Below, piece by piece: positions 1-64,000 of a DNA stretch of 64,000 nucleotides. The position numbers were made by a program, and so were the translations under genes. Origin of the DNA: Cronobacter universalis NCTC 9529 (lineage in GTDB: Bacteria; Pseudomonadota; Gammaproteobacteria; Enterobacterales; Enterobacteriaceae); contig NZ_CP012257.1 of NCBI RefSeq assembly GCF_001277175.1, positions 992,001-1,056,000 on the forward strand, in the 5' to 3' direction. Positions within the stretch are counted from its first letter, which is position 1. Every line of letters begins with the position of its first letter. The notes under the pieces were generated by a model, which searched no databases, was not told where the DNA came from, and saw nothing but the letters and a program-made list of their open reading frames with translations.

Positions 1-1452
1 AACTGGAGCGCCGACAAAGCGCTGAAAGGCCAGAACGCGATGGGCGTGTCGGTCATCGAAGTGAAAAAAGCGTCCCAGGGCTGGGAAGTGGTGCGCCCGT
101 CGTCTTTCGCGCGCCGCATCACCGTGAACACGCCGATGAAAATCACCGGCCCGGCGCTGCATAACCCGCTGATGCAGACGGCTGACGATCCGAAAGGCGA
201 AACCATTCTCGGCACCATGCAGAACTGCGCCAACGGCTTTACGCCGTGGGGCACCTACCTGACGTGCGAAGAGAACTGGTCCGATATTTTCGTGAAAAAA
301 GCGCAGATGAACCCGCTGGAAAAACGCTACGGCATCAGCGACAGCGACGACTCCTACCGCTGGAACGAAGTGGATAAGCGCTTCAGCGTCGACGCCACGC
401 CGAACGAGCCGAACCGCTTCGGCTGGGTGGTGGAAATCGACCCGTACGATCCGCATTCGGTGCCGCGCAAGCACACCGCGCTTGGCCGCATCAAGCACGA
501 AGGCGCGGCGGTGACGCTCGCGCCGGATAACCGCGTTGTCGTCTATATGGGCGATGACCAGAAATTCGAATACATCTATAAATTTGTCTCGGAAGGCAAA
601 TTCAACCCGCAGGATCGCAAAGCCAATATGCGCCTGCTGGAGAAAGGCACGCTGTATGTGGCGAAATTTAACGACGACGGCAAAGGCGAGTGGCTGCCGC
701 TGGTATTCGGCCAGAACGGGCTCGACGCCAGCAAGGGCTTTGAAAACCAGGGCGACCTGCTGATTAAAACCCGTCTGGCGGCAGACGCCGTGGGCGCCAC
801 CAAAATGGACCGGCCGGAGTGGATAGCGGTCGATCCGTACCACACCGGCAGCGTTTACTGCACGCTCACCAACAACAGCGATCGCGGCAAAGAAGGCAAA
901 GCGCCGGTGGATGCGGCCAACCCGCGCGCCAAAAACGTTTACGGCCACATCATGCACTGGCTGGAGCAGAACGGCGACCCGACCGCGCTGGCGTTCGCCT
1001 GGGATATTCTGGTGATGGGCGGTCGCACCGATACCGACAAACCGGAAGCCAAAGGCAGCATGAAGGGCGCGGAATTCGGCAGCGCCGACGGCCTGAGCTT
1101 CGATCATCGCGGCGTGCTGTGGATCCAGACCGATGTGTCGTCATCGACCATCAACCGTAAAGATTACGAAGGCATGGGCAACAACCAGATGGTGGCGACG
1201 ATCCCCGGCACCAACGAGTTCCGCCGCTTCCTGACCGGCCCGCGCGGCTGCGAAATCACCGGCATCGCGTTCACGCCGGATAACCGGACGCTGTTTATTA
1301 ACATCCAGCACCCTGGCGAGCCGGGCGAAGGGCTGAGCGATCCGCAGCACCCGACGGCCGTATCGAGCTGGCCCGACGGCGATAAAGGCGGGCGTCCGCG
1401 CTCCTCAACCGTGGTTATCGTGAAAGCCGACGGCGGCATGATCGGCACCTGA
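1..1452 (+). CDS. phoX: PhoX-family alkaline phosphatase (DUF839), 5' truncated by window edge
   Basis: The reading frame is open from base 1, so the visible 483 residues are the C-terminal part of a longer protein. The start and any Tat signal lie outside the window. PhoX-type enzymes are secreted, calcium/iron-dependent phosphomonoesterases that release phosphate from organic esters. Family-like segments are visible: NCANGFTPWGTYLTCEENW early on, then KHTALGRIKHEGAAV and RGCEITGIAFTPDN near the C-terminus, as in DUF839 beta-propeller proteins. It stands alone and is closed by a strong terminator 20 bases after the stop. The family call is firm. The substrate is inferred from the family. Confidence 0.88.
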   Translation, partial: NWSADKALKGQNAMGVSVIEVKKASQGWEVVRPSSFARRITVNTPMKITGPALHNPLMQTADDPKGETILGTMQNCANGFTPWGTYLTCEENWSDIFVKKAQMNPLEKRYGISDSDDSYRWNEVDKRFSVDATPNEPNRFGWVVEIDPYDPHSVPRKHTALGRIKHEGAAVTLAPDNRVVVYMGDDQKFEYIYKFVSEGKFNPQDRKANMRLLEKGTLYVAKFNDDGKGEWLPLVFGQNGLDASKGFENQGDLLIKTRLAADAVGATKMDRPEWIAVDPYHTGSVYCTLTNNSDRGKEGKAPVDAANPRAKNVYGHIMHWLEQNGDPTALAFAWDILVMGGRTDTDKPEAKGSMKGAEFGSADGLSFDHRGVLWIQTDVSSSTINRKDYEGMGNNQMVATIPGTNEFRRFLTGPRGCEITGIAFTPDNRTLFINIQHPGEPGEGLSDPQHPTAVSSWPDGDKGGRPRSSTVVIVKADGGMIGT

Positions 1453-1470
1453 TTTCAGCTTCACAGCCAT

Positions 1471-1505
1471 GAAAAACGCAGGCGCGGTTAGCCTGCGTTT
1501 TTTTA
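1471..1505 (+). terminator. Rho-independent terminator after the PhoX gene
   Basis: The arms AACGCAGGC and GCCTGCGTT enclose a short loop and are followed by a run of T. It lies about 20 bases after the stop codon. Confidence 0.9.
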
Positions 1506-1692
1506 TTAGAAAGCCCCGTCAGGCCGCGCGCTGGCTTCCTTCACCGCTTTCTGGTGCGGTTTAGAATCATCTGTTATATAACATTCTCTTTTATTCATGT
1601 TTACATTCAGGCCTTTCGGTATATTCCTCCAGGATAAGACTGAAAGTCAGAAAGCCTGCGCCTCGCGCGCCGCTGAAGGAAAGTAAAACCTT

Positions 1693-2715
1693 ATGATAGT
1701 TTTAAGGAAGATCTCGAAGCTGTTTCATCAGGGTAAGGACACCATTACGGCGGTAGATGACGTCAACCTCGAAGTCGAGCGGGGACAAATCTACGGCATC
1801 ATCGGCTATAGCGGCGCGGGGAAAAGCACCCTGATTCGCCTGTTAAACGGCCTCGAAAAACCGACGTCCGGCAGCGTGACCGTGGCGGGTAAAGAGATTT
1901 CCGCCGCGCGCGGCGAATCGCTGCGTCAGGCGCGCCTGAAAATCAGCATGGTGTTCCAGCACTTTAATCTGCTCTGGTCGCGTACCGTCAGCGAAAACAT
2001 CGCCTTTTCGATGCAGATCGCGGGCGTGCCGAAAGCGGAAATCAAAACCCGCGTGGCGGAGCTTATCGATCTGGTCGGGCTGAAGGGCCGCGAAAACGCT
2101 TATCCGTCGCGCCTGTCCGGCGGGCAGAAACAGCGCGTCGGCATCGCCCGCGCGCTAGCCAACCGCCCGGATGTTTTGCTGTGCGACGAAGCCACCTCGG
2201 CGCTGGACCCGCAAACCACCGATCAAATTCTCGATCTGCTCCAGGACATTAACCGCCGCTTCGGGCTCACCATTGTGCTGATCACCCATGAGATGCATGT
2301 GGTGCGCAAGATTTGCGATCGCGTGGCGGTGATGGAAAACGGCCGCGTGGTGGAAGAGGGCGACGTGTTGCAGGTCTTCACCCATCCGCAGCAGCCGATT
2401 ACGCGCCAGTTTGTGCGCCAGATTAGCCAGGAAGGGGCCGACGACGCGTTCGATCCGACGCTTGCGGGCGATCTTAACGGCGCGGTGATCAAACTGACGT
2501 TTGTCGGGCACAGCACCCACCAGCCGGTCGTTGGCGAGCTGACGCTGCGCTACGGCCTGCCTTTTAATATTCTGCACGGCAAAATGACCCAGACCGCCCA
2601 CGGCGTGTTTGGCCAGCTCTGGCTGCATGTGGTGGCGACGCCGGAACAGCTTGAGAATATCCTCGCCGATTTACGCCTGCATGAGATCCACTGCGAGGTT
2701 ATCAAACATGCTTGA
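1693..2715 (+). CDS. metN: MetN-like methionine ABC transporter ATPase with NIL domain
   Basis: This is the ATP-binding subunit of a methionine-uptake-type (MUT) ABC importer, 340 residues, the usual MetN length. Walker A is GYSGAGKST near residue 40, the signature is LSGGQKQR, and Walker B is VLLCDEATSALDP. The last 90 residues resemble the NIL regulatory domain that binds methionine in MetN. It overlaps the permease gene by 8 bases, and a MetQ-type binding protein follows. No AGACGTCT-type MetJ box is visible in the 240 bases upstream. This may therefore be a paralogue of the housekeeping metNIQ with another regulation or ligand (inference). Confidence 0.88.
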   Translation: MIVLRKISKLFHQGKDTITAVDDVNLEVERGQIYGIIGYSGAGKSTLIRLLNGLEKPTSGSVTVAGKEISAARGESLRQARLKISMVFQHFNLLWSRTVSENIAFSMQIAGVPKAEIKTRVAELIDLVGLKGRENAYPSRLSGGQKQRVGIARALANRPDVLLCDEATSALDPQTTDQILDLLQDINRRFGLTIVLITHEMHVVRKICDRVAVMENGRVVEEGDVLQVFTHPQQPITRQFVRQISQEGADDAFDPTLAGDLNGAVIKLTFVGHSTHQPVVGELTLRYGLPFNILHGKMTQTAHGVFGQLWLHVVATPEQLENILADLRLHEIHCEVIKHA

Positions 2716-3376
2716 GTCCCTGTTTCCCCATCTGAAGATTGATCAGCTCCTGGCCGCCACCCAAGAGACGCTCTACATGACCGCGCTCTCGGGCGTCGCC
2801 ACCTTTGTGCTCGGCATTGTGCTGGGGCTGGCGCTGTTCTTAACGGCGCGCGGCGGGCTGTTTGAAAACCGCCTGGTCTATGGCGTTATCTCCATCGTGG
2901 TGAACGTGTTCCGTTCCATCCCGTTCATCATCTTGATAGTGCTGCTGATCCCGTTTACCAAAACGATTATCGGCACCATTCTTGGCGCCAACGCCGCGCT
3001 GCCGGCGCTGATTGTCGGGGCCGCGCCGTTCTATGCCCGTCTGGTGGAGATTGGCCTGCGCGAAGTCGATAAAGGCGTGATTGAAGCCACCCGCTCGATG
3101 GGCGCGCGCATGAGCACGCTGATTTTCCGCGTGCTGCTGCCGGAATCGTCCCCGGCGCTGGTCTCGGGAATTACCGTCACCCTGATTGCGCTGGTGAGCT
3201 ACAGCGCGATGGCCGGGGTGATTGGCGCAGGCGGGCTTGGAAATCTCGCTTATCTGGAAGGATTCCAGCGTAACCATAACGACGTCACGCTGGTGGCGAC
3301 GGTCGCTATACTGGTGATCGTCTTCATCATTCAGTTCATCGGTGACGCCTTAACCTCTTATTTAGATAAACGCTAA
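2708..3376 (+). CDS. metI: MetI-like methionine ABC transporter permease
   Basis: This is the 222-residue inner-membrane permease partner of the preceding ATPase. It has five or so hydrophobic segments and the permease coupling-loop region EVDKGVIEATRSMGA, in the EAA-motif position. The ATG at 2708 was chosen because it gives the family N-terminus (MLESLFPHL) and an 8-base overlap with metN, typical of translational coupling. A longer open frame upstream is only the metN coding region read in another frame. Confidence 0.88.
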   Translation: MLESLFPHLKIDQLLAATQETLYMTALSGVATFVLGIVLGLALFLTARGGLFENRLVYGVISIVVNVFRSIPFIILIVLLIPFTKTIIGTILGANAALPALIVGAAPFYARLVEIGLREVDKGVIEATRSMGARMSTLIFRVLLPESSPALVSGITVTLIALVSYSAMAGVIGAGGLGNLAYLEGFQRNHNDVTLVATVAILVIVFIIQFIGDALTSYLDKR

Positions 3377-3397
3377 CAACAACAGAGAACACACATC

Positions 3398-4201
3398 ATG
3401 AAAAGAGTACTGACGCTGATTGCCGCCGCTACCCTGAGCGTTTCCGCCTGGGCCGACACCCTGACCGTGGGCGCGTCCAACGTGCCGCACGCGGAAATTC
3501 TGGAGCAGGCGAAGCCGATTCTGGCTAAGCAAGGCATCGATCTGGAAATCCGTCCGTTCCAGGATTACATCCTGCCGAACACGGCGCTGGCGAGCCGCGA
3601 CATCGACGCGAACTACTTCCAGCACATCCCGTATCTGAACAGCGTGCTGAAAGATCACGCCGACGACAAAACCTATGATTTCGTGAGCGCGGGCGCGATT
3701 CACATCGAGCCTATCGGCATCTACTCCAAAAAATACAAATCCCTGAAAGATCTGCCGGAAGGCGGCAAAGTCATCATGCGTGACGCCGTGGCGGAAGAGG
3801 GCCGTATCCTCTCTATTTTCGAGCGTGAAGGCGTCATCAAGCTGAAGCCGGGCGTGAACAAAGTGGACGCGCGCATCAGCGACATCGTCGAGAACCCGAA
3901 AAAGCTTAACTTCCTGCCGAACGTGGAGGGCTCTCTGCTGCCGCAGATGTATAACAACGACGAAGGCGACGCGGTGGTGATTAACGCCAACTACGCCATC
4001 GACGCGGGCCTCGACCCGGTGAAAGATCCGATCGCGGTGGAAAGCGGCGAGAACAACCCGTACGCCAACATCATCACCGTGCATAAAGGCGACGAGAAGA
4101 AAAAAGATATCGTGGCGCTGGTCAACGTGCTGCACTCCAAACAGATTCAGGACTGGATCCGCACCAAATATAAAGGCGCGGTTATTCCGGTGAATAACTG
4201 A
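3398..4201 (+). CDS. metQ: MetQ/NlpA-family periplasmic binding protein
   Basis: This is the 267-residue substrate-binding protein of the MetNI-type importer. The NlpA-family core is evident in LTVGASNVPHAEILE at the mature N-terminus and in NANYAIDAGLDP. The signal peptide ends in AWA-D and has no lipobox cysteine. Unlike E. coli MetQ, the protein appears to be a free periplasmic protein rather than a lipoprotein. It sits 21 bases after metI in the same operon and is followed by a terminator. Methionine or a methionine derivative is the likely ligand, but the exact ligand is not determined by the sequence. Confidence 0.87.
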   Translation: MKRVLTLIAAATLSVSAWADTLTVGASNVPHAEILEQAKPILAKQGIDLEIRPFQDYILPNTALASRDIDANYFQHIPYLNSVLKDHADDKTYDFVSAGAIHIEPIGIYSKKYKSLKDLPEGGKVIMRDAVAEEGRILSIFEREGVIKLKPGVNKVDARISDIVENPKKLNFLPNVEGSLLPQMYNNDEGDAVVINANYAIDAGLDPVKDPIAVESGENNPYANIITVHKGDEKKKDIVALVNVLHSKQIQDWIRTKYKGAVIPVNN

Positions 4202-4220
4202 TTAGCGGTAACTATCCTCA

Positions 4221-4248
4221 GGGGCTGCCATTGCGCAGCCCTTTTTAT
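4221..4248 (+). terminator. Terminator of the metNIQ-like operon
   Basis: The GGGCTGC and GCAGCCC arms enclose a 6-base loop and are followed by TTTTTATTT, 20 bases after the binding-protein stop codon. Confidence 0.88.
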
Positions 4249-4392
4249 TTTGAGCGCGGGTAAAGACGGAAATTGACGGCGGTATAGCGTATTGGGTGTC
4301 CATTTTGACACAGGCTTCGGGCCGTGCCGCAGGAAGGCGGGTGTTATGATTTGCACGGAAATCATACCGAAGCGCCATCAGGGAGAGTGGAT

Positions 4393-4911
4393 ATGGAAAT
4401 TGAAAATGCCCGCCATTTAACGTCAGGCGAAATCAAAGAAGCGAAGCTTCTTTTTAAAAACTCAATAAATTACCAGAACGTTTTTATTCATAACGAAGCC
4501 TGGTTTCCTTTTGGACTGCAGACCGCGCATACCGCGGTTTCGCCTGATGGCGATATCTATTTTCCGCCCTCTGAATATCGTGAAAATTTCGCCAGCAGCA
4601 CGCTCCGTTTACAGCATCTGTTCATGCATGAAATGATGCATGTCTGGCAATATCAGCACGGTTATCACGTCAAATTACGGGGTATGTTTTCCTGGGCGGT
4701 GAGCTATTTTTATACGCTTGAAAGAGGCCGCAGCCTGAAGACATACGCGCTGGAACAGCAGGCCTGTATCGTCGCGGATTATTGGGTCCTGAAATACTAT
4801 TCTGTCAGGCAGTGGGCGCAGCTAAAAAAATGCCTGAACCCTTTTTCATTTAATGATGTCGCCGGATTGCTGAGCTTATATGAAACCGTTATTGATCGTT
4901 TCGCTGAGTAG
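4393..4911 (+). CDS. Putative T6SS/Rhs-associated HExxH metalloprotease
   Basis: This is a 172-residue protein with a zincin motif, HEMMHVWQYQ, at residues 79-88. A downstream glutamate in ALEQQA (about residue 121) could be the third zinc ligand. The N-terminal block, LTSGEIKEAKLLF followed by VFIHN and IYFPP, matches my memory of small enterobacterial proteins labelled 'type IV secretion protein Rhs', which are often found beside vgrG or Rhs genes. The start at 4393 is preceded by GGGAGAG. A longer upstream frame lacks such a site. No vgrG, hcp or other secretion gene is nearby. The gene is AT-richer than its neighbours, which suggests acquisition. Toxin activity is inferred only. Confidence 0.6.
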   Translation: MEIENARHLTSGEIKEAKLLFKNSINYQNVFIHNEAWFPFGLQTAHTAVSPDGDIYFPPSEYRENFASSTLRLQHLFMHEMMHVWQYQHGYHVKLRGMFSWAVSYFYTLERGRSLKTYALEQQACIVADYWVLKYYSVRQWAQLKKCLNPFSFNDVAGLLSLYETVIDRFAE

Positions 4912-5218
4912 TCTGCTGGCGGGGTGCGTGTGGTCAGGCGCCGATCGGCCGGTATTTTCTGAAACGGCTAACGTGGCGATCCAGGACAACGCCATTTGCA
5001 TCTCGCTTCCCGACGCGGCAAAAAATGATGTCGTCACTTATTTCGCATTTTCAGACGGCAATGGCCTGTTTACTGAAACGCATAAAATTTTCCCTGCCTG
5101 GAAAAACTGCCTGCCGAATATCACATACAGGCGCGGCGAGCGCTATGAAGTCTGGATAACGCTCATGACGGCGTCGGGGGAATTACGGAAATACGCGGCG
5201 GAGTTTACCGCGCCATAA
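4880..5218 (+). CDS. Lipoprotein, putative immunity partner of the upstream metalloprotease
   Basis: This is a 112-residue protein. The N-terminus carries a lipoprotein signal with lipobox LLAGC, with the lipidated cysteine at residue 16. The rest is a small beta-rich domain with two further cysteines (CISLP, KNCLPN). Its start lies inside the last 32 bases of the upstream gene, so the two are translationally linked. Small periplasmic lipoproteins beside T6SS toxin genes commonly act as immunity proteins, and this layout fits. The role is inferred from context and general form, not from a recognised binding motif. A terminator follows. Confidence 0.6.
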   Translation: MKPLLIVSLSSLLAGCVWSGADRPVFSETANVAIQDNAICISLPDAAKNDVVTYFAFSDGNGLFTETHKIFPAWKNCLPNITYRRGERYEVWITLMTASGELRKYAAEFTAP

Positions 5219-5235
5219 AACCACAGCGCGTCAGG

Positions 5236-5267
5236 AGGCGGGCAGCAATCCACCCGCCTGCTTTTTT
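5236..5267 (+). terminator. Terminator after the metalloprotease/lipoprotein pair
   Basis: AGGCGGG and CCCGCCT form a stem followed by GCTTTTTT. The T-run reaches the stop codon of the convergent glucoamylase gene. Confidence 0.85.
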
Positions 5268-7179
5268 AAATCCTGTGCCCCGGATTGTCGCAGGACAGCG
5301 CGTTGGCGGCGCAGATAAGCGACAGATGGCTTAAGCCGAGCGGCATGTTGCCGCGCCAGCCGCCGGTGCGGGTGTCGTACATCTCGTTAAAGATCTGCAC
5401 GTTGCCGCTCTGACACAGGGTGTCGAGAATTTCTTTCATCTCCTCCTGCGCCTGGTCGCGCTTTTTCAGCTCCGCCAGCGCCTCGACGCGCCAGAAGGCG
5501 CAGGCCACAAAGGTGCTCTCTTCCACCTCGACGCCCGAGTAGCGGTAGAGCATCGGGCTGTTATGGCCGAGTTCCTGATAAATCGCCTCAAGTGTGGATA
5601 GCATCCGCTTGCGGTTAATTTTGCTGCCGTAGTAGTGGGTGAGGCTGATGGCGGCGTCGAGCGTCTCGCTGCCCGCGTAGAAGGTGTACGCCTGGCGGCT
5701 CTCGCTCCAGCAGTGCGTCTCAATCCACTCGCTGATGCGGTCGCGCTCGCGCGCCCAGCGGCCTTTCCATGTCGGCTCGATATGGCCAATCTCCGCCAGC
5801 GCCACGGCCTGATCGAGCGCCAGCCAGCAGGCCATTTTCGAGTGAGTGTAGTGACGCTCTTCGGGCAACTCCCAGATGCCGGAATCGGGCAGCCGCCAGC
5901 GATCGGCGCAGCGGTTCGCCAGATGGCCCAGCAGGCGCGAGGTCGCGAGATCGAGCACATGCCCCATCTCAACGAACAGCCGCGCGGTGCCGAGCAGATC
6001 GCCATACATGCTCGGCTGAAACTGATCGCGCGCGTTATTGCCGACCCGCACCGGCTGCGTGCCCTGGTAGCCTTCGAGCTGCGGGTAGCGCTCCTCCGGC
6101 ACCAGCCCGCCTTCCAGCGTATAACAGGCGCGCAGGTGGCCGTCGTGGCGGATAATCGTCGAGGTAAGCCAGGAGAACGCCGCCTTACAATCCTCAAGCG
6201 ACCCCAGATAGACGAACGATTTGATAATCAGGCAGGCGTCGCGCACCCACGCGTAGCGGTAGTCATAATTTTTCTCTTTGCCGATGCCCTCCGGCAGCGA
6301 GGTCGTGGCGGACGCCGCCAGCGCCCCGGTCGGCGCGTACCAGAGGAATTTGAGCGCCAGCGCCGAGCGCTTCACATGATGCTCAAACGGGCCGTTCCAG
6401 CAGAGGTTTTCCGCCCAGTCGCGCCAGGCGTGGTCGCTGGTTTCGATGCGCTGGTCGATTTTCTCAAGCGGCGGCACCGCCAGCGGCTCCTTTTCGGTCG
6501 CCACCAGCGCTATCAACGAGCGCGAGCCGGGCGAGGTGGTGAGCGTGCCGCGCATACCCGTATCGTCGCAGTATTCGGTCTCCACATCATCCGTACAGCG
6601 CACGGCGACCATTAAATCGTCGAGGTGGAAAATCGTTTTCTCCTGGACGTGATCCAGCCACGGCGAACAGGTGCGGGCGCGCGTGCCGGGCTTAAAAACC
6701 ACATTCAGACGCACATGGCCCTTAATGCCTTCGACGCGGCGCGCCATCTCGCTCCAGGGCAGGCGTCCGGCGAATGTACTGTTGATGGATTCGGTAATCA
6801 GTACTTCGCCGGAGGCGGTTTTATAGCGCGTCTCCAGCACGTTGCTGTTCTCGCGGTAGCTGCGCGACATCTCCCACTCGTCTTCGGGCGTCAGCGCGAA
6901 GTAACCGCCCAGGGGCGCGTCGAGAATGCGGTCAAACAGCGGCGGCGAATCGAGATTCGGCACGCACCACCAGTCGATTGCGCCGTCCGGCGCGATAAGC
7001 GCCACCGAGCGGCCTTCGCCGATGACGGCGTAATCGCCGAGACCCGCGTAGCCGTTCTCGCGCGCGGGGGAGCGGTAGGTCTTATTTTTCACAGGCGGGA
7101 TAATCCTTTCTCTGAACAGGCGCGGGCGCCTGCGACGAAACGGTAATGCTTTAAGCGTAGACCATGAGAGCATGGTCAC
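5266..7179 (-). CDS. Glycoside hydrolase family 15 protein (glucoamylase/trehalase-like)
   Basis: This is a 637-residue protein. After a basic N-terminus of about 35 residues come a GH15-associated N-terminal domain (GLGDYAVIGEGRSVALIAPDGAIDWWC) and an alpha/alpha-barrel domain. The barrel carries DYRYAWVRDA at about residue 310 and DSGIWELPEERHYTHSKMACW further on, both typical of bacterial GH15 enzymes. The family hydrolyses alpha-glucosidic bonds and includes glucoamylases and trehalases. The substrate cannot be read from the sequence. There is no signal peptide, so it is probably cytoplasmic. It stands alone between two convergent or terminated units. Confidence 0.85.
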   Translation of the reverse strand: MTMLSWSTLKALPFRRRRPRLFRERIIPPVKNKTYRSPARENGYAGLGDYAVIGEGRSVALIAPDGAIDWWCVPNLDSPPLFDRILDAPLGGYFALTPEDEWEMSRSYRENSNVLETRYKTASGEVLITESINSTFAGRLPWSEMARRVEGIKGHVRLNVVFKPGTRARTCSPWLDHVQEKTIFHLDDLMVAVRCTDDVETEYCDDTGMRGTLTTSPGSRSLIALVATEKEPLAVPPLEKIDQRIETSDHAWRDWAENLCWNGPFEHHVKRSALALKFLWYAPTGALAASATTSLPEGIGKEKNYDYRYAWVRDACLIIKSFVYLGSLEDCKAAFSWLTSTIIRHDGHLRACYTLEGGLVPEERYPQLEGYQGTQPVRVGNNARDQFQPSMYGDLLGTARLFVEMGHVLDLATSRLLGHLANRCADRWRLPDSGIWELPEERHYTHSKMACWLALDQAVALAEIGHIEPTWKGRWARERDRISEWIETHCWSESRQAYTFYAGSETLDAAISLTHYYGSKINRKRMLSTLEAIYQELGHNSPMLYRYSGVEVEESTFVACAFWRVEALAELKKRDQAQEEMKEILDTLCQSGNVQIFNEMYDTRTGGWRGNMPLGLSHLSLICAANALSCDNPGHRI

Positions 7180-7202
7180 AATTTGACCAGAGAAGGGGCG
7201 GG

Positions 7203-7234
7203 ATAAAAAAACGGCCCGCCGGGCGGCAGGCCGT
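7203..7234 (-). terminator. Terminator after padC
   Basis: Read on the minus strand, a GC-rich hairpin beginning ACGGCC and ending GGCCGT is followed by seven T. It lies just after the padC stop codon. Confidence 0.8.
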
Positions 7235-7245
7235 AAGGGGCAGGA

Positions 7246-7752
7246 TTAACCCAGGTTGTTCGGGAAATCCGCGGGCAGTTCGCTTGCCGGGCAGGCGATG
7301 ACGCTTTCGTCATTGGCGCCGCAGTCGCGCACAAATGTGATGGTGGCGAATTCGTCGATCACTTCGGTCGGGTAAGCCGGGCCGGCTTCGCGGTAGGCTT
7401 CCATCTGCGCGATATGCTCGTTCTGGAAGCACACCGTTTTCTTCGGATCGTTCATCACCCAGCGCGGGAAGAAAATGGTGCCGTGGAACAGACGATCGCC
7501 GAGGTTGGCAATCAGGCTCACGTCGGTGCCGGTCGGTTCGGTCCAGGAGACTTTATAGATGTTCTCGCCGACGCGGACGATATAAACACGCTGATCTTTC
7601 ACCCAGCGGTTGCCGACGATGCCGCTGTGGATGCGATAGTCGATGGTGTTGTCGTTTTTAATGTATAGCTCGTAGTTCCAGCCGTTGTCGTAGGTGTAGA
7701 CCAGATGTTTACCCACAAAACCGCTTAAATCGTGTTTGTCGAAGTTACTCAT
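7246..7752 (-). CDS. padC: Phenolic acid decarboxylase
   Basis: This cytoplasmic enzyme removes CO2 from p-coumaric, ferulic and caffeic acids to give vinyl phenols, detoxifying plant phenolics. It is 168 residues, the usual size. It has the family blocks GKHLVYTYDNGWNYELYIK and DYRIHSGIVGNRWVKDQ. The start at 7752 was chosen because it has an AAAGGAGG ribosome site at proper spacing, while the longer frame adds an unrelated leader. A LysR gene is divergent across 99 bases, the arrangement seen for enterobacterial padC and its activator, so phenolic acids probably induce it through that regulator. Confidence 0.93.
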   Translation of the reverse strand: MSNFDKHDLSGFVGKHLVYTYDNGWNYELYIKNDNTIDYRIHSGIVGNRWVKDQRVYIVRVGENIYKVSWTEPTGTDVSLIANLGDRLFHGTIFFPRWVMNDPKKTVCFQNEHIAQMEAYREAGPAYPTEVIDEFATITFVRDCGANDESVIACPASELPADFPNNLG

Positions 7753-7851
7753 TGTTGGCCTCCTTTGTTTCGTTGAGATAAGCATAGCCCTTTATTTTTT
7801 TAATGAATAACGCTAATTTTGCATAAAACAGATTCAAAATTTCGATGGATT

Positions 7852-8724
7852 ATGCACAAAACAACGCTGGAACAGTGGGCTTTATTGAACAAAGTGGTGG
7901 AAGAGGGCAGCTTTGCCCGGGCGGCGGAAAGCACGCACCGCAGCCAGTCGTCGGTGAGTTACAACCTGGCGCTGCTACAGGAGCGGCTCGGCGTGGCGCT
8001 GCTCGAAACCCAGGGCCGCCGCGCGGTGCTGACGCCCGCAGGCGAACTGCTGCTGGCGCAGGTGCGCCCGCTGCTCAGCGCCTTTAGCTGGGTGGAGGCG
8101 CATGCCGCGACGCTTCGCGACGGCGTGCGCACCCGCATCGATCTGGTGGTGGATAACATTTTCCCGCGCGAGACGCTGTTCGCTATCCTGCGCGAGTTTC
8201 AGCGCCAGCATCCGTCCACGCAGGTGCAACTGACCGAAGTGCTGGAGAGCCAGAGCGACGTTATCGCCGCCCACTCCAGCGCCGATCTGCTGGTGCTTTC
8301 GCGCCGTGAAGACAGCCTCGGGCGCGGCGAATGGCTGATGAACGTGAATTTTGTGGCGGTGGCGCACCGCGATCATCCGCTGGCGCAGATGCCGGGGCCG
8401 ATTGGCGATGAAGCGCTCGGGCGTTTCGCCCGCATCCGGCTTGCGGGCGGGCAAACCCAAAGCCCCGGCGGCGCGCCGGAGCAGTGGGTTTTCTCAACGG
8501 TGGATGCGGCTATCGAAGCGGTGATGCATCAGGTGGGTTACGGCTGGCTGCCGGAGGCGCGGATCGCAGGCCCGCTCTCGCAGGGGCTGCTGCGCGCGCT
8601 GCCGCTCGCTCACGGCGCGCGGCGCGCAACACCCCTGCATCTGATGGTGAAAAAAGATTTACAGGTGCCCGATGCCGCCGTCAGCACGCTGATAGCCCTG
8701 TTCAGCCGTCTGTGCGAGGCGTAG
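7852..8724 (+). CDS. LysR-family regulator divergent from padC
   Basis: This 290-residue protein has an N-terminal winged helix-turn-helix (SFARAAESTHRSQSSVSYNLALLQERLG, residues about 20-48) and a C-terminal ligand-binding domain. The position, head to head with padC, implies control of padC in response to phenolic acids. The ATG at 7852 gives the family N-terminus. A TTG 33 bases upstream would add 11 residues that nearly repeat the true start (MHKT twice). Its 3' end overlaps that of the convergent transporter gene by 23 bases. Confidence 0.88.
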   Translation: MHKTTLEQWALLNKVVEEGSFARAAESTHRSQSSVSYNLALLQERLGVALLETQGRRAVLTPAGELLLAQVRPLLSAFSWVEAHAATLRDGVRTRIDLVVDNIFPRETLFAILREFQRQHPSTQVQLTEVLESQSDVIAAHSSADLLVLSRREDSLGRGEWLMNVNFVAVAHRDHPLAQMPGPIGDEALGRFARIRLAGGQTQSPGGAPEQWVFSTVDAAIEAVMHQVGYGWLPEARIAGPLSQGLLRALPLAHGARRATPLHLMVKKDLQVPDAAVSTLIALFSRLCEA

Positions 8725-9169
8725 CGGTGCGACGGTTGCCAAGATAAATCAGCGCCAGCGCGACGGCGAGACAGAGCACCGCGCCAAGACGGCTTAGCGA
8801 GAACGGGATCGCCGCGTTGCCGAGCCAGCCGAAATTATCGATAAGCATACTCATGGCGAGCTGGCCGAAAATCACCGCCACCGTCGCGACCGCCGTGCCG
8901 ATGCGCTGCACCGCCAGCACCATAATCACGATATACGGCACGCCGCACAGCGCGCCGGTGAGCTGCCACTTCGGCACGTCCAGAAGCGATGTCGCATGCG
9001 GCGGCTCAAAGAAGAAAATCAGCAGCGCGCAGACCAGCGCCCCCACCGAGAATGTCAGAAAGGCGCAGCGGAACACGCCGACTTTGCCGCCGAGCTGGCC
9101 GTTGATCGCCGCCTGAATACTCAGCAGCGCGCCGCCAAGAATGGCGAGAATAATCATGATTGTCGTCAT
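8702..9169 (-). CDS. DUF606 (YdcZ-type) DMT half-transporter
   Basis: This 155-residue inner-membrane protein has five predicted transmembrane segments and the DUF606 pattern (LAILGGALLSIQAAINGQLG at the N-terminus; WQLTGALCGVPYIVIMV in the middle). DUF606 proteins belong to the drug/metabolite transporter superfamily and often occur as adjacent pairs that probably dimerise. It follows its partner after 9 bases. The substrate is unknown. A LysR gene divergent from the pair probably controls it. Confidence 0.8.
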   Translation of the reverse strand: MTTIMIILAILGGALLSIQAAINGQLGGKVGVFRCAFLTFSVGALVCALLIFFFEPPHATSLLDVPKWQLTGALCGVPYIVIMVLAVQRIGTAVATVAVIFGQLAMSMLIDNFGWLGNAAIPFSLSRLGAVLCLAVALALIYLGNRRTATPRTDG

Positions 9170-9178
9170 TGTGGTTCC

Positions 9179-9613
9179 TTAGCTTTGCGCGACCAGCGCG
9201 AGGGCGGCGAGAATAAACCCCAGCGCCAGCAGGCGCAGTTTGTCTATCGGGCGGCGCTCAACGCCGAACAGCCCGAAATGGTCGATAATCAGGCTCTTGA
9301 AGACCTGCCCCGCCAGAATGCCAATCATGGTCATGGCGATGCCGATAACCGGCGTGGCGACGGTGAGAATAACGACATACCCCGCGCCGAGCAGGCCGCC
9401 GGTCAGCTGCCAGCCGGGCTGTGCGAAAAACGACGGGCTGTTGCGCGGGCTGTAAAACAGCATCAGCAGAAAGGTAAGCGCCGCGCCGACGCCGAAAATA
9501 CTGAACGCCGCCCAGAAATCGCCCACTTCGCCGCCGAGCGGCCCCAGCAGGCCCGCCTCAACCGAAAGGCCCATCCCGCCCGCAATCACGAGCGCTATTA
9601 ATAAAAGCTGCAT
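9179..9613 (-). CDS. DUF606 (YdcZ-type) DMT half-transporter, first of the pair
   Basis: This 144-residue hydrophobic protein is homologous to the gene downstream. It shows the GQP-like helix starts, GWQLTGGLLGAGYVVILTVA in the centre and a basic C-terminal loop (ERRPIDKLRLL). The two proteins differ throughout, so they are likely heterodimer subunits in opposite membrane orientation (inference from small multidrug resistance-type pairs). An AAGGAT ribosome site precedes the start. The LysR gene begins 98 bases upstream on the other strand. Confidence 0.8.
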   Translation of the reverse strand: MQLLLIALVIAGGMGLSVEAGLLGPLGGEVGDFWAAFSIFGVGAALTFLLMLFYSPRNSPSFFAQPGWQLTGGLLGAGYVVILTVATPVIGIAMTMIGILAGQVFKSLIIDHFGLFGVERRPIDKLRLLALGFILAALALVAQS

Positions 9614-9711
9614 GGTAATCCTTAAATAAATGCCAGGCGGCGCAGTGTAGCGGAGCGCGATGCGTTAAAAAACGCTACGATCCACGAAACACCTTTGCAG
9701 GAATCGCACAG

Positions 9712-10647
9712 ATGAACGAGAGCGGGGCGGTGAATATCCGCGCACTTCAGCTTTTTATCAGCGTCTTTGACGGGCAGAGTTTTTCGGCGGTGGCGCGCCG
9801 GGAGGGCGTATCGGCGTCGATGATTTCGCGCACCGTCCGCCAGCTTGAAGAGGCGCTCGGCCAGCAGCTTTTCTACCGCAACACCCGCGCGGTGATCCCG
9901 ACCGAAGCGGGGCGGCTGTTCGCGCAGTATGCGCGCGGCATTACCGAGCAGTTCAGCGAGGCGCGGCGCGAGCTCCAGGACCGCTCGCTTGAGCCGTCCG
10001 GGCTGCTGCGCATCAACGCGCCGGTGTTCTTCGGGCAGCGGCATATCGCGCCCTGGCTGACCGGGCTTGCGGAGCGCTACCCGCGTCTGCAACTGGCATT
10101 AACCCAGACGGACGATTACGTCGACCCGCACCGCGACGCCACCGATCTTATCGTGCGCATCGGCACGCTCACCGATTCGAGCTTTCACGCCCGTGTGTTC
10201 TGCGAGCAGCGCTACTACTTCGCCGCCGCGCCGCGTTATCTGGCGCGTTACGGCGCGCCCGCCTCGCCGGAGGCGTTTCACGCGCACCAGTGCCTGGTGT
10301 ACAGCGGCTCCTCGGGGCCGAACCGCTGGCTGGCGCGCAAACCCGGCGAGCCGTGGGTGCATTACCCGGTGAACGCGCGGCTGGTGTCAAACAACGCGCA
10401 TTCGCTGCTCACCGCCGCGCTCGACGGCATGGGGCTGGTGCTGTTCCCGGACTGGATGACAGGCGAGTGGCTGAAGCAAGGGAGGCTGGTGAAAGTGCTG
10501 CCGGAGTATGAGGCGGCGATCAACACCGAGGCGCAGCACATCGCGGCCATCTACCCGAACGCGCGTCACCCGCCGCTTAATGTGCGCGCGGCGATCGACT
10601 ACTTTGTGGAGGTGTTCGGCACGCCGGTCTGGTGGCAGCGCGACTGA
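9712..10647 (+). CDS. LysR-family regulator divergent from the DUF606 pair
   Basis: This 311-residue protein has the LysR N-terminal domain (ALQLFISVFDGQSFSAVARREGVSASMISRTVRQLEEALG, given here by its position at residues 11-49) and a substrate-binding C-terminal domain. It resembles the common CrgA/DsdC-like subgroup. Its divergent placement points to the transporter pair as its target. It ends at a two-way terminator shared with gcd. The inducer is unknown. Confidence 0.85.
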   Translation: MNESGAVNIRALQLFISVFDGQSFSAVARREGVSASMISRTVRQLEEALGQQLFYRNTRAVIPTEAGRLFAQYARGITEQFSEARRELQDRSLEPSGLLRINAPVFFGQRHIAPWLTGLAERYPRLQLALTQTDDYVDPHRDATDLIVRIGTLTDSSFHARVFCEQRYYFAAAPRYLARYGAPASPEAFHAHQCLVYSGSSGPNRWLARKPGEPWVHYPVNARLVSNNAHSLLTAALDGMGLVLFPDWMTGEWLKQGRLVKVLPEYEAAINTEAQHIAAIYPNARHPPLNVRAAIDYFVEVFGTPVWWQRD

Positions 10648-10658
10648 CTCGCGCCCAT

Positions 10659-10685
10659 AAAAAAGGCCGCGCGGGGCGGCCTTTT
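10659..10685. terminator. Bidirectional terminator between lysR and gcd
   Basis: AAAAGGCCGC and GCGGCCTTTT form a symmetric hairpin with A and T tracts on both sides, between two convergent genes. Confidence 0.88.
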
Positions 10686-10700
10686 GACGTTTACGCGCGG

Positions 10701-13133
10701 TTACGGCAGCGCGTAGGCAATCACGTAATCCCCGCGATCCGGAGACTGGCGAGCGCCGCCTGCGGAGATAAGCACATACTGTTTGCCGGTTTTCGGCGAA
10801 ACATAGCTCATCGGGCCGCCCTGGCTGCCGACCGGCAGACGCGCTTTCCACACCTCTTTACCGGTGGAGGAGTCAAAGGCGCGCAGGTAGTAATCCTGAG
10901 TACCGGCGATAAACACCAGTCCGCCCTGCGTCGCCAGCGTACCGCCGAGCGTCGGCATGCCCACCGGCATCGGCGCGCGCATTTTGATCCCGAACGGGCC
11001 GGTATCCTGCACGGTGCCGACCGGCACCTGCCAGACGATTTTCTGCGTTTTCAGGTCGATGGCCGACAGCGTGCCGAACGGCGGCGCCTGACATGGGATG
11101 CCGAGCGGCGACATAAAGCGGTTTTTATTTACCGCGTACGGGGTGCCTTTGAGCGGCACCGCGCCCATACCGGTGTTGATCGCCTCGCCGCCGTTGCTGC
11201 CGCGATCGATGGCGTCGGTATTCGCCGGGATCATCTGCACCCACAGGCCAAGACGCATGTCGTTGACGAAGAGGTAATGATTATTCGGGTCGGTGGAGAG
11301 GCTGCCCCAGTTCATCCCGCCGAGCGATCCGGGGAAGCTCAGGGATTTATCGGTGCCGGGCACGGTAAACAGGCCGTCGTAACGCATACCTTTGAAGGCG
11401 ATGCGGCAGACGAGCTGATCGAACGGCGTCGCGCCCCACATATCCGATTCCGTCAGCGTCTGCGCGCCAATCTGCGGCATACCGACCGAGTGCGGCTGCG
11501 TTTTGGTGTACTGCTCATTCGGGATGTCGCCAGGCTTCATCGGCAGCTCTTTGACTTCTGTCAGCGGCTTGCCGGTCAGGCGATCGAGAACGAAAATCTG
11601 CCCGGCTTTGGTGCCGAACACCACGGCCGGCGTGGTTTTGCCGTCTTTTTGCGGGAAGTCCACCAGGCTCGGTTGCATCGGGATGTCGAAATCCCACAGA
11701 TCGTTATGGACGGTCTGATACACCCATTTCTCTTTGCCGGTGGTGGCGTCCAGCGCCAGCACCGACGCGCCATATTTATGATCGAGCGGCGTGCGGTTCG
11801 CGCCCCACAGATCCACCGAGGAACTGCCCATCGGGATAAACACGGTGTTCATCGCCGGATCGTATGACATCGGCGCCCACGAGTTCGGCGTGCTGCGCGC
11901 ATAGTGCTGGCCCGGTTGCAGGCGGGCGTTCGGATCCTCGTTACCCGGGTCGAACGCCCAGCGCATCTCGCCGGTGATCACATCGAAGCCGCGCAGTACG
12001 CCGCCTGGCATATCGGTCTGCACGTTATCCGCCACGCGGCCGCCGACAACCACCGTCGTCCCGGCCATCGTCGGGGCGGAGGTGAGCTGATATTTCGGGT
12101 CCTGCGCCTCGCCAAGCCCCGCTTTCAGATCCACCACGCCGTGATTGCCGAAGCCTTCGCAGAATTCGCCGTTATCGGCGTTGAGCGCAATCAGGCGCGC
12201 GTCGATGGTATTCATCAGAATGCGACGCTGGCAGGCGGCGCCCGCGGCAAGCGAAGGCGCTGGCACCGGTGTGGCGCCCGGCAGGGTCGGTTGCACGACA
12301 GGTTTGGTCGCGTCGAAATACGCAAGGCCGCGGCAGCGGTTCCAGACTTCCGCTTTGGCGTTGATTTCACGCTTCCAGATCTGCTTACCGCTGTCCGCTT
12401 CTACCGCAATGACATTGTTGTGCGGGGTGCAGAGATAAAGCGTATTGCCGATTTGCAGCGGCGTCTGCTGATCTTCCGCGCCGTTGCCGGTCGGGCTGTC
12501 AGGGATGTCGCCGGTGTGGAACGTCCAGGCGACTTTCAGATCTTTAACGTTATCGCGGTTAATCTGATCCAGCGCGACGAAGCGGCTGCCGCCCGGCGTA
12601 TTGCCATAATTCGCCCAGTCTTTTTGCGCGTTCTCTTTATCGACCGGTTTTAGCGGCAGCGGATCGCCTTTAAACGCGACCGTCGGGTGCGGCTGGAACA
12701 TCTGGATAAGCGTCACCACCATGCCGATGGCAATAACGGCGCTAAACGCGTAAGAGAGTTTCGCCAGCGGCGCTTTGCCTTCGCGACGGCGCAGGGCAGG
12801 CCAGGTGAGAAACGCCAGCAGCATCATGCCCGCAGGCACCATCAGGCGCGACACCAGCCCCCAGAACGACAGGCCCGTGTCATACAGCGCCCAGATAATC
12901 GTGCCGACAAACACCAGAATAAAGAGCGGCACGGCGGAGGCGCGACGGCGCAAAAACTGAATGGCTGAAAGCAGTGTCACTACCCCGGCAATCAGAAAGT
13001 AGACGCTGCCGCCAAGCGACACCAGCTTGCCGCCGCCGATAACAAAGAAGAGGCCGATAGCAAGCAATACCAGCCCCAGTAATACAGACCAGATGGCCAG
13101 CCCCTTAGAGCCGCCGGTCTTGTTTTCCGTCAT
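10701..13133 (-). CDS. gcd: PQQ-dependent membrane-bound glucose dehydrogenase
   Basis: This protein oxidises glucose to gluconolactone on the periplasmic face and passes electrons to ubiquinone. It has 810 residues, close to the E. coli enzyme's 796. The first about 140 residues hold five membrane helices. The rest is an eight-bladed PQQ propeller with VHNDLWDFDIPMQPSL, QQTPLQIGNTLYLCTPHN and TGKEVWKARLPVGSQGGP. The ATG at 13133 has a GGGAG ribosome site. A longer frame adds 12 residues. No pqq biosynthesis genes are in this window, so holo-enzyme may depend on external cofactor. An inverted repeat lies 50 bases upstream of the start. Confidence 0.93.
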   Translation of the reverse strand: MTENKTGGSKGLAIWSVLLGLVLLAIGLFFVIGGGKLVSLGGSVYFLIAGVVTLLSAIQFLRRRASAVPLFILVFVGTIIWALYDTGLSFWGLVSRLMVPAGMMLLAFLTWPALRRREGKAPLAKLSYAFSAVIAIGMVVTLIQMFQPHPTVAFKGDPLPLKPVDKENAQKDWANYGNTPGGSRFVALDQINRDNVKDLKVAWTFHTGDIPDSPTGNGAEDQQTPLQIGNTLYLCTPHNNVIAVEADSGKQIWKREINAKAEVWNRCRGLAYFDATKPVVQPTLPGATPVPAPSLAAGAACQRRILMNTIDARLIALNADNGEFCEGFGNHGVVDLKAGLGEAQDPKYQLTSAPTMAGTTVVVGGRVADNVQTDMPGGVLRGFDVITGEMRWAFDPGNEDPNARLQPGQHYARSTPNSWAPMSYDPAMNTVFIPMGSSSVDLWGANRTPLDHKYGASVLALDATTGKEKWVYQTVHNDLWDFDIPMQPSLVDFPQKDGKTTPAVVFGTKAGQIFVLDRLTGKPLTEVKELPMKPGDIPNEQYTKTQPHSVGMPQIGAQTLTESDMWGATPFDQLVCRIAFKGMRYDGLFTVPGTDKSLSFPGSLGGMNWGSLSTDPNNHYLFVNDMRLGLWVQMIPANTDAIDRGSNGGEAINTGMGAVPLKGTPYAVNKNRFMSPLGIPCQAPPFGTLSAIDLKTQKIVWQVPVGTVQDTGPFGIKMRAPMPVGMPTLGGTLATQGGLVFIAGTQDYYLRAFDSSTGKEVWKARLPVGSQGGPMSYVSPKTGKQYVLISAGGARQSPDRGDYVIAYALP

Positions 13134-13182
13134 ACAATTACTCTCCCGAAAAGATGCAAACCCGCGCATAGCGGATACAAAA

Positions 13183-13209
13183 ACGCATCATACAGAATAT
13201 ATGATGCGT
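13183..13209. promoter_or_regulatory. 10-bp perfect inverted repeat upstream of gcd
   Basis: ACGCATCATA and TATGATGCGT are separated by 7 bases, 50 bases before the gcd start. It may be an operator or a hairpin in the leader. It is not followed by a T-run on either strand and matches no regulator consensus I can name. Confidence 0.5.
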
Positions 13210-13309
13210 AAAATTCGCACAAAAAAGCCTTTCGAGTGTAACATCAGACAGCTTTGAATGGGGCGTTAATGCCGCCCCGGCGCCCTAAACCGCACTTTTT
13301 TCAAAGTGT

Positions 13310-14398
13310 TCAGGCGGTTTCATCCTCGCTTTTTTCAGGCAACGCGCGCGTGCGCCCAGGCCCTGCGGAGAAAGTGTTCCAGCAGGTGACGAAGAGCGCG
13401 GCGATAAGCGGGCCGACCACAAAGCCGTTAATGCCATAGACTTCCAGTCCGCCGAGTGTCGAGAGCAGAATCAGCCAGTCTGGCATACGGATATCTTTAC
13501 CCACCAGCAGCGGGCGCAGCAGGTTGTCGGCAAGGCCAACCACCACCACGAAAAACGCGGTCAGCAGGACGGCTTTGATGATAGCTCCGGTGGTGAAGAG
13601 ATAAATCACCGCCGGCACCCAGATCAGCGCGGCGCCGACCGCAGGCACCAGCGACAGGAACGCCATCAGCGAGCCCCAGAGAATGCTCGCGCCAATGCCT
13701 GCGAAGTAAAACGCCACGCCGCCCAGAATGCCCTGCACGACCGCCACCACGACGGTGCCTTTCACGGTGGCGCGCGCCACGGCGGCAAAGCGGCGGAACA
13801 GCCGCTGTTTGACTTTATCCGAGAGCGGCACCGCGCTCAGCACCACCGACACCAGCCGCGAGCCATCTTTCAGCAGGAAAAACAGCAGGTAGAGCATAAT
13901 GCCGAAGCCAATCACCACGCTGAACGTGTTGCGGCTGATAAGAAAAAGACTGCCCGCCACATACTGGCTGCCCTTGAGCGCGACGCCGGAGATCTTCTCC
14001 TGAATGGCGGTCGCGTTGTCGAGCTGGTTTTCCGCCAGCATCTTTTGCGCCCAGTCCGGCAGGATACGCACCACATCGGCCAGCAGCGTGGGCAGCGTGG
14101 TGTTATTGGCCTGCACATCGCTGTAAACGGCGTTGAACTCGCTCACCAGCGACGACGCCACCACGGCCAGCGGCACGAAGACCAGCAGGCAGATAAGCAC
14201 CACGGTCAAGAGTGAGGCGATGTTGTTGCGCCCGTTCATCATGTGGCAAAGCCTGCGCTTTATCGGGTAGAAGATCACGGCCAGGATCACCGCCCACAGC
14301 ACGGCGGAGAGATACGGTTTTACGAGGTTAAAAAAGAGGATCGAAACGATAAACAGGATCAGGATAAAAAAGGCCCTGGACATCTCTTTCGAGTTCAT
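13310..14398 (-). CDS. AI-2E family transporter (YdiK-like)
   Basis: This 362-residue inner-membrane protein has about eight transmembrane segments in the AI-2E/PerM arrangement. Two helices come first, then a soluble middle part (YSDVQANNTTLPTLL), then FGIMLYLLFFLLKDG and the C-terminal LGGLEVYGINGFVVGPLIAALF signature. Family members are linked to autoinducer-2 export or ion transport, and the substrate here is unknown. The sequence is closest in form to YdiK. It is monocistronic and reads away from gcd. Confidence 0.82.
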   Translation of the reverse strand: MNSKEMSRAFFILILFIVSILFFNLVKPYLSAVLWAVILAVIFYPIKRRLCHMMNGRNNIASLLTVVLICLLVFVPLAVVASSLVSEFNAVYSDVQANNTTLPTLLADVVRILPDWAQKMLAENQLDNATAIQEKISGVALKGSQYVAGSLFLISRNTFSVVIGFGIMLYLLFFLLKDGSRLVSVVLSAVPLSDKVKQRLFRRFAAVARATVKGTVVVAVVQGILGGVAFYFAGIGASILWGSLMAFLSLVPAVGAALIWVPAVIYLFTTGAIIKAVLLTAFFVVVVGLADNLLRPLLVGKDIRMPDWLILLSTLGGLEVYGINGFVVGPLIAALFVTCWNTFSAGPGRTRALPEKSEDETA

Positions 14399-14516
14399 GG
14401 TGCGTCCTTATTGTCATTAAAAGCAGCCGGATACTACAGCGTCGCGGTATCGGCTTCATCCCGGAGAGTCTTATAAACGTAGCTGAAGGGCGCAAAAAGT
14501 GGCGAAGAGGAGAGGC

Positions 14517-14538
14517 GGGGGCCGGCAAAAAGGCCCCC
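14517..14538 (-). other. GC-rich hairpin after the sulP gene
   Basis: GGGGGCC and GGCCCCC form a stem with an 8-base loop, just beyond the SulP stop codon. There is no terminal T-run on the minus strand, so termination here is uncertain. Confidence 0.35.
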
Positions 14539-14545
14539 GGCTGGG

Positions 14546-16015
14546 TCAGGTTACCGGCCACTGCGTCAGGCGTATGCCGCGCTGCGGCGCGTTCTGCGCG
14601 AAGTCGCTCAGGACGGCTTTCACATCCGGGTCGAAGTAGTCGGCGTTGTCATGCTCGGCAATCACCACGCTCTTCTCCGGGATCTTATCCAGCAGCGCCT
14701 GCAGGCGCGGGTTATGCATAAACGTCAGGTTCTGGTGGATGCGCAGCACATAGTGATCGTCATAGCGCGCCAGTTGCAACGCGTTGCGATGGCTGTGCCA
14801 CAGGCTCAGGGCTATCTGGGCCACCAGGCCGATGCCGATCCCGGCGAGCATGCCGAACGCGATAATCCCGATAATGGTGGCGAGAAACGGCACGTATTGC
14901 TGCGCGCCCACGCGGAACTGCTCGACGAACAGGCGCGGCGTGGCGAGTTTATAGCCGGTGTAGAGCAGCACCGCCGCGAGGCTCGCCAGCGGAATGGTCA
15001 TCAACACCTCGCGAAACCACAGCACGCAGATAAGCAGCAGCGCGCCGTGAATGAAAATAGAGAGCTTAGTCTGCGCGCCGGTGCTGACGTTCACGGAACT
15101 CCTGACAATGACCGCCGTGATCGGCATCGCGCCCACGAGACCGGCCAGCAAATTGCCCGCGCCCTGCGCCAGCATTTCGCGGTTCGGCGACGGCGGCGGG
15201 TTTTGCGGGCGCAGTTTTTTCAGCGCCTCCTGGCTCAGCAGCGTTTCCAGGCTCGCCACCAGCGCCAGCGTGACGGCGACGATATAGACCGACGGATTGG
15301 TGAACGCCTGCCAGGCGGGCGATTCCAGCTCAGAGACCAGCGCGCCCAGGCTTGCGAACTCCGGCAGCGTGATAAGCGGCAGGCGCTCAAGCAGCGCGGG
15401 CGATGTGCGGCTTAGCGCGAGCGTCGTGACGCAGCCCACCAGCACCGCCACCAGCGGGCCGGGCATCCACGCGAGGCTTTTCACGCGCCGGATGGCGGGC
15501 GAGCCCCAGAGCGCCATCAGCAGCAGCCCGGCGGCGGCCACCGCGATGGAGACCGGCGAGAACGTGAAACCTTCGCGAAAGACCGCCAGCAGGCTGTTTT
15601 CATCCGCCGAGCCCAGCGCCACCGGGATCTGCTGCATAATCAACAGCAGGCCGATCGCCGCCAGCATCCCTTTAATGACGCTGCCCGGCACCAGCGAAAT
15701 AAACCGCCCGGCGCGGATAAGCCCGAGCACGATTTGCAGGACGCCCGCCAGCACCAGCGCCAGCAGAAACGCGGAAAACGAGCCGAGCGTTTCAATGGAG
15801 GCCACCACAATGGTCACGAGACCCGCGGCGGGGCCGCTGACCGCGAAGCGCGACGGGCTCAGCGCCGTGACCAGCAGCCCGCCGATAATGCCCGTCAGCA
15901 GGCCGACAAAAGGCGGCAGGCCGCTCGCCTGGGCGATGCCGAGGCAGAGCGGCAGCGCCACGAGAAAGACAACCACCCCCGCCAGGCTATCCTGGCGCAG
16001 CGTATTCATGTTCAT
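14546..16015 (-). CDS. SulP-family anion transporter, likely bicarbonate-linked
   Basis: This 489-residue protein has 10-12 membrane segments and SulP signatures (LPPFVGLLTGIIGGLLVTAL, SGPAAGLVTIV) and a C-terminal region of about 90 residues corresponding to a short STAS-like domain (VVIAEHDNADYFDPDV). SulP proteins move sulfate, bicarbonate or other anions. Its start overlaps the stop of a carbonic anhydrase (ATGA), and SulP-carbonic anhydrase pairs are known from many bacteria. Bicarbonate is therefore the best guess. That is inference from context. Confidence 0.85.
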   Translation of the reverse strand: MNMNTLRQDSLAGVVVFLVALPLCLGIAQASGLPPFVGLLTGIIGGLLVTALSPSRFAVSGPAAGLVTIVVASIETLGSFSAFLLALVLAGVLQIVLGLIRAGRFISLVPGSVIKGMLAAIGLLLIMQQIPVALGSADENSLLAVFREGFTFSPVSIAVAAAGLLLMALWGSPAIRRVKSLAWMPGPLVAVLVGCVTTLALSRTSPALLERLPLITLPEFASLGALVSELESPAWQAFTNPSVYIVAVTLALVASLETLLSQEALKKLRPQNPPPSPNREMLAQGAGNLLAGLVGAMPITAVIVRSSVNVSTGAQTKLSIFIHGALLLICVLWFREVLMTIPLASLAAVLLYTGYKLATPRLFVEQFRVGAQQYVPFLATIIGIIAFGMLAGIGIGLVAQIALSLWHSHRNALQLARYDDHYVLRIHQNLTFMHNPRLQALLDKIPEKSVVIAEHDNADYFDPDVKAVLSDFAQNAPQRGIRLTQWPVT

Positions 16016-16635
16016 ACCGCTTCCTCCCCGGTTCGCTCCGTCAGCATTTCAAGATGGCCGGACGCCAGGTCATAGACGCAGCCGTAGACGTTCAGTTCCT
16101 GACCGCTGCGCCAGATATTGCGCACCGTGCGGGTCTGCACCAGACGGTTAAACTGCGCGATGACGTTAGCTTCCACCAGTTGATTAAGGGTTTGCGCATC
16201 CGGCGGCGACGCGTCGCGCCCGGCGATATGCTCTGAGAGCGCCTCGCGCAGGTGGCTGATGCGCCGCGCGAGCGATGAGGACTCCTGCGCGAGCGACATC
16301 TGCGGCAGCGTCAGCGCCGCCTGCACGCCGCCGCAGCCGTAATGGCCGCATACCACGATGCGTTTCACCTTCAGGTAATGGAGCGCGTATTGCAGCACGC
16401 TCATAAAATTGTCGTCGTCAGGGTCAATCATATTGGCGATATTGCGGTGCACGAACAGTTCGCCAGGGTGAGAGCCGGTCAGCACTTCCGCCGGAACGCG
16501 GCTGTCGGAGCAGCCAATCCAGAGCGAATGCGGCTGCTGCTGGTCGAGGTGTTTGCCAAAGTAATCCGGGTCCCGTTGAAGACGCTGTTGCGCCCAGCTA
16601 CGGTTTTTGGCCAGAAGAGGTTTTAAGGTGGTCAA
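16012..16635 (-). CDS. Beta-class carbonic anhydrase
   Basis: This enzyme interconverts CO2 and bicarbonate. It has 207 residues with the beta-class zinc ligands in WIGCSDSRVP (Cys and Asp) and CGHYGCGGVQ (His and Cys). It resembles E. coli Can more than CynT. The start is TTG at 16635, with GGAG eight bases before it. An alternative ATG is not visible in a suitable place. It is the first gene of a two-gene operon with the SulP transporter, with which it overlaps by four bases. It is likely a second, transporter-linked enzyme besides a chromosomal can elsewhere (inference). Confidence 0.9.
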   Translation of the reverse strand: MTTLKPLLAKNRSWAQQRLQRDPDYFGKHLDQQQPHSLWIGCSDSRVPAEVLTGSHPGELFVHRNIANMIDPDDDNFMSVLQYALHYLKVKRIVVCGHYGCGGVQAALTLPQMSLAQESSSLARRISHLREALSEHIAGRDASPPDAQTLNQLVEANVIAQFNRLVQTRTVRNIWRSGQELNVYGCVYDLASGHLEMLTERTGEEAV

Positions 16636-16946
16636 AATACTGTCTCCATGAGGGATCCAACGAGCCGAATATTGACTGCCGGTAATGGCACTCTCCGTGG
16701 ACTCGTTACGACGAAATTAATAAGTAGCACTGTTCAGCGATATTTATGCCTCAGGAAAATCCTATAAGAGAAATTAAAGTTTAAAGGTTTATCAGCTTTG
16801 TAAAGTTTTAAAAATTATGGGTAAGTAAATGCGAGTGGCGATAATAGAAACAGAAAAATCATCAGGGGAGAAATAATTAGCCGGATGATAATCATCACTA
16901 ATAACCCGTTGTTATACTGTGGATAATGAAATCGGAGGGTAATGGT
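16636..16946. other. AT-rich divergent intergenic region
   Basis: About 310 bases without a recognisable gene. It is much richer in A and T than the flanks, especially around 16730-16920, and must hold the promoter of the carbonic anhydrase operon. No consensus operator was recognised. Confidence 0.4.
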
Positions 16947-17174
16947 TTGACGAATTATGTTATGTATGAAAATAGCCGCGCATTATTTTTCTTACTTGTC
17001 TCGCTATTTCTCGTGATAATAAGCATTGCTTATGTTTTCAGGGCGATGATTACGGGCGGAGGGCTTTTTGCTGAGCGCTCCGGCGAGCGGCGCGTTATTG
17101 CCTGCCAGCGCCTTGTCGCGAATACTCTTTCCTTCACTGTCGCCACCGGCGCTTCGGTGAGAACGAACACGTAA
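16947..17174 (+). CDS. Possible small membrane protein
   Basis: An open frame of about 75 codons. A good GGAGGG site precedes a TTG at 16947, with an ATG at 16962 as an alternative. The first 40 residues form a clear membrane helix (ALFFLLVSLFLVIISIAYVF). The second half is arginine- and threonine-rich and reads like unselected sequence. It may be a small membrane protein whose true end was lost, or chance. I do not recognise it. Confidence 0.25.
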   Translation: MTNYVMYENSRALFFLLVSLFLVIISIAYVFRAMITGGGLFAERSGERRVIACQRLVANTLSFTVATGASVRTNT

Positions 17175-17210
17175 TGGCGAGCGTAACCCACGCCGGGCAA
17201 GGAGAACATC

Positions 17211-18128
17211 ATGACCGGGGAGCAGACCAGGCGCACCAGCGCCGGTTTTCTTGAGGATTTCCTGAACGGCGATGTGATCGCCAGTAATGACGGTATGCCT
17301 GAGAGCGGCGCCAGCCTGGTGCAGCTCATCCGCCGCGAGCGCGACAACCCCGGCGTCACGGTGCCGGCCGTGGCGGAGCCGCTGCTGGTGTGGATCGTCT
17401 CCGGCCAGGCGCAGGTCAGCGAACGCGAAGGCGCGGGGGAATGGGAAACGCGTCTCGCGCAGCCCGGCACGTTTTATCTCACCGCCACCACGACGCCTTA
17501 CGATATGCGCTGGACGCTGCCAGAAGGCAAGCCTTTTACCGTTATGCATATTTACCTGGCGCTGGCGCTGCTGGATGACGCCTTCCGGCTGTGCCACGGC
17601 ATAGCGTATGCGCAGGGGGAGATTGACGATGTCGCCGCAGGCGCCGATCCGCATCTGGATAAGCTGCTCGGCTGGTGCTGGCAGGAGGTGGCGCATCCGC
17701 AACAAGGCAGCGGCGCGATACTTGCGGGCGCGTTAAAAAGCCTGGCGGTGTATCTCGTCAGGCATTACGGCAGAGCGCGGGGAGAGAGCGGCACGGCGCG
17801 CCCTCATGCGCTGCCCGCCTGGAAATTGCAGAAGGTGAAACAACATTTGCAGGCGAATCTCGCCGCGCCGTTTCATCTGCCGACGCTCGCGAAGATGTGT
17901 GGCATGAGCAGCTGGCACTTGTCGCGGCAGTTCAGACAGGCGACCGGCATGTCGCCGTCGGAGTGGTTTATTCACCAGCGTATTCAGCGGGCGTGCCGCC
18001 TGCTGCGGGAAACCGCGCTCCCGGTGATTGATATCGCCTGCGAGGTGGGGTACGCCAGCCCCAGCCACTTTTCGCAGGTGTTCCGAAAGAGAACGGGGAT
18101 GCAGCCGGCGGCGTACCGCCGGCGTTAG
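17211..18128 (+). CDS. AraC-family transcriptional regulator
   Basis: This 305-residue protein has an N-terminal cupin-like effector domain and a C-terminal double helix-turn-helix (KVKQHLQANLAAPFHLPTLAKMCGMSSWHLSRQF... to GYASPSHFSQVFRKRTGMQPAAYRR, residues about 205-305). The final motif is the AraC signature. It is convergent with the neighbouring SDR gene, with 3 bases between the stops. The SDR gene is a plausible target, though only from proximity. Confidence 0.88.
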   Translation: MTGEQTRRTSAGFLEDFLNGDVIASNDGMPESGASLVQLIRRERDNPGVTVPAVAEPLLVWIVSGQAQVSEREGAGEWETRLAQPGTFYLTATTTPYDMRWTLPEGKPFTVMHIYLALALLDDAFRLCHGIAYAQGEIDDVAAGADPHLDKLLGWCWQEVAHPQQGSGAILAGALKSLAVYLVRHYGRARGESGTARPHALPAWKLQKVKQHLQANLAAPFHLPTLAKMCGMSSWHLSRQFRQATGMSPSEWFIHQRIQRACRLLRETALPVIDIACEVGYASPSHFSQVFRKRTGMQPAAYRRR

Positions 18129-18131
18129 CCT

Positions 18132-18881
18132 TCAACTGACCGGCACCGTCATGCCGCCGTCGGCCATCACCACCGCGCCGACGATAAAGCTCGCGCGCTC
18201 TGACGCCAGAAAGGCGGCCACTTCAGCAATCTCATGGGGTTCGGCGGCCCGCCCGATGGGCGCGCTCTGACCGTGCTCCGCCAGGAATTCGCGCCCGTCT
18301 TCCCGAAAGTGATTGAGGATATTGGTAACGACATCGCCCGCGCCGACGGCGTTAACGCGAATGCCGTGCGCAATGCCTTCAAGCGCGGCGGTGCGGGTGA
18401 GCTGGGCCAGCGCGCCTTTCGAGGCGGCATACGCGGCGATGCCTGGAAACGTAAAGTAAGACGCGTAAGAGGCGATGTTGACGATAGCCCCGCGGCCCTG
18501 CGTGGTCATCTGCTTCATCGCTTCGCGGGTGTGTAAAAACGCGCCCGTGACGTTCGTCGCCATCTGCCACTCCCACTCTTCGCGGCTCATCGCCCCGATG
18601 GGCTTGTACAGAATGCGCCCGGCATTATTGATAAGCACATCCAGTTTGCCGAAATGGCTGACCGCCAGTTCGACCGCGCGCTCCGCCGAGCCGTCCGCGG
18701 AAATATCCGCCACCAGCGGCACAATATTTTCCTGCGCCAGCGCATTGACCTGCGGATTAATATCTTCGGCGATAATCTTCGCGCCGCGCTGGTGAAACAG
18801 CGTCACCAGGGCTTTACCGATCCCGCTCGCCGCGCCCGTCACGATAACCACATGGTTTTCAAATTCATTCTGCATATACAT
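18132..18881 (-). CDS. Short-chain dehydrogenase/reductase
   Basis: A classical SDR of 249 residues. It has cofactor motif TGAASGIG near residue 15, NNAG near residue 88, a catalytic serine in IASYASYF, and YAASK with the catalytic Tyr and Lys. The acidic residue after beta-2 (AEDIN) suggests NAD(H) preference. The substrate is unknown. GGAG precedes the start. A second ATG two codons later is also possible. Confidence 0.87.
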   Translation of the reverse strand: MYMQNEFENHVVIVTGAASGIGKALVTLFHQRGAKIIAEDINPQVNALAQENIVPLVADISADGSAERAVELAVSHFGKLDVLINNAGRILYKPIGAMSREEWEWQMATNVTGAFLHTREAMKQMTTQGRGAIVNIASYASYFTFPGIAAYAASKGALAQLTRTAALEGIAHGIRVNAVGAGDVVTNILNHFREDGREFLAEHGQSAPIGRAAEPHEIAEVAAFLASERASFIVGAVVMADGGMTVPVS

Positions 18882-19054
18882 TGTTTTTCTCCGGCGTTGT
18901 CTGGAGCGTTAGTTATAAAAGAGGCGGGAAAAGGGGGCGTGGCGGTTTTGCTGCGACTGTTGCGATTTTGCGTTTACTTTTGCCCGACCATGACAGCGCG
19001 TGGAGAGTATGCGAAGGTAGGCGGGTTAATCATGGTTAAACACGGACAATAACA

Positions 19055-19504
19055 ATGGCAGGGAATCTCCTCATCTGGCTGATATCGTCGGCAATGCTGC
19101 TGGCCTATTTCTGGTTTGTGACGCTCAGAAAGCCGTTTAAAACGGTGCGTAAACACTTTCTTATTCTGCTCGGCGTCCATGTGGCGCTCAGTATCGCCGC
19201 CATTCAGTTAAAAAAATCGGGCCATTTTTTGCCGGCTGAATATCGCACGGCGGGGCTGTGGTTTATCAAAGGCTATATGGCGGTAATTGTGGTGTTAATG
19301 GTTAATTTTTTCGCGGCGCTGGTCGGGCGAGGCGTCGCGAAAATGGCCGGATTTCATGAAAAATATAATGCGGCGAATCTGCACCGTCAGCCGCTGCGCG
19401 CGTTTTTGCGCCATCAGTCCGCTGTCGTCTGGGGCTACCGGGTGCTGCTTCTCACGGGCGGAATCTACATGCTGTGGGCGATGTGCTTCCGGATGGGATT
19501 GTAG
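19055..19504 (+). CDS. Uncharacterised membrane protein
   Basis: A 149-residue protein with about four hydrophobic helices: residues 3-22, 36-52, 70-95 and near the C-terminus. Charged loops (KPFKTVRKHF and GFHEKYNAANLHRQPLRAF) lie between them. Codon use matches the neighbours, and the start follows AATAACA with no strong ribosome site. I do not recognise the family. It lies between the SDR and the EAL-HDOD gene without obvious operon links. Confidence 0.6.
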   Translation: MAGNLLIWLISSAMLLAYFWFVTLRKPFKTVRKHFLILLGVHVALSIAAIQLKKSGHFLPAEYRTAGLWFIKGYMAVIVVLMVNFFAALVGRGVAKMAGFHEKYNAANLHRQPLRAFLRHQSAVVWGYRVLLLTGGIYMLWAMCFRMGL

Positions 19505-19809
19505 TCTCCGGGCAGGCCCCCCTTAAATTTCGCGGGTTCGCAAGGACGTTTTTTTATGAAAGAAAAATAAAGTTTTATTACCGCTAAAAAACATCGTAGC
19601 GAAAGTAACTGATTATTTCAGCAAGTTGAATGAAAAAGCGGCGATATCGGCCGCTAACTGCGCTGACCAGAATCATTGAATAAGATAAAACTTAACCATC
19701 ATCATAATTTTTCATAAAATCCGCGTTAAAAATGTCTGCGGGCCGTGAGCTTCAGCGTAAACTGCGTTTTCGCCAGGGATGCTACGTAAATACCAGACTG
19801 GAGGTGAAT
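19505..19809. other. AT-rich intergenic region before the EAL-HDOD gene
   Basis: About 300 bases without a gene. They include a small hairpin, AGCGGC and GCCGCT around a 7-base loop at 19637-19655, and an AT-rich stretch that is probably the promoter. No named operator was recognised. Confidence 0.4.
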
Positions 19810-21027
19810 ATGTATTCCTTTATCGCCAGGCAGCCCATCTTTGACGCCGCGCTAAATACCGTCGCGTATGAGCTGCTTTATCGCAATGGATTGACCAATA
19901 CGTTTCCGCTGGTGACGGAAGAATACGCCACCAACCATCTGCTTGCGGAGCAGTTCCTCGTCACGCCGCTGCAACGCCTGGTGGGGCAACATACGTCATA
20001 TATTAATTTTCCTCATGAGATGATCGTCAACGGCCTGGCGCAAACGCTGCCGGCGGAAAAGGTGGTGATCGAAATTCACCAGAACGCGGCCCCGGAACCC
20101 GAGCTGTTAAAGATGGTGCGGGAGATGTACTACAAAGGGTTTCGTTTCGCGCTGGATAACTTCCGGCTCAGCGACGCCTGGGCGAATTTCCTGCCCTATG
20201 TCACCATTATTAAGTTCGATATTCAGGCATTGACGCCGCAGGAAGTGTCAGCTTTTATCCGCGATAATAATATCAGCCAGCGAAAATTGCTGGCGGAAAA
20301 AGTCGAAACCCGCGAGCAGTTTAACCTTTACAAAGAGATGGGGTTCCAGCGTTTCCAGGGCTATTTTTATGGCGAGCCGGAAATGATTAAGACCCGTAAG
20401 CTGCCGGAGCAGCAGATGTTTATTCTGCAACTGCTCAATGAGGTCGTGTCGGCCAACCCGGATATGCGCAAAATAGAAGAGCTAATCAGCCGCGATGTGG
20501 CGATTACGTATAAGCTGATGCGTTATGTCAATAACATTAAATATAAGATTAATCATCACGCTAATGCGGATGTGCTGCCGTTTCGCAATATTCTCTATTT
20601 CTTAGGCTTAAGCGAACTGCGCCGGTTTATCGCGATCCTGGCGGTGACGCACAGCAGCGAACCGGCGGTGACGGAGCTCTTTAACTACAGCCTCGCCTGC
20701 GGGCGATTCTGCGAAATGGCGGTGGCGCACACGGGGGCCGATATCAATGAAAACGACGCCTTTATCGCCGGGCTGTTCTCGCGGCTGGATATTATCCTCA
20801 GCGTGCCGATGGCGGTGTTAATTGAGCAGATAACCGTACCGGCGATTGTGCGCGAGGCGCTCTTAAACCGCGGCGGCACGCTCGGCGCGCTGCTGAATCT
20901 CTATGAAGGCTATGAGCAGAATCACTGGCAGGGCGTGACGCAAGGGATGAAACAGCTCAATATGAGTGAAGCGCAGGTGACAAAACTCTTCCTCGACGCG
21001 GTGGAGTGGGGTGACAGGATCATTTAA
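19810..21027 (+). CDS. EAL-HDOD signalling protein (YuxH/CdgJ type)
   Basis: This 405-residue protein combines an EAL-like domain (residues 1-200) with an HDOD domain (about 200-400). The EAL motif is replaced by YELLYR. Downstream catalytic positions are only partly kept (ALDNF, KFD, EKVET), so c-di-GMP hydrolysis is unlikely and it may be a binding or protein-interaction module. The HDOD part carries SRDVAITYKLMRYVNN. The ATG at 19810 has GGAGGTG at 6-base spacing. An upstream extension of 26 codons has none. Relatives affect motility and biofilm in vibrios (family knowledge). Confidence 0.85.
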   Translation: MYSFIARQPIFDAALNTVAYELLYRNGLTNTFPLVTEEYATNHLLAEQFLVTPLQRLVGQHTSYINFPHEMIVNGLAQTLPAEKVVIEIHQNAAPEPELLKMVREMYYKGFRFALDNFRLSDAWANFLPYVTIIKFDIQALTPQEVSAFIRDNNISQRKLLAEKVETREQFNLYKEMGFQRFQGYFYGEPEMIKTRKLPEQQMFILQLLNEVVSANPDMRKIEELISRDVAITYKLMRYVNNIKYKINHHANADVLPFRNILYFLGLSELRRFIAILAVTHSSEPAVTELFNYSLACGRFCEMAVAHTGADINENDAFIAGLFSRLDIILSVPMAVLIEQITVPAIVREALLNRGGTLGALLNLYEGYEQNHWQGVTQGMKQLNMSEAQVTKLFLDAVEWGDRII

Positions 21028-21085
21028 TACCAGCGCCGCCGCCCGATCCTGCCCGGTTGCGGCGCCAGATGTGCAACTTCCTGCA

Positions 21086-21445
21086 TTATGCCTGCGGCAC
21101 GTCCGCCAGCGAAAAGTAAACCTCAAGCCCGTGCTCGCGGGCGATCTCCACATCGCGATCGGCCCCCGAGGACGCCCCCGGCAGACGCAGCACCGCGTCG
21201 CATTTCGCCACCAGACGGTGCGCCACCGGGTATAAAAACCGCTCGCTTATCGCATCGCCGGGTTTTTCGCTGCCGGCGGCCTGGGCGAGCGGCAGCGCGA
21301 GCCATTCGCCAATTACCGGTACGTGGCCGCGTTCAAACACCGCGAGCGCCGCCTGTTCAAGACGCGCCAGGTTCTAACGCATCAGGGTTTCATCGCCGTT
21401 CGTGCCGCTGCGCCACGGGCCTGCCACCAGGATCAGTTTGCTCAT
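21086..21445 (-). pseudogene. DUF4406-like (nucleoside deoxyribosyltransferase-like) gene with in-frame amber stop
   Basis: From a well-placed ATG at 21445 (AAGGAG site upstream) the frame reads MSKLILVAGPWRSGTNGDET and on to LMR. It then hits TAG at 21374-21376 (codon 24) and continues in the same frame for about 95 codons (FERGHVPVIGEWLALPLAQA, ISERFLYPVAHRLVAKCDAV) to a normal stop at 21086. The whole reads as one about 119-residue DUF4406-type protein, related to nucleoside 2-deoxyribosyltransferases. A single CAG-to-TAG change explains it. It lies 9 bases after nudK in an operon. Possible readings are a recent pseudogene, read-through, or a sequencing error. Confidence 0.75.
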
Positions 21446-21454
21446 GTTTTCTCC

Positions 21455-22039
21455 TTAGAGTATCGCGTTCAGCGCCGCGTATTGCAGCAGCATGATGGTT
21501 TTGGCATCGACAATCTCACCGTCGCGCACCGCGCGCAGCGCGTCATCAATGGGCATTTTGACCACCTCAATATCCTCGCCTTCTTCCGCGACGCCGCCGC
21601 CCGCGCCGCTTCGCCGCGCCGGATCGTATTCGCCAGTGAAGAAATAGAGTTTTTCCGTGACCGAGCCGGGGCTCATATAGGCTTCAAACACTTTTTCGAC
21701 GTTATCCACCAGATAGCCGGTCTCTTCTTCGGCTTCGGCGCGGATGCGCGTTTCGGGATCGGCTTCATCCAGCAGGCCCGCCGCCGTTTCGGTCAGTAAG
21801 CCGTCGTAGCCGTTGAGGAAAACCGGCAGGCGAAACTGGCGGGTGAGAATGACGCAGCGCTCGGCGCGGTTATAGAGCAGGATGGTCGCGCCGTTGCCGC
21901 GGTCGTAGGCTTCGCGGCTCTGCCGCTGCCACTGGCCGTCGCGGCGCTGGTAATCAAACGTGTATTTCTTTAGCAGATACCAGTCGTCAGACAGGGTTTG
22001 CGTTTCAACAATGCGTACTTTTTCACGAACAGATGGCAT
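21455..22039 (-). CDS. nudK: GDP-mannose pyrophosphatase NudK
   Basis: A Nudix hydrolase of 194 residues that splits GDP-mannose to GMP and mannose-1-phosphate. The Nudix box (GLLDEADPETRIRAEAEEETGY) lies at about residues 85-106, and the family's MSPGSVTEKLYFFTGEYDP segment follows. The start at 22039 (MPSVREKVRIVETQTLSDDW) matches the E. coli N-terminus. The longer frame adds 32 residues unlike the family. It is divergent from a DeoR gene and heads a short operon with a broken DUF4406 gene. Confidence 0.9.
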   Translation of the reverse strand: MPSVREKVRIVETQTLSDDWYLLKKYTFDYQRRDGQWQRQSREAYDRGNGATILLYNRAERCVILTRQFRLPVFLNGYDGLLTETAAGLLDEADPETRIRAEAEEETGYLVDNVEKVFEAYMSPGSVTEKLYFFTGEYDPARRSGAGGGVAEEGEDIEVVKMPIDDALRAVRDGEIVDAKTIMLLQYAALNAIL

Positions 22040-22122
22040 GATGACGTCTCCACAGGTAGAATTGGCAACATAACGTGCATATTCGTGCATGGTCAAGAAA
22101 ATTCGCGCAAAAGGAAACCGGC

Positions 22123-22878
22123 ATGCTGACGTCACAACGTAAGAAGCTCATTCTGGAAAAGCTGGCGGCGGAAGGGCAGGTGCAGTCCCGCGCGCTCAGC
22201 GAGTGGTTTAACGTTTCCGAAGATACGATCCGGCGCGACTTGCGCGAGCTTTCGGCCGAAGGCCGCCTGCAGCGGGTTCACGGCGGGGCGCTGCCCGCTT
22301 CGGCGGCGGTGGTGGATTACGCCGGGCGCAGCCAGCTCTCCATCGACTCCAAGCGGGCGGTCGCGCGCCGCGCCGCCGCGCTGATTGAACCGGGGCAGAT
22401 CGTGATGCTCGACGGCGGCACCACGACGGGCGAACTGGTGAAATGCCTGTCGCCGGACCTCGCCATTACGGTGATCACCCACAGCCCCGGCATTGCATTA
22501 CAACTGGTAGAGCATCCGCGCATTGAGGTGATCCTCATCGGCGGACGGCTGTTTAAACATTCGATCGTCTCGGTGGGGGCGGCGGCCATTGAAGCCATGA
22601 GCCATCTGCGCGCCGACCTGTTCTTTCTGGGCGTCACCGGCGTGCACGCCGAAGCGGGTCTCAGCACCGGCGATTACGAAGAGGCGTGCGTGAAGCGCGC
22701 GCTGGCCTCGCGCGCGGCGGAAACCGTAGTGATGGCGTCGCGGGAAAAGCTCAACGCCGCCTCGGCGTTTTGTATTGGCGATATGTCGCTGGTGAACACG
22801 CTGGTTGTCGAGGGCGATACCGCTGACAGCCTGCTCGCGCCTTTTGAAAACCTGGGCGTGACGGTTGTCAGAGCGTAG
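22123..22878 (+). CDS. DeoR-family transcriptional regulator
   Basis: A 251-residue DeoR/GlpR-type repressor. The N-terminal helix-turn-helix contains the family signature (VSEDTIRRDLRELSAEGRLQRVHGGA, residues about 30-55). The C-terminal part is the DeoRC sugar-phosphate sensor domain (LDGGTTTGELVKCL). The ATG at 22123 follows AAAGGAAA. The upstream frame overlaps the nudK leader and is not needed. Its target genes are not evident here. Confidence 0.88.
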   Translation: MLTSQRKKLILEKLAAEGQVQSRALSEWFNVSEDTIRRDLRELSAEGRLQRVHGGALPASAAVVDYAGRSQLSIDSKRAVARRAAALIEPGQIVMLDGGTTTGELVKCLSPDLAITVITHSPGIALQLVEHPRIEVILIGGRLFKHSIVSVGAAAIEAMSHLRADLFFLGVTGVHAEAGLSTGDYEEACVKRALASRAAETVVMASREKLNAASAFCIGDMSLVNTLVVEGDTADSLLAPFENLGVTVVRA

Positions 22879-22995
22879 CCCGCCGGTGGCACCAGAACGA
22901 ACCCGACGGAAACTGCGCATGATCGGCCAAAGCTGTCTATCCTGAGAATACGAGCGTATTAAAACGGTTATGCGGATAATTTCAGGAGGGGCAGT

Positions 22996-23163
22996 ATGAA
23001 GTTTTTCTATTTCATTTCGCTTATCGCCGCGGCCAGTTATCTGTTTGCCTTTTTGCCGAGAGCGAAAAGCGACCGGGAGCCGCTCGCGTACTGGGGCTGC
23101 TGGATTTATCTGGGCGCTTCTGCGATCTACTGGGGGATTTACGGAATAAGGCATTATTTTTAA
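22996..23163 (+). CDS. Small membrane protein, 55 residues
   Basis: A very good AGGAGGGG site is followed at proper spacing by an ATG and 55 codons. The protein has two short hydrophobic helices (FYFISLIAAASYLFAFLP and WGCWIYLGASAIYWGIYGI) separated by a charged turn (RAKSDREPL). It is aromatic-rich, ends in RHYF, and stands alone. I do not recognise the family. The ribosome site and the hairpin-like topology make it a credible small protein missed by size cut-offs. Confidence 0.6.
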   Translation: MKFFYFISLIAAASYLFAFLPRAKSDREPLAYWGCWIYLGASAIYWGIYGIRHYF

Positions 23164-23770
23164 TCACGATAAACATTCGCCGGGAAATAATACCCGGCGT
23201 TTAGCAATATTGCCCTTAAAAAGTAAATGGCGAGGGTAATAATCCTAAAGCGTTTAATTTTACTCCTCTTCATAATTCCATCGCATTCTTTACAAAAATA
23301 CGCTATCTTTCCGCGCGCAAAAGCCTCAATCTGACGCTTAGCGTCATCGCCGTGGATGAAGCCGCCCGGATAAACGCCGGGGCATGTTAAAAAGTTGTTT
23401 TAAATACAAGGCGATGCGAGATTCCGGCCGCAGAATAACCTGATGACTGGATCAAATTTCTGTTAATTAAGGTTGTTATCATTAGCGGGTTAATATTTTT
23501 AACGACGGCACGCCGTCGCCGTTATCGTCAGGAAGTGTGGAGTAATACAACGGAATGTTTCAGGATTCATGAAAAGGCCATTTTTTATTCACATTCTGAC
23601 ATTACTGTAATTCAAACCGGGAGCGTCGCTCGCCCCCCTCTATTTTCTTCTTCACCGTTTTTATTACGTAGCAGGAAGGCAGTATCCCTGCTGAATGATT
23701 GTCTGTCTGGTTTGTACCGCTTACGGAACGGCTTCTTTATGCGATACATCTCTGTGCATAAAGGGGCTTT
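23164..23770. other. Long intergenic region before lpxP, possible long 5' leader
   Basis: About 600 bases without a convincing gene. Two small hairpins are visible: TGACGC/GCGTCA at 23332-23346 and CGACGG/CCGTCG near 23502-23517. E. coli lpxP is cold-induced, so a long structured leader would fit. No specific cold-shock box was identified. A 79-codon frame at 23535-23774 lacks supporting features. Confidence 0.4.
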
Positions 23771-24694
23771 ATGAATAACGTCATGCCTTTTTCCCGGGCG
23801 CTGCTGCACCCACGTTACTGGTTTACCTGGCTGGGTCTCGGCCTGCTGTGGCTGCTGGTGCAGATGCCGCATCCGCTGCTGATGCGCCTCGGCGCGTTTC
23901 TCGGCCGCAATTCGCGCCGCTTCCTGAAGCGCCGTGAAAAAATCCTGCGCCGTAACCTTGAACTCTGCTTCCCGCACTTCAGCGACGCGCAAAAAGAGCA
24001 GCTGATTCAGGAAAATTTCCTGTCGCTCGGCATGGCGCTGCTGGAAACCGGCATGGCCTGGTTCTGGTCAGATGCGCGCATTAAAAAATGGTTTAACGTC
24101 GAAGGGCTGCATCACCTGCATCAGGCGAGCGCGCAGCAGCGCGGCGTTATTGTGATTGGCGTGCATTTTATGTCGCTGGAGCTCGGCGGGCGAGTGATGG
24201 GGCTGTGTAAGCCGATGATGGCGATGTACCGCCCGCACAACAATAAAGCGATGGAGTGGGCACAGACCAAAGGGCGCATGCGCTCCAATAAAGCGATGAT
24301 TGACCGTAAAGATCTCAAAGGCATGGTCAATGCGCTGAAGCAGGGCGAAGCGGTCTGGTTTGCGCCGGACCAGGATTACGGCCCGCGCGGCAGCACCTTC
24401 GCGCCGCTGTTTGCGGTGAACGACGCCGCCACCACGCGCGGTACGTATGTGCTCTCACGCCTGAGCAACGCGGCGATGCTGACCATCGTGATGATCCGCA
24501 ACCCTGACGCCAGCGGCTATAAGCTGATTATTCAGCCGGAGCTCCAGGGCTACCCGCGTGAAGACGAGGCTGCCGCCGCGTGCTACATGAACAAAGTGAT
24601 CGAGCGTGAAATCCTGCGCGCGCCGGAGCAGTATCTCTGGATCCACCGCCGCTTTAAAACCCGCCCGGCGGGCGAAGCGTCGCTCTATACCTGA
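23771..24694 (+). CDS. lpxP: Lipid A palmitoleoyltransferase LpxP
   Basis: An inner-membrane acyltransferase of 307 residues that adds palmitoleate to Kdo2-lipid IVA at low temperature in place of laurate. The segments GVHFMSLELGGRVMGLC and EAVWFAPDQDYG match LpxP better than LpxL (the HX4E catalytic motif lies in the first). The N-terminus has the usual membrane anchor (YWFTWLGLGLLWLLVQMP), and LWIHRRFKTRP lies near the end. It is transcribed alone and ends at a terminator. Confidence 0.93.
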   Translation: MNNVMPFSRALLHPRYWFTWLGLGLLWLLVQMPHPLLMRLGAFLGRNSRRFLKRREKILRRNLELCFPHFSDAQKEQLIQENFLSLGMALLETGMAWFWSDARIKKWFNVEGLHHLHQASAQQRGVIVIGVHFMSLELGGRVMGLCKPMMAMYRPHNNKAMEWAQTKGRMRSNKAMIDRKDLKGMVNALKQGEAVWFAPDQDYGPRGSTFAPLFAVNDAATTRGTYVLSRLSNAAMLTIVMIRNPDASGYKLIIQPELQGYPREDEAAAACYMNKVIEREILRAPEQYLWIHRRFKTRPAGEASLYT

Positions 24695-24710
24695 TACGCG
24701 TTCTCACAGA

Positions 24711-24739
24711 AAGCCCTGCTCAGCGCGGGGCTTTTTTTT
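24711..24739 (+). terminator. Terminator of lpxP
   Basis: AAGCCC/GGGCTT with an imperfect inner stem is followed by eight T, 16 bases after the stop codon. Confidence 0.88.
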
Positions 24740-24828
24740 GCGCCGCTTTAGGGGATCGTGCGGCAGCTTTTGAAAAAGCGCGCGGATTGTGGGTTAATAA
24801 CATTTTGTTTACATTCGGAGCTGCCGCG

Positions 24829-25857
24829 ATGGCCGGGACCGCCGCCCCCTTTTCGTTTCGCGAAACTATGCATCTGCGCGCGCAGGAAAAAGCGCTGCGC
24901 CTTGATGCAGACCAGACGCGGCTCATCAGTGAACTGGAAAGCCTCGCCGCGCCGCTGCTGGCGGGACGCGCGCGCTTCGCCGGGCTCTATGTCTGGGGCA
25001 GGCCGGGGCGCGGCAAAAGTTTTATCGTCGATAATTTCTTTGCCTCGCTGCCGCTGGCGGCGAAAAAGCGCGCCCACTTTCATGACTTTTTCCGCGAGCT
25101 GCATCGGCGCATGGTGGATAAACCGCTGGAGCAGGCATTGCGCGGGCAGCTGGGCGACGCGCGGCTGCTCTGCTTTGACGAATTCCATCTGCACGATCCG
25201 GGTGATGCGATGCTCGCGAAAAAGCTGTTAGAGGTGGCGCAGGCGATGAATATTACGCTGATCCTGACCTCCAACTATTCGCCGCGCGAGCTGCTAGCGC
25301 ATCCGCTCTACCATGAGCTGTTTGTGCCGTCTATCGCGCTTATCGAGCGAGAGATGACAATTTTCGCGCTCAACGGCGAGCGCGACTATCGCCTTGACGC
25401 CGGGAGCGACGCCGGACGGTTCAGCGAGGGCGCGTGGCTGCGGCCCGGCACGCCTGAACAGCGTGACGCGCTCGGGCTTGCCGTGGCGCACGGCAACTTT
25501 GTGGTCACTGCCGGTTATCACACTTTTCATGCCGCGTCGCCGCCAGACGCGGTGCTGCATTTTACCTTTGCCGGAATATGTGAAGCACCGACGGCAGTCA
25601 TGGATTATTTAACGCTGTGTGAAACCTATTCCTGCTGGTTTATTGATAATGTTCCGCTGCTCGCGCGCGTCAGCCCCGCGGCGGCGCAGCGGTTTATTAA
25701 TCTTATTGATGTGCTTTATGATAAACAGCGCCAGTTATTTATTTCGAGCTCGTATTCGGTGGCGGAAATTATTCACGGTGTGGCGCTGGATGATATCGGG
25801 CGTACTGCCAGTCGGCTGGCGCAATTACCGGTAATACAAAATCCTGTTACGGGTTAA
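24829..25857 (+). CDS. AFG1/ZapE-family ATPase
   Basis: A 342-residue P-loop ATPase. Walker A is WGRPGRGKSF at about residue 60, Walker B is LLCFDEFHLHDPGDAM, and the sensor-like segment is LTSNYSPREL. These match the AFG1/ZapE family. ZapE is a division-linked ATPase in E. coli encoded elsewhere (near rplM), so this looks like an additional, more diverged member. The ATG at 24829 has GGAG at 8 bases. The longer frame begins with TTG. It stands alone, next to the hok locus. Confidence 0.8.
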   Translation: MAGTAAPFSFRETMHLRAQEKALRLDADQTRLISELESLAAPLLAGRARFAGLYVWGRPGRGKSFIVDNFFASLPLAAKKRAHFHDFFRELHRRMVDKPLEQALRGQLGDARLLCFDEFHLHDPGDAMLAKKLLEVAQAMNITLILTSNYSPRELLAHPLYHELFVPSIALIEREMTIFALNGERDYRLDAGSDAGRFSEGAWLRPGTPEQRDALGLAVAHGNFVVTAGYHTFHAASPPDAVLHFTFAGICEAPTAVMDYLTLCETYSCWFIDNVPLLARVSPAAAQRFINLIDVLYDKQRQLFISSSYSVAEIIHGVALDDIGRTASRLAQLPVIQNPVTG

Positions 25858-25890
25858 TATCATTGCCCTGCGCCGAAGTATAATAAAATC

Positions 25891-25902
25891 GGGTGCCTGA
25901 GG
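25891..25902 (-). repeat. 3' fold-back (fbi-like) element of the hok mRNA
   Basis: The 12 bases GGGTGCCTGAGG (plus strand) are the exact reverse complement of 26240-26251, at the 5' end of the hok transcript. Perfect pairing of mRNA ends is the hallmark of the fbi-tac interaction in hok/sok systems. Confidence 0.7.
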
Positions 25903-25952
25903 AGCATAAAACCGCCAGTCAAATCGCGGGGATTGCTCCCCGCGTCAGACGC

Positions 25953-26105
25953 TTACTCTCTGGATTTACAAGCCAGTGAAGCGACAACCTCCATACTCGC
26001 GCCCCGCAAGCGCAGCTCGCAAAGCGTTTCCCGTGAAAGGGTGGTGAACACTAATACCGTCACACAAACAATAATAATGCACCAGATAAAAGTATTGTCC
26101 TTCAT
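25953..26105 (-). CDS. hok: Hok/Gef-family type I toxin
   Basis: A 50-residue small membrane toxin, too short for usual gene calls. It has an N-terminal KDNT, a single membrane helix (FIWCIIIVCVTVLVFTTL), then SRETLCELRLR and EVVASLACKS. This matches the Hok pattern, which has a Trp-Cys near the N-terminus, a conserved Leu-Cys-Glu after the helix and a Glu-Val block near the end. Hok proteins depolarise the inner membrane. The ribosome site AAGGAGAA is at 26112-26120 on the minus strand. Expression is expected to depend on the overlapping mok frame and to be blocked by sok RNA. All parts of the locus are present. Confidence 0.85.
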   Translation of the reverse strand: MKDNTFIWCIIIVCVTVLVFTTLSRETLCELRLRGASMEVVASLACKSRE

Positions 26106-26163
26106 AGCCATTCTCCTTGCCGTCAGGCGAGTAAGAGGCTAACATATGAACTGTCGGGTTCAT
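25966..26163 (-). CDS. mok: mok-like translation-coupling ORF overlapping hok
   Basis: A 65-codon frame starts 58 bases before hok, spans the hok ribosome site and overlaps most of hok in another frame. In known hok systems, ribosomes translating mok open the hok site, so the product itself need not be functional. Its start codon and a GAGG ribosome site lie inside the region covered by the opposing sok RNA. Confidence 0.65.
   Translation of the reverse strand: MNPTVHMLASYSPDGKENGYEGQYFYLVHYYCLCDGISVHHPFTGNALRAALAGREYGGCRFTGL
26117..26145 (+). promoter_or_regulatory. Predicted sok promoter
   Basis: TTGCCG and TAACAT are spaced by 17 bases, reading against hok/mok. Transcription would begin near 26152. 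Confidence 0.55.
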
Positions 26164-26203
26164 GTGTCGGCCTCGGGTTAAGTAATTAACTCGGGGCCTT
26201 CAT
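26152..26203 (+). ncRNA. sok: Predicted sok antisense antitoxin RNA
   Basis: About 52 bases transcribed opposite to hok/mok. It covers the mok start codon and ribosome site with full complementarity and ends in a 13-bp hairpin (26169-26198; arms beginning GGCCTCGGG and ending CGGGGCC, with two G-U pairs) followed by TTCATCTTT. The size, position and end hairpin match the Sok RNA of known systems. The start is predicted from the promoter. Confidence 0.7.
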
Positions 26204-26222
26204 CTTTCCGGAACCTGCATAA

Positions 26223-26251
26223 TGCCTGAAACCAGAAAGCCTCAGGCACCC
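26223..26251 (-). promoter_or_regulatory. tac-like 5' hairpin of the hok mRNA
   Basis: TGCCTGA (26223-26229) and TCAGGCA (26242-26248) form a hairpin at the 5' end of the hok mRNA. The bases 26240-26251 can pair instead with the mRNA 3' end (25891-25902). This matches the tac stem that controls folding and activation of hok mRNAs. Confidence 0.6.
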
Positions 26252-26258
26252 GCCGCGA

Positions 26259-26264
26259 ATAATA
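26259..26264 (-). promoter_or_regulatory. Predicted -10 element of the hok promoter
   Basis: TATTAT on the minus strand, about 8 bases before the inferred mRNA start near 26251. The -35 element is weak. Confidence 0.45.
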
Positions 26265-26410
26265 CGCCTCTTTTACCTCCGTAAAATCCTTTGTTTTTCT
26301 TATTCCATTAAAATGAGCCGGAGTGAATATTCACTTCTTTCTGGCGCGCCGACTATTCCCGTTACCGCTTCCCGTTATTCTTTTTCTTATTTATACCGTC
26401 GGGAATGGTG

Positions 26411-27409
26411 CTACTCTTCCTTCGCGGCGTGGATCTTGCCGCGAAACACCCAGAACCCCCAGCTGTTATAGATAAGCGTAATGGGCACAAAGACGCCGAA
26501 CGCGGTAAGCATCAGCTTCTGCGTGGCGGGCGGCGCGGCGGCCTGAATAAGCAGCAGATTCGGCGGCAGAATAAACGGAAAAACGGCCAGCAGCATCCCG
26601 CCAAATGCGGCGATAAACAGTAAGAGCGTCATCGCGAGCGGCAGGAAATCGCGCCGCTGGCGCAGCGTCAGCATCACGCCCAAAAACGCCAGCAAACCCA
26701 TCGCCACCAGCGGCCCGCTCCAGCGCCACAGTTGCAGGTGCAGCCGGTAGGTCTCATTGAGCTGCACCGTCCAGACCAGCAGCCCCGCCAGCAGCGCGGC
26801 GGTGAGAATGACAAGCCACAGGGCCTGACGCCGCGCCCACGCGTTGAGTTCTCCTTCGCAGCGCCAGATAAGCCAGCACGCGCCGAGCAGCGCATAGCCG
26901 ACGCTGAGCGCTATTGCACAGAAGACCGAAAAGGGCGACAGCCAGTCCATCGGGCCGCCGGTAAATCTGGCGCCGTCATGCGTGATGCCTTCAACCCATG
27001 CGCCCATCGTCGCGCCCTGGCTTAACGACGTCAGCCAGGAGCCTGCGATAAACAGCGCGTCAAACAGGCGCGGGCGCAGGTGGCGGTACTCAATCGCCAC
27101 CCCGCGCGCAATCATCGCCAGCAGCATGATATAGACCGGCAGGTAGAGCGCGCTGTAGAGGATGCTGAAAGCGACGGGGAACATCGCCAGCAGCGCGCCC
27201 GCGGTCAGCACCAGCCAGGTTTCGTTGCCGTCCCAGACCGGCAGCAGCGAAATATTCATCTGCTGGCGCGCCTGCGGCGACTGAAACGGCGCGAGCAGCC
27301 CCACGCCAAGATCCGCGCCGTCGAGCAGTACGTAAATCAGCACGCCTGCGGCGAGCGCGCCGGCGCAAAGCAGCGTTAACAGCGGCAGTGAAAGCAGCAG
27401 TTCAGTCAT
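26411..27409 (-). CDS. cioB: Cytochrome bd-type quinol oxidase subunit II (CioB)
   Basis: A 332-residue membrane protein of the CydB/CioB family with about eight helices. It has the conserved YVLLDGADLGVGLLAPF start and the VWDGNETWLVLTAGALLAMFP block. It partners subunit I, whose gene overlaps by 8 bases. The pair oxidises quinol and reduces O2 to water, forming a proton gradient. It is the last gene of the formate dehydrogenase operon. No CydX-like small subunit was seen directly downstream. Confidence 0.9.
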   Translation of the reverse strand: MTELLLSLPLLTLLCAGALAAGVLIYVLLDGADLGVGLLAPFQSPQARQQMNISLLPVWDGNETWLVLTAGALLAMFPVAFSILYSALYLPVYIMLLAMIARGVAIEYRHLRPRLFDALFIAGSWLTSLSQGATMGAWVEGITHDGARFTGGPMDWLSPFSVFCAIALSVGYALLGACWLIWRCEGELNAWARRQALWLVILTAALLAGLLVWTVQLNETYRLHLQLWRWSGPLVAMGLLAFLGVMLTLRQRRDFLPLAMTLLLFIAAFGGMLLAVFPFILPPNLLLIQAAAPPATQKLMLTAFGVFVPITLIYNSWGFWVFRGKIHAAKEE

Positions 27410-28814
27410 TCGTGCGTCCCCGCAGGCTGTGCGGCGTCACGCCGCTGCCGGTTTGCGCCGCCACGGCCGGGTTGGCATCCGGTGTATCGTCGCCCGGCGG
27501 TTTCGCGAGCAGGCGCAACATAAACCCCATACCCAGCGCGAAAACCAGCAGATAGACCACTACAATCGCGACAAACGAGCCGAGCACCAGCGACGGCGCG
27601 ATGGGCGAGGCGCTCTCGCGGGTCAGCAACTGCCCGTAGATGGTCCACGGCTGGCGGCCTGTCTCGGTGACGACCCAGCCTGCGAGCATCGCGATAACGC
27701 CCGCAGGCGCCATCGCCACCATGCCGCGTTGCAGCCAGCGCGCCTCCCATAACCGGCCACGCAGTCGCACCACCAGCCCGGCGACGCCAAAGAAAATCAT
27801 CAGAAAGCCGAGCCCGACCATCGCGCGAAACGCGAAGAACACGCCAGGCACCCAGGGCAGTTCGTCCGGCGGATATTGGTTCAGGCTGTGAATGGTGCCG
27901 GTGAGGTTATGGCGCAGGTAGAGCGAGCCGACGGACGGGATCGCCACTTCAAGGTGGTTGCGCCGCGCCTCCATATCCGGAATGGCGAACAGGCGCAGCG
28001 GCTCGCCTTCGCCGGGCGGCGGCGGGTTCCAGCTGCCTTCCATAGCCGCCAGTTTGACCGGCTGGTGATCGCGGGTATTTTCGCCATGCAGATCGCCCAC
28101 CACCGCCTGTAAGGGCGCGAGCGCGAGCAATACCCACAGCCCCCAGGAGAACATCCGCCGCGCGCCCGGCTGTTGCGGGCGTTTGAGCAGGTGCCATGCG
28201 CCGACGGCCGCCACCAGGCACGCGGTGGCGAGGAGCGCGGCGATGGACATATGCATCAACCGGTACGGGAAGGACGGGTTGAAAATCACCGCCCACCAGT
28301 CGACGGGCTGAAAACGGCCATCGGGCCCGATGATGAAACCTGCGGGCGTCTGCATCCACGAGTTCGCCGACAATATCCAGAAGGCGCTGAACAGCGAGCC
28401 TGCCGCCACCACGCAGGTGGCGAGAAAATGCACCCACGGGCGCACTTTGCCCATGCCGAACAGCACCACGCCCATAAAGCCCGCTTCGAGGAAAAACGCC
28501 ACCAGCACTTCCATGTACATCAGCGGCCCCATCACCGCCCCGGCGCGGCTGGAAAGCTCGCCCCAGTTGGCACCGAACTGGAATTCCATCAGCACGCCGG
28601 TGACGACGCCGACCGCGACATTCAGGGCAAAGATCTTGCTCCAGTATTTATAGAGATCGAGATAAATTTGCTGCCTGCGCCACAGCCACAAGCCTTCCAG
28701 CAGCATCAGCCACTGCGCGAGGCCTATCGTCAGCGCCGCCAGCACGATGTGGAACCCGATAGTGAAGGCGAACTGACTGCGCGCCAAAAGCAGCGCGGTT
28801 TCCGGGCTAATCAT
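27402..28814 (-). CDS. cioA: Cytochrome bd-type quinol oxidase subunit I (CioA, CIO-like)
   Basis: A 470-residue haem-bearing subunit. The N-terminus is MISPETALLLARSQFAFTIG, with the haem ligand histidine (GFHIV) just after. The conserved GWVVTETGRQPWTIYG is near residue 380. Its length and short quinol loop put it with the cyanide-insensitive CioA group rather than CydA. The ATG at 28814 begins the family sequence. A longer frame adds 38 unrelated residues. It starts 2 bases after the DUF1641 gene ends, so all four genes are one operon. Confidence 0.9.
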   Translation of the reverse strand: MISPETALLLARSQFAFTIGFHIVLAALTIGLAQWLMLLEGLWLWRRQQIYLDLYKYWSKIFALNVAVGVVTGVLMEFQFGANWGELSSRAGAVMGPLMYMEVLVAFFLEAGFMGVVLFGMGKVRPWVHFLATCVVAAGSLFSAFWILSANSWMQTPAGFIIGPDGRFQPVDWWAVIFNPSFPYRLMHMSIAALLATACLVAAVGAWHLLKRPQQPGARRMFSWGLWVLLALAPLQAVVGDLHGENTRDHQPVKLAAMEGSWNPPPPGEGEPLRLFAIPDMEARRNHLEVAIPSVGSLYLRHNLTGTIHSLNQYPPDELPWVPGVFFAFRAMVGLGFLMIFFGVAGLVVRLRGRLWEARWLQRGMVAMAPAGVIAMLAGWVVTETGRQPWTIYGQLLTRESASPIAPSLVLGSFVAIVVVYLLVFALGMGFMLRLLAKPPGDDTPDANPAVAAQTGSGVTPHSLRGRTND

Positions 28815-28816
28815 TG

Positions 28817-29305
28817 TCAGGCGTCGCTCGGCTTGCCGGTAAAGGATGAGATGGGTTTGTCCACCTCCTCTTCCATACGGCGGGAGAACGCTTTCAGACC
28901 GTTCAGCAGCGGCGTCAGCGAGCGCCACAGCTCATCGTCATGCAGCATTTTCCATGCCCCGCGCGCGCCCGGCGCGTCGGCCTGTTCGCTTTCAGGGCGC
29001 GCTTCTTCGCGGCTCAGTTCCGCGGCGAAATCGCGCACGCCGAAGGCGAGTTTATACATCCGCTCCGGCGGAATGGTGGAGAGCGCCATCAGCAGCACAG
29101 AGATATTCTGGATAACGTTCAGCGAACCTTTGCGGCTCAGGCCGTCGATGATGACCTTGATCCACTCGTTGTTGGACGCCACCAGATCGTTGGTCAGGCG
29201 CAGTACACCATGTTCATGCAGCGTCTGGAGCAGGCGTTGCAGCTCTTCGTCTGCCGTCGGGCCGATGCGTGGCGGCTCGGGCTGATAGTCAATCGCTTTG
29301 GCCAT
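28817..29305 (-). CDS. DUF1641 protein, formate dehydrogenase-associated
   Basis: A 162-residue, mostly helical soluble protein with the DUF1641 pattern (ELQRLLQTLHEHGVLRLTNDL and IQNISVLLMALSTIPPERMYKLAFGV). DUF1641 genes often sit beside formate dehydrogenase genes (for example yrhD beside yrhE in Bacillus subtilis), but the role is not known. Its start overlaps the dehydrogenase stop by one base (TAATG). It could mediate electron transfer or maturation, which is a guess. Confidence 0.8.
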   Translation of the reverse strand: MAKAIDYQPEPPRIGPTADEELQRLLQTLHEHGVLRLTNDLVASNNEWIKVIIDGLSRKGSLNVIQNISVLLMALSTIPPERMYKLAFGVRDFAAELSREEARPESEQADAPGARGAWKMLHDDELWRSLTPLLNGLKAFSRRMEEEVDKPISSFTGKPSDA

Positions 29306-32277
29306 TAAAATTTCTCCGGGTGAGGTTCCTGTTCGGGCGGCAGGCGGTAATCGTCACGCTGCCATTTCTCTTCGACCGGCACGCCCGCCATCGGCGTGCG
29401 GGCACCATAGCGGAAGTTATGCCGCGGCAGCGGCGACGGGTGCGGCGCGCGGGAGAGTTTCTCCAGTTTTACCGCGAGCTCCTTATACGCCGGCGTGTTG
29501 ACGTCGGGGTCGTGGTGCTCGCCGGTGAGCGCGTTAATGCCCGGTTTGCCCTGATGAATAGAGATAAAAAGCGATTGGCCCGCCACGCGATCGGTGATGA
29601 CCACCGGCACCTCCAGCGAGCTGCGTCGCGAGGTGAGTTTCACCCAGTCGCCCTCTAAAAGCCCACGCTCAGCGGCAAGCTGCGGGCTAATCTCTACAAA
29701 CCAGTCGGGCGACAGCGACATTGTGCGCCCGCCGCGTCCGCTCTGGTTGGTCGACTGGAAATGCTCCAGCATGCGCCCGTTATTGAGCGCCAGATCGTAT
29801 TCGTCATCCGGCGCTTCGGCGGGCGGTTGCCACTTCAGCGGATAGAGCACGGCGCGGCCATCCGGGAAATTAAACCCGTTGGTGTAGAGCAGCGGCGTGC
29901 TTTCGCCGTCAGGCTTCACCGGCCAGAGCTGGGAGTTCCAGCCTTCAAGACGCTCATAGCTGACGCCCGCGAATAGCGTGGCGATACTCGCTGCCTCCGC
30001 CATGATTTGTGACGGGTGCGTGTAGCCCCAGTCGTGACCCATGCGCGCGGCAAGCTCTGTCAGAATGCGCCAGTCCGGGCGGCTGTCACCGAGCGGCGGC
30101 ATAGCTTCATAGAAGCGCTGAATGCGCCGCTCGGTATTCACAAAGGTGCCGTCTTTTTCAATGCTCGGGCAGGCGGGCAGCACCACATCGGCGAACTGCG
30201 CGGTGCGGCTTAAAAAGAGATCCTGCACCACCAGGAAATCAAGATCGGTAAAGCCCTCGTGCACGTTAGTGCTGTCGGCGTCGGAAAATGCCGTCTCTTC
30301 GCCGATGACATACATGGCGCGAACCTGTTTCGTGCGCGCGTGCTCTACCATCTCGAAGTTATCTGAGCCTGCCTCCAGCGACAGTTTTTCCGGTGCCACG
30401 CCCCAGGCTTTCGCCCATTTGGCGCGCACGGTTTCATCGCTCACCGATTCATAGCCGGGGTAGTAGTTTTTCAGGCAGCCGAAATCGCTCGCGCCCTGCA
30501 CGTTATTATGCCCGCGCATCGGGTAGCCACCTGTGCCGGGGCGACCGTAGTTGCCCGTGACCAGTAGCAGGTTGGAGAGCGCGGTGCTGGTGTCCGCGCC
30601 GTGGCTGTGCTGGGTGACGCCCATCGCCCAGACGATGCAGACGGACGGCGCGTTGCCGATAAGCTCGGCGGCGGCGGTCAGCTCATCCACGGTAAGCCCG
30701 GTTATGTCGGCGGCGAACTCCAGCGTGAACGGCGCGAGCGACTGGCGGTATTCGTCCACCTGGTTGACGTGCGCGGCGAGAAACGCCTCGTCGGCGTAGC
30801 CGTGGTCAAACATATAGCGCGCCATCGCCGAGGCCCAGACTATATCGGTGCCGGGGCGAATGCGCAGGTAACGGTCGGCGCGGTCGGCCATTTCGTGACG
30901 GCGCGGGTCGACTACCAGCAGTTGCTGCCCGTGATGTTTTTTCGCGGCTTTCATGCGCGCGGCGATCACCGGATGGTTCTCGGCGGTGTTGCTGCCGACA
31001 ATCACAATCAGCGACGCCTTATGCAGATCCTCAATGGTGCCCGCGTCGCCGCCGTAACCGACGGTGCGGAACAGCCCTTTGGTGGCCGGGTTCTGGCAGT
31101 AGCGCGATGAGTTATCGACGCTGTTCGTGCCAATAATGAGGCGCGCGATTTTCTGCGTCAGGTAGGCTTCTTCGTTGCTGCCCTTACTGGAGCCGATAAA
31201 ACCGATAGCCTGCGGCCCGGACTGATCGCGGATCGCCAGCAGGCGGCGCGCCACCAGCGCCAGCGCCTCGTCCCAGCTCGCCTCGCGGAAGCGGTCGTTC
31301 TCGCGGATAAGCGGTGTGGTGAGGCGTGCTTTATCGTTGAGGAAATCCCAGGCGAATTTGCCCTTCACGCAGGTGGAGATGCCGTTGGCAGGCGCGTCGG
31401 CGACAGGCTGCACTTTCAGTACGTGGCGGTCGCGCGTCCAGATTTCGAAGCTGCACCCGACGCCGCAGTAGGTGCAGACCGTTTTGGTACGTTTGATTTC
31501 CGGCTGCCGCCAGTGCATGTCCATCACCGAAATCCCGGTAATGATCTCAGCACCCGTGGTGTTTTCGATGGCTTTCACCAGATCTATCATCGGGCGCTTG
31601 AGCGTCTGCTTCATGCTGGTAAACGGCCCGGCGTCCGGCTGCATGGTTTTCTCAAGCAGGGCGTTGCAGGGACAGACGGTGACGCAATGCCCACAGCTCA
31701 CGCAGCTGGAGCCGGCGATAGTCTCGCCGCCGTCCCACAGCACACGCGGGTGGGCCATGGTGTAATCGATGCTCAGCGTCTCGTTGACCTCGACGTTCTG
31801 GCACGCCTCCACGCAGCGCCCGCACAGAATGCACTGGTCGGGATCGTAGGTGTAAAACGGGTTGGAGTGATCTTTAACGTAGGGTTTGCGCTGGTATTCG
31901 TAGCGCTGAATCGGAATATGCATATCCGCCACGGCATTATGCAGGGTGCAGTCGCCGGTATTGTGTTCGCAGACGGTACAGTAAAGTTCATGTTTGGCGA
32001 GCAGCCTGTCCATGCCTTCGTGTTGCGCCGCCTGCGCGTCGGGCGTGCGGCTGGCAATTTCCATGCCCTGCGCGCTTTTCAGCGTACAGCCGCGCACCAG
32101 CTCGCCCTGATACTCCACCCAGCAGACATCGCAGGTTTGCATCGGCTCAAGCGCGGGGTGGTAACAGACGTGCGGGAGCTTGACATCGCAGGCCGTCAGA
32201 AAATCGATAAGCGGGATATTCGCCGGGCCAGTCAGCGGCCTCCCGTCATAAAACAGGGTACAGAGCGACTCTTGCAT
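29305..32277 (-). CDS. Molybdenum formate dehydrogenase catalytic subunit with N-terminal Fe-S domains
   Basis: A 990-residue protein. The N-terminus has a [2Fe-2S] ferredoxin domain (CDVKLPHVCYHP, MQTCDVCWVEY), a His/Cys cluster (HELYCTVCEHNTGDC) and two [4Fe-4S] motifs (CILCGRCVEAC, CVSCGHCVTVC). A molybdopterin catalytic domain follows, with CTYCGVGCSFEI binding a further cluster and RYCQNPATK holding the metal-ligand cysteine (Cys, not selenocysteine). It resembles cytoplasmic NAD-linked type FdhF/YrhE enzymes, yet no diaphorase or beta subunit is in this operon. It is followed by DUF1641 and a bd oxidase, which implies quinone as final acceptor (inference). Confidence 0.9.
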   Translation of the reverse strand: MQESLCTLFYDGRPLTGPANIPLIDFLTACDVKLPHVCYHPALEPMQTCDVCWVEYQGELVRGCTLKSAQGMEIASRTPDAQAAQHEGMDRLLAKHELYCTVCEHNTGDCTLHNAVADMHIPIQRYEYQRKPYVKDHSNPFYTYDPDQCILCGRCVEACQNVEVNETLSIDYTMAHPRVLWDGGETIAGSSCVSCGHCVTVCPCNALLEKTMQPDAGPFTSMKQTLKRPMIDLVKAIENTTGAEIITGISVMDMHWRQPEIKRTKTVCTYCGVGCSFEIWTRDRHVLKVQPVADAPANGISTCVKGKFAWDFLNDKARLTTPLIRENDRFREASWDEALALVARRLLAIRDQSGPQAIGFIGSSKGSNEEAYLTQKIARLIIGTNSVDNSSRYCQNPATKGLFRTVGYGGDAGTIEDLHKASLIVIVGSNTAENHPVIAARMKAAKKHHGQQLLVVDPRRHEMADRADRYLRIRPGTDIVWASAMARYMFDHGYADEAFLAAHVNQVDEYRQSLAPFTLEFAADITGLTVDELTAAAELIGNAPSVCIVWAMGVTQHSHGADTSTALSNLLLVTGNYGRPGTGGYPMRGHNNVQGASDFGCLKNYYPGYESVSDETVRAKWAKAWGVAPEKLSLEAGSDNFEMVEHARTKQVRAMYVIGEETAFSDADSTNVHEGFTDLDFLVVQDLFLSRTAQFADVVLPACPSIEKDGTFVNTERRIQRFYEAMPPLGDSRPDWRILTELAARMGHDWGYTHPSQIMAEAASIATLFAGVSYERLEGWNSQLWPVKPDGESTPLLYTNGFNFPDGRAVLYPLKWQPPAEAPDDEYDLALNNGRMLEHFQSTNQSGRGGRTMSLSPDWFVEISPQLAAERGLLEGDWVKLTSRRSSLEVPVVITDRVAGQSLFISIHQGKPGINALTGEHHDPDVNTPAYKELAVKLEKLSRAPHPSPLPRHNFRYGARTPMAGVPVEEKWQRDDYRLPPEQEPHPEKF

Positions 32278-32331
32278 AGTGCTTCCTCAAACGTGCCTTG
32301 CCAGTGCCGCGAACGTGTGCCGCAGCGAAGA

Positions 32332-32360
32332 AGAGCGGCTTCTCCGCGGGGAGGCGCTCT
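32332..32360. other. Hairpin in the fdh leader region
   Basis: AGAGCG and CGCTCT frame an inner CTCC/GGAG stem about 55 bases upstream of the fdh start. It may be a leader structure. It lacks a T-run. Confidence 0.3.
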
Positions 32361-32525
32361 CGTTATAGTGACTTAAAGGTAGTAACCGACCCCTGGCTTC
32401 GCCAGCGAAGGGTGTTGCGAAGTATGTATGCGGTGAATAATCAGACGCGGGCAGTTGCGGGTAAGTGGCTGAGCGCGTGACGGCTTTTGCATTTCGCACC
32501 ACTTCCCGGTATAACGTTCAGTTAT

Positions 32526-32549
32526 GGATGTTTAGACGTCTGAACGTAT
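32526..32549 (+). promoter_or_regulatory. MetJ operator (met boxes) upstream of mmuP
   Basis: A perfect AGACGTCT box at 32534-32541 is flanked in register by GGATGTTT and GAACGTAT, each 5 of 8 to consensus. It lies 10 bases before the mmuP start. MetJ with S-adenosylmethionine should repress mmuPM. Confidence 0.85.
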
Positions 32550-32559
32550 AGAAGGGTTT

Positions 32560-33960
32560 ATGCAGGAATCGCAGCAGCTACAACGCACCATGAAGGCCCG
32601 TCATCTGGTCATGCTCTCGCTGGGGGGCGTTATCGGCACCGGGCTGTTTTTTAATACCGGCTATATTATTTCCACGACCGGGGCGGCGGGCACGCTGCTG
32701 GCGTATCTTATCGGCGCGCTGGTGGTCTGGCTGGTGATGCAGTGCCTCGGCGAGCTGGCTGTCGCCATGCCGGAGACCGGCGCGTTTCACGTTTACGCGG
32801 CGCGCTATTTAGGGCCAGCGACCGGCTATACCGTCGCCTGGCTCTACTGGCTCACCTGGACCGTGGCGCTCGGCTCAAGCTTCACCGCCGCCGGGTTCTG
32901 TATGCAGTACTGGTTTCCGCAGGTGCCGGTGTGGATCTGGTGTCTGGTCTTCTGCGTGGTGATTTTCGGGCTGAATGTTTTCTCCACGCGGCTTTTCGCC
33001 GAAGGCGAATTCTGGTTTTCACTTATTAAAGTGATCACCATCGTGGCGTTTATCGTGCTGGGCGGGGCGGCGATGTTCGGCATTCTGCCGATGAAAGACG
33101 GCTCGCCCGCGCCGCTGTTCCACAACCTGACCGCCGCGGGCTGGTTCCCTGCCGGGACGCTGCCGATCCTGATGACGATGGTGGCGGTGAACTTCGCGTT
33201 TTCCGGCACCGAGCTTATCGGCATTGCGGCCGGTGAGACTGAAAACCCGCAGCAGGCCGTGCCGGTCGCGATTCGCACGACCATCGTGCGGCTGGTGATT
33301 TTCTTCCTCGGCACCGTGCTGGTGCTGGCGGCGCTGATCCCGATGGATCAGGCGGGCGTGGTGAAAAGCCCGTTCGTGCTGGTGTTTGAGAAAATCGGCA
33401 TTCCTTACGCCGCCGATATCATTAACTTCGTGATCCTCACCGCGATTTTATCAGCGGCCAACTCGGGCCTGTACGCCTCGGGGCGGATGCTCTGGTCGCT
33501 CGCCAATGAGCGCACGCTGCCGCGCGGTTTTTCGCGCCTCACGCGTCGCGGCGTGCCGCTGACGGCGCTGTCGGTGAGTATGCTGGGCGGCGTGCTGGCG
33601 CTGTTCTCCAGCATCGTGGCGCCGGATACGGTTTTTGTGGCGCTCTCGGCGATTTCCGGTTTCGCGGTGGTGGCGGTGTGGCTCAGCATCTGCGCCGCGC
33701 ATTTTATGTTCCGCCGCCGTCATCTGGCCGAGGGCCGGGCGCTCGATGAATTACATTACCGCGCGCCCTGGTATCCGCTGACGCCGGCGCTGGGCTTCGT
33801 ACTCTGTCTTATCGCCTGCGTCGGGCTGGCGTTCGATCCGGGCCAGCGCATCGCGCTCTGGTGCGGGTTGCCGTTTGTGGCGTTCTGCTACGGCGCGTAT
33901 TATCTGACGCAATTTTTCCGCACGCGCCGCACCGAGGAGCCTCGCCATGTCGCTGAATAA
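32560..33960 (+). CDS. mmuP: S-methylmethionine permease
   Basis: A 466-residue amino acid-polyamine-organocation permease with 12 helices ([21 protein letters not shown] near the N-terminus). It imports plant-derived S-methylmethionine, which the next gene uses to methylate homocysteine. It overlaps mmuM by 14 bases. The MetJ boxes just upstream agree with this role. Confidence 0.93.
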
Positions 33961-34879
33961 CCCGTTAACCCCGCTCTTAAGCCAGCAGCCGTTCGTGGTG
34001 CTGGACGGCGCGCTCGCGACCGAACTGGAAGCGCGCGGCTGCAATCTCGCCGACAGCTTATGGTCGGCGAAAGTCCTGATGGAGCAGCCGGAGCTGATTT
34101 ACGCGGTGCATCTCGATTACTTCCGCGCCGGGGCGCAGTGCGCCATTACCGCCAGCTACCAGGCGACACCTGCCGGTTTTGCCGCGCGCGGCCTGGATGA
34201 GGCGCAGTCGCGGGCGCTAATTGCGCGAAGCGTTGAGCTGGCGCGTCAGGCGCGTGACGATTATTACCACGAACAGCCGGATGCCGGGCCGCTGCTGGTG
34301 GCGGGCTCCGTCGGGCCGTATGGCGCGTATCTGGCGGACGGCTCGGAATACCGCGGCGACTATGCGCTCTCCGCGGCTGAGTTTGCGGATTTCCATCGTC
34401 CGCGCGTGGAGGCGCTCCTTGAGGCGGGCGTGGATCTGCTGGCCTGCGAAACGCTGCCGTCGCTGCCGGAAGCGCTGGCGCTCGCGGCGCTGCTGGAAAG
34501 CTACCCGCAGGCGCGCGCGTGGTTTACCTTTACGCTTCGCGACAGCGACCACATCAGCGACGGCACGCCGCTTGGTGATGTGGCGGCCGCGCTCGCGCCG
34601 TATCCGCAGATTGCGGCGCTCGGCATTAACTGCGTGGCGCTGGAGAAAACCACCGCCGCGCTGACGCAGCTGCATGACGCGACCCGGCTGCCGCTGGTGG
34701 TTTACCCGAACTCCGGCGAGCAGTATGACGCGGTGAGCAAAACCTGGTGTCACGACGGGCACGCCTGCCAGACGCTGGCGCATTATCTGGACGAGTGGCG
34801 CGCGGCGGGCGCGGCGCTGATTGGCGGTTGTTGCCGCACCACGCCTGCGGATATCGCGGCGCTGCGCGCGCAGCGTTAA
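33947..34879 (+). CDS. mmuM: Homocysteine S-methyltransferase
   Basis: A 310-residue zinc enzyme that moves a methyl group from S-methylmethionine to homocysteine, making two methionines. The zinc cysteines are visible in GINCVALE and in [11 protein letters not shown] near the C-terminus. The N-terminus has the barrel start ([18 protein letters not shown]). It is translationally coupled to mmuP and under the same MetJ operator. Confidence 0.94.
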
Positions 34880-34886
34880 GGGAAAT

Positions 34887-34915
34887 GCCGGGTGCGCTTC
34901 GCTTACCCGGCCTAC
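34887..34915. repeat. REP-like palindrome
   Basis: GCCGGGT and ACCCGGC arms surround GCGCTTCGCTT. It is related to five other copies in the window. Confidence 0.75.
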
Positions 34916-34936
34916 AAAATACGCACCATGTAGCAT

Positions 34937-34965
34937 GCAGGGCGGGTAAGCGAAGCGCACCCGCC
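34937..34965. repeat. REP-like palindrome
   Basis: GGCGGGT and ACCCGCC arms around AAGCGAAGCGC. It is in inverted orientation to the copy 22 bases upstream. Confidence 0.75.
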
Positions 34966-35014
34966 TGTTGGGAAGAGGGGGCAGGTGAAGGGAGCAGGGC
35001 GCATATGACAGGCC

Positions 35015-35163
35015 GGTGAAATCGTTCCGTTCGCCATAACGTCATTTCCCTCTGTGTTTTTCTCCCATGCGAACGTGCAAAGGGGGCTCGCCGCCGCCCC
35101 CTTTGCAATCCCGGCTCCCGGCGGAAATCGGCCCTTAGGGCCGATTTTTTTTAGCCGGAGCAA
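35015..35163 (+). ncRNA. Putative structured RNA element, copy 1
   Basis: It is repeated at 39512-39661. In order it contains GTTCGC/GCGAAC arms (35029-35074), an 11-bp hairpin GCAAAGGGGGC/GCCCCCTTTGC (35077-35106), and a terminator-like hairpin with arms ATCGGCCC/GGGCCGAT and eight T (35127-35152). The stems are conserved between copies while the terminator loop differs in length. This suggests a transcribed RNA on this strand, perhaps of phage antisense (C4) origin. The antisense strand also has an open frame in both copies. Confidence 0.5.
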
Positions 35164-35190
35164 CCCCCTTTCCCCTGGCGTTTCTGCGCT

Positions 35191-35219
35191 GTAGGGCGGG
35201 TAAGCGCAGCGCACCCGCC
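35191..35219. repeat. REP-like palindrome
   Basis: GGCGGGT and ACCCGCC arms around AAGCGCAGCGC, just after the RNA-like element. Confidence 0.72.
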
Positions 35220-35365
35220 ATCCCCTATAACGCACAAAATTAACTATCCATTGCCGGATTTTTTCTAAAAACGATTCGGCATTAACGATGCTTTTTTATT
35301 CCTTTATCTGACGTCCCGCGCCGGAAATACTGCCTCTATAACAAGAGACTACAGGGGCAGACAAT

Positions 35366-36343
35366 ATGGCAATCACATCGCGTATTACGCTCATCGGCGC
35401 GCTGGCGCTGTGGGCATTTCAGGCGCAGGCGGTGGACGTCACCGTCGCGTATCAGACTTCCGCCGAGCCCGCCAAAGTGGCGCAGGCGGATAACACCTTC
35501 GCCAAAGAGAGCGGCGCCACGGTGGACTGGCGTAAATTCGACAGCGGCGCCAGCGTGGTGCGCGCGCTCGCCTCGGGCGACGTGCAGATAGGCAATATCG
35601 GCTCCAGCCCGCTCGCCGTCGCGGCAAGCCAGAATGTCCCCATCGAAGTGTTTCTGCTCGCGTCGCAGCTTGGTAACTCCGAGGCGCTGGTGGTGAAAAA
35701 ATCGATTCGCACGCCGCAGGATCTCATCGGCAAGCGCATCGCGGTGCCGTTTATCTCCACCACCCACTACAGCCTGCTGGCGGCGCTGAAACACTGGGGT
35801 ATCCGCCCGGATCAACTGAGCATCGTTAACCTTCAGCCGCCTGCGATCATCGCCGCCTGGCAGCGGGGCGATATCGACGGCGCTTATGTCTGGGCGCCGG
35901 CCGTTAACGCGCTGGAAAAAGAGGGCACGGTGCTGACCGACTCCTCGGAAGTGGGGAAATGGGGTTCGCCGACGCTGGATGTCTGGGTGGTGCGTAAAGA
36001 CTTCGCCGAAAAACACCCGGAAGTGGTCACCGCCTTTGCCCGCAGCGCGCTGGCGGCCCAGCGCGGTTATCTCGACAACCCTGACGGCTGGCTTACGCAG
36101 CCGGAGCATCTGGAGAAGCTCGCGCGCTTAAGCGGCGTGCCGCAGGCCGATGTGCCGGGGCTGGTGAAGGGCAATACCTATCTTCCCGCCAGCCAGCAGG
36201 TCGAACAGCTTAACGGTCCGGTGAATCAGGCGATTGTCGACACCGCCGCGTTTTTGAAAGCGCAGGGCAAAGTGGCGCAGGCCGGCCAGGATTACCGCGC
36301 GTTCGTCACCGACCGCTTTGTGAAGCCGCTGGCTCAGCCGTAA
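35366..36343 (+). CDS. tauA: Taurine ABC transporter periplasmic binding protein
   Basis: A 325-residue protein with a signal peptide ending in FQAQA. The mature part shows the sulfonate-binding pattern (VTVAYQTSAEPAKVAQAD, QIGNIGSSPLAVAAS). It captures taurine for TauBC. It is the first gene of a tau operon that ends with the dioxygenase and is normally induced when sulfate is scarce (Cbl/CysB in E. coli). No such site was confirmed here. Confidence 0.93.
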   Translation: MAITSRITLIGALALWAFQAQAVDVTVAYQTSAEPAKVAQADNTFAKESGATVDWRKFDSGASVVRALASGDVQIGNIGSSPLAVAASQNVPIEVFLLASQLGNSEALVVKKSIRTPQDLIGKRIAVPFISTTHYSLLAALKHWGIRPDQLSIVNLQPPAIIAAWQRGDIDGAYVWAPAVNALEKEGTVLTDSSEVGKWGSPTLDVWVVRKDFAEKHPEVVTAFARSALAAQRGYLDNPDGWLTQPEHLEKLARLSGVPQADVPGLVKGNTYLPASQQVEQLNGPVNQAIVDTAAFLKAQGKVAQAGQDYRAFVTDRFVKPLAQP

Positions 36344-36352
36344 GGGGGCGCG

Positions 36353-37132
36353 ATGCTACAGGTCTCTCACCTTCACGCCAGTTTCGACGGCAAGCCCGCG
36401 CTTGCCGATATCAGCCTGACGCTCAATGACGGCGAGCTGCTGGTGGTGCTCGGCCCGTCCGGCTGCGGCAAAACCACGCTGCTGAATCTTATCGCCGGGT
36501 TTTTACCGGTGGAAACGGGCAGCATTACGCTCGACGGCCGCGCCGTCACCGGACCGGGCGCCGATCGCGGCGTGGTGTTTCAGCATGAGGGGCTGCTGCC
36601 GTGGCGCAGCGTGCTCGATAACGTCGCGTTCGGGTTGCAGTTGCAGGGCGTCGGTCGTGAAGAACGCCGCGCGCTGGCGCGGCAGATGCTCGCGAAAGTG
36701 GGGCTTGAGGGCGCGGAAAACCGGTTTATCTGGCAGCTTTCCGGCGGGCAGCGCCAGCGCGTCGGCATCGCCCGCGCGCTGGCGGCCGACCCGCAACTGC
36801 TGCTGCTGGATGAGCCCTTCGGCGCGCTGGACGCCTTTACCCGCGAGCAGATGCAGACGCTGCTGCTGCGCCTGTGGGCGACAAGCGGCAAAAAAGTCCT
36901 GCTGATCACCCATGACATCGAAGAGGCCGTCTTTATGGCGACCGATCTCGTGCTGTTATCGCCAGGGCCAGGGCGCGTGCAGGAGCGGCTGAGCCTTGAT
37001 TTTGCGAGGCGGTTTGTCGCGGGCGAACCGGCGCGCGCCATTAAATCCGATCCGGCATTTATCGCCCGTCGCGAATATGTTCTGAGCCGGGTCTTTGAAT
37101 TACGGGAGAGCGTCCATGAGCGTACTGATTAA
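36353..37132 (+). CDS. tauB: Taurine ABC transporter ATPase
   Basis: A 259-residue ABC ATPase with Walker [10 protein letters not shown] at about residue 38, signature [19 protein letters not shown] and Walker [13 protein letters not shown]. It drives taurine uptake with TauA and TauC. It overlaps tauC by 17 bases. Confidence 0.93.
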
Positions 37133-37943
37133 CGATAACGCGGCGCGTGCGCCGGTACGCCGCCGCCGTGTGGCCGTACGCCCGGTGACGATAAGCCTCG
37201 CCACGCTCGGCGCGCTGCTGGCGCTCTGGTGGGCGGTGACCGCGCTGCAACTGGTGAGCCCGCTGTTTCTGCCCTCGCCGCAGCAGGTGCTGCGCCAGCT
37301 CATCACCATCGCCGGGCCGCAGGGCTTTATGGACGCCACGCTCTGGGCGCATCTTGGCGCGAGCCTGGGCCGGATGCTGACCGCGCTGCTGGCTGCGGCG
37401 CTTATCGGCATTCCGGTGGGCATCGCCATGGGGCTTAACCCGACGCTGCGCGCCATTCTCGATCCGTTGATTGAGCTTTACCGGCCCATTCCGCCGCTCG
37501 CCTATCTGCCGCTGATGGTTATCTGGTTCGGTATCGGCGAGACCGCCAAAGTGCTGCTGATCTATCTGGCGATTTTCGCGCCGGTGGCGATGTCGGCGCT
37601 GGCGGGCGTGAAGAGCGCGCAGCAGGTGCGTATCCGCGCCGCGCAATCCTTAGGCGCGAGCCGCTGGCAACTGCTGTGGCATGTGATTCTGCCCGGCGCG
37701 CTGCCGGAGATTTTAACCGGCCTGCGCATCGGGCTTGGGGTCGGCTGGTCGACGCTGGTCGCCGCCGAGCTTATCGCCGCCACGCGCGGGCTTGGGTTTA
37801 TGGTGCAGTCCGCCGGTGAGTTTCTGGCGACAGACGTCGTGCTGGCGGGCATCGCGGTAATAGCCCTGGTGGCTTTTATTTTAGAACTGGGGCTGCGCGC
37901 GCTGACGCGCCGTCTGACGCCCTGGCATGGAGAAACGCAATGA
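37116..37943 (+). CDS. tauC: Taurine ABC transporter permease
   Basis: A 275-residue inner-membrane permease. It shares the characteristic segments [20 protein letters not shown] and [20 protein letters not shown] with E. coli TauC. The start at 37116 (MSVLIN) equals the E. coli start and lies within the end of tauB. A longer frame adds 7 residues. It overlaps tauD by four bases (ATGA). Confidence 0.93.
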
Positions 37944-38791
37944 GCGAACGCATAACCATCACGCCGCTGGGGCCGTATATCGGCGCCCTGGTCTCCGATA
38001 TCAACCTGGCGCGACCGCTGAGCGACAGCCAGTTCGAGCAGCTGTATCACGCGCTCATCCGCCATCAGGTGCTGTTCGTGCGCGACCAGCCGATTACCCC
38101 GCAGCAGCAGCGGGCGCTGGCGATGCGCTTTGGCGATCTGCATATCCACCCGGTCTACCCGCATGCGCAAGGCGTTGAGGAGATTATCGTGCTGGATACG
38201 CATAACGATAACCCGCCGGATAACGATAACTGGCACACCGACGTGACCTTTATCGACACGCCGCCCGCGGGCGCGATCCTGGCGGCGAAAGCGCTGCCGC
38301 CCACCGGCGGCGATACGCTCTGGACGAGCGGCATCGCGGCGTTTGAGGCGCTCTCCGCGCCAATTCAGCAACTGTTAAGCGGCCTGCGCGCCGAGCACGA
38401 TTTCCGTAAGTCGTTCCCGGAGTGGAAGCACACGAAAACGGAGGAAGAGCATCAGCGCTGGCTCACGGCGGTGGAGAAAAACCCGCCGCTGCTGCATCCG
38501 GTGGTGCGCACGCATCCGGTGAGCGGCAAGCAGGCGCTGTTTGTGAACGAAGGGTTTACGACGCGCATTGTCGATGTGTCGCCCAAAGAGAGCGACGCGC
38601 TGCTGAATTTTCTTTTCGCGCATATTACAAAGCCGGAGTTCCAGGTGCGCTGGCGCTGGCAGGAAAACGACGTGGCGCTGTGGGATAACCGCGTGACGCA
38701 GCACTACGCCAACGCCGATTACCTCCCCGCCCGGCGCGTGATGCACCGCGCGACCATCCTTGGCGATAAGCCCTTTTACCGGGCCGGTTAA
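37940..38791 (+). CDS. tauD: Taurine dioxygenase
   Basis: A 283-residue Fe(II)/2-oxoglutarate dioxygenase that converts taurine to sulfite and aminoacetaldehyde. The iron ligands are in NWHTDVTF (His and Asp, residues about 99-101) and in the distal HRATI histidine. The arginine binding 2-oxoglutarate lies just after. It is the last gene of the operon and is followed by a terminator. Confidence 0.94.
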
Positions 38792-38795
38792 ACAG

Positions 38796-38820
38796 AGGGC
38801 GCTGCGGCGCCCTTTCTTTT
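38796..38820 (+). terminator. Terminator of tauABCD
   Basis: AGGGCGC and GCGCCCT with a 4-base loop, followed by TTCTTTT. Confidence 0.88.
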
Positions 38821-38832
38821 GCGCAGCGCTTG

Positions 38833-38846
38833 TACATTCGGTTACA
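38833..38846 (+). promoter_or_regulatory. RstA box upstream of asr
   Basis: TACATTCGGTTACA matches the RstA consensus TACATNTNGTTACA except for one base. asr is a known RstBA target at acid pH in E. coli. A TATAGT -10 element lies at 38889-38894. Confidence 0.75.
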
Positions 38847-38947
38847 CGCCGATACCAATCACTCACTGAAGCGGCGGCACGGGTTCTCTATAGTGATTTC
38901 CAGAGCCCCGACGCGGGGTAACTAAAAGCCAATTCGAGGGTATAGAG

Positions 38948-39337
38948 ATGAAAAAAGTATTAGCGCTGGTTGTTGCCGCCACTATGGGTCTGTCTGCTGC
39001 TGCGTTCGCGGCTGATAACACCGCTGCACCGGCTCCGGCTGCTGCAACCACTACCACTACTGCTGCACCGGCTAAAGCGCCTGCGGCTAAAACGCATCAC
39101 AAAAAATCGCATAAAAAAGCCGTAGAGCAGAAAGCTCAGGCTGCGAAAAAGCACCACAAGAAAGCCGCTGAGCAGAAACCGGCTGCTGAACAGAAAGCTC
39201 AGGCTGCCAAAAAGCACCACAAAAAAGCTGCCGCTCAGAAACCGGCTGTAGAGCAGAAAGCTCAGGCTGCTAAAAAGCACCACAAAAAAGCAGTGAAACA
39301 TGACGCTGCTAAACCGGCTGCCCAGCCTGCTGCATAA
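38948..39337 (+). CDS. asr: Acid shock protein
   Basis: A 129-residue periplasmic protein with a signal peptide ending AFA. The mature part is Ala/Lys/His/Gln-rich and built from three repeats of [14 protein letters not shown] separated by short PA-rich linkers. Asr is strongly induced at low pH, acts in acid survival and is processed in the periplasm. The repeats make copy number likely to vary between strains. GAGGG and an RstA box precede it. A terminator follows. In E. coli asr lies elsewhere, so its place next to tauD is local to this lineage. Confidence 0.93.
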
Positions 39338-39359
39338 GTTTTACGATTCCCCCAGTAAT

Positions 39360-39389
39360 TAAAACACCCGGCTTGCCGGGTGTTTTTTT
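39360..39389 (+). terminator. Terminator of asr
   Basis: AACACCCGGC and GCCGGGTGTT around TT, followed by a T-run. Confidence 0.88.
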
Positions 39390-39421
39390 ATGGGTGGCGT
39401 GTAGGCTGAATGGTGTTGTTT

Positions 39422-39450
39422 GTAGGGCGGGTAAGCGGAGCGCACCCGCC
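39422..39450. repeat. REP-like palindrome
   Basis: GGCGGGT and ACCCGCC arms around AAGCGGAGCGC, after the asr terminator. Confidence 0.72.
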
Positions 39451-39511
39451 GTTCGGGGTTTCTCGATCTCGTTCAGAAAGAGCGTCGGTATGAGAGAATA
39501 TATACCAGAGC

Positions 39512-39661
39512 GGTGAATAGGTTCCGTTCGCCATAAAGTCGCCTTCATATGGGCGCTTTGCTCACGCGAACGTGCAAAGGGGGCTCGCCGCCGCCCCCTT
39601 TGCAATCCCGGCTCCCGGCGGAAATCGGCCCTGAGGGGCCGATTTTTTTTAGCCGGAGCAA
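39512..39661 (+). ncRNA. Putative structured RNA element, copy 2
   Basis: The second copy of the element at 35015-35163. From the GCGAAC arm onward the two copies are nearly identical over about 95 bases. The terminator-like hairpin (39624-39650) has identical arms, but a TGAG loop where copy 1 has TTA. The middle section between GTTCGC and GCGAAC is diverged in sequence but equal in length (46 bases). This pattern fits an RNA structure under selection. No protein is likely. Confidence 0.5.
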
Positions 39662-39705
39662 AACCATCCACTTTACCAACCGATTAACGCCCGCGCGGAA
39701 AAAAC

Positions 39706-39734
39706 GGTGGGTGCGCTTCGCTTACCCACCCTAC
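39706..39734. repeat. REP-like palindrome
   Basis: GGTGGGT and ACCCACC arms around GCGCTTCGCTT. Both arms changed together relative to other copies (GC to GT/AC). Confidence 0.72.
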
Positions 39735-39753
39735 GATGAAAATAGTGTTTTTT

Positions 39754-39782
39754 GTAGGGCGGGTAAGCGAAGCGCACCCGCC
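39754..39782. repeat. REP-like palindrome
   Basis: GGCGGGT and ACCCGCC arms around AAGCGAAGCGC, next to the acyltransferase stop codon. Confidence 0.72.
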
Positions 39783-39793
39783 AACAACACCGA

Positions 39794-41512
39794 TTACGGC
39801 GATTCAACCGCGGGCGCAGTCGCGCCGATATACCGCTCCCGACGTGACGCTTTAAGACGCGTTAAATCCACCAGCACCAGCCCGTCCACACAATCGTTAA
39901 ACGCCGGATCGCTGCCGAAATCGATAAACTGCACGCCGCCCGGCTCGCACAGCTCTGAATATTGCTTGTAAAGCGGCGGAATACCGCAGCCCAGATTCCC
40001 CAGCAGCGACTTCAGCCGCGTTAAATCTTCCTGATAATTTTCGCCGCCAAACTGCGCCAGCGCCTCCGGCAGCGACACCGGGTAAGGGCGACGCGAGGCG
40101 GCGAGCGGGTGCTGCGCCGGGAACCAGAGCCGGTAAAACGCGACCAGCAGATCCCGCGCGGCAGGCGGCAGGCCGCCGGAGATAGACACCGGGCCGAAGA
40201 GATAACGGTATTGCGGATAGCGCGCCAGATACGCGCCGATGCCCGACCACAAATAATCGAGCCCGCGGCGTCCCCAGTACTGCGGCTGAATAAAGCTGCG
40301 GCCAAGCTCAATCCCCTGGCTTAAGATCGCTTCCATTCGCTCGTCGTAATGAAACAGGCTATAGCTGTAAAGCCCCTGCGGGCCGCGCTGCGCCACCTGT
40401 TGCGCGGTCGGGATAAACCGGTACGCCCCGACAATCTCCAGCGCCGCGTCGTCCCAGAGCACCAGGTGCCAGTAGTCGTCGTCATAGGCGTCGGTGTCGC
40501 GCCGCTTGCCGCTGCCTTCGCCCACGGCGCGAAAGGCGATTTCACGCAGCCGCCCCAGCTCGCGCAGCACCGGCGCTTCTTCCATACCGTTGCGCCGCCA
40601 CAGATAAATGGTTTTGCCGTCCGGCGTCTCGCCAAGCCTCTCCGCCAGGGCCAGCGCCCGGCGCAGCACGGCCCGGTCTTCCGGCCGCGCGATGGCGCAT
40701 TCGGTTTTAAAGCAGCCCGGCTGTCCTTTGCCAAGCCGTGATACATGCTGGCGAAAACGCGCCGCCGTATCGCGCGGGTGCGCGTTTGCGTCGTGCCAGG
40801 CGCTCCACGGAATACGCTCGCCGATATTGACCGGCAGCGTCGTGCCGCGCTTGCGAAACATCTCGCGAATAAGCATCAGCATGGCGAGCGGCGGGGCGAC
40901 CAGCGCCGCGCCATAGAACGCCAGACTGTTGCGCCCGGCGATATGCACCGGCAGCACCGGCGCGCGGTAGCGGCTCGCGAGCTTCGCAAAACCGGCGTTC
41001 CAGACGCCGTCCTGGATGCCGTCGAGGCCAGGGCGCGATACTTCGCCGGATGGAAAGAAAATCAGCGCGCCGCCGCGTTCAAGATGCGTCTCCATCTCTT
41101 TAATGGCGGTTTTGCGGGTGCGGTTGCCGATGTTATCCACGGCGATAAAGAGCGACGACAGCGGCTCCAGATGGCTCAGCATCCGGTTCGCCACCACGCG
41201 CACGTCGCGCCGCACGCGGGAGATGGCGTAGAGCAGCGCCAGTCCGTCGGCGGTGCCGGTCGGGTGGTTGGCGACGACAACCAGCGGCCCGTTATCCGGG
41301 ATCTGCTCAAGCGCGCGGGCCGGCAGATCGCAGCGAATATCCAGATGCTCCAGCACCTGCTCGACCATATCCAGCCCTTTGAGGTGGCGATGGCGGGCGG
41401 CGAATTCCTGAAACTCTTGTTCATACAGCAGGCGTTTGAGCGTTTTTTTCAGCCACGGGGCGGGGGTTTTCTGCGGGTAGAGATCGTCAAGAACGTTATC
41501 GATGCTGAACAC
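39794..41512 (-). CDS. Two-domain PlsC-like/GNAT acyltransferase, possible OlsF-type ornithine lipid synthase
   Basis: A 572-residue protein. The N-terminal half is a PlsC-like acyltransferase: NHPTGTADGLAL at about residue 82 holds the HX4D motif, and FFPSGEVSR follows near residue 152. The C-terminal half is a GNAT/hemolysin-like acyltransferase (LVLWDDAALEIVGAYRFIP, FIQPQYWGRRGLDYLW). This order matches bifunctional OlsF proteins that make ornithine lipids with both O- and N-acylation (family knowledge). The activity is inferred. The start is GTG at 41512 with GAGGAG upstream. It lies between repeats and hemB. Confidence 0.7.
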   Translation of the reverse strand: MFSIDNVLDDLYPQKTPAPWLKKTLKRLLYEQEFQEFAARHRHLKGLDMVEQVLEHLDIRCDLPARALEQIPDNGPLVVVANHPTGTADGLALLYAISRVRRDVRVVANRMLSHLEPLSSLFIAVDNIGNRTRKTAIKEMETHLERGGALIFFPSGEVSRPGLDGIQDGVWNAGFAKLASRYRAPVLPVHIAGRNSLAFYGAALVAPPLAMLMLIREMFRKRGTTLPVNIGERIPWSAWHDANAHPRDTAARFRQHVSRLGKGQPGCFKTECAIARPEDRAVLRRALALAERLGETPDGKTIYLWRRNGMEEAPVLRELGRLREIAFRAVGEGSGKRRDTDAYDDDYWHLVLWDDAALEIVGAYRFIPTAQQVAQRGPQGLYSYSLFHYDERMEAILSQGIELGRSFIQPQYWGRRGLDYLWSGIGAYLARYPQYRYLFGPVSISGGLPPAARDLLVAFYRLWFPAQHPLAASRRPYPVSLPEALAQFGGENYQEDLTRLKSLLGNLGCGIPPLYKQYSELCEPGGVQFIDFGSDPAFNDCVDGLVLVDLTRLKASRRERYIGATAPAVESP

Positions 41513-41649
41513 GGTTGTGTCTCCTCGGGAACCGTCTGCGAATAGTGATAGACCCGGAAGATGACGGACGCATGTCAGGGGCGTGAAGGAATGGTCACAG
41601 CGTGTTGAGGAGGAGAAAACGCGGCGGACAGAGCGCCCGCCGCGACAGG

Positions 41650-42627
41650 TCAGAGAATGTTTTTCTCGGCCAGGTCGAGCGCGAAGTAGCTGAAGATAAG
41701 ATCCGCGCCCGCGCGCTTGATGGCGCCGAGGCTTTCCAGGATCACTTTCTCTTCATCAATAGCGCCCGCCTGGGCGGCGAATTTGATCATCGCGTATTCG
41801 CCGCTCACCTGGTAGGCGCCGAGCGGCAGGCTGGTGCGCTCGCGCACGTCGCGCAGGATGTCGAGATAAGCGCCCGCCGGTTTGACCATCAGCGCGTCCG
41901 CGCCTTCGGCTTCATCCAGCAGCGATTCGCGGATCGCCTCGCGGCGGTTCATCGGGCTCATCTGATAGGTTTTGCGGTCGCCTTTCAGCGCGGTGCCCGC
42001 CGCTTCGCGGAACGGGCCGTAGAACGATGACGCGAATTTGGTGGAGTAAGAGAAAATCGCGGTGTCCGTGAAGCCCGCGGCGTCGAGCGCCTGGCGAATG
42101 GCTTTCACCTGGCCGTCCATCGCTGCGGAGGGCGCGATAAAGTCCGCGCCCGCGGCGGCGGCAACCACAGCCTGACGACCCAGGTTTACCAGCGTCGCGT
42201 CGTTATCCACGCCGTGTTCGCACAGCACGCCGCAGTGGCCGTGGCTGGTGTATTCGCAAAAGCAGGTGTCAGACATCACGACCATTTCCGGCACGGCGTC
42301 TTTGGCGATACGCGACATGCGCGCCACCAGGCCGTTTTCGTTCCAGGTGTCGCTGCCGCACTCGTCGGTGTGGTGGGAAATACCGAAGGTCATCACGGAG
42401 CGGATGCCCGCTTTCGCAATACGTTCGATTTCACGGGCGAGGTATCTTTCCGGGATACGCATCACGCCTGGCATGGCGGCGATCGGTTTGTAGTCGTCCA
42501 GCTCTTCCTCAACGAAAATCGGCAGCACCAGATCGTTGCGGCTTAATGAGGTTTCTTCAAACATGGCGCGCAGCGAGGCGTTCTGACGCAGGCGGCGCGG
42601 GCGGGAACTCAATGAAAAATCGGCCAT
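41650..42627 (-). CDS. hemB: Porphobilinogen synthase
   Basis: A 325-residue enzyme that joins two 5-aminolevulinate molecules in haem synthesis. It has metal-binding cysteines in [14 protein letters not shown] (about residues 118-131), and the two Schiff-base lysines are in [12 protein letters not shown] and [10 protein letters not shown]. It is monocistronic here. The neighbouring order tau-hemB is shared with E. coli apart from inserted genes. Confidence 0.96.
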
Positions 42628-42774
42628 AGTTGCTTCTTATCAGAGAAATGGGACAGGCTTTATTTTAACCCGAAACAGGAAGGGATGTTTGACGATTGTG
42701 GGCGCTAAATCACGCGCACCCGCAACGCATAAGGCCTGCCGGGGAATTCGCGCGGGCAGGCCGTGAGGCGCGCG

Positions 42775-43272
42775 TCAGGCAACGCGCTCCTGGAGCAGCT
42801 CAATCAGGCGCTCCAGCGCAAAGACCGCCGCCTGATCGATAACGGTTTTCGGATCGCCGTTAAAATGACGTTTTTCCGCCACGGTTTCCTCGCCTGGCAT
42901 GCCCCAGCCAAACCAGACAGTGCCAGGCGGCGTGCCGTCTTCGCCGCCGGATGGCCCGGCGTAACCGCTGACCGCGAGGCTGACATCTTCCCCCGAGCGT
43001 TCGCGGGCGCCTGCCGCCATTTCATGCACCGTCTGTTCGCTCACGGCGGTATAGAGGCGCAGCGTCTCTTCTTTTACGCCCAGCATGCGCTGCTTGGCTT
43101 CATTGGTGTAAGTGATAAAACCGCTCGAATAAAACGCGGTGGTATCTTCGGTGGCGCACAGGGAGTAGGTCACAAGCCCGCCGGTGCAGGATTCCGCGGT
43201 CGCCAGGCGTAGCTTGTGCTGGTTAAGCCAGATACCGGCCTGTTTTGCGGCGTGCTGAAGTTTTTCGTTCAT
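42775..43272 (-). CDS. CinA C-terminal domain protein (PncC/YdeJ-like amidase)
   Basis: A 165-residue stand-alone CinA-C domain. It has the nicotinamide-nucleotide amidase core TAESCTGG with the catalytic serine, the ITYTNEAKQRMLGV block and SGYAGPSGG. Family members deamidate NMN in NAD salvage. This copy most resembles YdeJ, whose activity is less certain. The start at 43272 (MNEKLQ) has GGAG in range. A longer start at 43290 adds MENVNR. Confidence 0.82.
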   Translation of the reverse strand: MNEKLQHAAKQAGIWLNQHKLRLATAESCTGGLVTYSLCATEDTTAFYSSGFITYTNEAKQRMLGVKEETLRLYTAVSEQTVHEMAAGARERSGEDVSLAVSGYAGPSGGEDGTPPGTVWFGWGMPGEETVAEKRHFNGDPKTVIDQAAVFALERLIELLQERVA

Positions 43273-43670
43273 TCGATTCACGTTCTCCATGCCATTAAGA
43301 TATTCATATTATAGATGAGTATCAGGCCGGCAATGTAAAGAACGCTGGGAGCGCAGCGGCGAATGCTTTTTATCACTGATAGCTATCTTATCTTTAGACT
43401 CAATATTCCAGATGCGGATATTTAAATTATCAATTATTTTACGATAATAAAAGCGGCGGGTTTTTAGCCTGGCAAGGCATAAAGGGGCAGTAAGCGTGAA
43501 GCCGGTTTTATTCCTAAATAATAACGGAGTTTGAATTCGTACAATTAGTAAAGAAGAATTGAACCTTTAATTTTTCAGCGTGCATAATTTTGTCGTTAAT
43601 ACATCACGCTTGTATTACGGCAAACCATTTGATGGACCAACTTTGTGACGTCCCTGAGGAGGGATGATAA
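43273..43670. other. AT-rich intergenic region upstream of the autotransporter
   Basis: About 400 bases, much richer in A and T than the flanks, with no recognised gene. It probably carries the autotransporter promoter. High AT content fits H-NS silencing (inference). Confidence 0.4.
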
Positions 43671-46448
43671 ATGCACTCCTGGAAAAAGAAACTTGTAGTC
43701 TCACAATTAGCCGTGGCCTGCACGATGGCTATCGCTTCTCAGGCCTCCGCTGCCACGGATATTTCAGGCAAAAGCTACGACACGTTTTATTATGACGGCG
43801 GCATTATGTATCAGGGCTATGTCGGTTACGATTATGGCGCTGATTATTATAACGGCAATATTTACCCGCAAATTTCCGGCGCGCATGTCGAGGGTGTTAT
43901 TTCCACCTGGTATCTTGATGACGGCACCAGCAATAATGCCAACCGCAACGCGCTGACCATTAAAGACAGCACTATTCACGGGATGATCACCTCTCAGTGC
44001 ATGACGGACAACTGCGATAACCGCACCGGAGATTACCTCTATAACCGTCTCGCGTTAACCGTCGATAACTCCACCATCGACGATGACTTCGAACACTACA
44101 CTTATTATAACGCCGATGATAAAACGACGGCGTCTCAGGATATTTATAATCTCGGCACGGCTATTACGCTGGATCAGGAAACCGACCTGGTTATTCAGAA
44201 TAATTCCCATGTCGCGGGTATTACGCTGACGCAGGGATATGAATGGGAAGATAATCAGGATGTGACGTCTCCCACTGGCGCAAATAGCGGCGAGATTTTT
44301 AATAACAGCGTTGTGGTGACTGACTCTGTGCTGAGTTCCGGCTCATGGACGGACGAAGGCACCGACGGTTTTTATGGCCACACCGGTAAAGCCAGCGATT
44401 ACGACAACGCGATGACCGCTGACGATATCGCGCTCGCCGTGATCGCCAATCCTGCTGCCGATAACGCCATGCAGACGACGGCCTCTTTCGATCGGTCAAC
44501 GATTAACGGCGACATCTATTTCGAAAGCACCTTCGACGAAAACTTTGGCGGTTATGATCGCACCACGCTGGATGAAAACGGCAACCCGGTGACCACGCAT
44601 GTTGACGCTTATGACGTGAACGGCGACGGCACGCTGGATTCTAACGGCTGGGATAATACCGACCGCCTGGACGTGACGCTCACCAACGGCAGCAAATGGG
44701 TGGGGGCGGCGATTTCTGACGTCGAAGCGACCGCCGAGCTGTATGACTATCAGCCGAACAGCCTCTGGCCTGGCTCCACATTTGGCATCGAAAACAGCGA
44801 TACCGCGTTTAACGAAGCCGGCCATGTGACGGGCAATGAAGTCTACCAGAGCGGTATTTTCAACGTGACGCTGCAAAACGGCTCCGAGTGGGATACCCGT
44901 AAAGTGTCGAACATCGACGCGCTGGCGGTCGATAATTATTCGCAGGTGAATGTCGAAAGCTCATCGCTTCTGGCGGATTCCATCACGCTGACCAATGCTT
45001 CGACGCTGAATATTGGCGACGACGGCGCGGTGGCGACGGATTCACTGACGCTGGACAGCGGCAGCCAGGCGACGCTCACGGAAGAGACCGCTGCGCTGTA
45101 CGCCAATACGCTGACCATCGATAACGGCGCGCAGCTCAACCTCGGCACAGGCCAGGTGGATGCCGATAATGTCGTGCTGACCGACGATGGCGTGCTGAAT
45201 GTGGCGAGCCGCGACTACGTACTGGACGCTTCCCTGAATAACGCGCGTTATGTCACCAACGATCCGAATCAGCCGGATTATGACGAAGGCGTGATTGCGC
45301 TGAATTCAGATGGCCATCTGGCGGTGAACGGCGATGTGGCGGGTAATTACCGGGTGCGTATCGATAACGCCACCGGCGCGGGCTCGATTGCTGATTATAA
45401 AGGCAACGAAGTGCTGCGCGTGTATGACGATAACGACGCCACTTCGGCGCGCTTTACCGCCGCCAACACAGCGGATCTGGGCGCGTACACCTACGAGGCG
45501 CAGCAGCAGGGCGATACCGTGGTGCTGAAACAGCGCGAGCTGACCGACTACGCCAATATGGCGCTGAGCATTCCATCCGCGAATACCAATATCTGGAATC
45601 TGGAGCAGGATGTGCTGAGTTCGCGTCTCGCGCAGGGGCGCCATACGCCGGCGGATCCCGGCGGCGCGTGGGTGACCTACTTCGGCGGCAACTTCAATGG
45701 CGATACCGGCGAGCTGAGCTATGACCAGGATGTCAACGGCCTGATGGTCGGTATCGATAAGCAGGTGGAAGGCAACCACGCGAAGTGGATGATCGGCGCG
45801 GCCGCAGGCTTTGCGAAAGGCGATATGGACGATCGTACCGGCAGCGTCGATCAGGACAGCCAGTCCGCGCGTCTGTATTCTTCCGCGCAGTTCGCCAATA
45901 ACGTCTTTGTGGATACCAGCCTGAGCTACAGCCATTACAGCAATGACCTGAGCGCGGTAATGAGCAACGGCCAGGCGGTCTCCGGTGACGCATCCTCCGA
46001 CGCCTGGGGCTTTGGCCTGAAGCTGGGCTATGACTGGCAGTTCAATACGCAGGGTTATCTGACCCCGTATGCCGGCGTTTCCGGTCTGTTCCAGGATGGC
46101 GACGGCTATCAACTGAGCAACGACATGCGCGTCAACAGCCAGTCTTATGACAGCCTGCGTTATGAACTGGGCGCGGATCTCGGCTACACGTTCAGTTACG
46201 GCAACGACCAGGCCTTCACGCCATACGCGAAGCTGGCTTACGTCTATGACGACGCGAACGGTAATGACGCCGACGTGAACGGCGACAATATCGATAACGG
46301 CGTGGAAGGCTCCGCGGTGCGCGCAGGGCTTGGCGGTAAGTTCAGCTTCACCAAAAACTTCAGCGCCTATGCCGATGCGAACTACCTGGGCGGCGGCGAT
46401 GTGGATCAGGACTGGGCCGCCAATGTTGGCGTCAAATACACCTGGTAA
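43671..46448 (+). CDS. Autotransporter with pertactin-like passenger and C-terminal beta-barrel
   Basis: A 925-residue type Va secreted protein. It has a long-type signal peptide ending ASA at residue 27. The passenger (about 28-640) is rich in Asn, Asp, Thr and Tyr with short beta-helix repeats (LTLDSGSQATLT, LTIDNGAQLNLG). The C-terminal about 285 residues form the translocator barrel, starting near GGAWVTYFGGNF and ending NVGVKYTW with the terminal aromatic. The passenger ligand is unknown. E. coli has an autotransporter gene (yaiT/ehaA) in this place, so the site is conserved though the protein may not be. A GAGGAGG site precedes the start. Confidence 0.9.
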   Translation: MHSWKKKLVVSQLAVACTMAIASQASAATDISGKSYDTFYYDGGIMYQGYVGYDYGADYYNGNIYPQISGAHVEGVISTWYLDDGTSNNANRNALTIKDSTIHGMITSQCMTDNCDNRTGDYLYNRLALTVDNSTIDDDFEHYTYYNADDKTTASQDIYNLGTAITLDQETDLVIQNNSHVAGITLTQGYEWEDNQDVTSPTGANSGEIFNNSVVVTDSVLSSGSWTDEGTDGFYGHTGKASDYDNAMTADDIALAVIANPAADNAMQTTASFDRSTINGDIYFESTFDENFGGYDRTTLDENGNPVTTHVDAYDVNGDGTLDSNGWDNTDRLDVTLTNGSKWVGAAISDVEATAELYDYQPNSLWPGSTFGIENSDTAFNEAGHVTGNEVYQSGIFNVTLQNGSEWDTRKVSNIDALAVDNYSQVNVESSSLLADSITLTNASTLNIGDDGAVATDSLTLDSGSQATLTEETAALYANTLTIDNGAQLNLGTGQVDADNVVLTDDGVLNVASRDYVLDASLNNARYVTNDPNQPDYDEGVIALNSDGHLAVNGDVAGNYRVRIDNATGAGSIADYKGNEVLRVYDDNDATSARFTAANTADLGAYTYEAQQQGDTVVLKQRELTDYANMALSIPSANTNIWNLEQDVLSSRLAQGRHTPADPGGAWVTYFGGNFNGDTGELSYDQDVNGLMVGIDKQVEGNHAKWMIGAAAGFAKGDMDDRTGSVDQDSQSARLYSSAQFANNVFVDTSLSYSHYSNDLSAVMSNGQAVSGDASSDAWGFGLKLGYDWQFNTQGYLTPYAGVSGLFQDGDGYQLSNDMRVNSQSYDSLRYELGADLGYTFSYGNDQAFTPYAKLAYVYDDANGNDADVNGDNIDNGVEGSAVRAGLGGKFSFTKNFSAYADANYLGGGDVDQDWAANVGVKYTW

Positions 46449-46470
46449 TCTCGTCAGTTAGCGTCAAAAG

Positions 46471-46495
46471 CCGTCTGTCCCGCGCGGACAGGCGG
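46471..46495 (+). other. Hairpin after the autotransporter gene
   Basis: CCGTCTGTCC and GGACAGGCGG form a 10-bp stem, but with no T-run. It may act as an mRNA end-stabiliser rather than a terminator. Confidence 0.4.
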
Positions 46496-46527
46496 TTCCC
46501 CCAACACACCTGAAATGGATATCTCGC

Positions 46528-47154
46528 GTGTTAGAGCTGGTCAAACCCCTACATCATCTCGACGCCCTTCAGCGTCATCTCGGCCCGGCAGGTACGCCTT
46601 TTGATATTGACGCCCATTGCGAACTCTCGTTTATCAACGAGCAGGGCGAGCAGCAGTGCTGGTTTTTTAAGGAAGGGAGCCTCAATGTCTGGCGTGAAGA
46701 GAACCACATTCACGTCGATTTAATGACCTCGCCGCTCTATTTAAGCTTTTCCGACGCAATGATCCCGGAGCCGCTGCGCTATACGCTGGTGACGGAAACG
46801 CCGTGTCGCGGTTTTCGTATGCCGGTGCGGCGGGCTATCAATATTATCGAACACCGCCAGCTGTGGAAAGCCTTCTGCCACTGGCAGACCTGGCTGATGC
46901 GCTGGTTTGAGTGGCGCGACGCGCAGTTCATCGGCACCACTACCTATTCGCAGATCCGTTCCACGCTGTTAACGATGGCGGCCTGGAGCCCGGAAGTGCG
47001 CGCGCAGGTGGGCGTTATTCACCACATTCAGAACCATACCCACATTTCCCGTTCGGTCATCGCTGAGATACTCGCGGAGCTGCGCAAGGGCAAATACATT
47101 GAAATGCAGAAGGGCAAGCTGGTGGCGGTGAATAAACTGCCGCTTAATTACTGA
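46528..47154 (+). CDS. iprA: IprA (YaiV) winged-helix regulator
   Basis: A 208-residue protein with a cyclic nucleotide-binding-like N-terminal domain and a C-terminal winged helix. Its C-terminal pattern (IRSTLLTMAAWSPEVRAQVGV, SRSVIAEILAELRKGKYIEM) matches E. coli IprA/YaiV, which lowers hydrogen peroxide resistance. The N-terminal half is more diverged. The start is GTG at 46528. As in E. coli it faces ampH. Its location just after the autotransporter may mean it controls it (inference). Confidence 0.87.
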   Translation: MLELVKPLHHLDALQRHLGPAGTPFDIDAHCELSFINEQGEQQCWFFKEGSLNVWREENHIHVDLMTSPLYLSFSDAMIPEPLRYTLVTETPCRGFRMPVRRAINIIEHRQLWKAFCHWQTWLMRWFEWRDAQFIGTTTYSQIRSTLLTMAAWSPEVRAQVGVIHHIQNHTHISRSVIAEILAELRKGKYIEMQKGKLVAVNKLPLNY

Positions 47155-47160
47155 AAGACT

Positions 47161-47184
47161 ACGGCGCCGCGGGGGCGCCGTTTT
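47161..47184. terminator. Terminator between iprA and ampH
   Basis: ACGGCGCC and GGCGCCGT with a 5-base loop, then TTTGCTTT, between two convergent genes. Confidence 0.8.
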
Positions 47185-47187
47185 GCT

Positions 47188-48345
47188 TTACAGGGCGGGC
47201 GTCTGGCGCGGCGTGTTGCCGCTCAGTTCCGTCACCAGATCGTTTATCCCGTCGCTCATGTTGGTAAAGCGCGTCAGCGGCGAGCGGGTAACTACCACGA
47301 AAGCGCCGATATTGCTCTGCGGGATCATCGCCATATAGGTGATAAAGCCGCCGCCGCCGCCGGTTTTCTGAATAATGCCGGGGCGTCCGTCTTTCGGCGC
47401 CATATAGACCCAGCCCAGCCCCAGCGCGTCCGCTTTACCCGGCACGTCCATGCCGACGACGCGGGTCAGCTGCGTGCGCTGATAGATCAGCGTCTGCATC
47501 CGGTCCGCCTGCGCGCTGCGGCGATGGAAATCGGACGCCAGGAACTGCTGCATCCAGCGCATCATGTCGTCCGGCGTGGAGTAGACGCCGCCGCTGCCGA
47601 TGGCCGCCAGCGTGTTGTTGCACGGGCTCGCGCCTTTTTCCGCGATCATCAGGCGCTTGCACTGATCCGGCGACGGCGTAAAGGTGGTGTCTTTCATGCC
47701 GAGCGGGCGGGTGATCTGCTCTTCAAACAGCTGGGTATAAGGCTTGCCCGCGGCGTTCGCCAGCGCATCGGCCAGAAGGTCGAACGCGAGGTTGGAATAG
47801 GACGCCGTGGCGCCAGGCGCCGCTTTTAATGTCGCGGTGGAAAGCCACTCCCAGCGCTGCTGGCGCGTCGGCCAGACAAACACCGGGCGTTTCGCCGCGC
47901 CGCCGGGCTGCTCGCGGGGCAGGGCGCTGGTGTGCGTGGCGAGGTTCACAAGCCTTATAGGCTCGCCCTGATACGTCGGCACGCGCGCGCCGGGCGGCGC
48001 GTAGCGGCTCAGCGGATCGTCAAGCTTCACTACGCCCTGATCGAGCAGTTTCACCAGCATTTCGCTGGTCATCAGTTTGGTGAGCGAGGCGATGCGGATA
48101 ACCGAATCGAGCTGCGGTCGCACGTTATTGCCGGGGCGCGTTTCGCCGAAGCTTCGGAACACGCGCTGGTTGCCGTCAATCACGACAATCGCCATGCCGG
48201 TGGCGCCGCTGCCGTAAAAAATATGGTTGGCGTAACGGTCGACGATATCGGACGCGAAGACCGGGTCGGGCGAGGCTGGCGCGGCCTGGGCCGCAGAAAA
48301 GGCTGCGCTTATCAGCAGTGCGCAGGAGAGCAGACAACGTTTCAA
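47188..48345 (-). CDS. ampH: AmpH D-alanyl-D-alanine carboxypeptidase/endopeptidase
   Basis: A 385-residue class C beta-lactamase-like peptidoglycan enzyme with a signal peptide ending AQA. The active-site motifs are SLTK at about residue 88, YSN (ASYSNLAFD), and KTGGGGG near residue 325. In E. coli it trims peptidoglycan and has weak beta-lactamase activity. Its position opposite iprA is conserved. Confidence 0.93.
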   Translation of the reverse strand: MKRCLLSCALLISAAFSAAQAAPASPDPVFASDIVDRYANHIFYGSGATGMAIVVIDGNQRVFRSFGETRPGNNVRPQLDSVIRIASLTKLMTSEMLVKLLDQGVVKLDDPLSRYAPPGARVPTYQGEPIRLVNLATHTSALPREQPGGAAKRPVFVWPTRQQRWEWLSTATLKAAPGATASYSNLAFDLLADALANAAGKPYTQLFEEQITRPLGMKDTTFTPSPDQCKRLMIAEKGASPCNNTLAAIGSGGVYSTPDDMMRWMQQFLASDFHRRSAQADRMQTLIYQRTQLTRVVGMDVPGKADALGLGWVYMAPKDGRPGIIQKTGGGGGFITYMAMIPQSNIGAFVVVTRSPLTRFTNMSDGINDLVTELSGNTPRQTPAL

Positions 48346-48543
48346 CGAAGCAATCCATTCAGTGAGCGGGAATAGAGGGTATTTATACTACTGCGCGCGG
48401 ATCTGCAAAGGCCCGAAAAGCGCGCCAGCGTCCGAAAAAACGTAACGATGCGTAACAGCTCGTTTTTTTGCGCAAAATTTTTCCGGCGGTGCTTCGCGTA
48501 TCGCCTGTGATAATCTCCTGCTTTCCCTGAAAAGGAGTGCGTG

Positions 48544-49077
48544 ATGGCAGTACCACGGGTTGTGATGGTTATCGATATGCAGAACGGCGTTTTCGCCACG
48601 CCGCGTTTTGATCGAGAAGGGCGCGTCGCCCGCATCAATCAGCTGATGGCGGATGCGGAGCAGGTCATCATTATTCAGCATACGGAGCCGGGCGGGCTGG
48701 AAGAGGACTCGCCGGAGTTTGCGTTTCTGCCGGAGCTCAACGTGCCGCAGAACGCGTTGCGCGTGACCAAAACCGCCTGCGACGCCTTTTACCGCACGCC
48801 GCTTGAGGCGCTGCTGCGCGAGCACAATATCAGCGCGTTTGTGGTGTGCGGCTGCGCCAGCGACTACTGCGTGGACACCACCATTAAACAGGCGGCGAGC
48901 CGCGGGTTTCAGGTGACGGTCGCAGGCGACGCCCACACCACCGCCGATCGCCGCGCGGCCACCGCCCCTGTGCTTATCGAGCATTACAACGACGTGTGGA
49001 GTACCCTGACGGTGCCCGGCAACCCGCTGCGCGTGATGAATACGGACGCGATTCTGGACGCCTGGCAGGCGAACTAA
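48544..49077 (+). CDS. Cysteine hydrolase of the isochorismatase family
   Basis: A 177-residue hydrolase with the Asp-Lys-Cys triad: VIDMQNG (Asp), [10 protein letters not shown] (Lys) and [12 protein letters not shown] (the catalytic Cys is the second in that segment). The family cleaves amides or vinyl ethers. The substrate is unknown. ATG at 48544 follows AAAGGAG. A GTG one codon upstream is also possible. It lies between ampH and sbmA, where E. coli has no such gene. Confidence 0.87.
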
Positions 49078-49252
49078 ACGGCGCGGGTTTTGTCTCAACA
49101 CGTCGCAGATAACCGGCGCGTCTTACACGTTCGGAAACATTCCGGGCGGCGCCGTCGTCGTCTGCGGCGTTACACTCAACACCCCCTGCCGCACGCGCAG
49201 GGCACTGGCCATACAGCAACAGCAAAAACAAAAATATTTGCAGGAGCGATTG

Positions 49253-50473
49253 ATGTTTAAATCCTTTTTTCCTCGTCCCGGCGCCTTTTTTCTTTCGGCG
49301 CTGATCTGGGCGATGATTGCCGTCGTCGTCTGGCAGATGGGCGGCGGCTGGCTTGCCGAACGGTTTGGCGTGGCGGGCGAGTTGCCCATCAGCGCGGCCC
49401 GTTTCTGGTCGGGCAACTTTATTCTTTTCTATGCCTATTACGCGCTTTGCGTGGGGCTGTTCGCCGCCTTCTGGCGTATCTACTGCCCGCACCGCTGGCA
49501 GCGCTGGTCGGTGCTGGGATCGGCGCTGCTGATCTTTGTCACCTGGTTTATGGTGGAGCTGAGCGTCGCCATCAACGCCTGGTACGCGCCGTTCTTTGAT
49601 CTGATCCAGACCGCGCTGGGCGCGCCCAATAAAGTTAAAATCGGCCAGCTCTACAGCGGTCTTATGGTGTTTCTGGGGATTGCGCTTATCTACGTCACGG
49701 TGGGCGTGCTGAATAACTTCTTTATCAGCCACTACATTTTCCGCTGGCGTACCGCCATGAACGAATACTACATGGAACACTGGCAGCGGCTGCGCCATAT
49801 CGAAGGCGCCGCGCAGCGTGTGCAGGAGGACACCATGCGTTTCGCTTCCACGCTTGAGGATATGGGCGTGTCGCTGCTGAAAGCCGTCATGACGCTGATT
49901 GCTTTTCTGCCCGTGCTGGTCGCGCTCTCGCCACATGTAAAAGCACTGCCGGTGGTGGGCGAGGTGCCTTATGGGCTTGTGATCGCCGCGATCGTCTGGG
50001 CGCTGGTGGGCACCGGGTTGCTGGCGCTGGTCGGGATCAAGCTGCCGGGCCTGGAGTTTCGCAACCAGCGCGTTGAGGCGGCCTATCGTAAAGAGCTGGT
50101 GTATGGCGAAGACGATCCGACGCGCGCCGATCCGCACACGGTGCAGGCGCTGTTCAGCAACGTGCGCTACAACTATTTCCGCCTCTATTTCCACTACACC
50201 TATTTCAACATCGCCCGCATTCTCTATCTGCAGGTGGATGCGATTTTCGGCCTGTTTTTGATGTTTCCGTCGATTGCGGCAGGGACGATCACGCTGGGGC
50301 TGATGTCGCAGATAGGCAACGTGTTTGGCGAAGTGCGCGGCGCGTTCCAGTATCTGATCAACTCCTGGACGACGCTTGTGGAGCTGATGTCTATCTACAA
50401 ACGTCTGCGCAGCTTTGAGCGCACGCTGAATGATAAACCCGACCCCGAACCTGAAGCGCAGGAAGCGCTGTAA
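49253..50473 (+). CDS. sbmA: Peptide antibiotic transporter SbmA
   Basis: A 406-residue inner-membrane importer, the same length as in E. coli. It takes in microcins and proline-rich antimicrobial peptides using the proton gradient. It shows the SbmA/BacA pattern ([36 protein letters not shown]). The ATG at 49253 (MFKSFF) follows CAGGAG. A longer frame adds 5 residues. The gene yaiW follows closely, as in E. coli. Confidence 0.95.
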
Positions 50474-50568
50474 GGGCGTTTGCCGCTGCGTCTTCGGAGC
50501 GATCCGCTTTTCGCGGCGGCAAAAACGTGGCAGGGTAAACGCCCTGAACCCAGCCAGACAGGATTATC

Positions 50569-51675
50569 ATGGCCGCCACGTTTGCCTTGCCGACCCGTTT
50601 TCGTCTTCTGACGCTTGCCGCGCTGCTCACGCTCGCGGGCTGTACCAGCCAGACCACCACCACCGAAAAGGGCGCGAAGCCGCTCGACGTGCGCGCCGTG
50701 GTGAAGCAAAAAATGCCGGCGAGCGTGAAAGACCGTGACGGCTGGGCGCGCGATATCGCCCGCGCGTTTGAGACGCAAAAGATCCCGGCGACCGAAGAGA
50801 ACATCTGTTCGGTGCTGGCGGTGGCGGAGCAGGAGTCCAATTACCAGTCCGACCCGCAGGTGCCGGGGCTTGGCAAGATAGCCTGGAAGGAGATTGAGCG
50901 CCGCGCCGGCAAACTGCACATTCCCGCCTTTGTGGTGCGCACCGCGCTGCTTATCAAATCGCCCAACGGCAAAAGCTACAGCGAACGGCTCGACAACGTG
51001 AAATCCGAGCGCGAGCTAAGCGCGATTTTCGATGATTTCATCGGCATGGTGCCGCTTGGACAGACGCTATTCGGCAACTTAAACCCGGTACACACCGGCG
51101 GGCCGATGCAGGTCAGCATCGCGTTCGCCGAACAGCACGCGCGCGGCTATCCGTATGACATCGACGGCACGCTGCGCCAGGAGGTCTTTACGCGTCGCGG
51201 CGGGTTGTGGTTTGGCATCTACCACCTGCTGAACTATCCGGTCGATTATTCACGCCCGCTCTATCGCTTCGCGGATTTCAACGCGGGCTGGTATGCGAGC
51301 CGCAACGCGGCGTTTCAGAATGCCGTCAGTAAAGCGAGCGGCGTGAAGCTGGCGCTCGATGGCGATTTGATTCGTTACGACAGCAACGAGCCGGGCGCTA
51401 CGGAAAACGCGGTGCGTAAGCTGGCCGACAGGCTGGATATGAGCGAGAGCGAGATCCACCGGGCGCTGGCGAAAGGGGATAGCGAGGATTTCAGCGACAG
51501 CGCGCTATACAAAAAGGTCTTTGCGCTGGCGGATAAGCGCGCGGGCCGGACATTGCCGCGCGAGTTACTGCCAGGCATTCAACTGGAAAGCCCGAAGATC
51601 ACGCGTAAGCTCACCACGGCGTGGTTTGCGAAGCGTGTGGACGACCGTCGGGCACGCTGTATGAATAAAGGTTAA
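50569..51675 (+). CDS. yaiW: YaiW outer-membrane lipoprotein
   Basis: A 368-residue surface-exposed lipoprotein (DUF1615). The lipobox LTLAGC has its cysteine near residue 25. The strongly conserved VKQKMPASVKDRDGWARD, NPVHTGGPMQVSIAFAEQ and LPRELLPGIQLESPKITR blocks match E. coli YaiW, which affects SbmA-linked peptide sensitivity. It overlaps the convergent yaiY stop by four bases. Confidence 0.94.
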   Translation: MAATFALPTRFRLLTLAALLTLAGCTSQTTTTEKGAKPLDVRAVVKQKMPASVKDRDGWARDIARAFETQKIPATEENICSVLAVAEQESNYQSDPQVPGLGKIAWKEIERRAGKLHIPAFVVRTALLIKSPNGKSYSERLDNVKSERELSAIFDDFIGMVPLGQTLFGNLNPVHTGGPMQVSIAFAEQHARGYPYDIDGTLRQEVFTRRGGLWFGIYHLLNYPVDYSRPLYRFADFNAGWYASRNAAFQNAVSKASGVKLALDGDLIRYDSNEPGATENAVRKLADRLDMSESEIHRALAKGDSEDFSDSALYKKVFALADKRAGRTLPRELLPGIQLESPKITRKLTTAWFAKRVDDRRARCMNKG

Positions 51676-51977
51676 AAGCGACGACGTCGCAGGCGGAAGA
51701 AAAACGCCATGACCATCGCAAAGACGCAGCCTGCGAGAAACGGCACCAGCGCAAAGATGGTGCCGACAGCCAGCCCCATTTTAATTTGCGGACGGCCGCT
51801 TTCCTGCATTTGCATCAGATTATCCAGAACGCCTGGCGCATGCACCACGACATTCAGGAGTTGCGCGCCAACCCAGAAAGAGAACAGTACAAACAGCGCG
51901 TAGGCGAGATTGCCGAGCGCGGTGGATCTTCCTGGTTTCCCGGCGATTATGGGTTTGGGTAACGATATCTCAGCCAT
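51672..51977 (-). CDS. yaiY: YaiY inner-membrane protein
   Basis: A 101-residue protein with two membrane helices (LAYALFVLFSFWVGAQLL and GTIFALVPFLAGCVFAMVMAF). Its size, topology and place between yaiW and yaiZ match E. coli YaiY (DUF2755). The function is unknown. It is convergent with yaiW. Confidence 0.88.
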   Translation of the reverse strand: MAEISLPKPIIAGKPGRSTALGNLAYALFVLFSFWVGAQLLNVVVHAPGVLDNLMQMQESGRPQIKMGLAVGTIFALVPFLAGCVFAMVMAFFFRLRRRRF

Positions 51978-52332
51978 ACAGACCTCCGGGGATTCTACCT
52001 TCGTACTGGCGTAACGCCAGGGTGCTACAGGGGGAAGTTTGGCAGGAGATTTTATTTGTCAATATCGGATTCGTGGTAATTTGGCGGGCAGATTACTCCT
52101 GAATGTCAAAATTATGTCGATTCTCACATTTCTGTAACTGCGTTAATAATTGCTTAACATTCAGACTTTTCTTGCCCAAACCCTTCCATTACCGCTGCGC
52201 TGAGGTGATTTTACTGGCGCTTTTAAACCTCTTTAAGCGTAACCGTAACGCGCGTCACACCGCGCGACGCGGGCCACAGACAGGCGTGACGGGATATGCG
52301 AAGATGTTTTTTTTGACGCTTTCGGAGCAACC
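51978..52332. other. Divergent region between yaiY and yaiZ
   Basis: About 350 bases with a perfect CTGGCG-TAA-CGCCAG hairpin at 52006-52020, in the yaiY leader. It probably contains both promoters, and no named operator was seen. Confidence 0.4.
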
Positions 52333-52548
52333 ATGCAACTCTCTGCCAAAATTCGCCGTGACTGGCACTATTATGCGGTCGCCATCGGCCTGATTTTTAT
52401 TATGAATGGCGTGATTGGTCTGCTGGGATTCGAGGCGAAAGGCTGGCAAACCTACGCGGTGGGGCTGGTGACCTGGGTTATCTGCTTCTGGATAGCGGGT
52501 TTTATTATCCGCCGTCGCCCGGAAGCACCGAACGCGGCGGAAGAGTGA
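52333..52548 (+). CDS. yaiZ: YaiZ inner-membrane protein
   Basis: A 71-residue protein (DUF2754) with two membrane helices (YAVAIGLIFIMNGVIGLLGF and YAVGLVTWVICFWIAGFII) and a basic end. Size and place match E. coli YaiZ. The function is unknown. It is convergent with ddlA. Confidence 0.9.
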   Translation: MQLSAKIRRDWHYYAVAIGLIFIMNGVIGLLGFEAKGWQTYAVGLVTWVICFWIAGFIIRRRPEAPNAAEE

Positions 52549-52558
52549 CGTTTATTGC

Positions 52559-53659
52559 TTAGCCGGTGATCGAGCTTTTCAGCGACGCATCGGCCTGGTG
52601 GCGCTCCAGCGCCAGTTCAATCAGGCGGGTGATCAATTCCTGGTAGCCAATGCCGCTCGCCTGCCACAGCTTCGGATACATGCTGATATTGGTAAAGCCC
52701 GGCAGCGTATTGATCTCATTAATGATCACCTCGTTGTCCGGTGTCAGGAACACGTCAACGCGCGCAAGCCCCGCGCACTCCAGCGCCTGAAACGCACGAA
52801 CCGCGATAGCGCGGATCTTCTCATTCACGTCAGGCGCGATATCCGCAGGCACCACCACGCGGGCGGCCTGATCGTCGATGTATTTGGTGTCGTAGGAGTA
52901 AAACTCGCTGCTCACCACGATCTCCCCACAGGTGCTCGCCTGCGGTTCCTCGTTGCCGAGCACCGCGCACTCGATCTCACGGCCTTTAATGCCGGTTTCC
53001 ACCACCACTTTATGGTCGAACTCAAACGCCAGCGCGACGGCGGCGTGATACTGCGCTTCGTCATTCACTTTGCTGACGCCGACGGAAGAGCCCTGGTTCG
53101 CGGGCTTCACAAACAGCGGCAGGCCGAGCTGCGCTTTCACGTCTTCAAAAGAGATGCGCTGGCGGCTGGCGCGGGTAAGCGTAATAAAGGGCGCGACCGC
53201 AAGACCGGCGTCGCGCAGCAGACGTTTGGCGACGTCTTTATCCATGCTGACCGCCGAGCCGAGCACGCCGGAGCCGACAAACGGAATATTCGCCATACGC
53301 AGCATCCCCTGCAGGGAGCCGTCTTCGCCGAGCGTGCCGTGGACAATCGGGAAGATCACATCCAGCTGCGGCAGCGCCTGGCGGTTGTCCGATTCGATGA
53401 GTTGCTGCTGGCTGAGGCCCGGGATCAGCGCGACATTTTTTTCGGAACGGTGCAGGGCGATGCGCGCCGGATCTTCCGCGTTCAGCAGATAGCGGGAGGC
53501 GTCATTCACATGCCACTGGCCCTGTTTATCAATGCCCAGCAGCACGACGTCGAATTTTTCTTTATCAATCGCATCGACGATATTTTTCGCCGACTGAAGC
53601 GACACCTCGTGCTCCGCCGATTTTCCGCCAAACACAATGCCCACGCGCAGTTTTGCCAT
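52559..53659 (-). CDS. ddlA: D-alanine-D-alanine ligase A
   Basis: A 366-residue ATP-grasp ligase making D-Ala-D-Ala for peptidoglycan. It has the motifs [17 protein letters not shown] at the N-terminus, [23 protein letters not shown] and the C-terminal [20 protein letters not shown]. The conserved place between yaiZ and the iraP region is as in E. coli. Confidence 0.95.
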
Positions 53660-53803
53660 TTTTACAACCCATCCTCAAAGCAGACGAAAGTCCACAACAT
53701 AGCACGCCCGGCAGGCGGATTCATGTGGTTCGTGGCGCGCGCAGGCGTGGTGCGGCGCGCAGCGGTTATACTTGGATTTTGTGTCTGGTTTTCTGGCGGT
53801 GGC

Positions 53804-54505
53804 ATGGCGAAAAAAGGGATAGCGATGGTGACAACCCTGGCGTTAACGGCGCTCGCAGGCGTCTGGCTTTATGATTATCTGCCGGCCTGGTATAACCCGT
53901 TCGCGCCGCTCTCGCCGCTTGACCCGCCGACCGTGGTGACGCGCTACAAACTGCGCCAGATGGCGAATAACCCGCAGGCGTGCCTGGCGCTGCTCGATGA
54001 AGCCCGTAAGCGGGATATGATCCAGTACCGCGTCCAGACGCCGACCCAAGGCGACTGCCCGCTGGCGGCACCCGTGCGGGTGTTACGCTTCGGCGAGGTC
54101 AAACTGAGCAGTTCGTTTCTCGCCAGCTGCCCGCTGGCGCTCAGCAGCGCCATGTATGTGCAGCAGCAGGCGAAGCCGATTAGCGCGTCGATGATGGGCA
54201 GCCCGCTGGTGCGCATCGATCACTACGGCAGCTACGCCTGCCGCAATATTTATCACCGCGCCAATGCGCGCTTAAGCGAACACGCGACGGCGGATGCGCT
54301 GGACGTCAGCGCGTTTCGCTTCGCCAACGGCCAGCAGATAAGCGTGCTGAAAGGCTGGAAGGAGAGCGGTCCGCGCGGCGAGACCCTGCGCGCGCTGTTC
54401 GGCCAGAGCTGCCTTTACTTCGGCAACGCGCTGGGGCCGGACTACAACGCGGCGCACGCCAACCATTTTCACTTAGGGATGCGCGGCTTTGGCATTTGCC
54501 GCTAA
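53804..54505 (+). CDS. Extensin-like C-terminal domain protein
   Basis: A 233-residue protein with an N-terminal membrane anchor or signal (MVTTLALTALAGVWLYDYLP) and an extensin-like domain. The domain includes CPLAAPVRVL, YACRNIYHR, EHATADALDVSAF and the C-terminal HANHFHLGMRG, a pattern like metal-binding D-Ala-D-Ala peptidases. A cell-wall or envelope role is suspected. The start at 53804 was chosen over an upstream ATG. A later ATG at 53825 also has a GGGA site. Similar genes lie beside ddlA in some enterobacteria. Confidence 0.75.
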   Translation: MAKKGIAMVTTLALTALAGVWLYDYLPAWYNPFAPLSPLDPPTVVTRYKLRQMANNPQACLALLDEARKRDMIQYRVQTPTQGDCPLAAPVRVLRFGEVKLSSSFLASCPLALSSAMYVQQQAKPISASMMGSPLVRIDHYGSYACRNIYHRANARLSEHATADALDVSAFRFANGQQISVLKGWKESGPRGETLRALFGQSCLYFGNALGPDYNAAHANHFHLGMRGFGICR

Positions 54506-54666
54506 GGATAATCGTCGGCGCAGAACGCGCTTTGGTGTGATAAATGTCACAAATGATTTTATATTAATAATAAGCGTCCAAAATATTACAGGCCGCACGC
54601 TTGCGCACATGCGCTATCTCGCATCCTGATATCCTGACACATCATTGACTTAGACACAGCACGCGT

Positions 54667-55860
54667 ATGGAATCCTGGAAGGTTAATCTTATCTCCGTCT
54701 GGTTTGGCTGCTTCTTCACTGGCCTTGCGATCAGCCAAATCCTTCCTTTTCTGCCGCTTTATGTCGCCGAACTCGGCGTGCAGTCGCATGAGGCGCTATC
54801 GCTCTGGTCGGGGCTTACCTTCAGCGTCACTTTCCTGGTTTCCGCTATCGTCTCGCCGCTCTGGGGCAGCCTTGCTGACCGCAAGGGCCGCAAGCTGATG
54901 CTGCTGCGCGCCTCGCTCGGTATGGCGGTGGCGATTTTATTACAGGCGTTCGCCACCAGCGTCTGGCAGCTTTTCGCGCTGCGCGCGCTGATGGGGCTGA
55001 CCTCCGGCTATATTCCTAACGCGATGGCGCTGGTCGCCTCGCAGGTGCCGCGCGACCGCAGCGGCTGGGCGCTCAGCACGCTCTCTACCGCGCAGATAAG
55101 CGGCGTGATCCTGGGCCCGCTGATGGGCGGTTTTCTGGCCGACAGCGTCGGGCTGCGCCCGGTGTTTTTGATTACCGCGCTGCTGCTGATGATAAGTTTC
55201 GCGGTGACGCTGTTTCTGATCAAAGAGGGCGTGCGGCCCGCGCTTGCCAGAGGCGAACAGCTGAGCGGCAAAGCGGTGTTCGCAAGCCTGCCTGCGCCGT
55301 GGCTGGTGCTGAGCCTGTTTATCACGACAATGGTTATCCAGCTCTCCAACGGCTCCATCAGCCCCATTCTGGCGCTGTTTATTAAAGAGCTGACGCCCGA
55401 CAGCAGCAATATCGCGTTTTTGAGCGGGATGATCGCAGCGGTGCCTGGCGTATCGGCGCTGCTGAGCGCGCCGCGGCTCGGGCGGTTAGGCGATCGCATC
55501 GGCACCGCGCGGGTGTTGATGGCGACGCTCATTCTGGCGGTAGTGCTGTTCTTCGCGATGTCGTTTGTCACCTCGCCGGTGCAGCTTGCGGTGCTGCGCT
55601 TTTTGCTGGGCTTCGCCGATGGCGCGATGTTCCCGGCGGTGCAGACGCTGCTGGTGAAATACTCCTCTGATAAGGTCACCGGGCGTATCTTTGGCTATAA
55701 CCAGTCGTTTATGTACCTCGGCAACGTGCTGGGGCCGCTGATGGGCGCGGGGATCTCCGCCGCCGCGGGTTACCGCTGGGTATTTATCGCCACGGCGGTC
55801 GTCTTGTTGATTAACGTCTGGCAGTTCGGCATAGCATTAAGAAAAAACGCACGTCGTTAA
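54667..55860 (+). CDS. MdtG-like MFS drug exporter
   Basis: A 397-residue major facilitator transporter with 12 helices. It has the family loop [19 protein letters not shown] (motif A) and [18 protein letters not shown]. The sequence is clearly related to E. coli MdtG through the whole length, which gives deoxycholate and fosfomycin resistance when overexpressed. As mdtG lies elsewhere in E. coli, this may be a paralogue. The substrate is not known. Confidence 0.83.
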
Positions 55861-56083
55861 TAATATCTCTGCCGACACAAGAAAATTAATTCACGCGGTA
55901 GCGGCAGAGGCTGGATCTTTTTCCTGGCGTCGCTCTGTTTTCGCCAGTAAAACGTTTCGCTGGCGGCGATTTTTTGTTACGCCGCACAAAACCGATGCGA
56001 CAGTAAAAAAAGCCGTTTCGACTACTAGGCAACCACAATAGGTAATGATAACTTCTTGCCAACAACTCCACGGGAAGACAGTT

Positions 56084-56344
56084 ATGAAAAACCTTATAGC
56101 TGAACTACTGGTCAAGCTCGCCGAAAAGGAAGAAGAATCCAAAGAGTTAGTGGCCCAGGTTGAGGCCCTTGAGATTGTCGTCACCGCACTGCTGCGTCAT
56201 CTGGACAACGAGACGCAACAGACGCTGATCGCAAGCGTGGAAGGGGCGCTGGAGGGCGTTCAGCCTGAAAGCAATGTGCCGCAGCGTGACACCGAATTGC
56301 TCCAGCAGTATGTAAAAAAGCTGCTGCGGCACCCCAGAACCTGA
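56084..56344 (+). CDS. iraP: IraP anti-adaptor that stabilises RpoS
   Basis: An 86-residue coiled-coil protein that binds RssB and so protects sigma S from ClpXP, mainly in phosphate or magnesium starvation. It is plainly homologous to E. coli IraP ([20 protein letters not shown] and [12 protein letters not shown], ending [10 protein letters not shown]). The start at 56084 matches. A longer frame adds 13 residues. Confidence 0.94.
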
Positions 56345-57023
56345 GCGTATAACGGGGCGAGCCGCGTTATTTTTCTGTCATCTGATTTGGTTACGCTTAC
56401 GCATTGTATTATCCGCAGGCGATTTTTTGGCATGCTTAAGGTCCTGCTGCCGGAATAAACCCATCGCCTGCGGGAACTCCTTTTCTTATTCCTCTGCGCC
56501 TGCGCGAATAATAGGCGATTGCCCGCCGCGTCGCCGTGCTAATACTTTTTTCTTATTTCCTTTTCGCTAATTCTCTGCGTGCTTAACGCGGGGGTATAAA
56601 TATATCCTCCGCCGCATAATAAGTTTATTTTCTGGTAAGCGCGGTGCCGCGCGTAATAATGCGCCGCGTCTTTTCTTAAGAGGGCGGTTGATACCGTGAT
56701 CGGATGTAGGCTGACGCGCCGGCGCCGGCTTTTTCGAACAAGCTATCCGTATCGGACACAAACAGAAAGCTCTCTGATTGTCCATGAGATAAACGGCGGT
56801 CAGACGGCGCGTTGTGCAAAAATTACCGCGTTGCGTCACATTAATTCCCGCTGAGCGGGGTTATCGCGCGAGGTGAAGCGATTTTTCGGTTTTATAACCT
56901 GCATCACAAAATGCATTGGCATAGCAAATTTATCCATATCTTCGCCGTTTCCCGCCTGACGATTTACCGGCGTTACCACTACCGTTATGGCAATGGCCGA
57001 TTGCCTTTAACGGGAGAGAAAAG
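56345..57023. other. Long intergenic region between iraP and araE
   Basis: About 680 bases with no convincing gene. E. coli carries phoA, psiF and dgcC between iraP and proC, and they are absent here. Several GC-rich palindromes are present, for example CGCCGGCGCCGG followed by CTTTTT near 56717-56736, which could end a small RNA. The araE control region occupies the 3' part. Confidence 0.5.
56922..56938 (+). promoter_or_regulatory. AraC binding half-site upstream of araE
   Basis: TAGCAAATTTATCCATA differs from the E. coli araI1 site (TAGCATTTTTATCCATA) at only two positions. It lies 85 bases before the araE start, and a weaker, TGCATT-containing half-site may lie 21 bases upstream. Confidence 0.8.
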
Positions 57024-58442
57024 ATGTCCTCGGTAAGTGAAGTCACGCCTGCTGTCAGCGCTCAGGAACGTAAAGCGCGCCGCATGAATCTGTTTGTTTC
57101 TTTTTCCGCTGCCGTCGCGGGCCTGCTGTTTGGCCTCGATATCGGCGTTATCGCCGGGGCGCTGCCCTTTATCACCGATCACTTCAGCTTAAGCAGCCGC
57201 GCCCAGGAGTGGGTGGTAAGCAGCATGATGCTCGGCGCCGCGCTGGGCGCGCTGTTTAACGGCTGGCTCTCGTCGCGTCTCGGGCGTAAGTACAGCCTGC
57301 TGGCGGGCGCGGCGCTGTTTATTATCGGATCGCTTGGATCGGCCTTCGCCCATTCGCTGGAAATATTGCTGGCGGCCCGCGTTATTCTCGGCGTGGCGGT
57401 CGGGATCGCCTCCTACACCGCGCCGCTCTATCTCTCGGAGATGGCCTCTGAGAAAGTGCGCGGCAAAATGATAAGCCTCTACCAGCTCATGGTGACGCTC
57501 GGCATTCTGCTGGCGTTTCTTTCCGATACCGCGCTGAGCTACAGCGGCAACTGGCGCGCCATGCTCGGCGTGCTGGCGCTGCCGGCCGTCGTTCTGCTGG
57601 TGATGGTGGTGTTTCTGCCCAACAGCCCGCGCTGGCTTGCGGCCAAAGGCATGAACATCGAGGCGGAACGCGTGCTGCGCATGCTGCGCGATACCTCCGA
57701 AAAAGCGCGTGAGGAACTGAATGAAATTCGCGAAAGCCTGAAGGTGAAGCAGGGCGGCTGGGCGCTCTTCACCGCCAACCGCAACGTGCGCCGCGCCGTG
57801 TTTCTCGGCATGCTGCTACAGGCGATGCAGCAGTTTACCGGCATGAACATCATCATGTATTACGCGCCGAAAATCTTCCAGATGGCGGGGTTCGCCAGCA
57901 CCGAAGAGCAGATGATCGCAACGGTCGTGGTGGGGCTGACCTTTATGCTCGCCACCTTTATCGCGGTGTTTACGGTGGATAAAGCGGGCCGCAAACCGGC
58001 GCTGAAAATCGGCTTTAGCGTCATGGCGATAGGCACGCTGGTGCTCGGCTACTGCCTGATGAAAGTCGATCACGGCGAAATTTCTGGCGGCATCTCCTGG
58101 CTTTCCGTCGGCATGACCATGATGTGTATCGCAGGTTACGCCATGAGCGCCGCGCCGGTGGTCTGGATTCTGTGCTCGGAAATCCAGCCGCTGAAATGTC
58201 GCGATTTCGGCGTCACCTGTTCGACCACCACCAACTGGGTGTCGAATATGATTATCGGCGCCACCTTCCTGACGCTTATCGACCATATCGGCGCGGCGGG
58301 CACCTTCTGGCTCTATACCGCGCTGAATCTGGTGTTTGTCGGCGTCACGTTCTGGCTTATCCCGGAAACCAAAAACGTCACGCTTGAGCATATTGAAAAG
58401 AACCTGATGGCGGGCAAGAAGCTGCGCGATATCGGGCAGTGA
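57024..58442 (+). CDS. araE: Arabinose-proton symporter
   Basis: A 472-residue sugar porter with 12 helices that imports L-arabinose with a proton. It is the same length as E. coli AraE and almost identical in form, with [33 protein letters not shown] and [12 protein letters not shown]. The AraC site upstream supports the substrate. It stands alone, in the place of E. coli phoA-psiF-dgcC, and is closed by a terminator. Confidence 0.95.
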
Positions 58443-58451
58443 AGCAAATAA

Positions 58452-58481
58452 AAAGGGCTACCGACGTAGCCCTTTCTTTTT
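58452..58481. terminator. Terminator between araE and proC
   Basis: AAAGGGCTAC and GTAGCCCTTT around CGAC, followed by CTTTTT, between convergent genes. The T-run touches the proC stop codon. Confidence 0.9.
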
Positions 58482-59289
58482 AGCCCTTGCTGAGCTTTTC
58501 CGATTTGGCCATACACTGGGCCATCGCTTCAATCACCGCCGCGCGCATCCCGCGCTCTTCCAGCACCCGCACCGCTTCGATGGTCGTTCCGCCCGGCGAG
58601 CAGACCATATCTTTCAGCTCGCCCGGATGTTTGCCGGTTTCCAGCACCATTTTGGCGGAGCCCATCACCGCCTGGGCCGCGAATTTATACGCCTGCGCGC
58701 GCGGCATACCGCCAAGTACGGCCGCGTCGGCCATCGCTTCGATAAACATAAAGACATACGCAGGGGCCGAGCCGCTAACGCCCACGACCGGGTGAATCAG
58801 ATATTCCGCTACCACTTCCGCCTCGCCGAAGCTTCGGAACATCGCGAGCACATCCCGGATTTCTTCATCGCTGACCAGCGCGTTCGGCGTGATGGAGGTC
58901 ATCCCGGCCTGCACCAGGGACGGCGTATTCGGCATGGTGCGGATAATTTTACGATCGTGCCCGAGGACGGTCGCCAGCTGATCCAGCGTGATCCCGGCGG
59001 CGATGGAGACCACCAGCGAGTCTTTATTCAGGCTGGAAGCGATATCGCTCATGACTTTCAGCATGATGTTGGGCTTCACCGCGCCAAACACGATATCCGC
59101 GGCCTGTGCCACTTCCTGCGCGCTGGAGGCGGCATTGATACCAAACTCCTGCTTAAGTTCCTGCTGGCTCTCTTCCGATGGCGTATAGACCCAGACGTTT
59201 TCCGCCCGCGTCTGGCCGCTGGTGAGCAGGCCGCTGAGAATGGCCTTGCCCATATTGCCGCAACCGATAAAGCCTGTTTTCTTTTCCAC
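58480..59289 (-). CDS. proC: Pyrroline-5-carboxylate reductase
   Basis: A 269-residue enzyme for the last step of proline synthesis. It has NAD(P) motif GFIGCGNMGKAIL at residue 5, and GSAPAYVFMFIEAMADAAV and DMVCSPGGTTIEAV later. The start is GTG at 59289 (CGGAG before it), where it aligns with the E. coli initiator. An ATG 33 bases upstream adds 11 residues. Confidence 0.95.
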   Translation of the reverse strand: MEKKTGFIGCGNMGKAILSGLLTSGQTRAENVWVYTPSEESQQELKQEFGINAASSAQEVAQAADIVFGAVKPNIMLKVMSDIASSLNKDSLVVSIAAGITLDQLATVLGHDRKIIRTMPNTPSLVQAGMTSITPNALVSDEEIRDVLAMFRSFGEAEVVAEYLIHPVVGVSGSAPAYVFMFIEAMADAAVLGGMPRAQAYKFAAQAVMGSAKMVLETGKHPGELKDMVCSPGGTTIEAVRVLEERGMRAAVIEAMAQCMAKSEKLSKG

Positions 59290-59400
59290 AGTATCACTCC
59301 GTTTTATCGCGTCCAGATTCACATGCGCTATAGCTTAACGCGCTTTCCGGCAATCCGTTAAGGCTTCGGCTACGCTTATCCTGAATCCGGGAGGTGGGAA

Positions 59401-59916
59401 ATGCACAAAATCGTTTCTGACGAAGGCGTCAGCCGCGACGCGCCGGTACGTGAACATATGCATGCTCAGCGCATTGAGTGGCGTATCCAGCAGGGCGGCA
59501 ACTGGCTGCTTTTTGCGATTGTGGCGATCGCGCTGCTGGGCGGCTTTTCCGACGGCTGGCTGAGCGACACCTCGGCGACGAATCGGGAGAAAAGCCTGAC
59601 CGTCGAATATCAGCGTTTTCTGCGCGCCGAAAGCGATGAGCCTTTCGCGCTGCGCATTCAGGGGCCGAAAAACCAGCCCGTGACGGTAGCCTTTGGCGGC
59701 GATTTTGCCGATCGCGTCGTGTTGCAAACGCTCCAGCCGCAGCCGGTGGTGACCCACACCGGGCAGCACACGCTGAAGCTCACCTTCGCGCCGACGCCTG
59801 ATGGCGCGCACGCCGTCTGGATAGTCACGCAGCCGCAGTCGGCGGGGCGGTTAACCTCTACCGTGACGCTGGAAGGCGCGTCGCCGGTGCATCTGACCCA
59901 GTGGGTTTATCCGTAG
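59401..59916 (+). CDS. Uncharacterised membrane-anchored protein
   Basis: A 171-residue protein with one membrane helix at residues 36-50 (WLLFAIVAIALLGGF) and a beta-rich periplasmic domain. I do not recognise the family. A GGGAGG site precedes the start. It ends 9 bases before the DUF421 gene, so the two are probably one operon and may act together in the envelope. Confidence 0.7.
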   Translation: MHKIVSDEGVSRDAPVREHMHAQRIEWRIQQGGNWLLFAIVAIALLGGFSDGWLSDTSATNREKSLTVEYQRFLRAESDEPFALRIQGPKNQPVTVAFGGDFADRVVLQTLQPQPVVTHTGQHTLKLTFAPTPDGAHAVWIVTQPQSAGRLTSTVTLEGASPVHLTQWVYP

Positions 59917-59925
59917 GAGAACATC

Positions 59926-60381
59926 ATGGAAAGCGTATTGCGCGCCGCAGGCATGTATTTTTTGCTGCTGGTGGTGCTGAAAATCGCCGGTCGCCGCACG
60001 TTGCTGGAGATGAACTCCTTTGATTTCGTGCTGCTGCTGATCATCAGCGAGGCGACCCAGCAGGCGCTGCTCGGCAACGACTTCTCGTTTACGGGGGCGG
60101 CGATCACCATCATTACGCTGATCGTGCTCGATATTCTGCTGAGCTATGTGAAAAACGCGTTTCCGCGACTCGATCTGCTGCTTGATGGCTCGCCGCTGAT
60201 CCTGGTGGAGAATGGCCGCCTGCTGACCGCGCGCATGAAAAAAGCGGGGATCTCGCAGGACGATATTTTAAGCTCGGCCCGCACCAGCCAGGGGATCGAC
60301 CGGCTGGAGGAGATAAAATTCGCCATCCTTGAGAAAAATGGCAAAATCTCCATTATTCCCGCCGACAATCAGGAGTCGTAA
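59926..60381 (+). CDS. DUF421 (YetF-family) membrane protein
   Basis: A 151-residue protein with two or three N-terminal helices ([35 protein letters not shown]) and a C-terminal soluble domain ([21 protein letters not shown]). This matches the DUF421 family. YetF-type proteins in Bacillus have been linked to membrane lipid handling. It is operonic with the membrane-anchored protein and overlaps yaiI by one base. Confidence 0.85.
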
Positions 60382-60836
60382 TGCCAGTCTGGGTGGATGC
60401 CGACGCGTGTCCGAAAGTGATTAAAGAAGTGCTGTTCCGCGCCGCCGAGCGTACCGAAACGCCGGTGATTCTGGTGGCGAACCAGCCGCTGCGGGTGCCG
60501 CCGTCGAAGTTTATCCGCGCCCGCCAGGTGCCTGCGGGATTTGACGTGGCCGATAACGAAATTGTGCGCTGCTGCGAGCCGGGGGATCTGGTGGTCACGG
60601 CGGATATTCCGCTGGCGGCGGAAGTAATAGCCAAAGGCGCGGTAGCGCTGAACCCGCGCGGCGAGCGTTACAGCGAGGCCACCATTCGCGAGCGTCTGAC
60701 GATGCGCGATTTTATGGATACGCTGCGCGCCAGCGGCATCCAGACCGGCGGCCCGGATGCCTTAAGCCAGCGCGACCGCCAGCAATTCGCCGCTGAACTC
60801 GATAAGTGGCTCAGCGGCAAAAAGCGCCAGGCTTAA
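60381..60836 (+). CDS. yaiI: YaiI (UPF0178/DUF188)
   Basis: A 151-residue protein related to PIN-like nucleases. It has [20 protein letters not shown] at the N-terminus and [16 protein letters not shown] in the middle. Position after proC matches E. coli, but here two genes separate them. The function is unknown. It overlaps the convergent DUF2076 stop by four bases. Confidence 0.93.
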
Positions 60837-61603
60837 ACCCAGTTGTCGTCGTCGCCGCCGAAATCGTCGCCGCCGAAGTCATCGCCCGCGAAATCGTTGT
60901 TCCAGTCCTCGTCGCTGCTGGCAGGCACGTAGTCGTTGCCGTTGTCCTGTTGCAGCCCGGCGTCCTGATTCAGGAACTGGCTGTCATCCGCCTGGTTGTA
61001 ATCTTCAACGGCATTCACCGGGCTGTTATCCGCCGGCTGCGCCGGTTCGTTGATGATATTGACGATTTCCTCCGGCTGGTGGTGGCTGAACATGCTGGTC
61101 AGCATATTGCCGAGCACTACGCCGCCCGCCACGCCCGCGGCGGTTTGCAGGGCGCCCGCCATAAAGCCGCCGCCGCGCGGCGCGTTATTATACTGAGCCG
61201 CGGCCTGCGGCGCGTAGCCAGCCTGCGGGGCGCTCTGGTACTGCTGCGCGCCGGGGATGGGATCGGAGCCGCGCGGTGTGGCCTGCGGACGCGGGGCTTC
61301 CGGCTCGCTCTTGTTGCCGCCGAACAGGCCAGCCAGGAAACCGCCGCTGCTCTGCTGGCGGCTCGCCGACTGCTTCAGCTGCGCCACTTCGGTTTCGAGC
61401 GCCTGAATACGGCCGTTAAGCTGTTTCATGGCCGCTTCCTGAATAAGAAGGGTTTGCGCCATGTAGTAGGCGGCGCCCGGCTGGGTGCGCATATGCTGCT
61501 CGATCCAGCGTTCGGCGTCCGCGTCGCGCGGGGCGCTGTTTTCGCTGGCGGTTTTGAGCCGGTCAAAAAGCCCGTCAATCAGACGTTGCTCTTCAGATTG
61601 CAT
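60833..61603 (-). CDS. DUF2076 protein
   Basis: A 256-residue protein. The N-terminal helical part ([18 protein letters not shown]) and the coiled coil [18 protein letters not shown] precede a Gln/Pro/Ala-rich linker. After it come a glycine-rich hydrophobic stretch ([20 protein letters not shown]) and an acidic tail of DDFGG repeats ([19 protein letters not shown]). This is the form of DUF2076/YfbK-like stress or periplasmic ligand-binding proteins. The function is unknown. Confidence 0.8.
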
Positions 61604-61853
61604 GATTCATCCCTCTGTCATTGAACGCGTTAATAGTAAGTCTGGAGAAAAATCGGCACTTGTAAATATCCGGCGCGTAAAGGAAATAAGAAATATGTAA
61701 CCGGGTGCGGCGGACGGCGGGGTTGTGTTCAGTGGGCGCTTTCAAGTATGGTGGGCGCGCCTGGCGAATTCTCGCCAGTGGTAGCGGGGCTTTACACCCT
61801 GACGACGGAAGAAGGGTTGTCCTGCGCGGGGCCCCGTTCAGGGTGGTCCTTTT

Positions 61854-61871
61854 TGTAAGTTTAAATTTACG
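61854..61871 (+). promoter_or_regulatory. TyrR box upstream of aroL
   Basis: TGTAAG, six bases, TTTACG matches the strong TyrR consensus TGTAAA-N6-TTTACA at 10 of 12 positions. TyrR represses aroL in E. coli. Confidence 0.8.
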
Positions 61872-61880
61872 CCTGTCTTG

Positions 61881-61899
61881 TGTACTAGTTTGTTGTTAA
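61881..61899 (+). promoter_or_regulatory. TrpR operator-like site upstream of aroL
   Basis: TGTACTAGTT carries one perfect TrpR half-site. The second half is degenerate. aroL is under both TyrR and TrpR in E. coli. Confidence 0.6.
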
Positions 61900-61963
61900 A
61901 CTCACCACTTATGACCTGCTGTCTAACCCTTTCGCCTCTCGCGGAAGGTGAGGTAATCCATCC

Positions 61964-62488
61964 ATGAATCAACCCATTTATCTGGTCGGCGCGCGCGGCT
62001 GCGGAAAAACCACCACCGGCGAGGCGCTGGCACGCGCGCTGGCGTACGGCTTTGCCGATACCGACCGCTGGCTGCTGGAGCAGACGCGGATGACGGTCGC
62101 CGAAGTGGTGGAAAAAGAAGGCTGGCCAGGTTTTCGCGCCCGCGAAAGCGAGGCGTTGCAGGCGGTCACCGCGCCCGCGACGGTCGTCGCCACCGGCGGC
62201 GGCATGGTGCTGCGTGACGAGAACCGCGAGTTTATGCGCGCGCATGGCGTGGTGATTTATCTTAACGTGCCGGTCGATGTGCTGGCGCAGCGGCTAGAAG
62301 CCTTCCCGGAAGCAGGGCAGCGCCCGACGCTCACCGGCAAACCGATGACGGAAGAGATCGCCGACGTGCTGGCGGTGCGCGACGCGCTCTATCGCGAGTG
62401 CGCCCACCATGTGATTGACGCCGCCGACGCGCCCACGGCCATTGTTTCGCGTATTATCGACGCGCTGCATCTCGCCCACGCCAGCTAA
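61964..62488 (+). CDS. aroL: Shikimate kinase II
   Basis: A 174-residue kinase that phosphorylates shikimate in aromatic amino-acid synthesis. Walker A is GARGCGKTT near residue 9, and [13 protein letters not shown] and the LID segment [12 protein letters not shown] follow. It is followed by yaiA and aroM as in E. coli, and the TyrR and TrpR sites lie upstream. Confidence 0.94.
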
Positions 62489-62541
62489 GTACCGGGATTG
62501 TCTATACTTAACGCTCCTCCCCGATAAATTAAGGAAGAGCT

Positions 62542-62733
62542 ATGCCGACCAGACCCCCTTATCCGCGCGAGGCGCGCGTGGTTCCCGTTGAAAAAGGCGT
62601 GCCGGGCAAGACGGTCACCAGTTATCAGCTGCGCGCCGATCACCCCGAGCCCGATTCGCTCATCAGCGAACATCCCACCGAACAGGAAGCGCTGGACGCC
62701 AAGCGCCGTTACGAAGATCCGGATAAATCCTGA
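62542..62733 (+). CDS. yaiA: YaiA small protein
   Basis: A 63-residue soluble protein matching E. coli YaiA in size and pattern ([39 protein letters not shown]). It lies between aroL and aroM. AGGAAGAGC precedes the start. The function is unknown. Confidence 0.93.
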
Positions 62734-62996
62734 CCCAGCTGGCGGCAGGCGCACGCGCTGCGCTTACCGCCACTCCGAAAATGCGTCGCTGCCGCGTTGT
62801 ATCACACCTTTTATCCAAAGCTAATGTTAACGATACGTTATGATTATTTTTCAGCGGCAGGCGGGCAGCGGGCTTTTTTTCCCCTGGATGGCGTCCGTAA
62901 GCTGCTACGCTTTTTGATTCATCTTTCGTTTTCGCTCAAGTCATCGGCGAAAGGTGTCGTTAACTCTTAGAGAGGCTGTAAACCAAGGCGATTAAA

Positions 62997-63674
62997 ATGC
63001 GTGCGACTCTGGCCATACTTACCATCGGCGTAGTGCCTGTCAGCGAGGTTCTGCCGCTGTTAACCGAACATATCGACGAACAGCAAATTACCCATATCAG
63101 CCTGATGGGGAAACTGTCGCGCGCAGAGGCGATGGAAGATTATGGCGTGGCGGGCCAGGAAGAGGCGCTCATCACCATGCTGTCCGACGGTGAAAAAGCG
63201 ACGGTATCGAAAGCCAAAACCGAAAGGGCGCTGCAAAGCGTTATCGAGGTGCTCGATAACCAGGGCTATGACGTTATTTTGTTAATGAGTACGCAGCGCT
63301 TCAGCGGCCTGCGTGCGCGCAACGCCATTCTGCTGGAGCCGGAGCGTATTATCCCGCCGCTGGTCGCGTCCATTGTCGACGGACACCAGGTGGGCGTGAT
63401 TGTGCCGATCCCGGAGTTGATGGATATCCAGGCCCAGAAATGGCAGGTGCTGGAAAATCCGCCGCTGTACTCGCTCTCGAACCCGTTTTACGGCACCGAA
63501 GACGAACTGGTCGGCGCCGGGCGCGATCTGCTGACCCGCGGGGCGGACGTGCTGTTGCTCGATTGCCTCGGGTTTCATCAAAAACACCGCGATCTGCTGC
63601 AAAAGGCGCTGGATGTGCCGGTGCTCCTTAGTAACGTCCTGGTGGCGCGTCTCGCTTCCGAACTGCTTATCTGA
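62997..63674 (+). CDS. aroM: AroM family protein
   Basis: A 225-residue protein of unknown function, co-regulated with aroL in E. coli. It has an Asp/Glu racemase-like fold pattern ([26 protein letters not shown] near residue 185). About 260 bases separate it from yaiA, so it may also have its own promoter. No ribosome site of note is visible before the start. Confidence 0.92.
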
Positions 63675-63679
63675 GCCGT

Positions 63680-63698
63680 TGTCACAATTTGCGTGACA
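63680..63698. promoter_or_regulatory. Inverted repeat overlapping the predicted ppnP promoter
   Basis: TGTCAC and GTGACA with a 7-base spacer. The right arm (63693-63698) also reads as a -35 element, 18 bases before a TATATT -10 at 63717-63722. It resembles an operator, but matches no consensus I know. Confidence 0.5.
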
Positions 63699-63756
63699 GC
63701 GCTCCGGCTGGCCCTCTATATTGTTTTTCCAACCATTTTTCGATAAGGGCCTGCTT

Positions 63757-64000
63757 ATGCTTCAGAGTAACGAATACTTTTCCGGTAAAGTGAAATCTAT
63801 TGGCTTCACCAGCAGCAGTACGGGCCGTGCGAGCGTAGGCGTGATGGCGGAAGGGGAATACACGTTCGGCACCGCGCAGCCGGAAGAGATGACGGTGGTG
63901 AGCGGCGCGCTGCATGTTCTGCTGCCGGGCGAAACCGAATGGAAAACGTATGAAGCGGGGCAGGTGTTTCATGTGCCTGGGCACAGCGAATTTCATCTGC
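63757..64000 (+). CDS. ppnP: Pyrimidine/purine nucleoside phosphorylase PpnP, 3' truncated by window edge
   Basis: The first 81 residues of a small cupin that phosphorolyses purine and pyrimidine nucleosides. [17 protein letters not shown] and [14 protein letters not shown] match E. coli PpnP (YaiE) nearly exactly. The frame runs off the end of the window. It follows aroM as in E. coli. Confidence 0.95.

Follow-up and report, generated by a model that had tools for sequence, protein, structure and literature searches.

The window, a stretch of 64,000 nucleotides from Cronobacter universalis NCTC 9529, harbors a complete hok/mok/sok type I toxin-antitoxin locus at positions 25890-26264, with hok on the minus strand. 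It is very probably a chromosomal locus of the HokB clade, controlled in the manner of plasmid R1, in which the cysteine at toxin residue 29 is encoded in the DNA, most simply as the outcome of a reversion. Cys29 in Cronobacter would then hard-wire the state that is otherwise reached by mRNA editing, the editing motif having been lost. Both this natural change back from editing to a DNA-encoded cysteine within the HokB clade and a strict editable-or-cysteine rule at Hok residues 29 and 46 are inferred computationally.

Protein family, RNA family, gene layout and a Sok stem and fbi/tac pairing that are both conserved support the identification as hok/mok/sok. A complete locus had been the original prediction, and every part of it was found in place (Table 1). 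The two family searches suggested along with it also gave matches: the 50-codon Hok-like frame at 25953-26105(-) scored 45.1 bits (E=7.6e-12, cut-off 22) against Pfam HOK_GEF PF01848, and Rfam RF01794 matched the leader at 26251-26100(-) over its full model length with 107.3 bits (E=2.1e-23), the gathering score being 59 bits. An alternative in-frame ATG at 26111 would extend Hok to 52 amino acids. The remark that the gene is too short for usual annotation proved partly right. An NCBI subfamily model scores the protein below its cut-off (67.7 against 73), but homologues do carry Hok names: 12 were found in the databases, and the 11 with source names all bear Hok names from Cronobacter. Hok-family toxins have indeed been annotated in Cronobacter genomes (PMC6267090), and a hok gene, ESA_RS13590, which may be this or another hok locus, is reported from RNA-seq data for C. 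sakazakii BAA-894 (PMC9455513). The locus would be expected to produce hok and Sok transcripts and to kill.

Table 1. Features of the hok/mok/sok locus and its neighbours (window coordinates).
Feature	Position	Strand	Remark
zapE-like gene	24787..25857	+	convergent neighbour in 7/7 genus genomes; common to Franconibacter
tac	25890..25902	-	at the 3' end of hok mRNA; matches fbi perfectly over 13 bp
hairpin CGCGGGG...CCCCGCG between hok and tac	25925..25944	-	stem bases same in 11 aligned rows
hok	25953..26105	-	50-codon membrane toxin of the HokB clade, from PF01848, tree and residues
hok codon 46	25968..25970	-	TGT (Cys)
hok codon 29	26019..26021	-	TGC (Cys) in TTGCGAG
mok reading frame	25966..26163	-	65 codons; overlaps hok in another frame
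mok ribosome-binding site GAGG	within 26164-26176	-	upstream of mok
Sok promoter TTGCCG-17-TAACAT	26117..26145	+	both hexamers in 6/7 genus orthologues
Sok antisense RNA	26153..26208	+	ends placed by homology to the K-12 sokB annotation
Sok terminator stem	26169-26198	+	13 pairs
alternative 5' hairpin GCCUGA/UCAGGC	26223..26248	-	competes with fbi/tac
fbi	26240..26252	-	at the 5' end of hok mRNA; pairing partner of tac
hok mRNA -10 box TATTAT	26259..26264	-	6/7 genus orthologues; TACTAT in G001
cydB-like oxidase subunit	26411..27409	-	upstream neighbour in 6/7 genus genomes

The kind of locus is ordinary. Chromosomal hok/sok loci are common in the genus and the family, and hokB of E. coli K-12 is another, so completeness in itself is no surprise. 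The window's genome has six hok/sok loci, all on its large contig, and the seven genomes of the genus Cronobacter have 3 to 7 matches each; among 198 Enterobacteriaceae genomes RF01794 was found in 69 and PF01848 in at least 65. An origin from a mobile element was considered and rejected: a search of a phage collection with the locus gave no match, and matches in a plasmid collection span at most 66% of the query, the top three being records of 4.8-4.9 Mb that are chromosome-sized though listed as plasmids. Between ghrB and glyS (genome G000, 4101000-4108000), the chromosomal region of hokA in E. coli K-12, there are two hok loci in tandem that belong to other Hok types. A second tandem hok/sok pair, about 0.5 kb apart and both with Cys29 and Cys46, is located beside gltP (G000, 3776000-3782000).

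Direction of change at residue 29

In E. coli, the TAC codon of HokB Tyr29 is reported to be converted to a cysteine codon by TadA, giving a more toxic protein for which a C29-C46 bond was proposed; the editing was described in E. coli and Shigella strains (PMC12214031). TadA is reported to need the seven-base motif YTACGAA, which occurs in exact form in 68.8% of 381 published sites (PMC12255301), and further editing data are found in PMC13170351 and PMC13017025. The window Hok has Cys9, Cys14, Cys29 and Cys46, all encoded in the DNA, and no editable tyrosine codon at residue 29 or 46, the respective contexts being TTGCGAG and TTGTAAA. The Leu-Cys-Glu motif, first noted only as a mark of the family, turned out to be the informative part. 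After Cys29 the codon is GAG in four of five Cronobacter copies and GCG in G001; G003 and G005 also have GAG.

One of the closest known systems is hokB/mokB/sokB of E. coli. It shares with the window locus the clade, the layout and Cys9, Cys14 and Cys46, and the best E. coli matches cover two thirds of the query at ca. 70% DNA identity. It differs in its chromosomal site, between ydcA/yncP and trg, and in having Tyr29 as TAC within CTACGAA, the TadA-edited site. The locus of Franconibacter pulveris (G105, which is KK211221.1, identical over 6,029 bases) has the same zapE-like gene in the same orientation and is the nearest relative in the tree. Unlike the window it has Tyr29 as TAC within TTACGAA, and mok and hok share one frame. 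E. coli hokA, interrupted by IS150 in K-12, resembles the window gene in that Cys29 and Cys46 are both DNA-encoded, but it belongs to a different clade and lies beside cspA/glyS.

The tree was built without the codons concerned, the motif bases being masked. The seven Cronobacter genes, with Cys29, are sister to two Franconibacter genes with Tyr29 (support 98/91). Next outward are E. coli hokB and the genes of three near-identical genomes, also with Tyr29; at this node the window hok groups with E. coli hokB with support 100/98. Three further Tyr29 genes follow, and the whole HokB clade has support 98/96. Residue 29 requires two changes on the masked tree (bootstrap range 2-2), which amounts to one gain of tyrosine and one return to cysteine in Cronobacter. 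A tree with the Tyr29 rows as one clade was rejected (p-AU 0.0125, for a group that was not named before the trees were seen). As the window gene, lying inside a group of Tyr29 genes, has Cys29 in its DNA and no longer has the motif, reversion would be the simplest explanation.

The direction of change is taken from parsimony, two changes against three, and a smaller set of rows required three changes and left the direction open. It is thus possible, though we hold it to be distinctly less probable than a reversion, that the Cronobacter line never lost Cys29 and that Tyr29 arose independently in Escherichia, in Franconibacter and in a third group. This would agree with the occurrence of Cys29 in all 151 distinct sequences outside the 13-row HokB clade (158 minus the 7 of Cronobacter). 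Against it stand the extra change and the well-supported mixed clade of Tyr29 and Cronobacter genes (98/96), recovered with the motif bases masked. No report of a return to Cys29 in Cronobacter was found in the literature searched, most subscription papers lying outside its scope.

Conservation in Cronobacter and variation of mok

The locus is present in all seven genomes of the genus. Five of the seven copies have an open hok frame, all four cysteines and both Sok promoter hexamers. In G003 a stop is found at hok codon 9 in combination with a well-conserved leader, and the copy in G001 has drifted, with loss of Cys9 and Cys46 and an Rfam score of 57.8 bits, below threshold. The locus may be dispensable, as this stop and this drift suggest. 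One could go further and regard it as a decaying remnant whose parts are still recognisable, whose toxin no longer matters and whose Cys29 is the product of drift, which we consider unlikely. Besides the two damaged copies among the seven, such a reading would account for dN/dS values above 1 in all five computed pairs with G001 (dN/dS as a whole differs between pairs, from low to high, with few changes), for a C. malonaticus homologue, representing a cluster of 53 sequences, that is altered at W8 and L28, and for a C. muytjensii database homologue, outside the set of 164 sequences described below, that has Arg29. It does not sit well with the five copies that keep frame, cysteines and promoter hexamers, nor with the retention of the Sok stem and of the fbi/tac pairs, the latter with a compensating change.

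The cydB-like gene was rejected as a fixed neighbour, being adjacent in six of the seven genomes; in G006, which retains both the zapE-like neighbour and the intergenic leader, cydB is not found within 1.5 kb. The Franconibacter pulveris orthologue adjoins the same convergent zapE-like gene, and about four ORFs (named by eye) lie there between cydB and hok. A wider linkage of zapE and hok was rejected as well. A search of 392 genomes gave 22 zapE-like loci (E up to 1e-60), six of which have hok within 1.5 kb, five from Cronobacter and one from Franconibacter; none of the 15 loci outside these two genera has it. In a second Franconibacter genome no hok was found at the zapE-like locus, where the contig ends, and a hok gene lies near the end of another contig.

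The predicted mok-like frame overlapping hok is present at 26163-25966, with GAGG upstream, and its frame and length vary among species. It has 65 codons in two of the seven genus copies (that of the window and that of G004). In three others (G002, G003 and G005) it stops at the start codon of hok after 20 codons, and it has 13 codons in G006 and 96 in G001. Such varied ends fit the view that what counts is the translation of mok and not a Mok protein; drift would also give the same variation. In Franconibacter, mok and hok form a single ORF of 68 codons (6302-6508 of its stretch). In K-12, two small coding sequences are annotated on the opposite strand, yncP (1377-1445) overlapping hokB at its 3' end and ysaE (2901-2972) doing the same for hokA. 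Inspection of the window by eye revealed no ATG-started counterpart of these.

Codons at residues 29 and 46 across the Hok family

A set of 164 distinct Hok sequences was obtained from 264 matches after removal of 15 incomplete (truncated, split or frameshifted) sequences and 85 duplicates. The set is drawn from 204 loci, comprising the best-scoring loci of the genome searches, five E. coli stretches and 106 further stretches, and represents part of the Hok matches in the 198 genomes. Residues 29/46 are Cys/Tyr in 99 sequences, Cys/Cys in 59, Tyr/Cys in five and Tyr/Tyr in one, with no other combination. The tyrosines at these two positions are encoded by TAC in 105 cases and by TAT in one, which is the drifted G001 copy; other tyrosines of the same proteins are encoded by TAC 39 times and by TAT 68 times. 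The exact TadA motif YTACGAA surrounds 101 of the 106 tyrosines. Where glutamate follows Tyr29 or Tyr46, its codon is always GAA (101/101), as compared to 51 GAA and 160 GAG for glutamate elsewhere. A second TAT, for Tyr29 in ATATGAG, was seen in a broken G001 copy with stops, which accounts for two of the dropped rows, and 15 further sequences add 13 tyrosines at residues 29/46, all within the motif.

Fisher's p on these 164 sequences ignores kinship. In an independent-pairs test on supported branches (10 pairs), GAA after Tyr46 was concordant in an average of 7.8 pairs and opposite in 0.1, with a median p of 0.008; for the pyrimidine before the codon the same test gave no significance (median p 1). 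A stronger hairpin at Tyr46 sites was looked for and not seen: mean 17-base folding energies are -0.39 kcal/mol at Tyr46 sites and -1.14 kcal/mol at Cys46 sites.

The fixed TAC and GAA at residues 46-47 might instead reflect mRNA folding or an overlapping reading frame rather than editing. We regard this as improbable, even though the preceding pyrimidine lacks support in the pair test and folding is weaker at Tyr46 while published edited sites tend to be folded (PMC12255301); by another measure, pairs in a 5-bp stem, Tyr46 sites exceed Cys46 sites (3.6 vs 2.9). Against it speaks that the same context recurs at the other position: Tyr29 lies in YTACGAA in 6/6 sequences, whereas Cys29 is followed by GAA in 72 and GAG in 79. 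The Tyr46 rows show free variation at codon 29 (TGC in 46, TGT in 53) and at Glu30 (GAA in 49, GAG in 45), and transcripts of hokB, hokC, hokD and hokE of E. coli are reported to be edited (PMC12214031).

Whether mRNA recoding in bacteria restores an ancestral residue or diversifies the proteome was posed as an open question in PMC10244538. That paper takes up the mixing of Tyr and Cys at residue 46 and cysteine as the probable ancestral state of residue 29, crediting Bar-Yaacov 2017; the hokB cases were judged not informative enough, and better ancestral inference was asked for. An editable Tyr29 in Franconibacter and Cys29 in Cronobacter, next to the same zapE-like neighbour, would provide natural alleles for this question, and together with the codon pattern over 164 sequences this allele pair makes it testable. 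A broader proposition, to which we would give even chances, is that both disulfide cysteines (29 and 46) are required across Enterobacteriaceae, supplied either by the DNA or by an obligatorily editable TAC within the exact TadA motif, that the HokB-type toxin of Cronobacter went back from an RNA-edited Tyr29 to an encoded cysteine, and that Hok editing is restorative. If so, Cronobacter would represent a natural experiment in which Hok editing became unnecessary.

The antisense RNA and folding of the hok mRNA

Comparison with annotated sokB of K-12 places the expected start of Sok at 26153. An opposing RNA with a 17-base-spaced promoter, a 13-bp end hairpin and a position over the mok start had been foreseen, and all three features were recovered: Sok spans the mok start and its ribosome-binding site. 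The promoter has 8 of 12 consensus bases by our own count and is absent from the listing of a promoter scan with a threshold of 9 consensus bases. The terminator scan returned one hairpin against 0.9 in shuffled sequences, which is weak alone. These scans by themselves are no better than shuffles; it is conservation that decides. Eleven loci including the one in the window were aligned: seven from the genus and one each from Franconibacter, E. coli K-12 and two genomes taken as Escherichia. For the 12 stem pairs that were scored, 132/132 cells can pair on the Sok strand and 107/132 on the mRNA strand, which indicates that selection acts on the antisense RNA. Sequence and covariation together point to an antisense Sok gene with its own promoter and terminator.

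The fbi/tac match is the sole inverted pair of at least 10 bases listed in 571 bases. The predicted link between the mRNA ends is real, its length being 13 bp (25890-25902 with 26240-26252) instead of 12, compared with 7 bp in E. coli hokB. Of the 11 aligned rows, 10 keep the first seven fbi/tac pairs intact, and G001 keeps six of the seven. Conservation of this fold-back pair in relatives, the lack of which had been named beforehand among the refuting conditions, was found, including one of the seven pairs in which both sides have changed, from U-A to C-G, in Franconibacter and G144 (taken as Escherichia). More broadly, 143 of the 164 sequences had a recognised leader pattern and enough downstream DNA, and in 96 of these the reverse complement of the leader hexamer occurs downstream of hok, as compared to 5.7 expected from shuffles. 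The full-length hok mRNA folds with its ends paired at z=-9.2, none of 100 shuffles folding as low. In the leader alone, the 5' end folds into a local hairpin in the minimum-energy structure (the centroid differs), and the six pairs of the alternative 5' hairpin, likewise predicted, occur in all 11 loci, 1 of 66 cells being U-G. A small ORF with inverted repeats arising by chance would suit the shuffle-level scans and is otherwise refuted by the family matches (E 2.1e-23 and 7.6e-12), synteny and covariation, so that it deserves next to no credence.

The hok/mok/sok system of plasmid R1 is controlled by an fbi/tac lock, 3' processing, Sok and coupling to mok. The mechanism at the window locus appears alike, R1 serving plasmid stabilisation and the window locus being chromosomal. 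The pairing elements and their conservation can be read from the alignments, while transcription, 3' processing, mok-hok coupling and toxicity are proposed by analogy with R1 and E. coli HokB. The hok mRNA would fold with paired ends, hiding the mok start, and be silent. Trimming of the 3' end would free the leader for translation of mok and, through mok, of hok. Binding of Sok to the mok start would lead to destruction of the duplex with hok mRNA; if Sok fails, Hok would enter the inner membrane and collapse the membrane potential. In the Cronobacter lineage, Hok with both Cys29 and Cys46 would be made without editing.

The match of the Rfam 'sok' model RF01794 (26100-26251) lies on the strand of the hok mRNA and not on that of Sok, and strand labels taken from this model are therefore reversed for Sok. 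The same is seen in K-12, where the RF01794 match is on the minus strand and annotated sokB on the plus strand (1567-1718 of the K-12 stretch).
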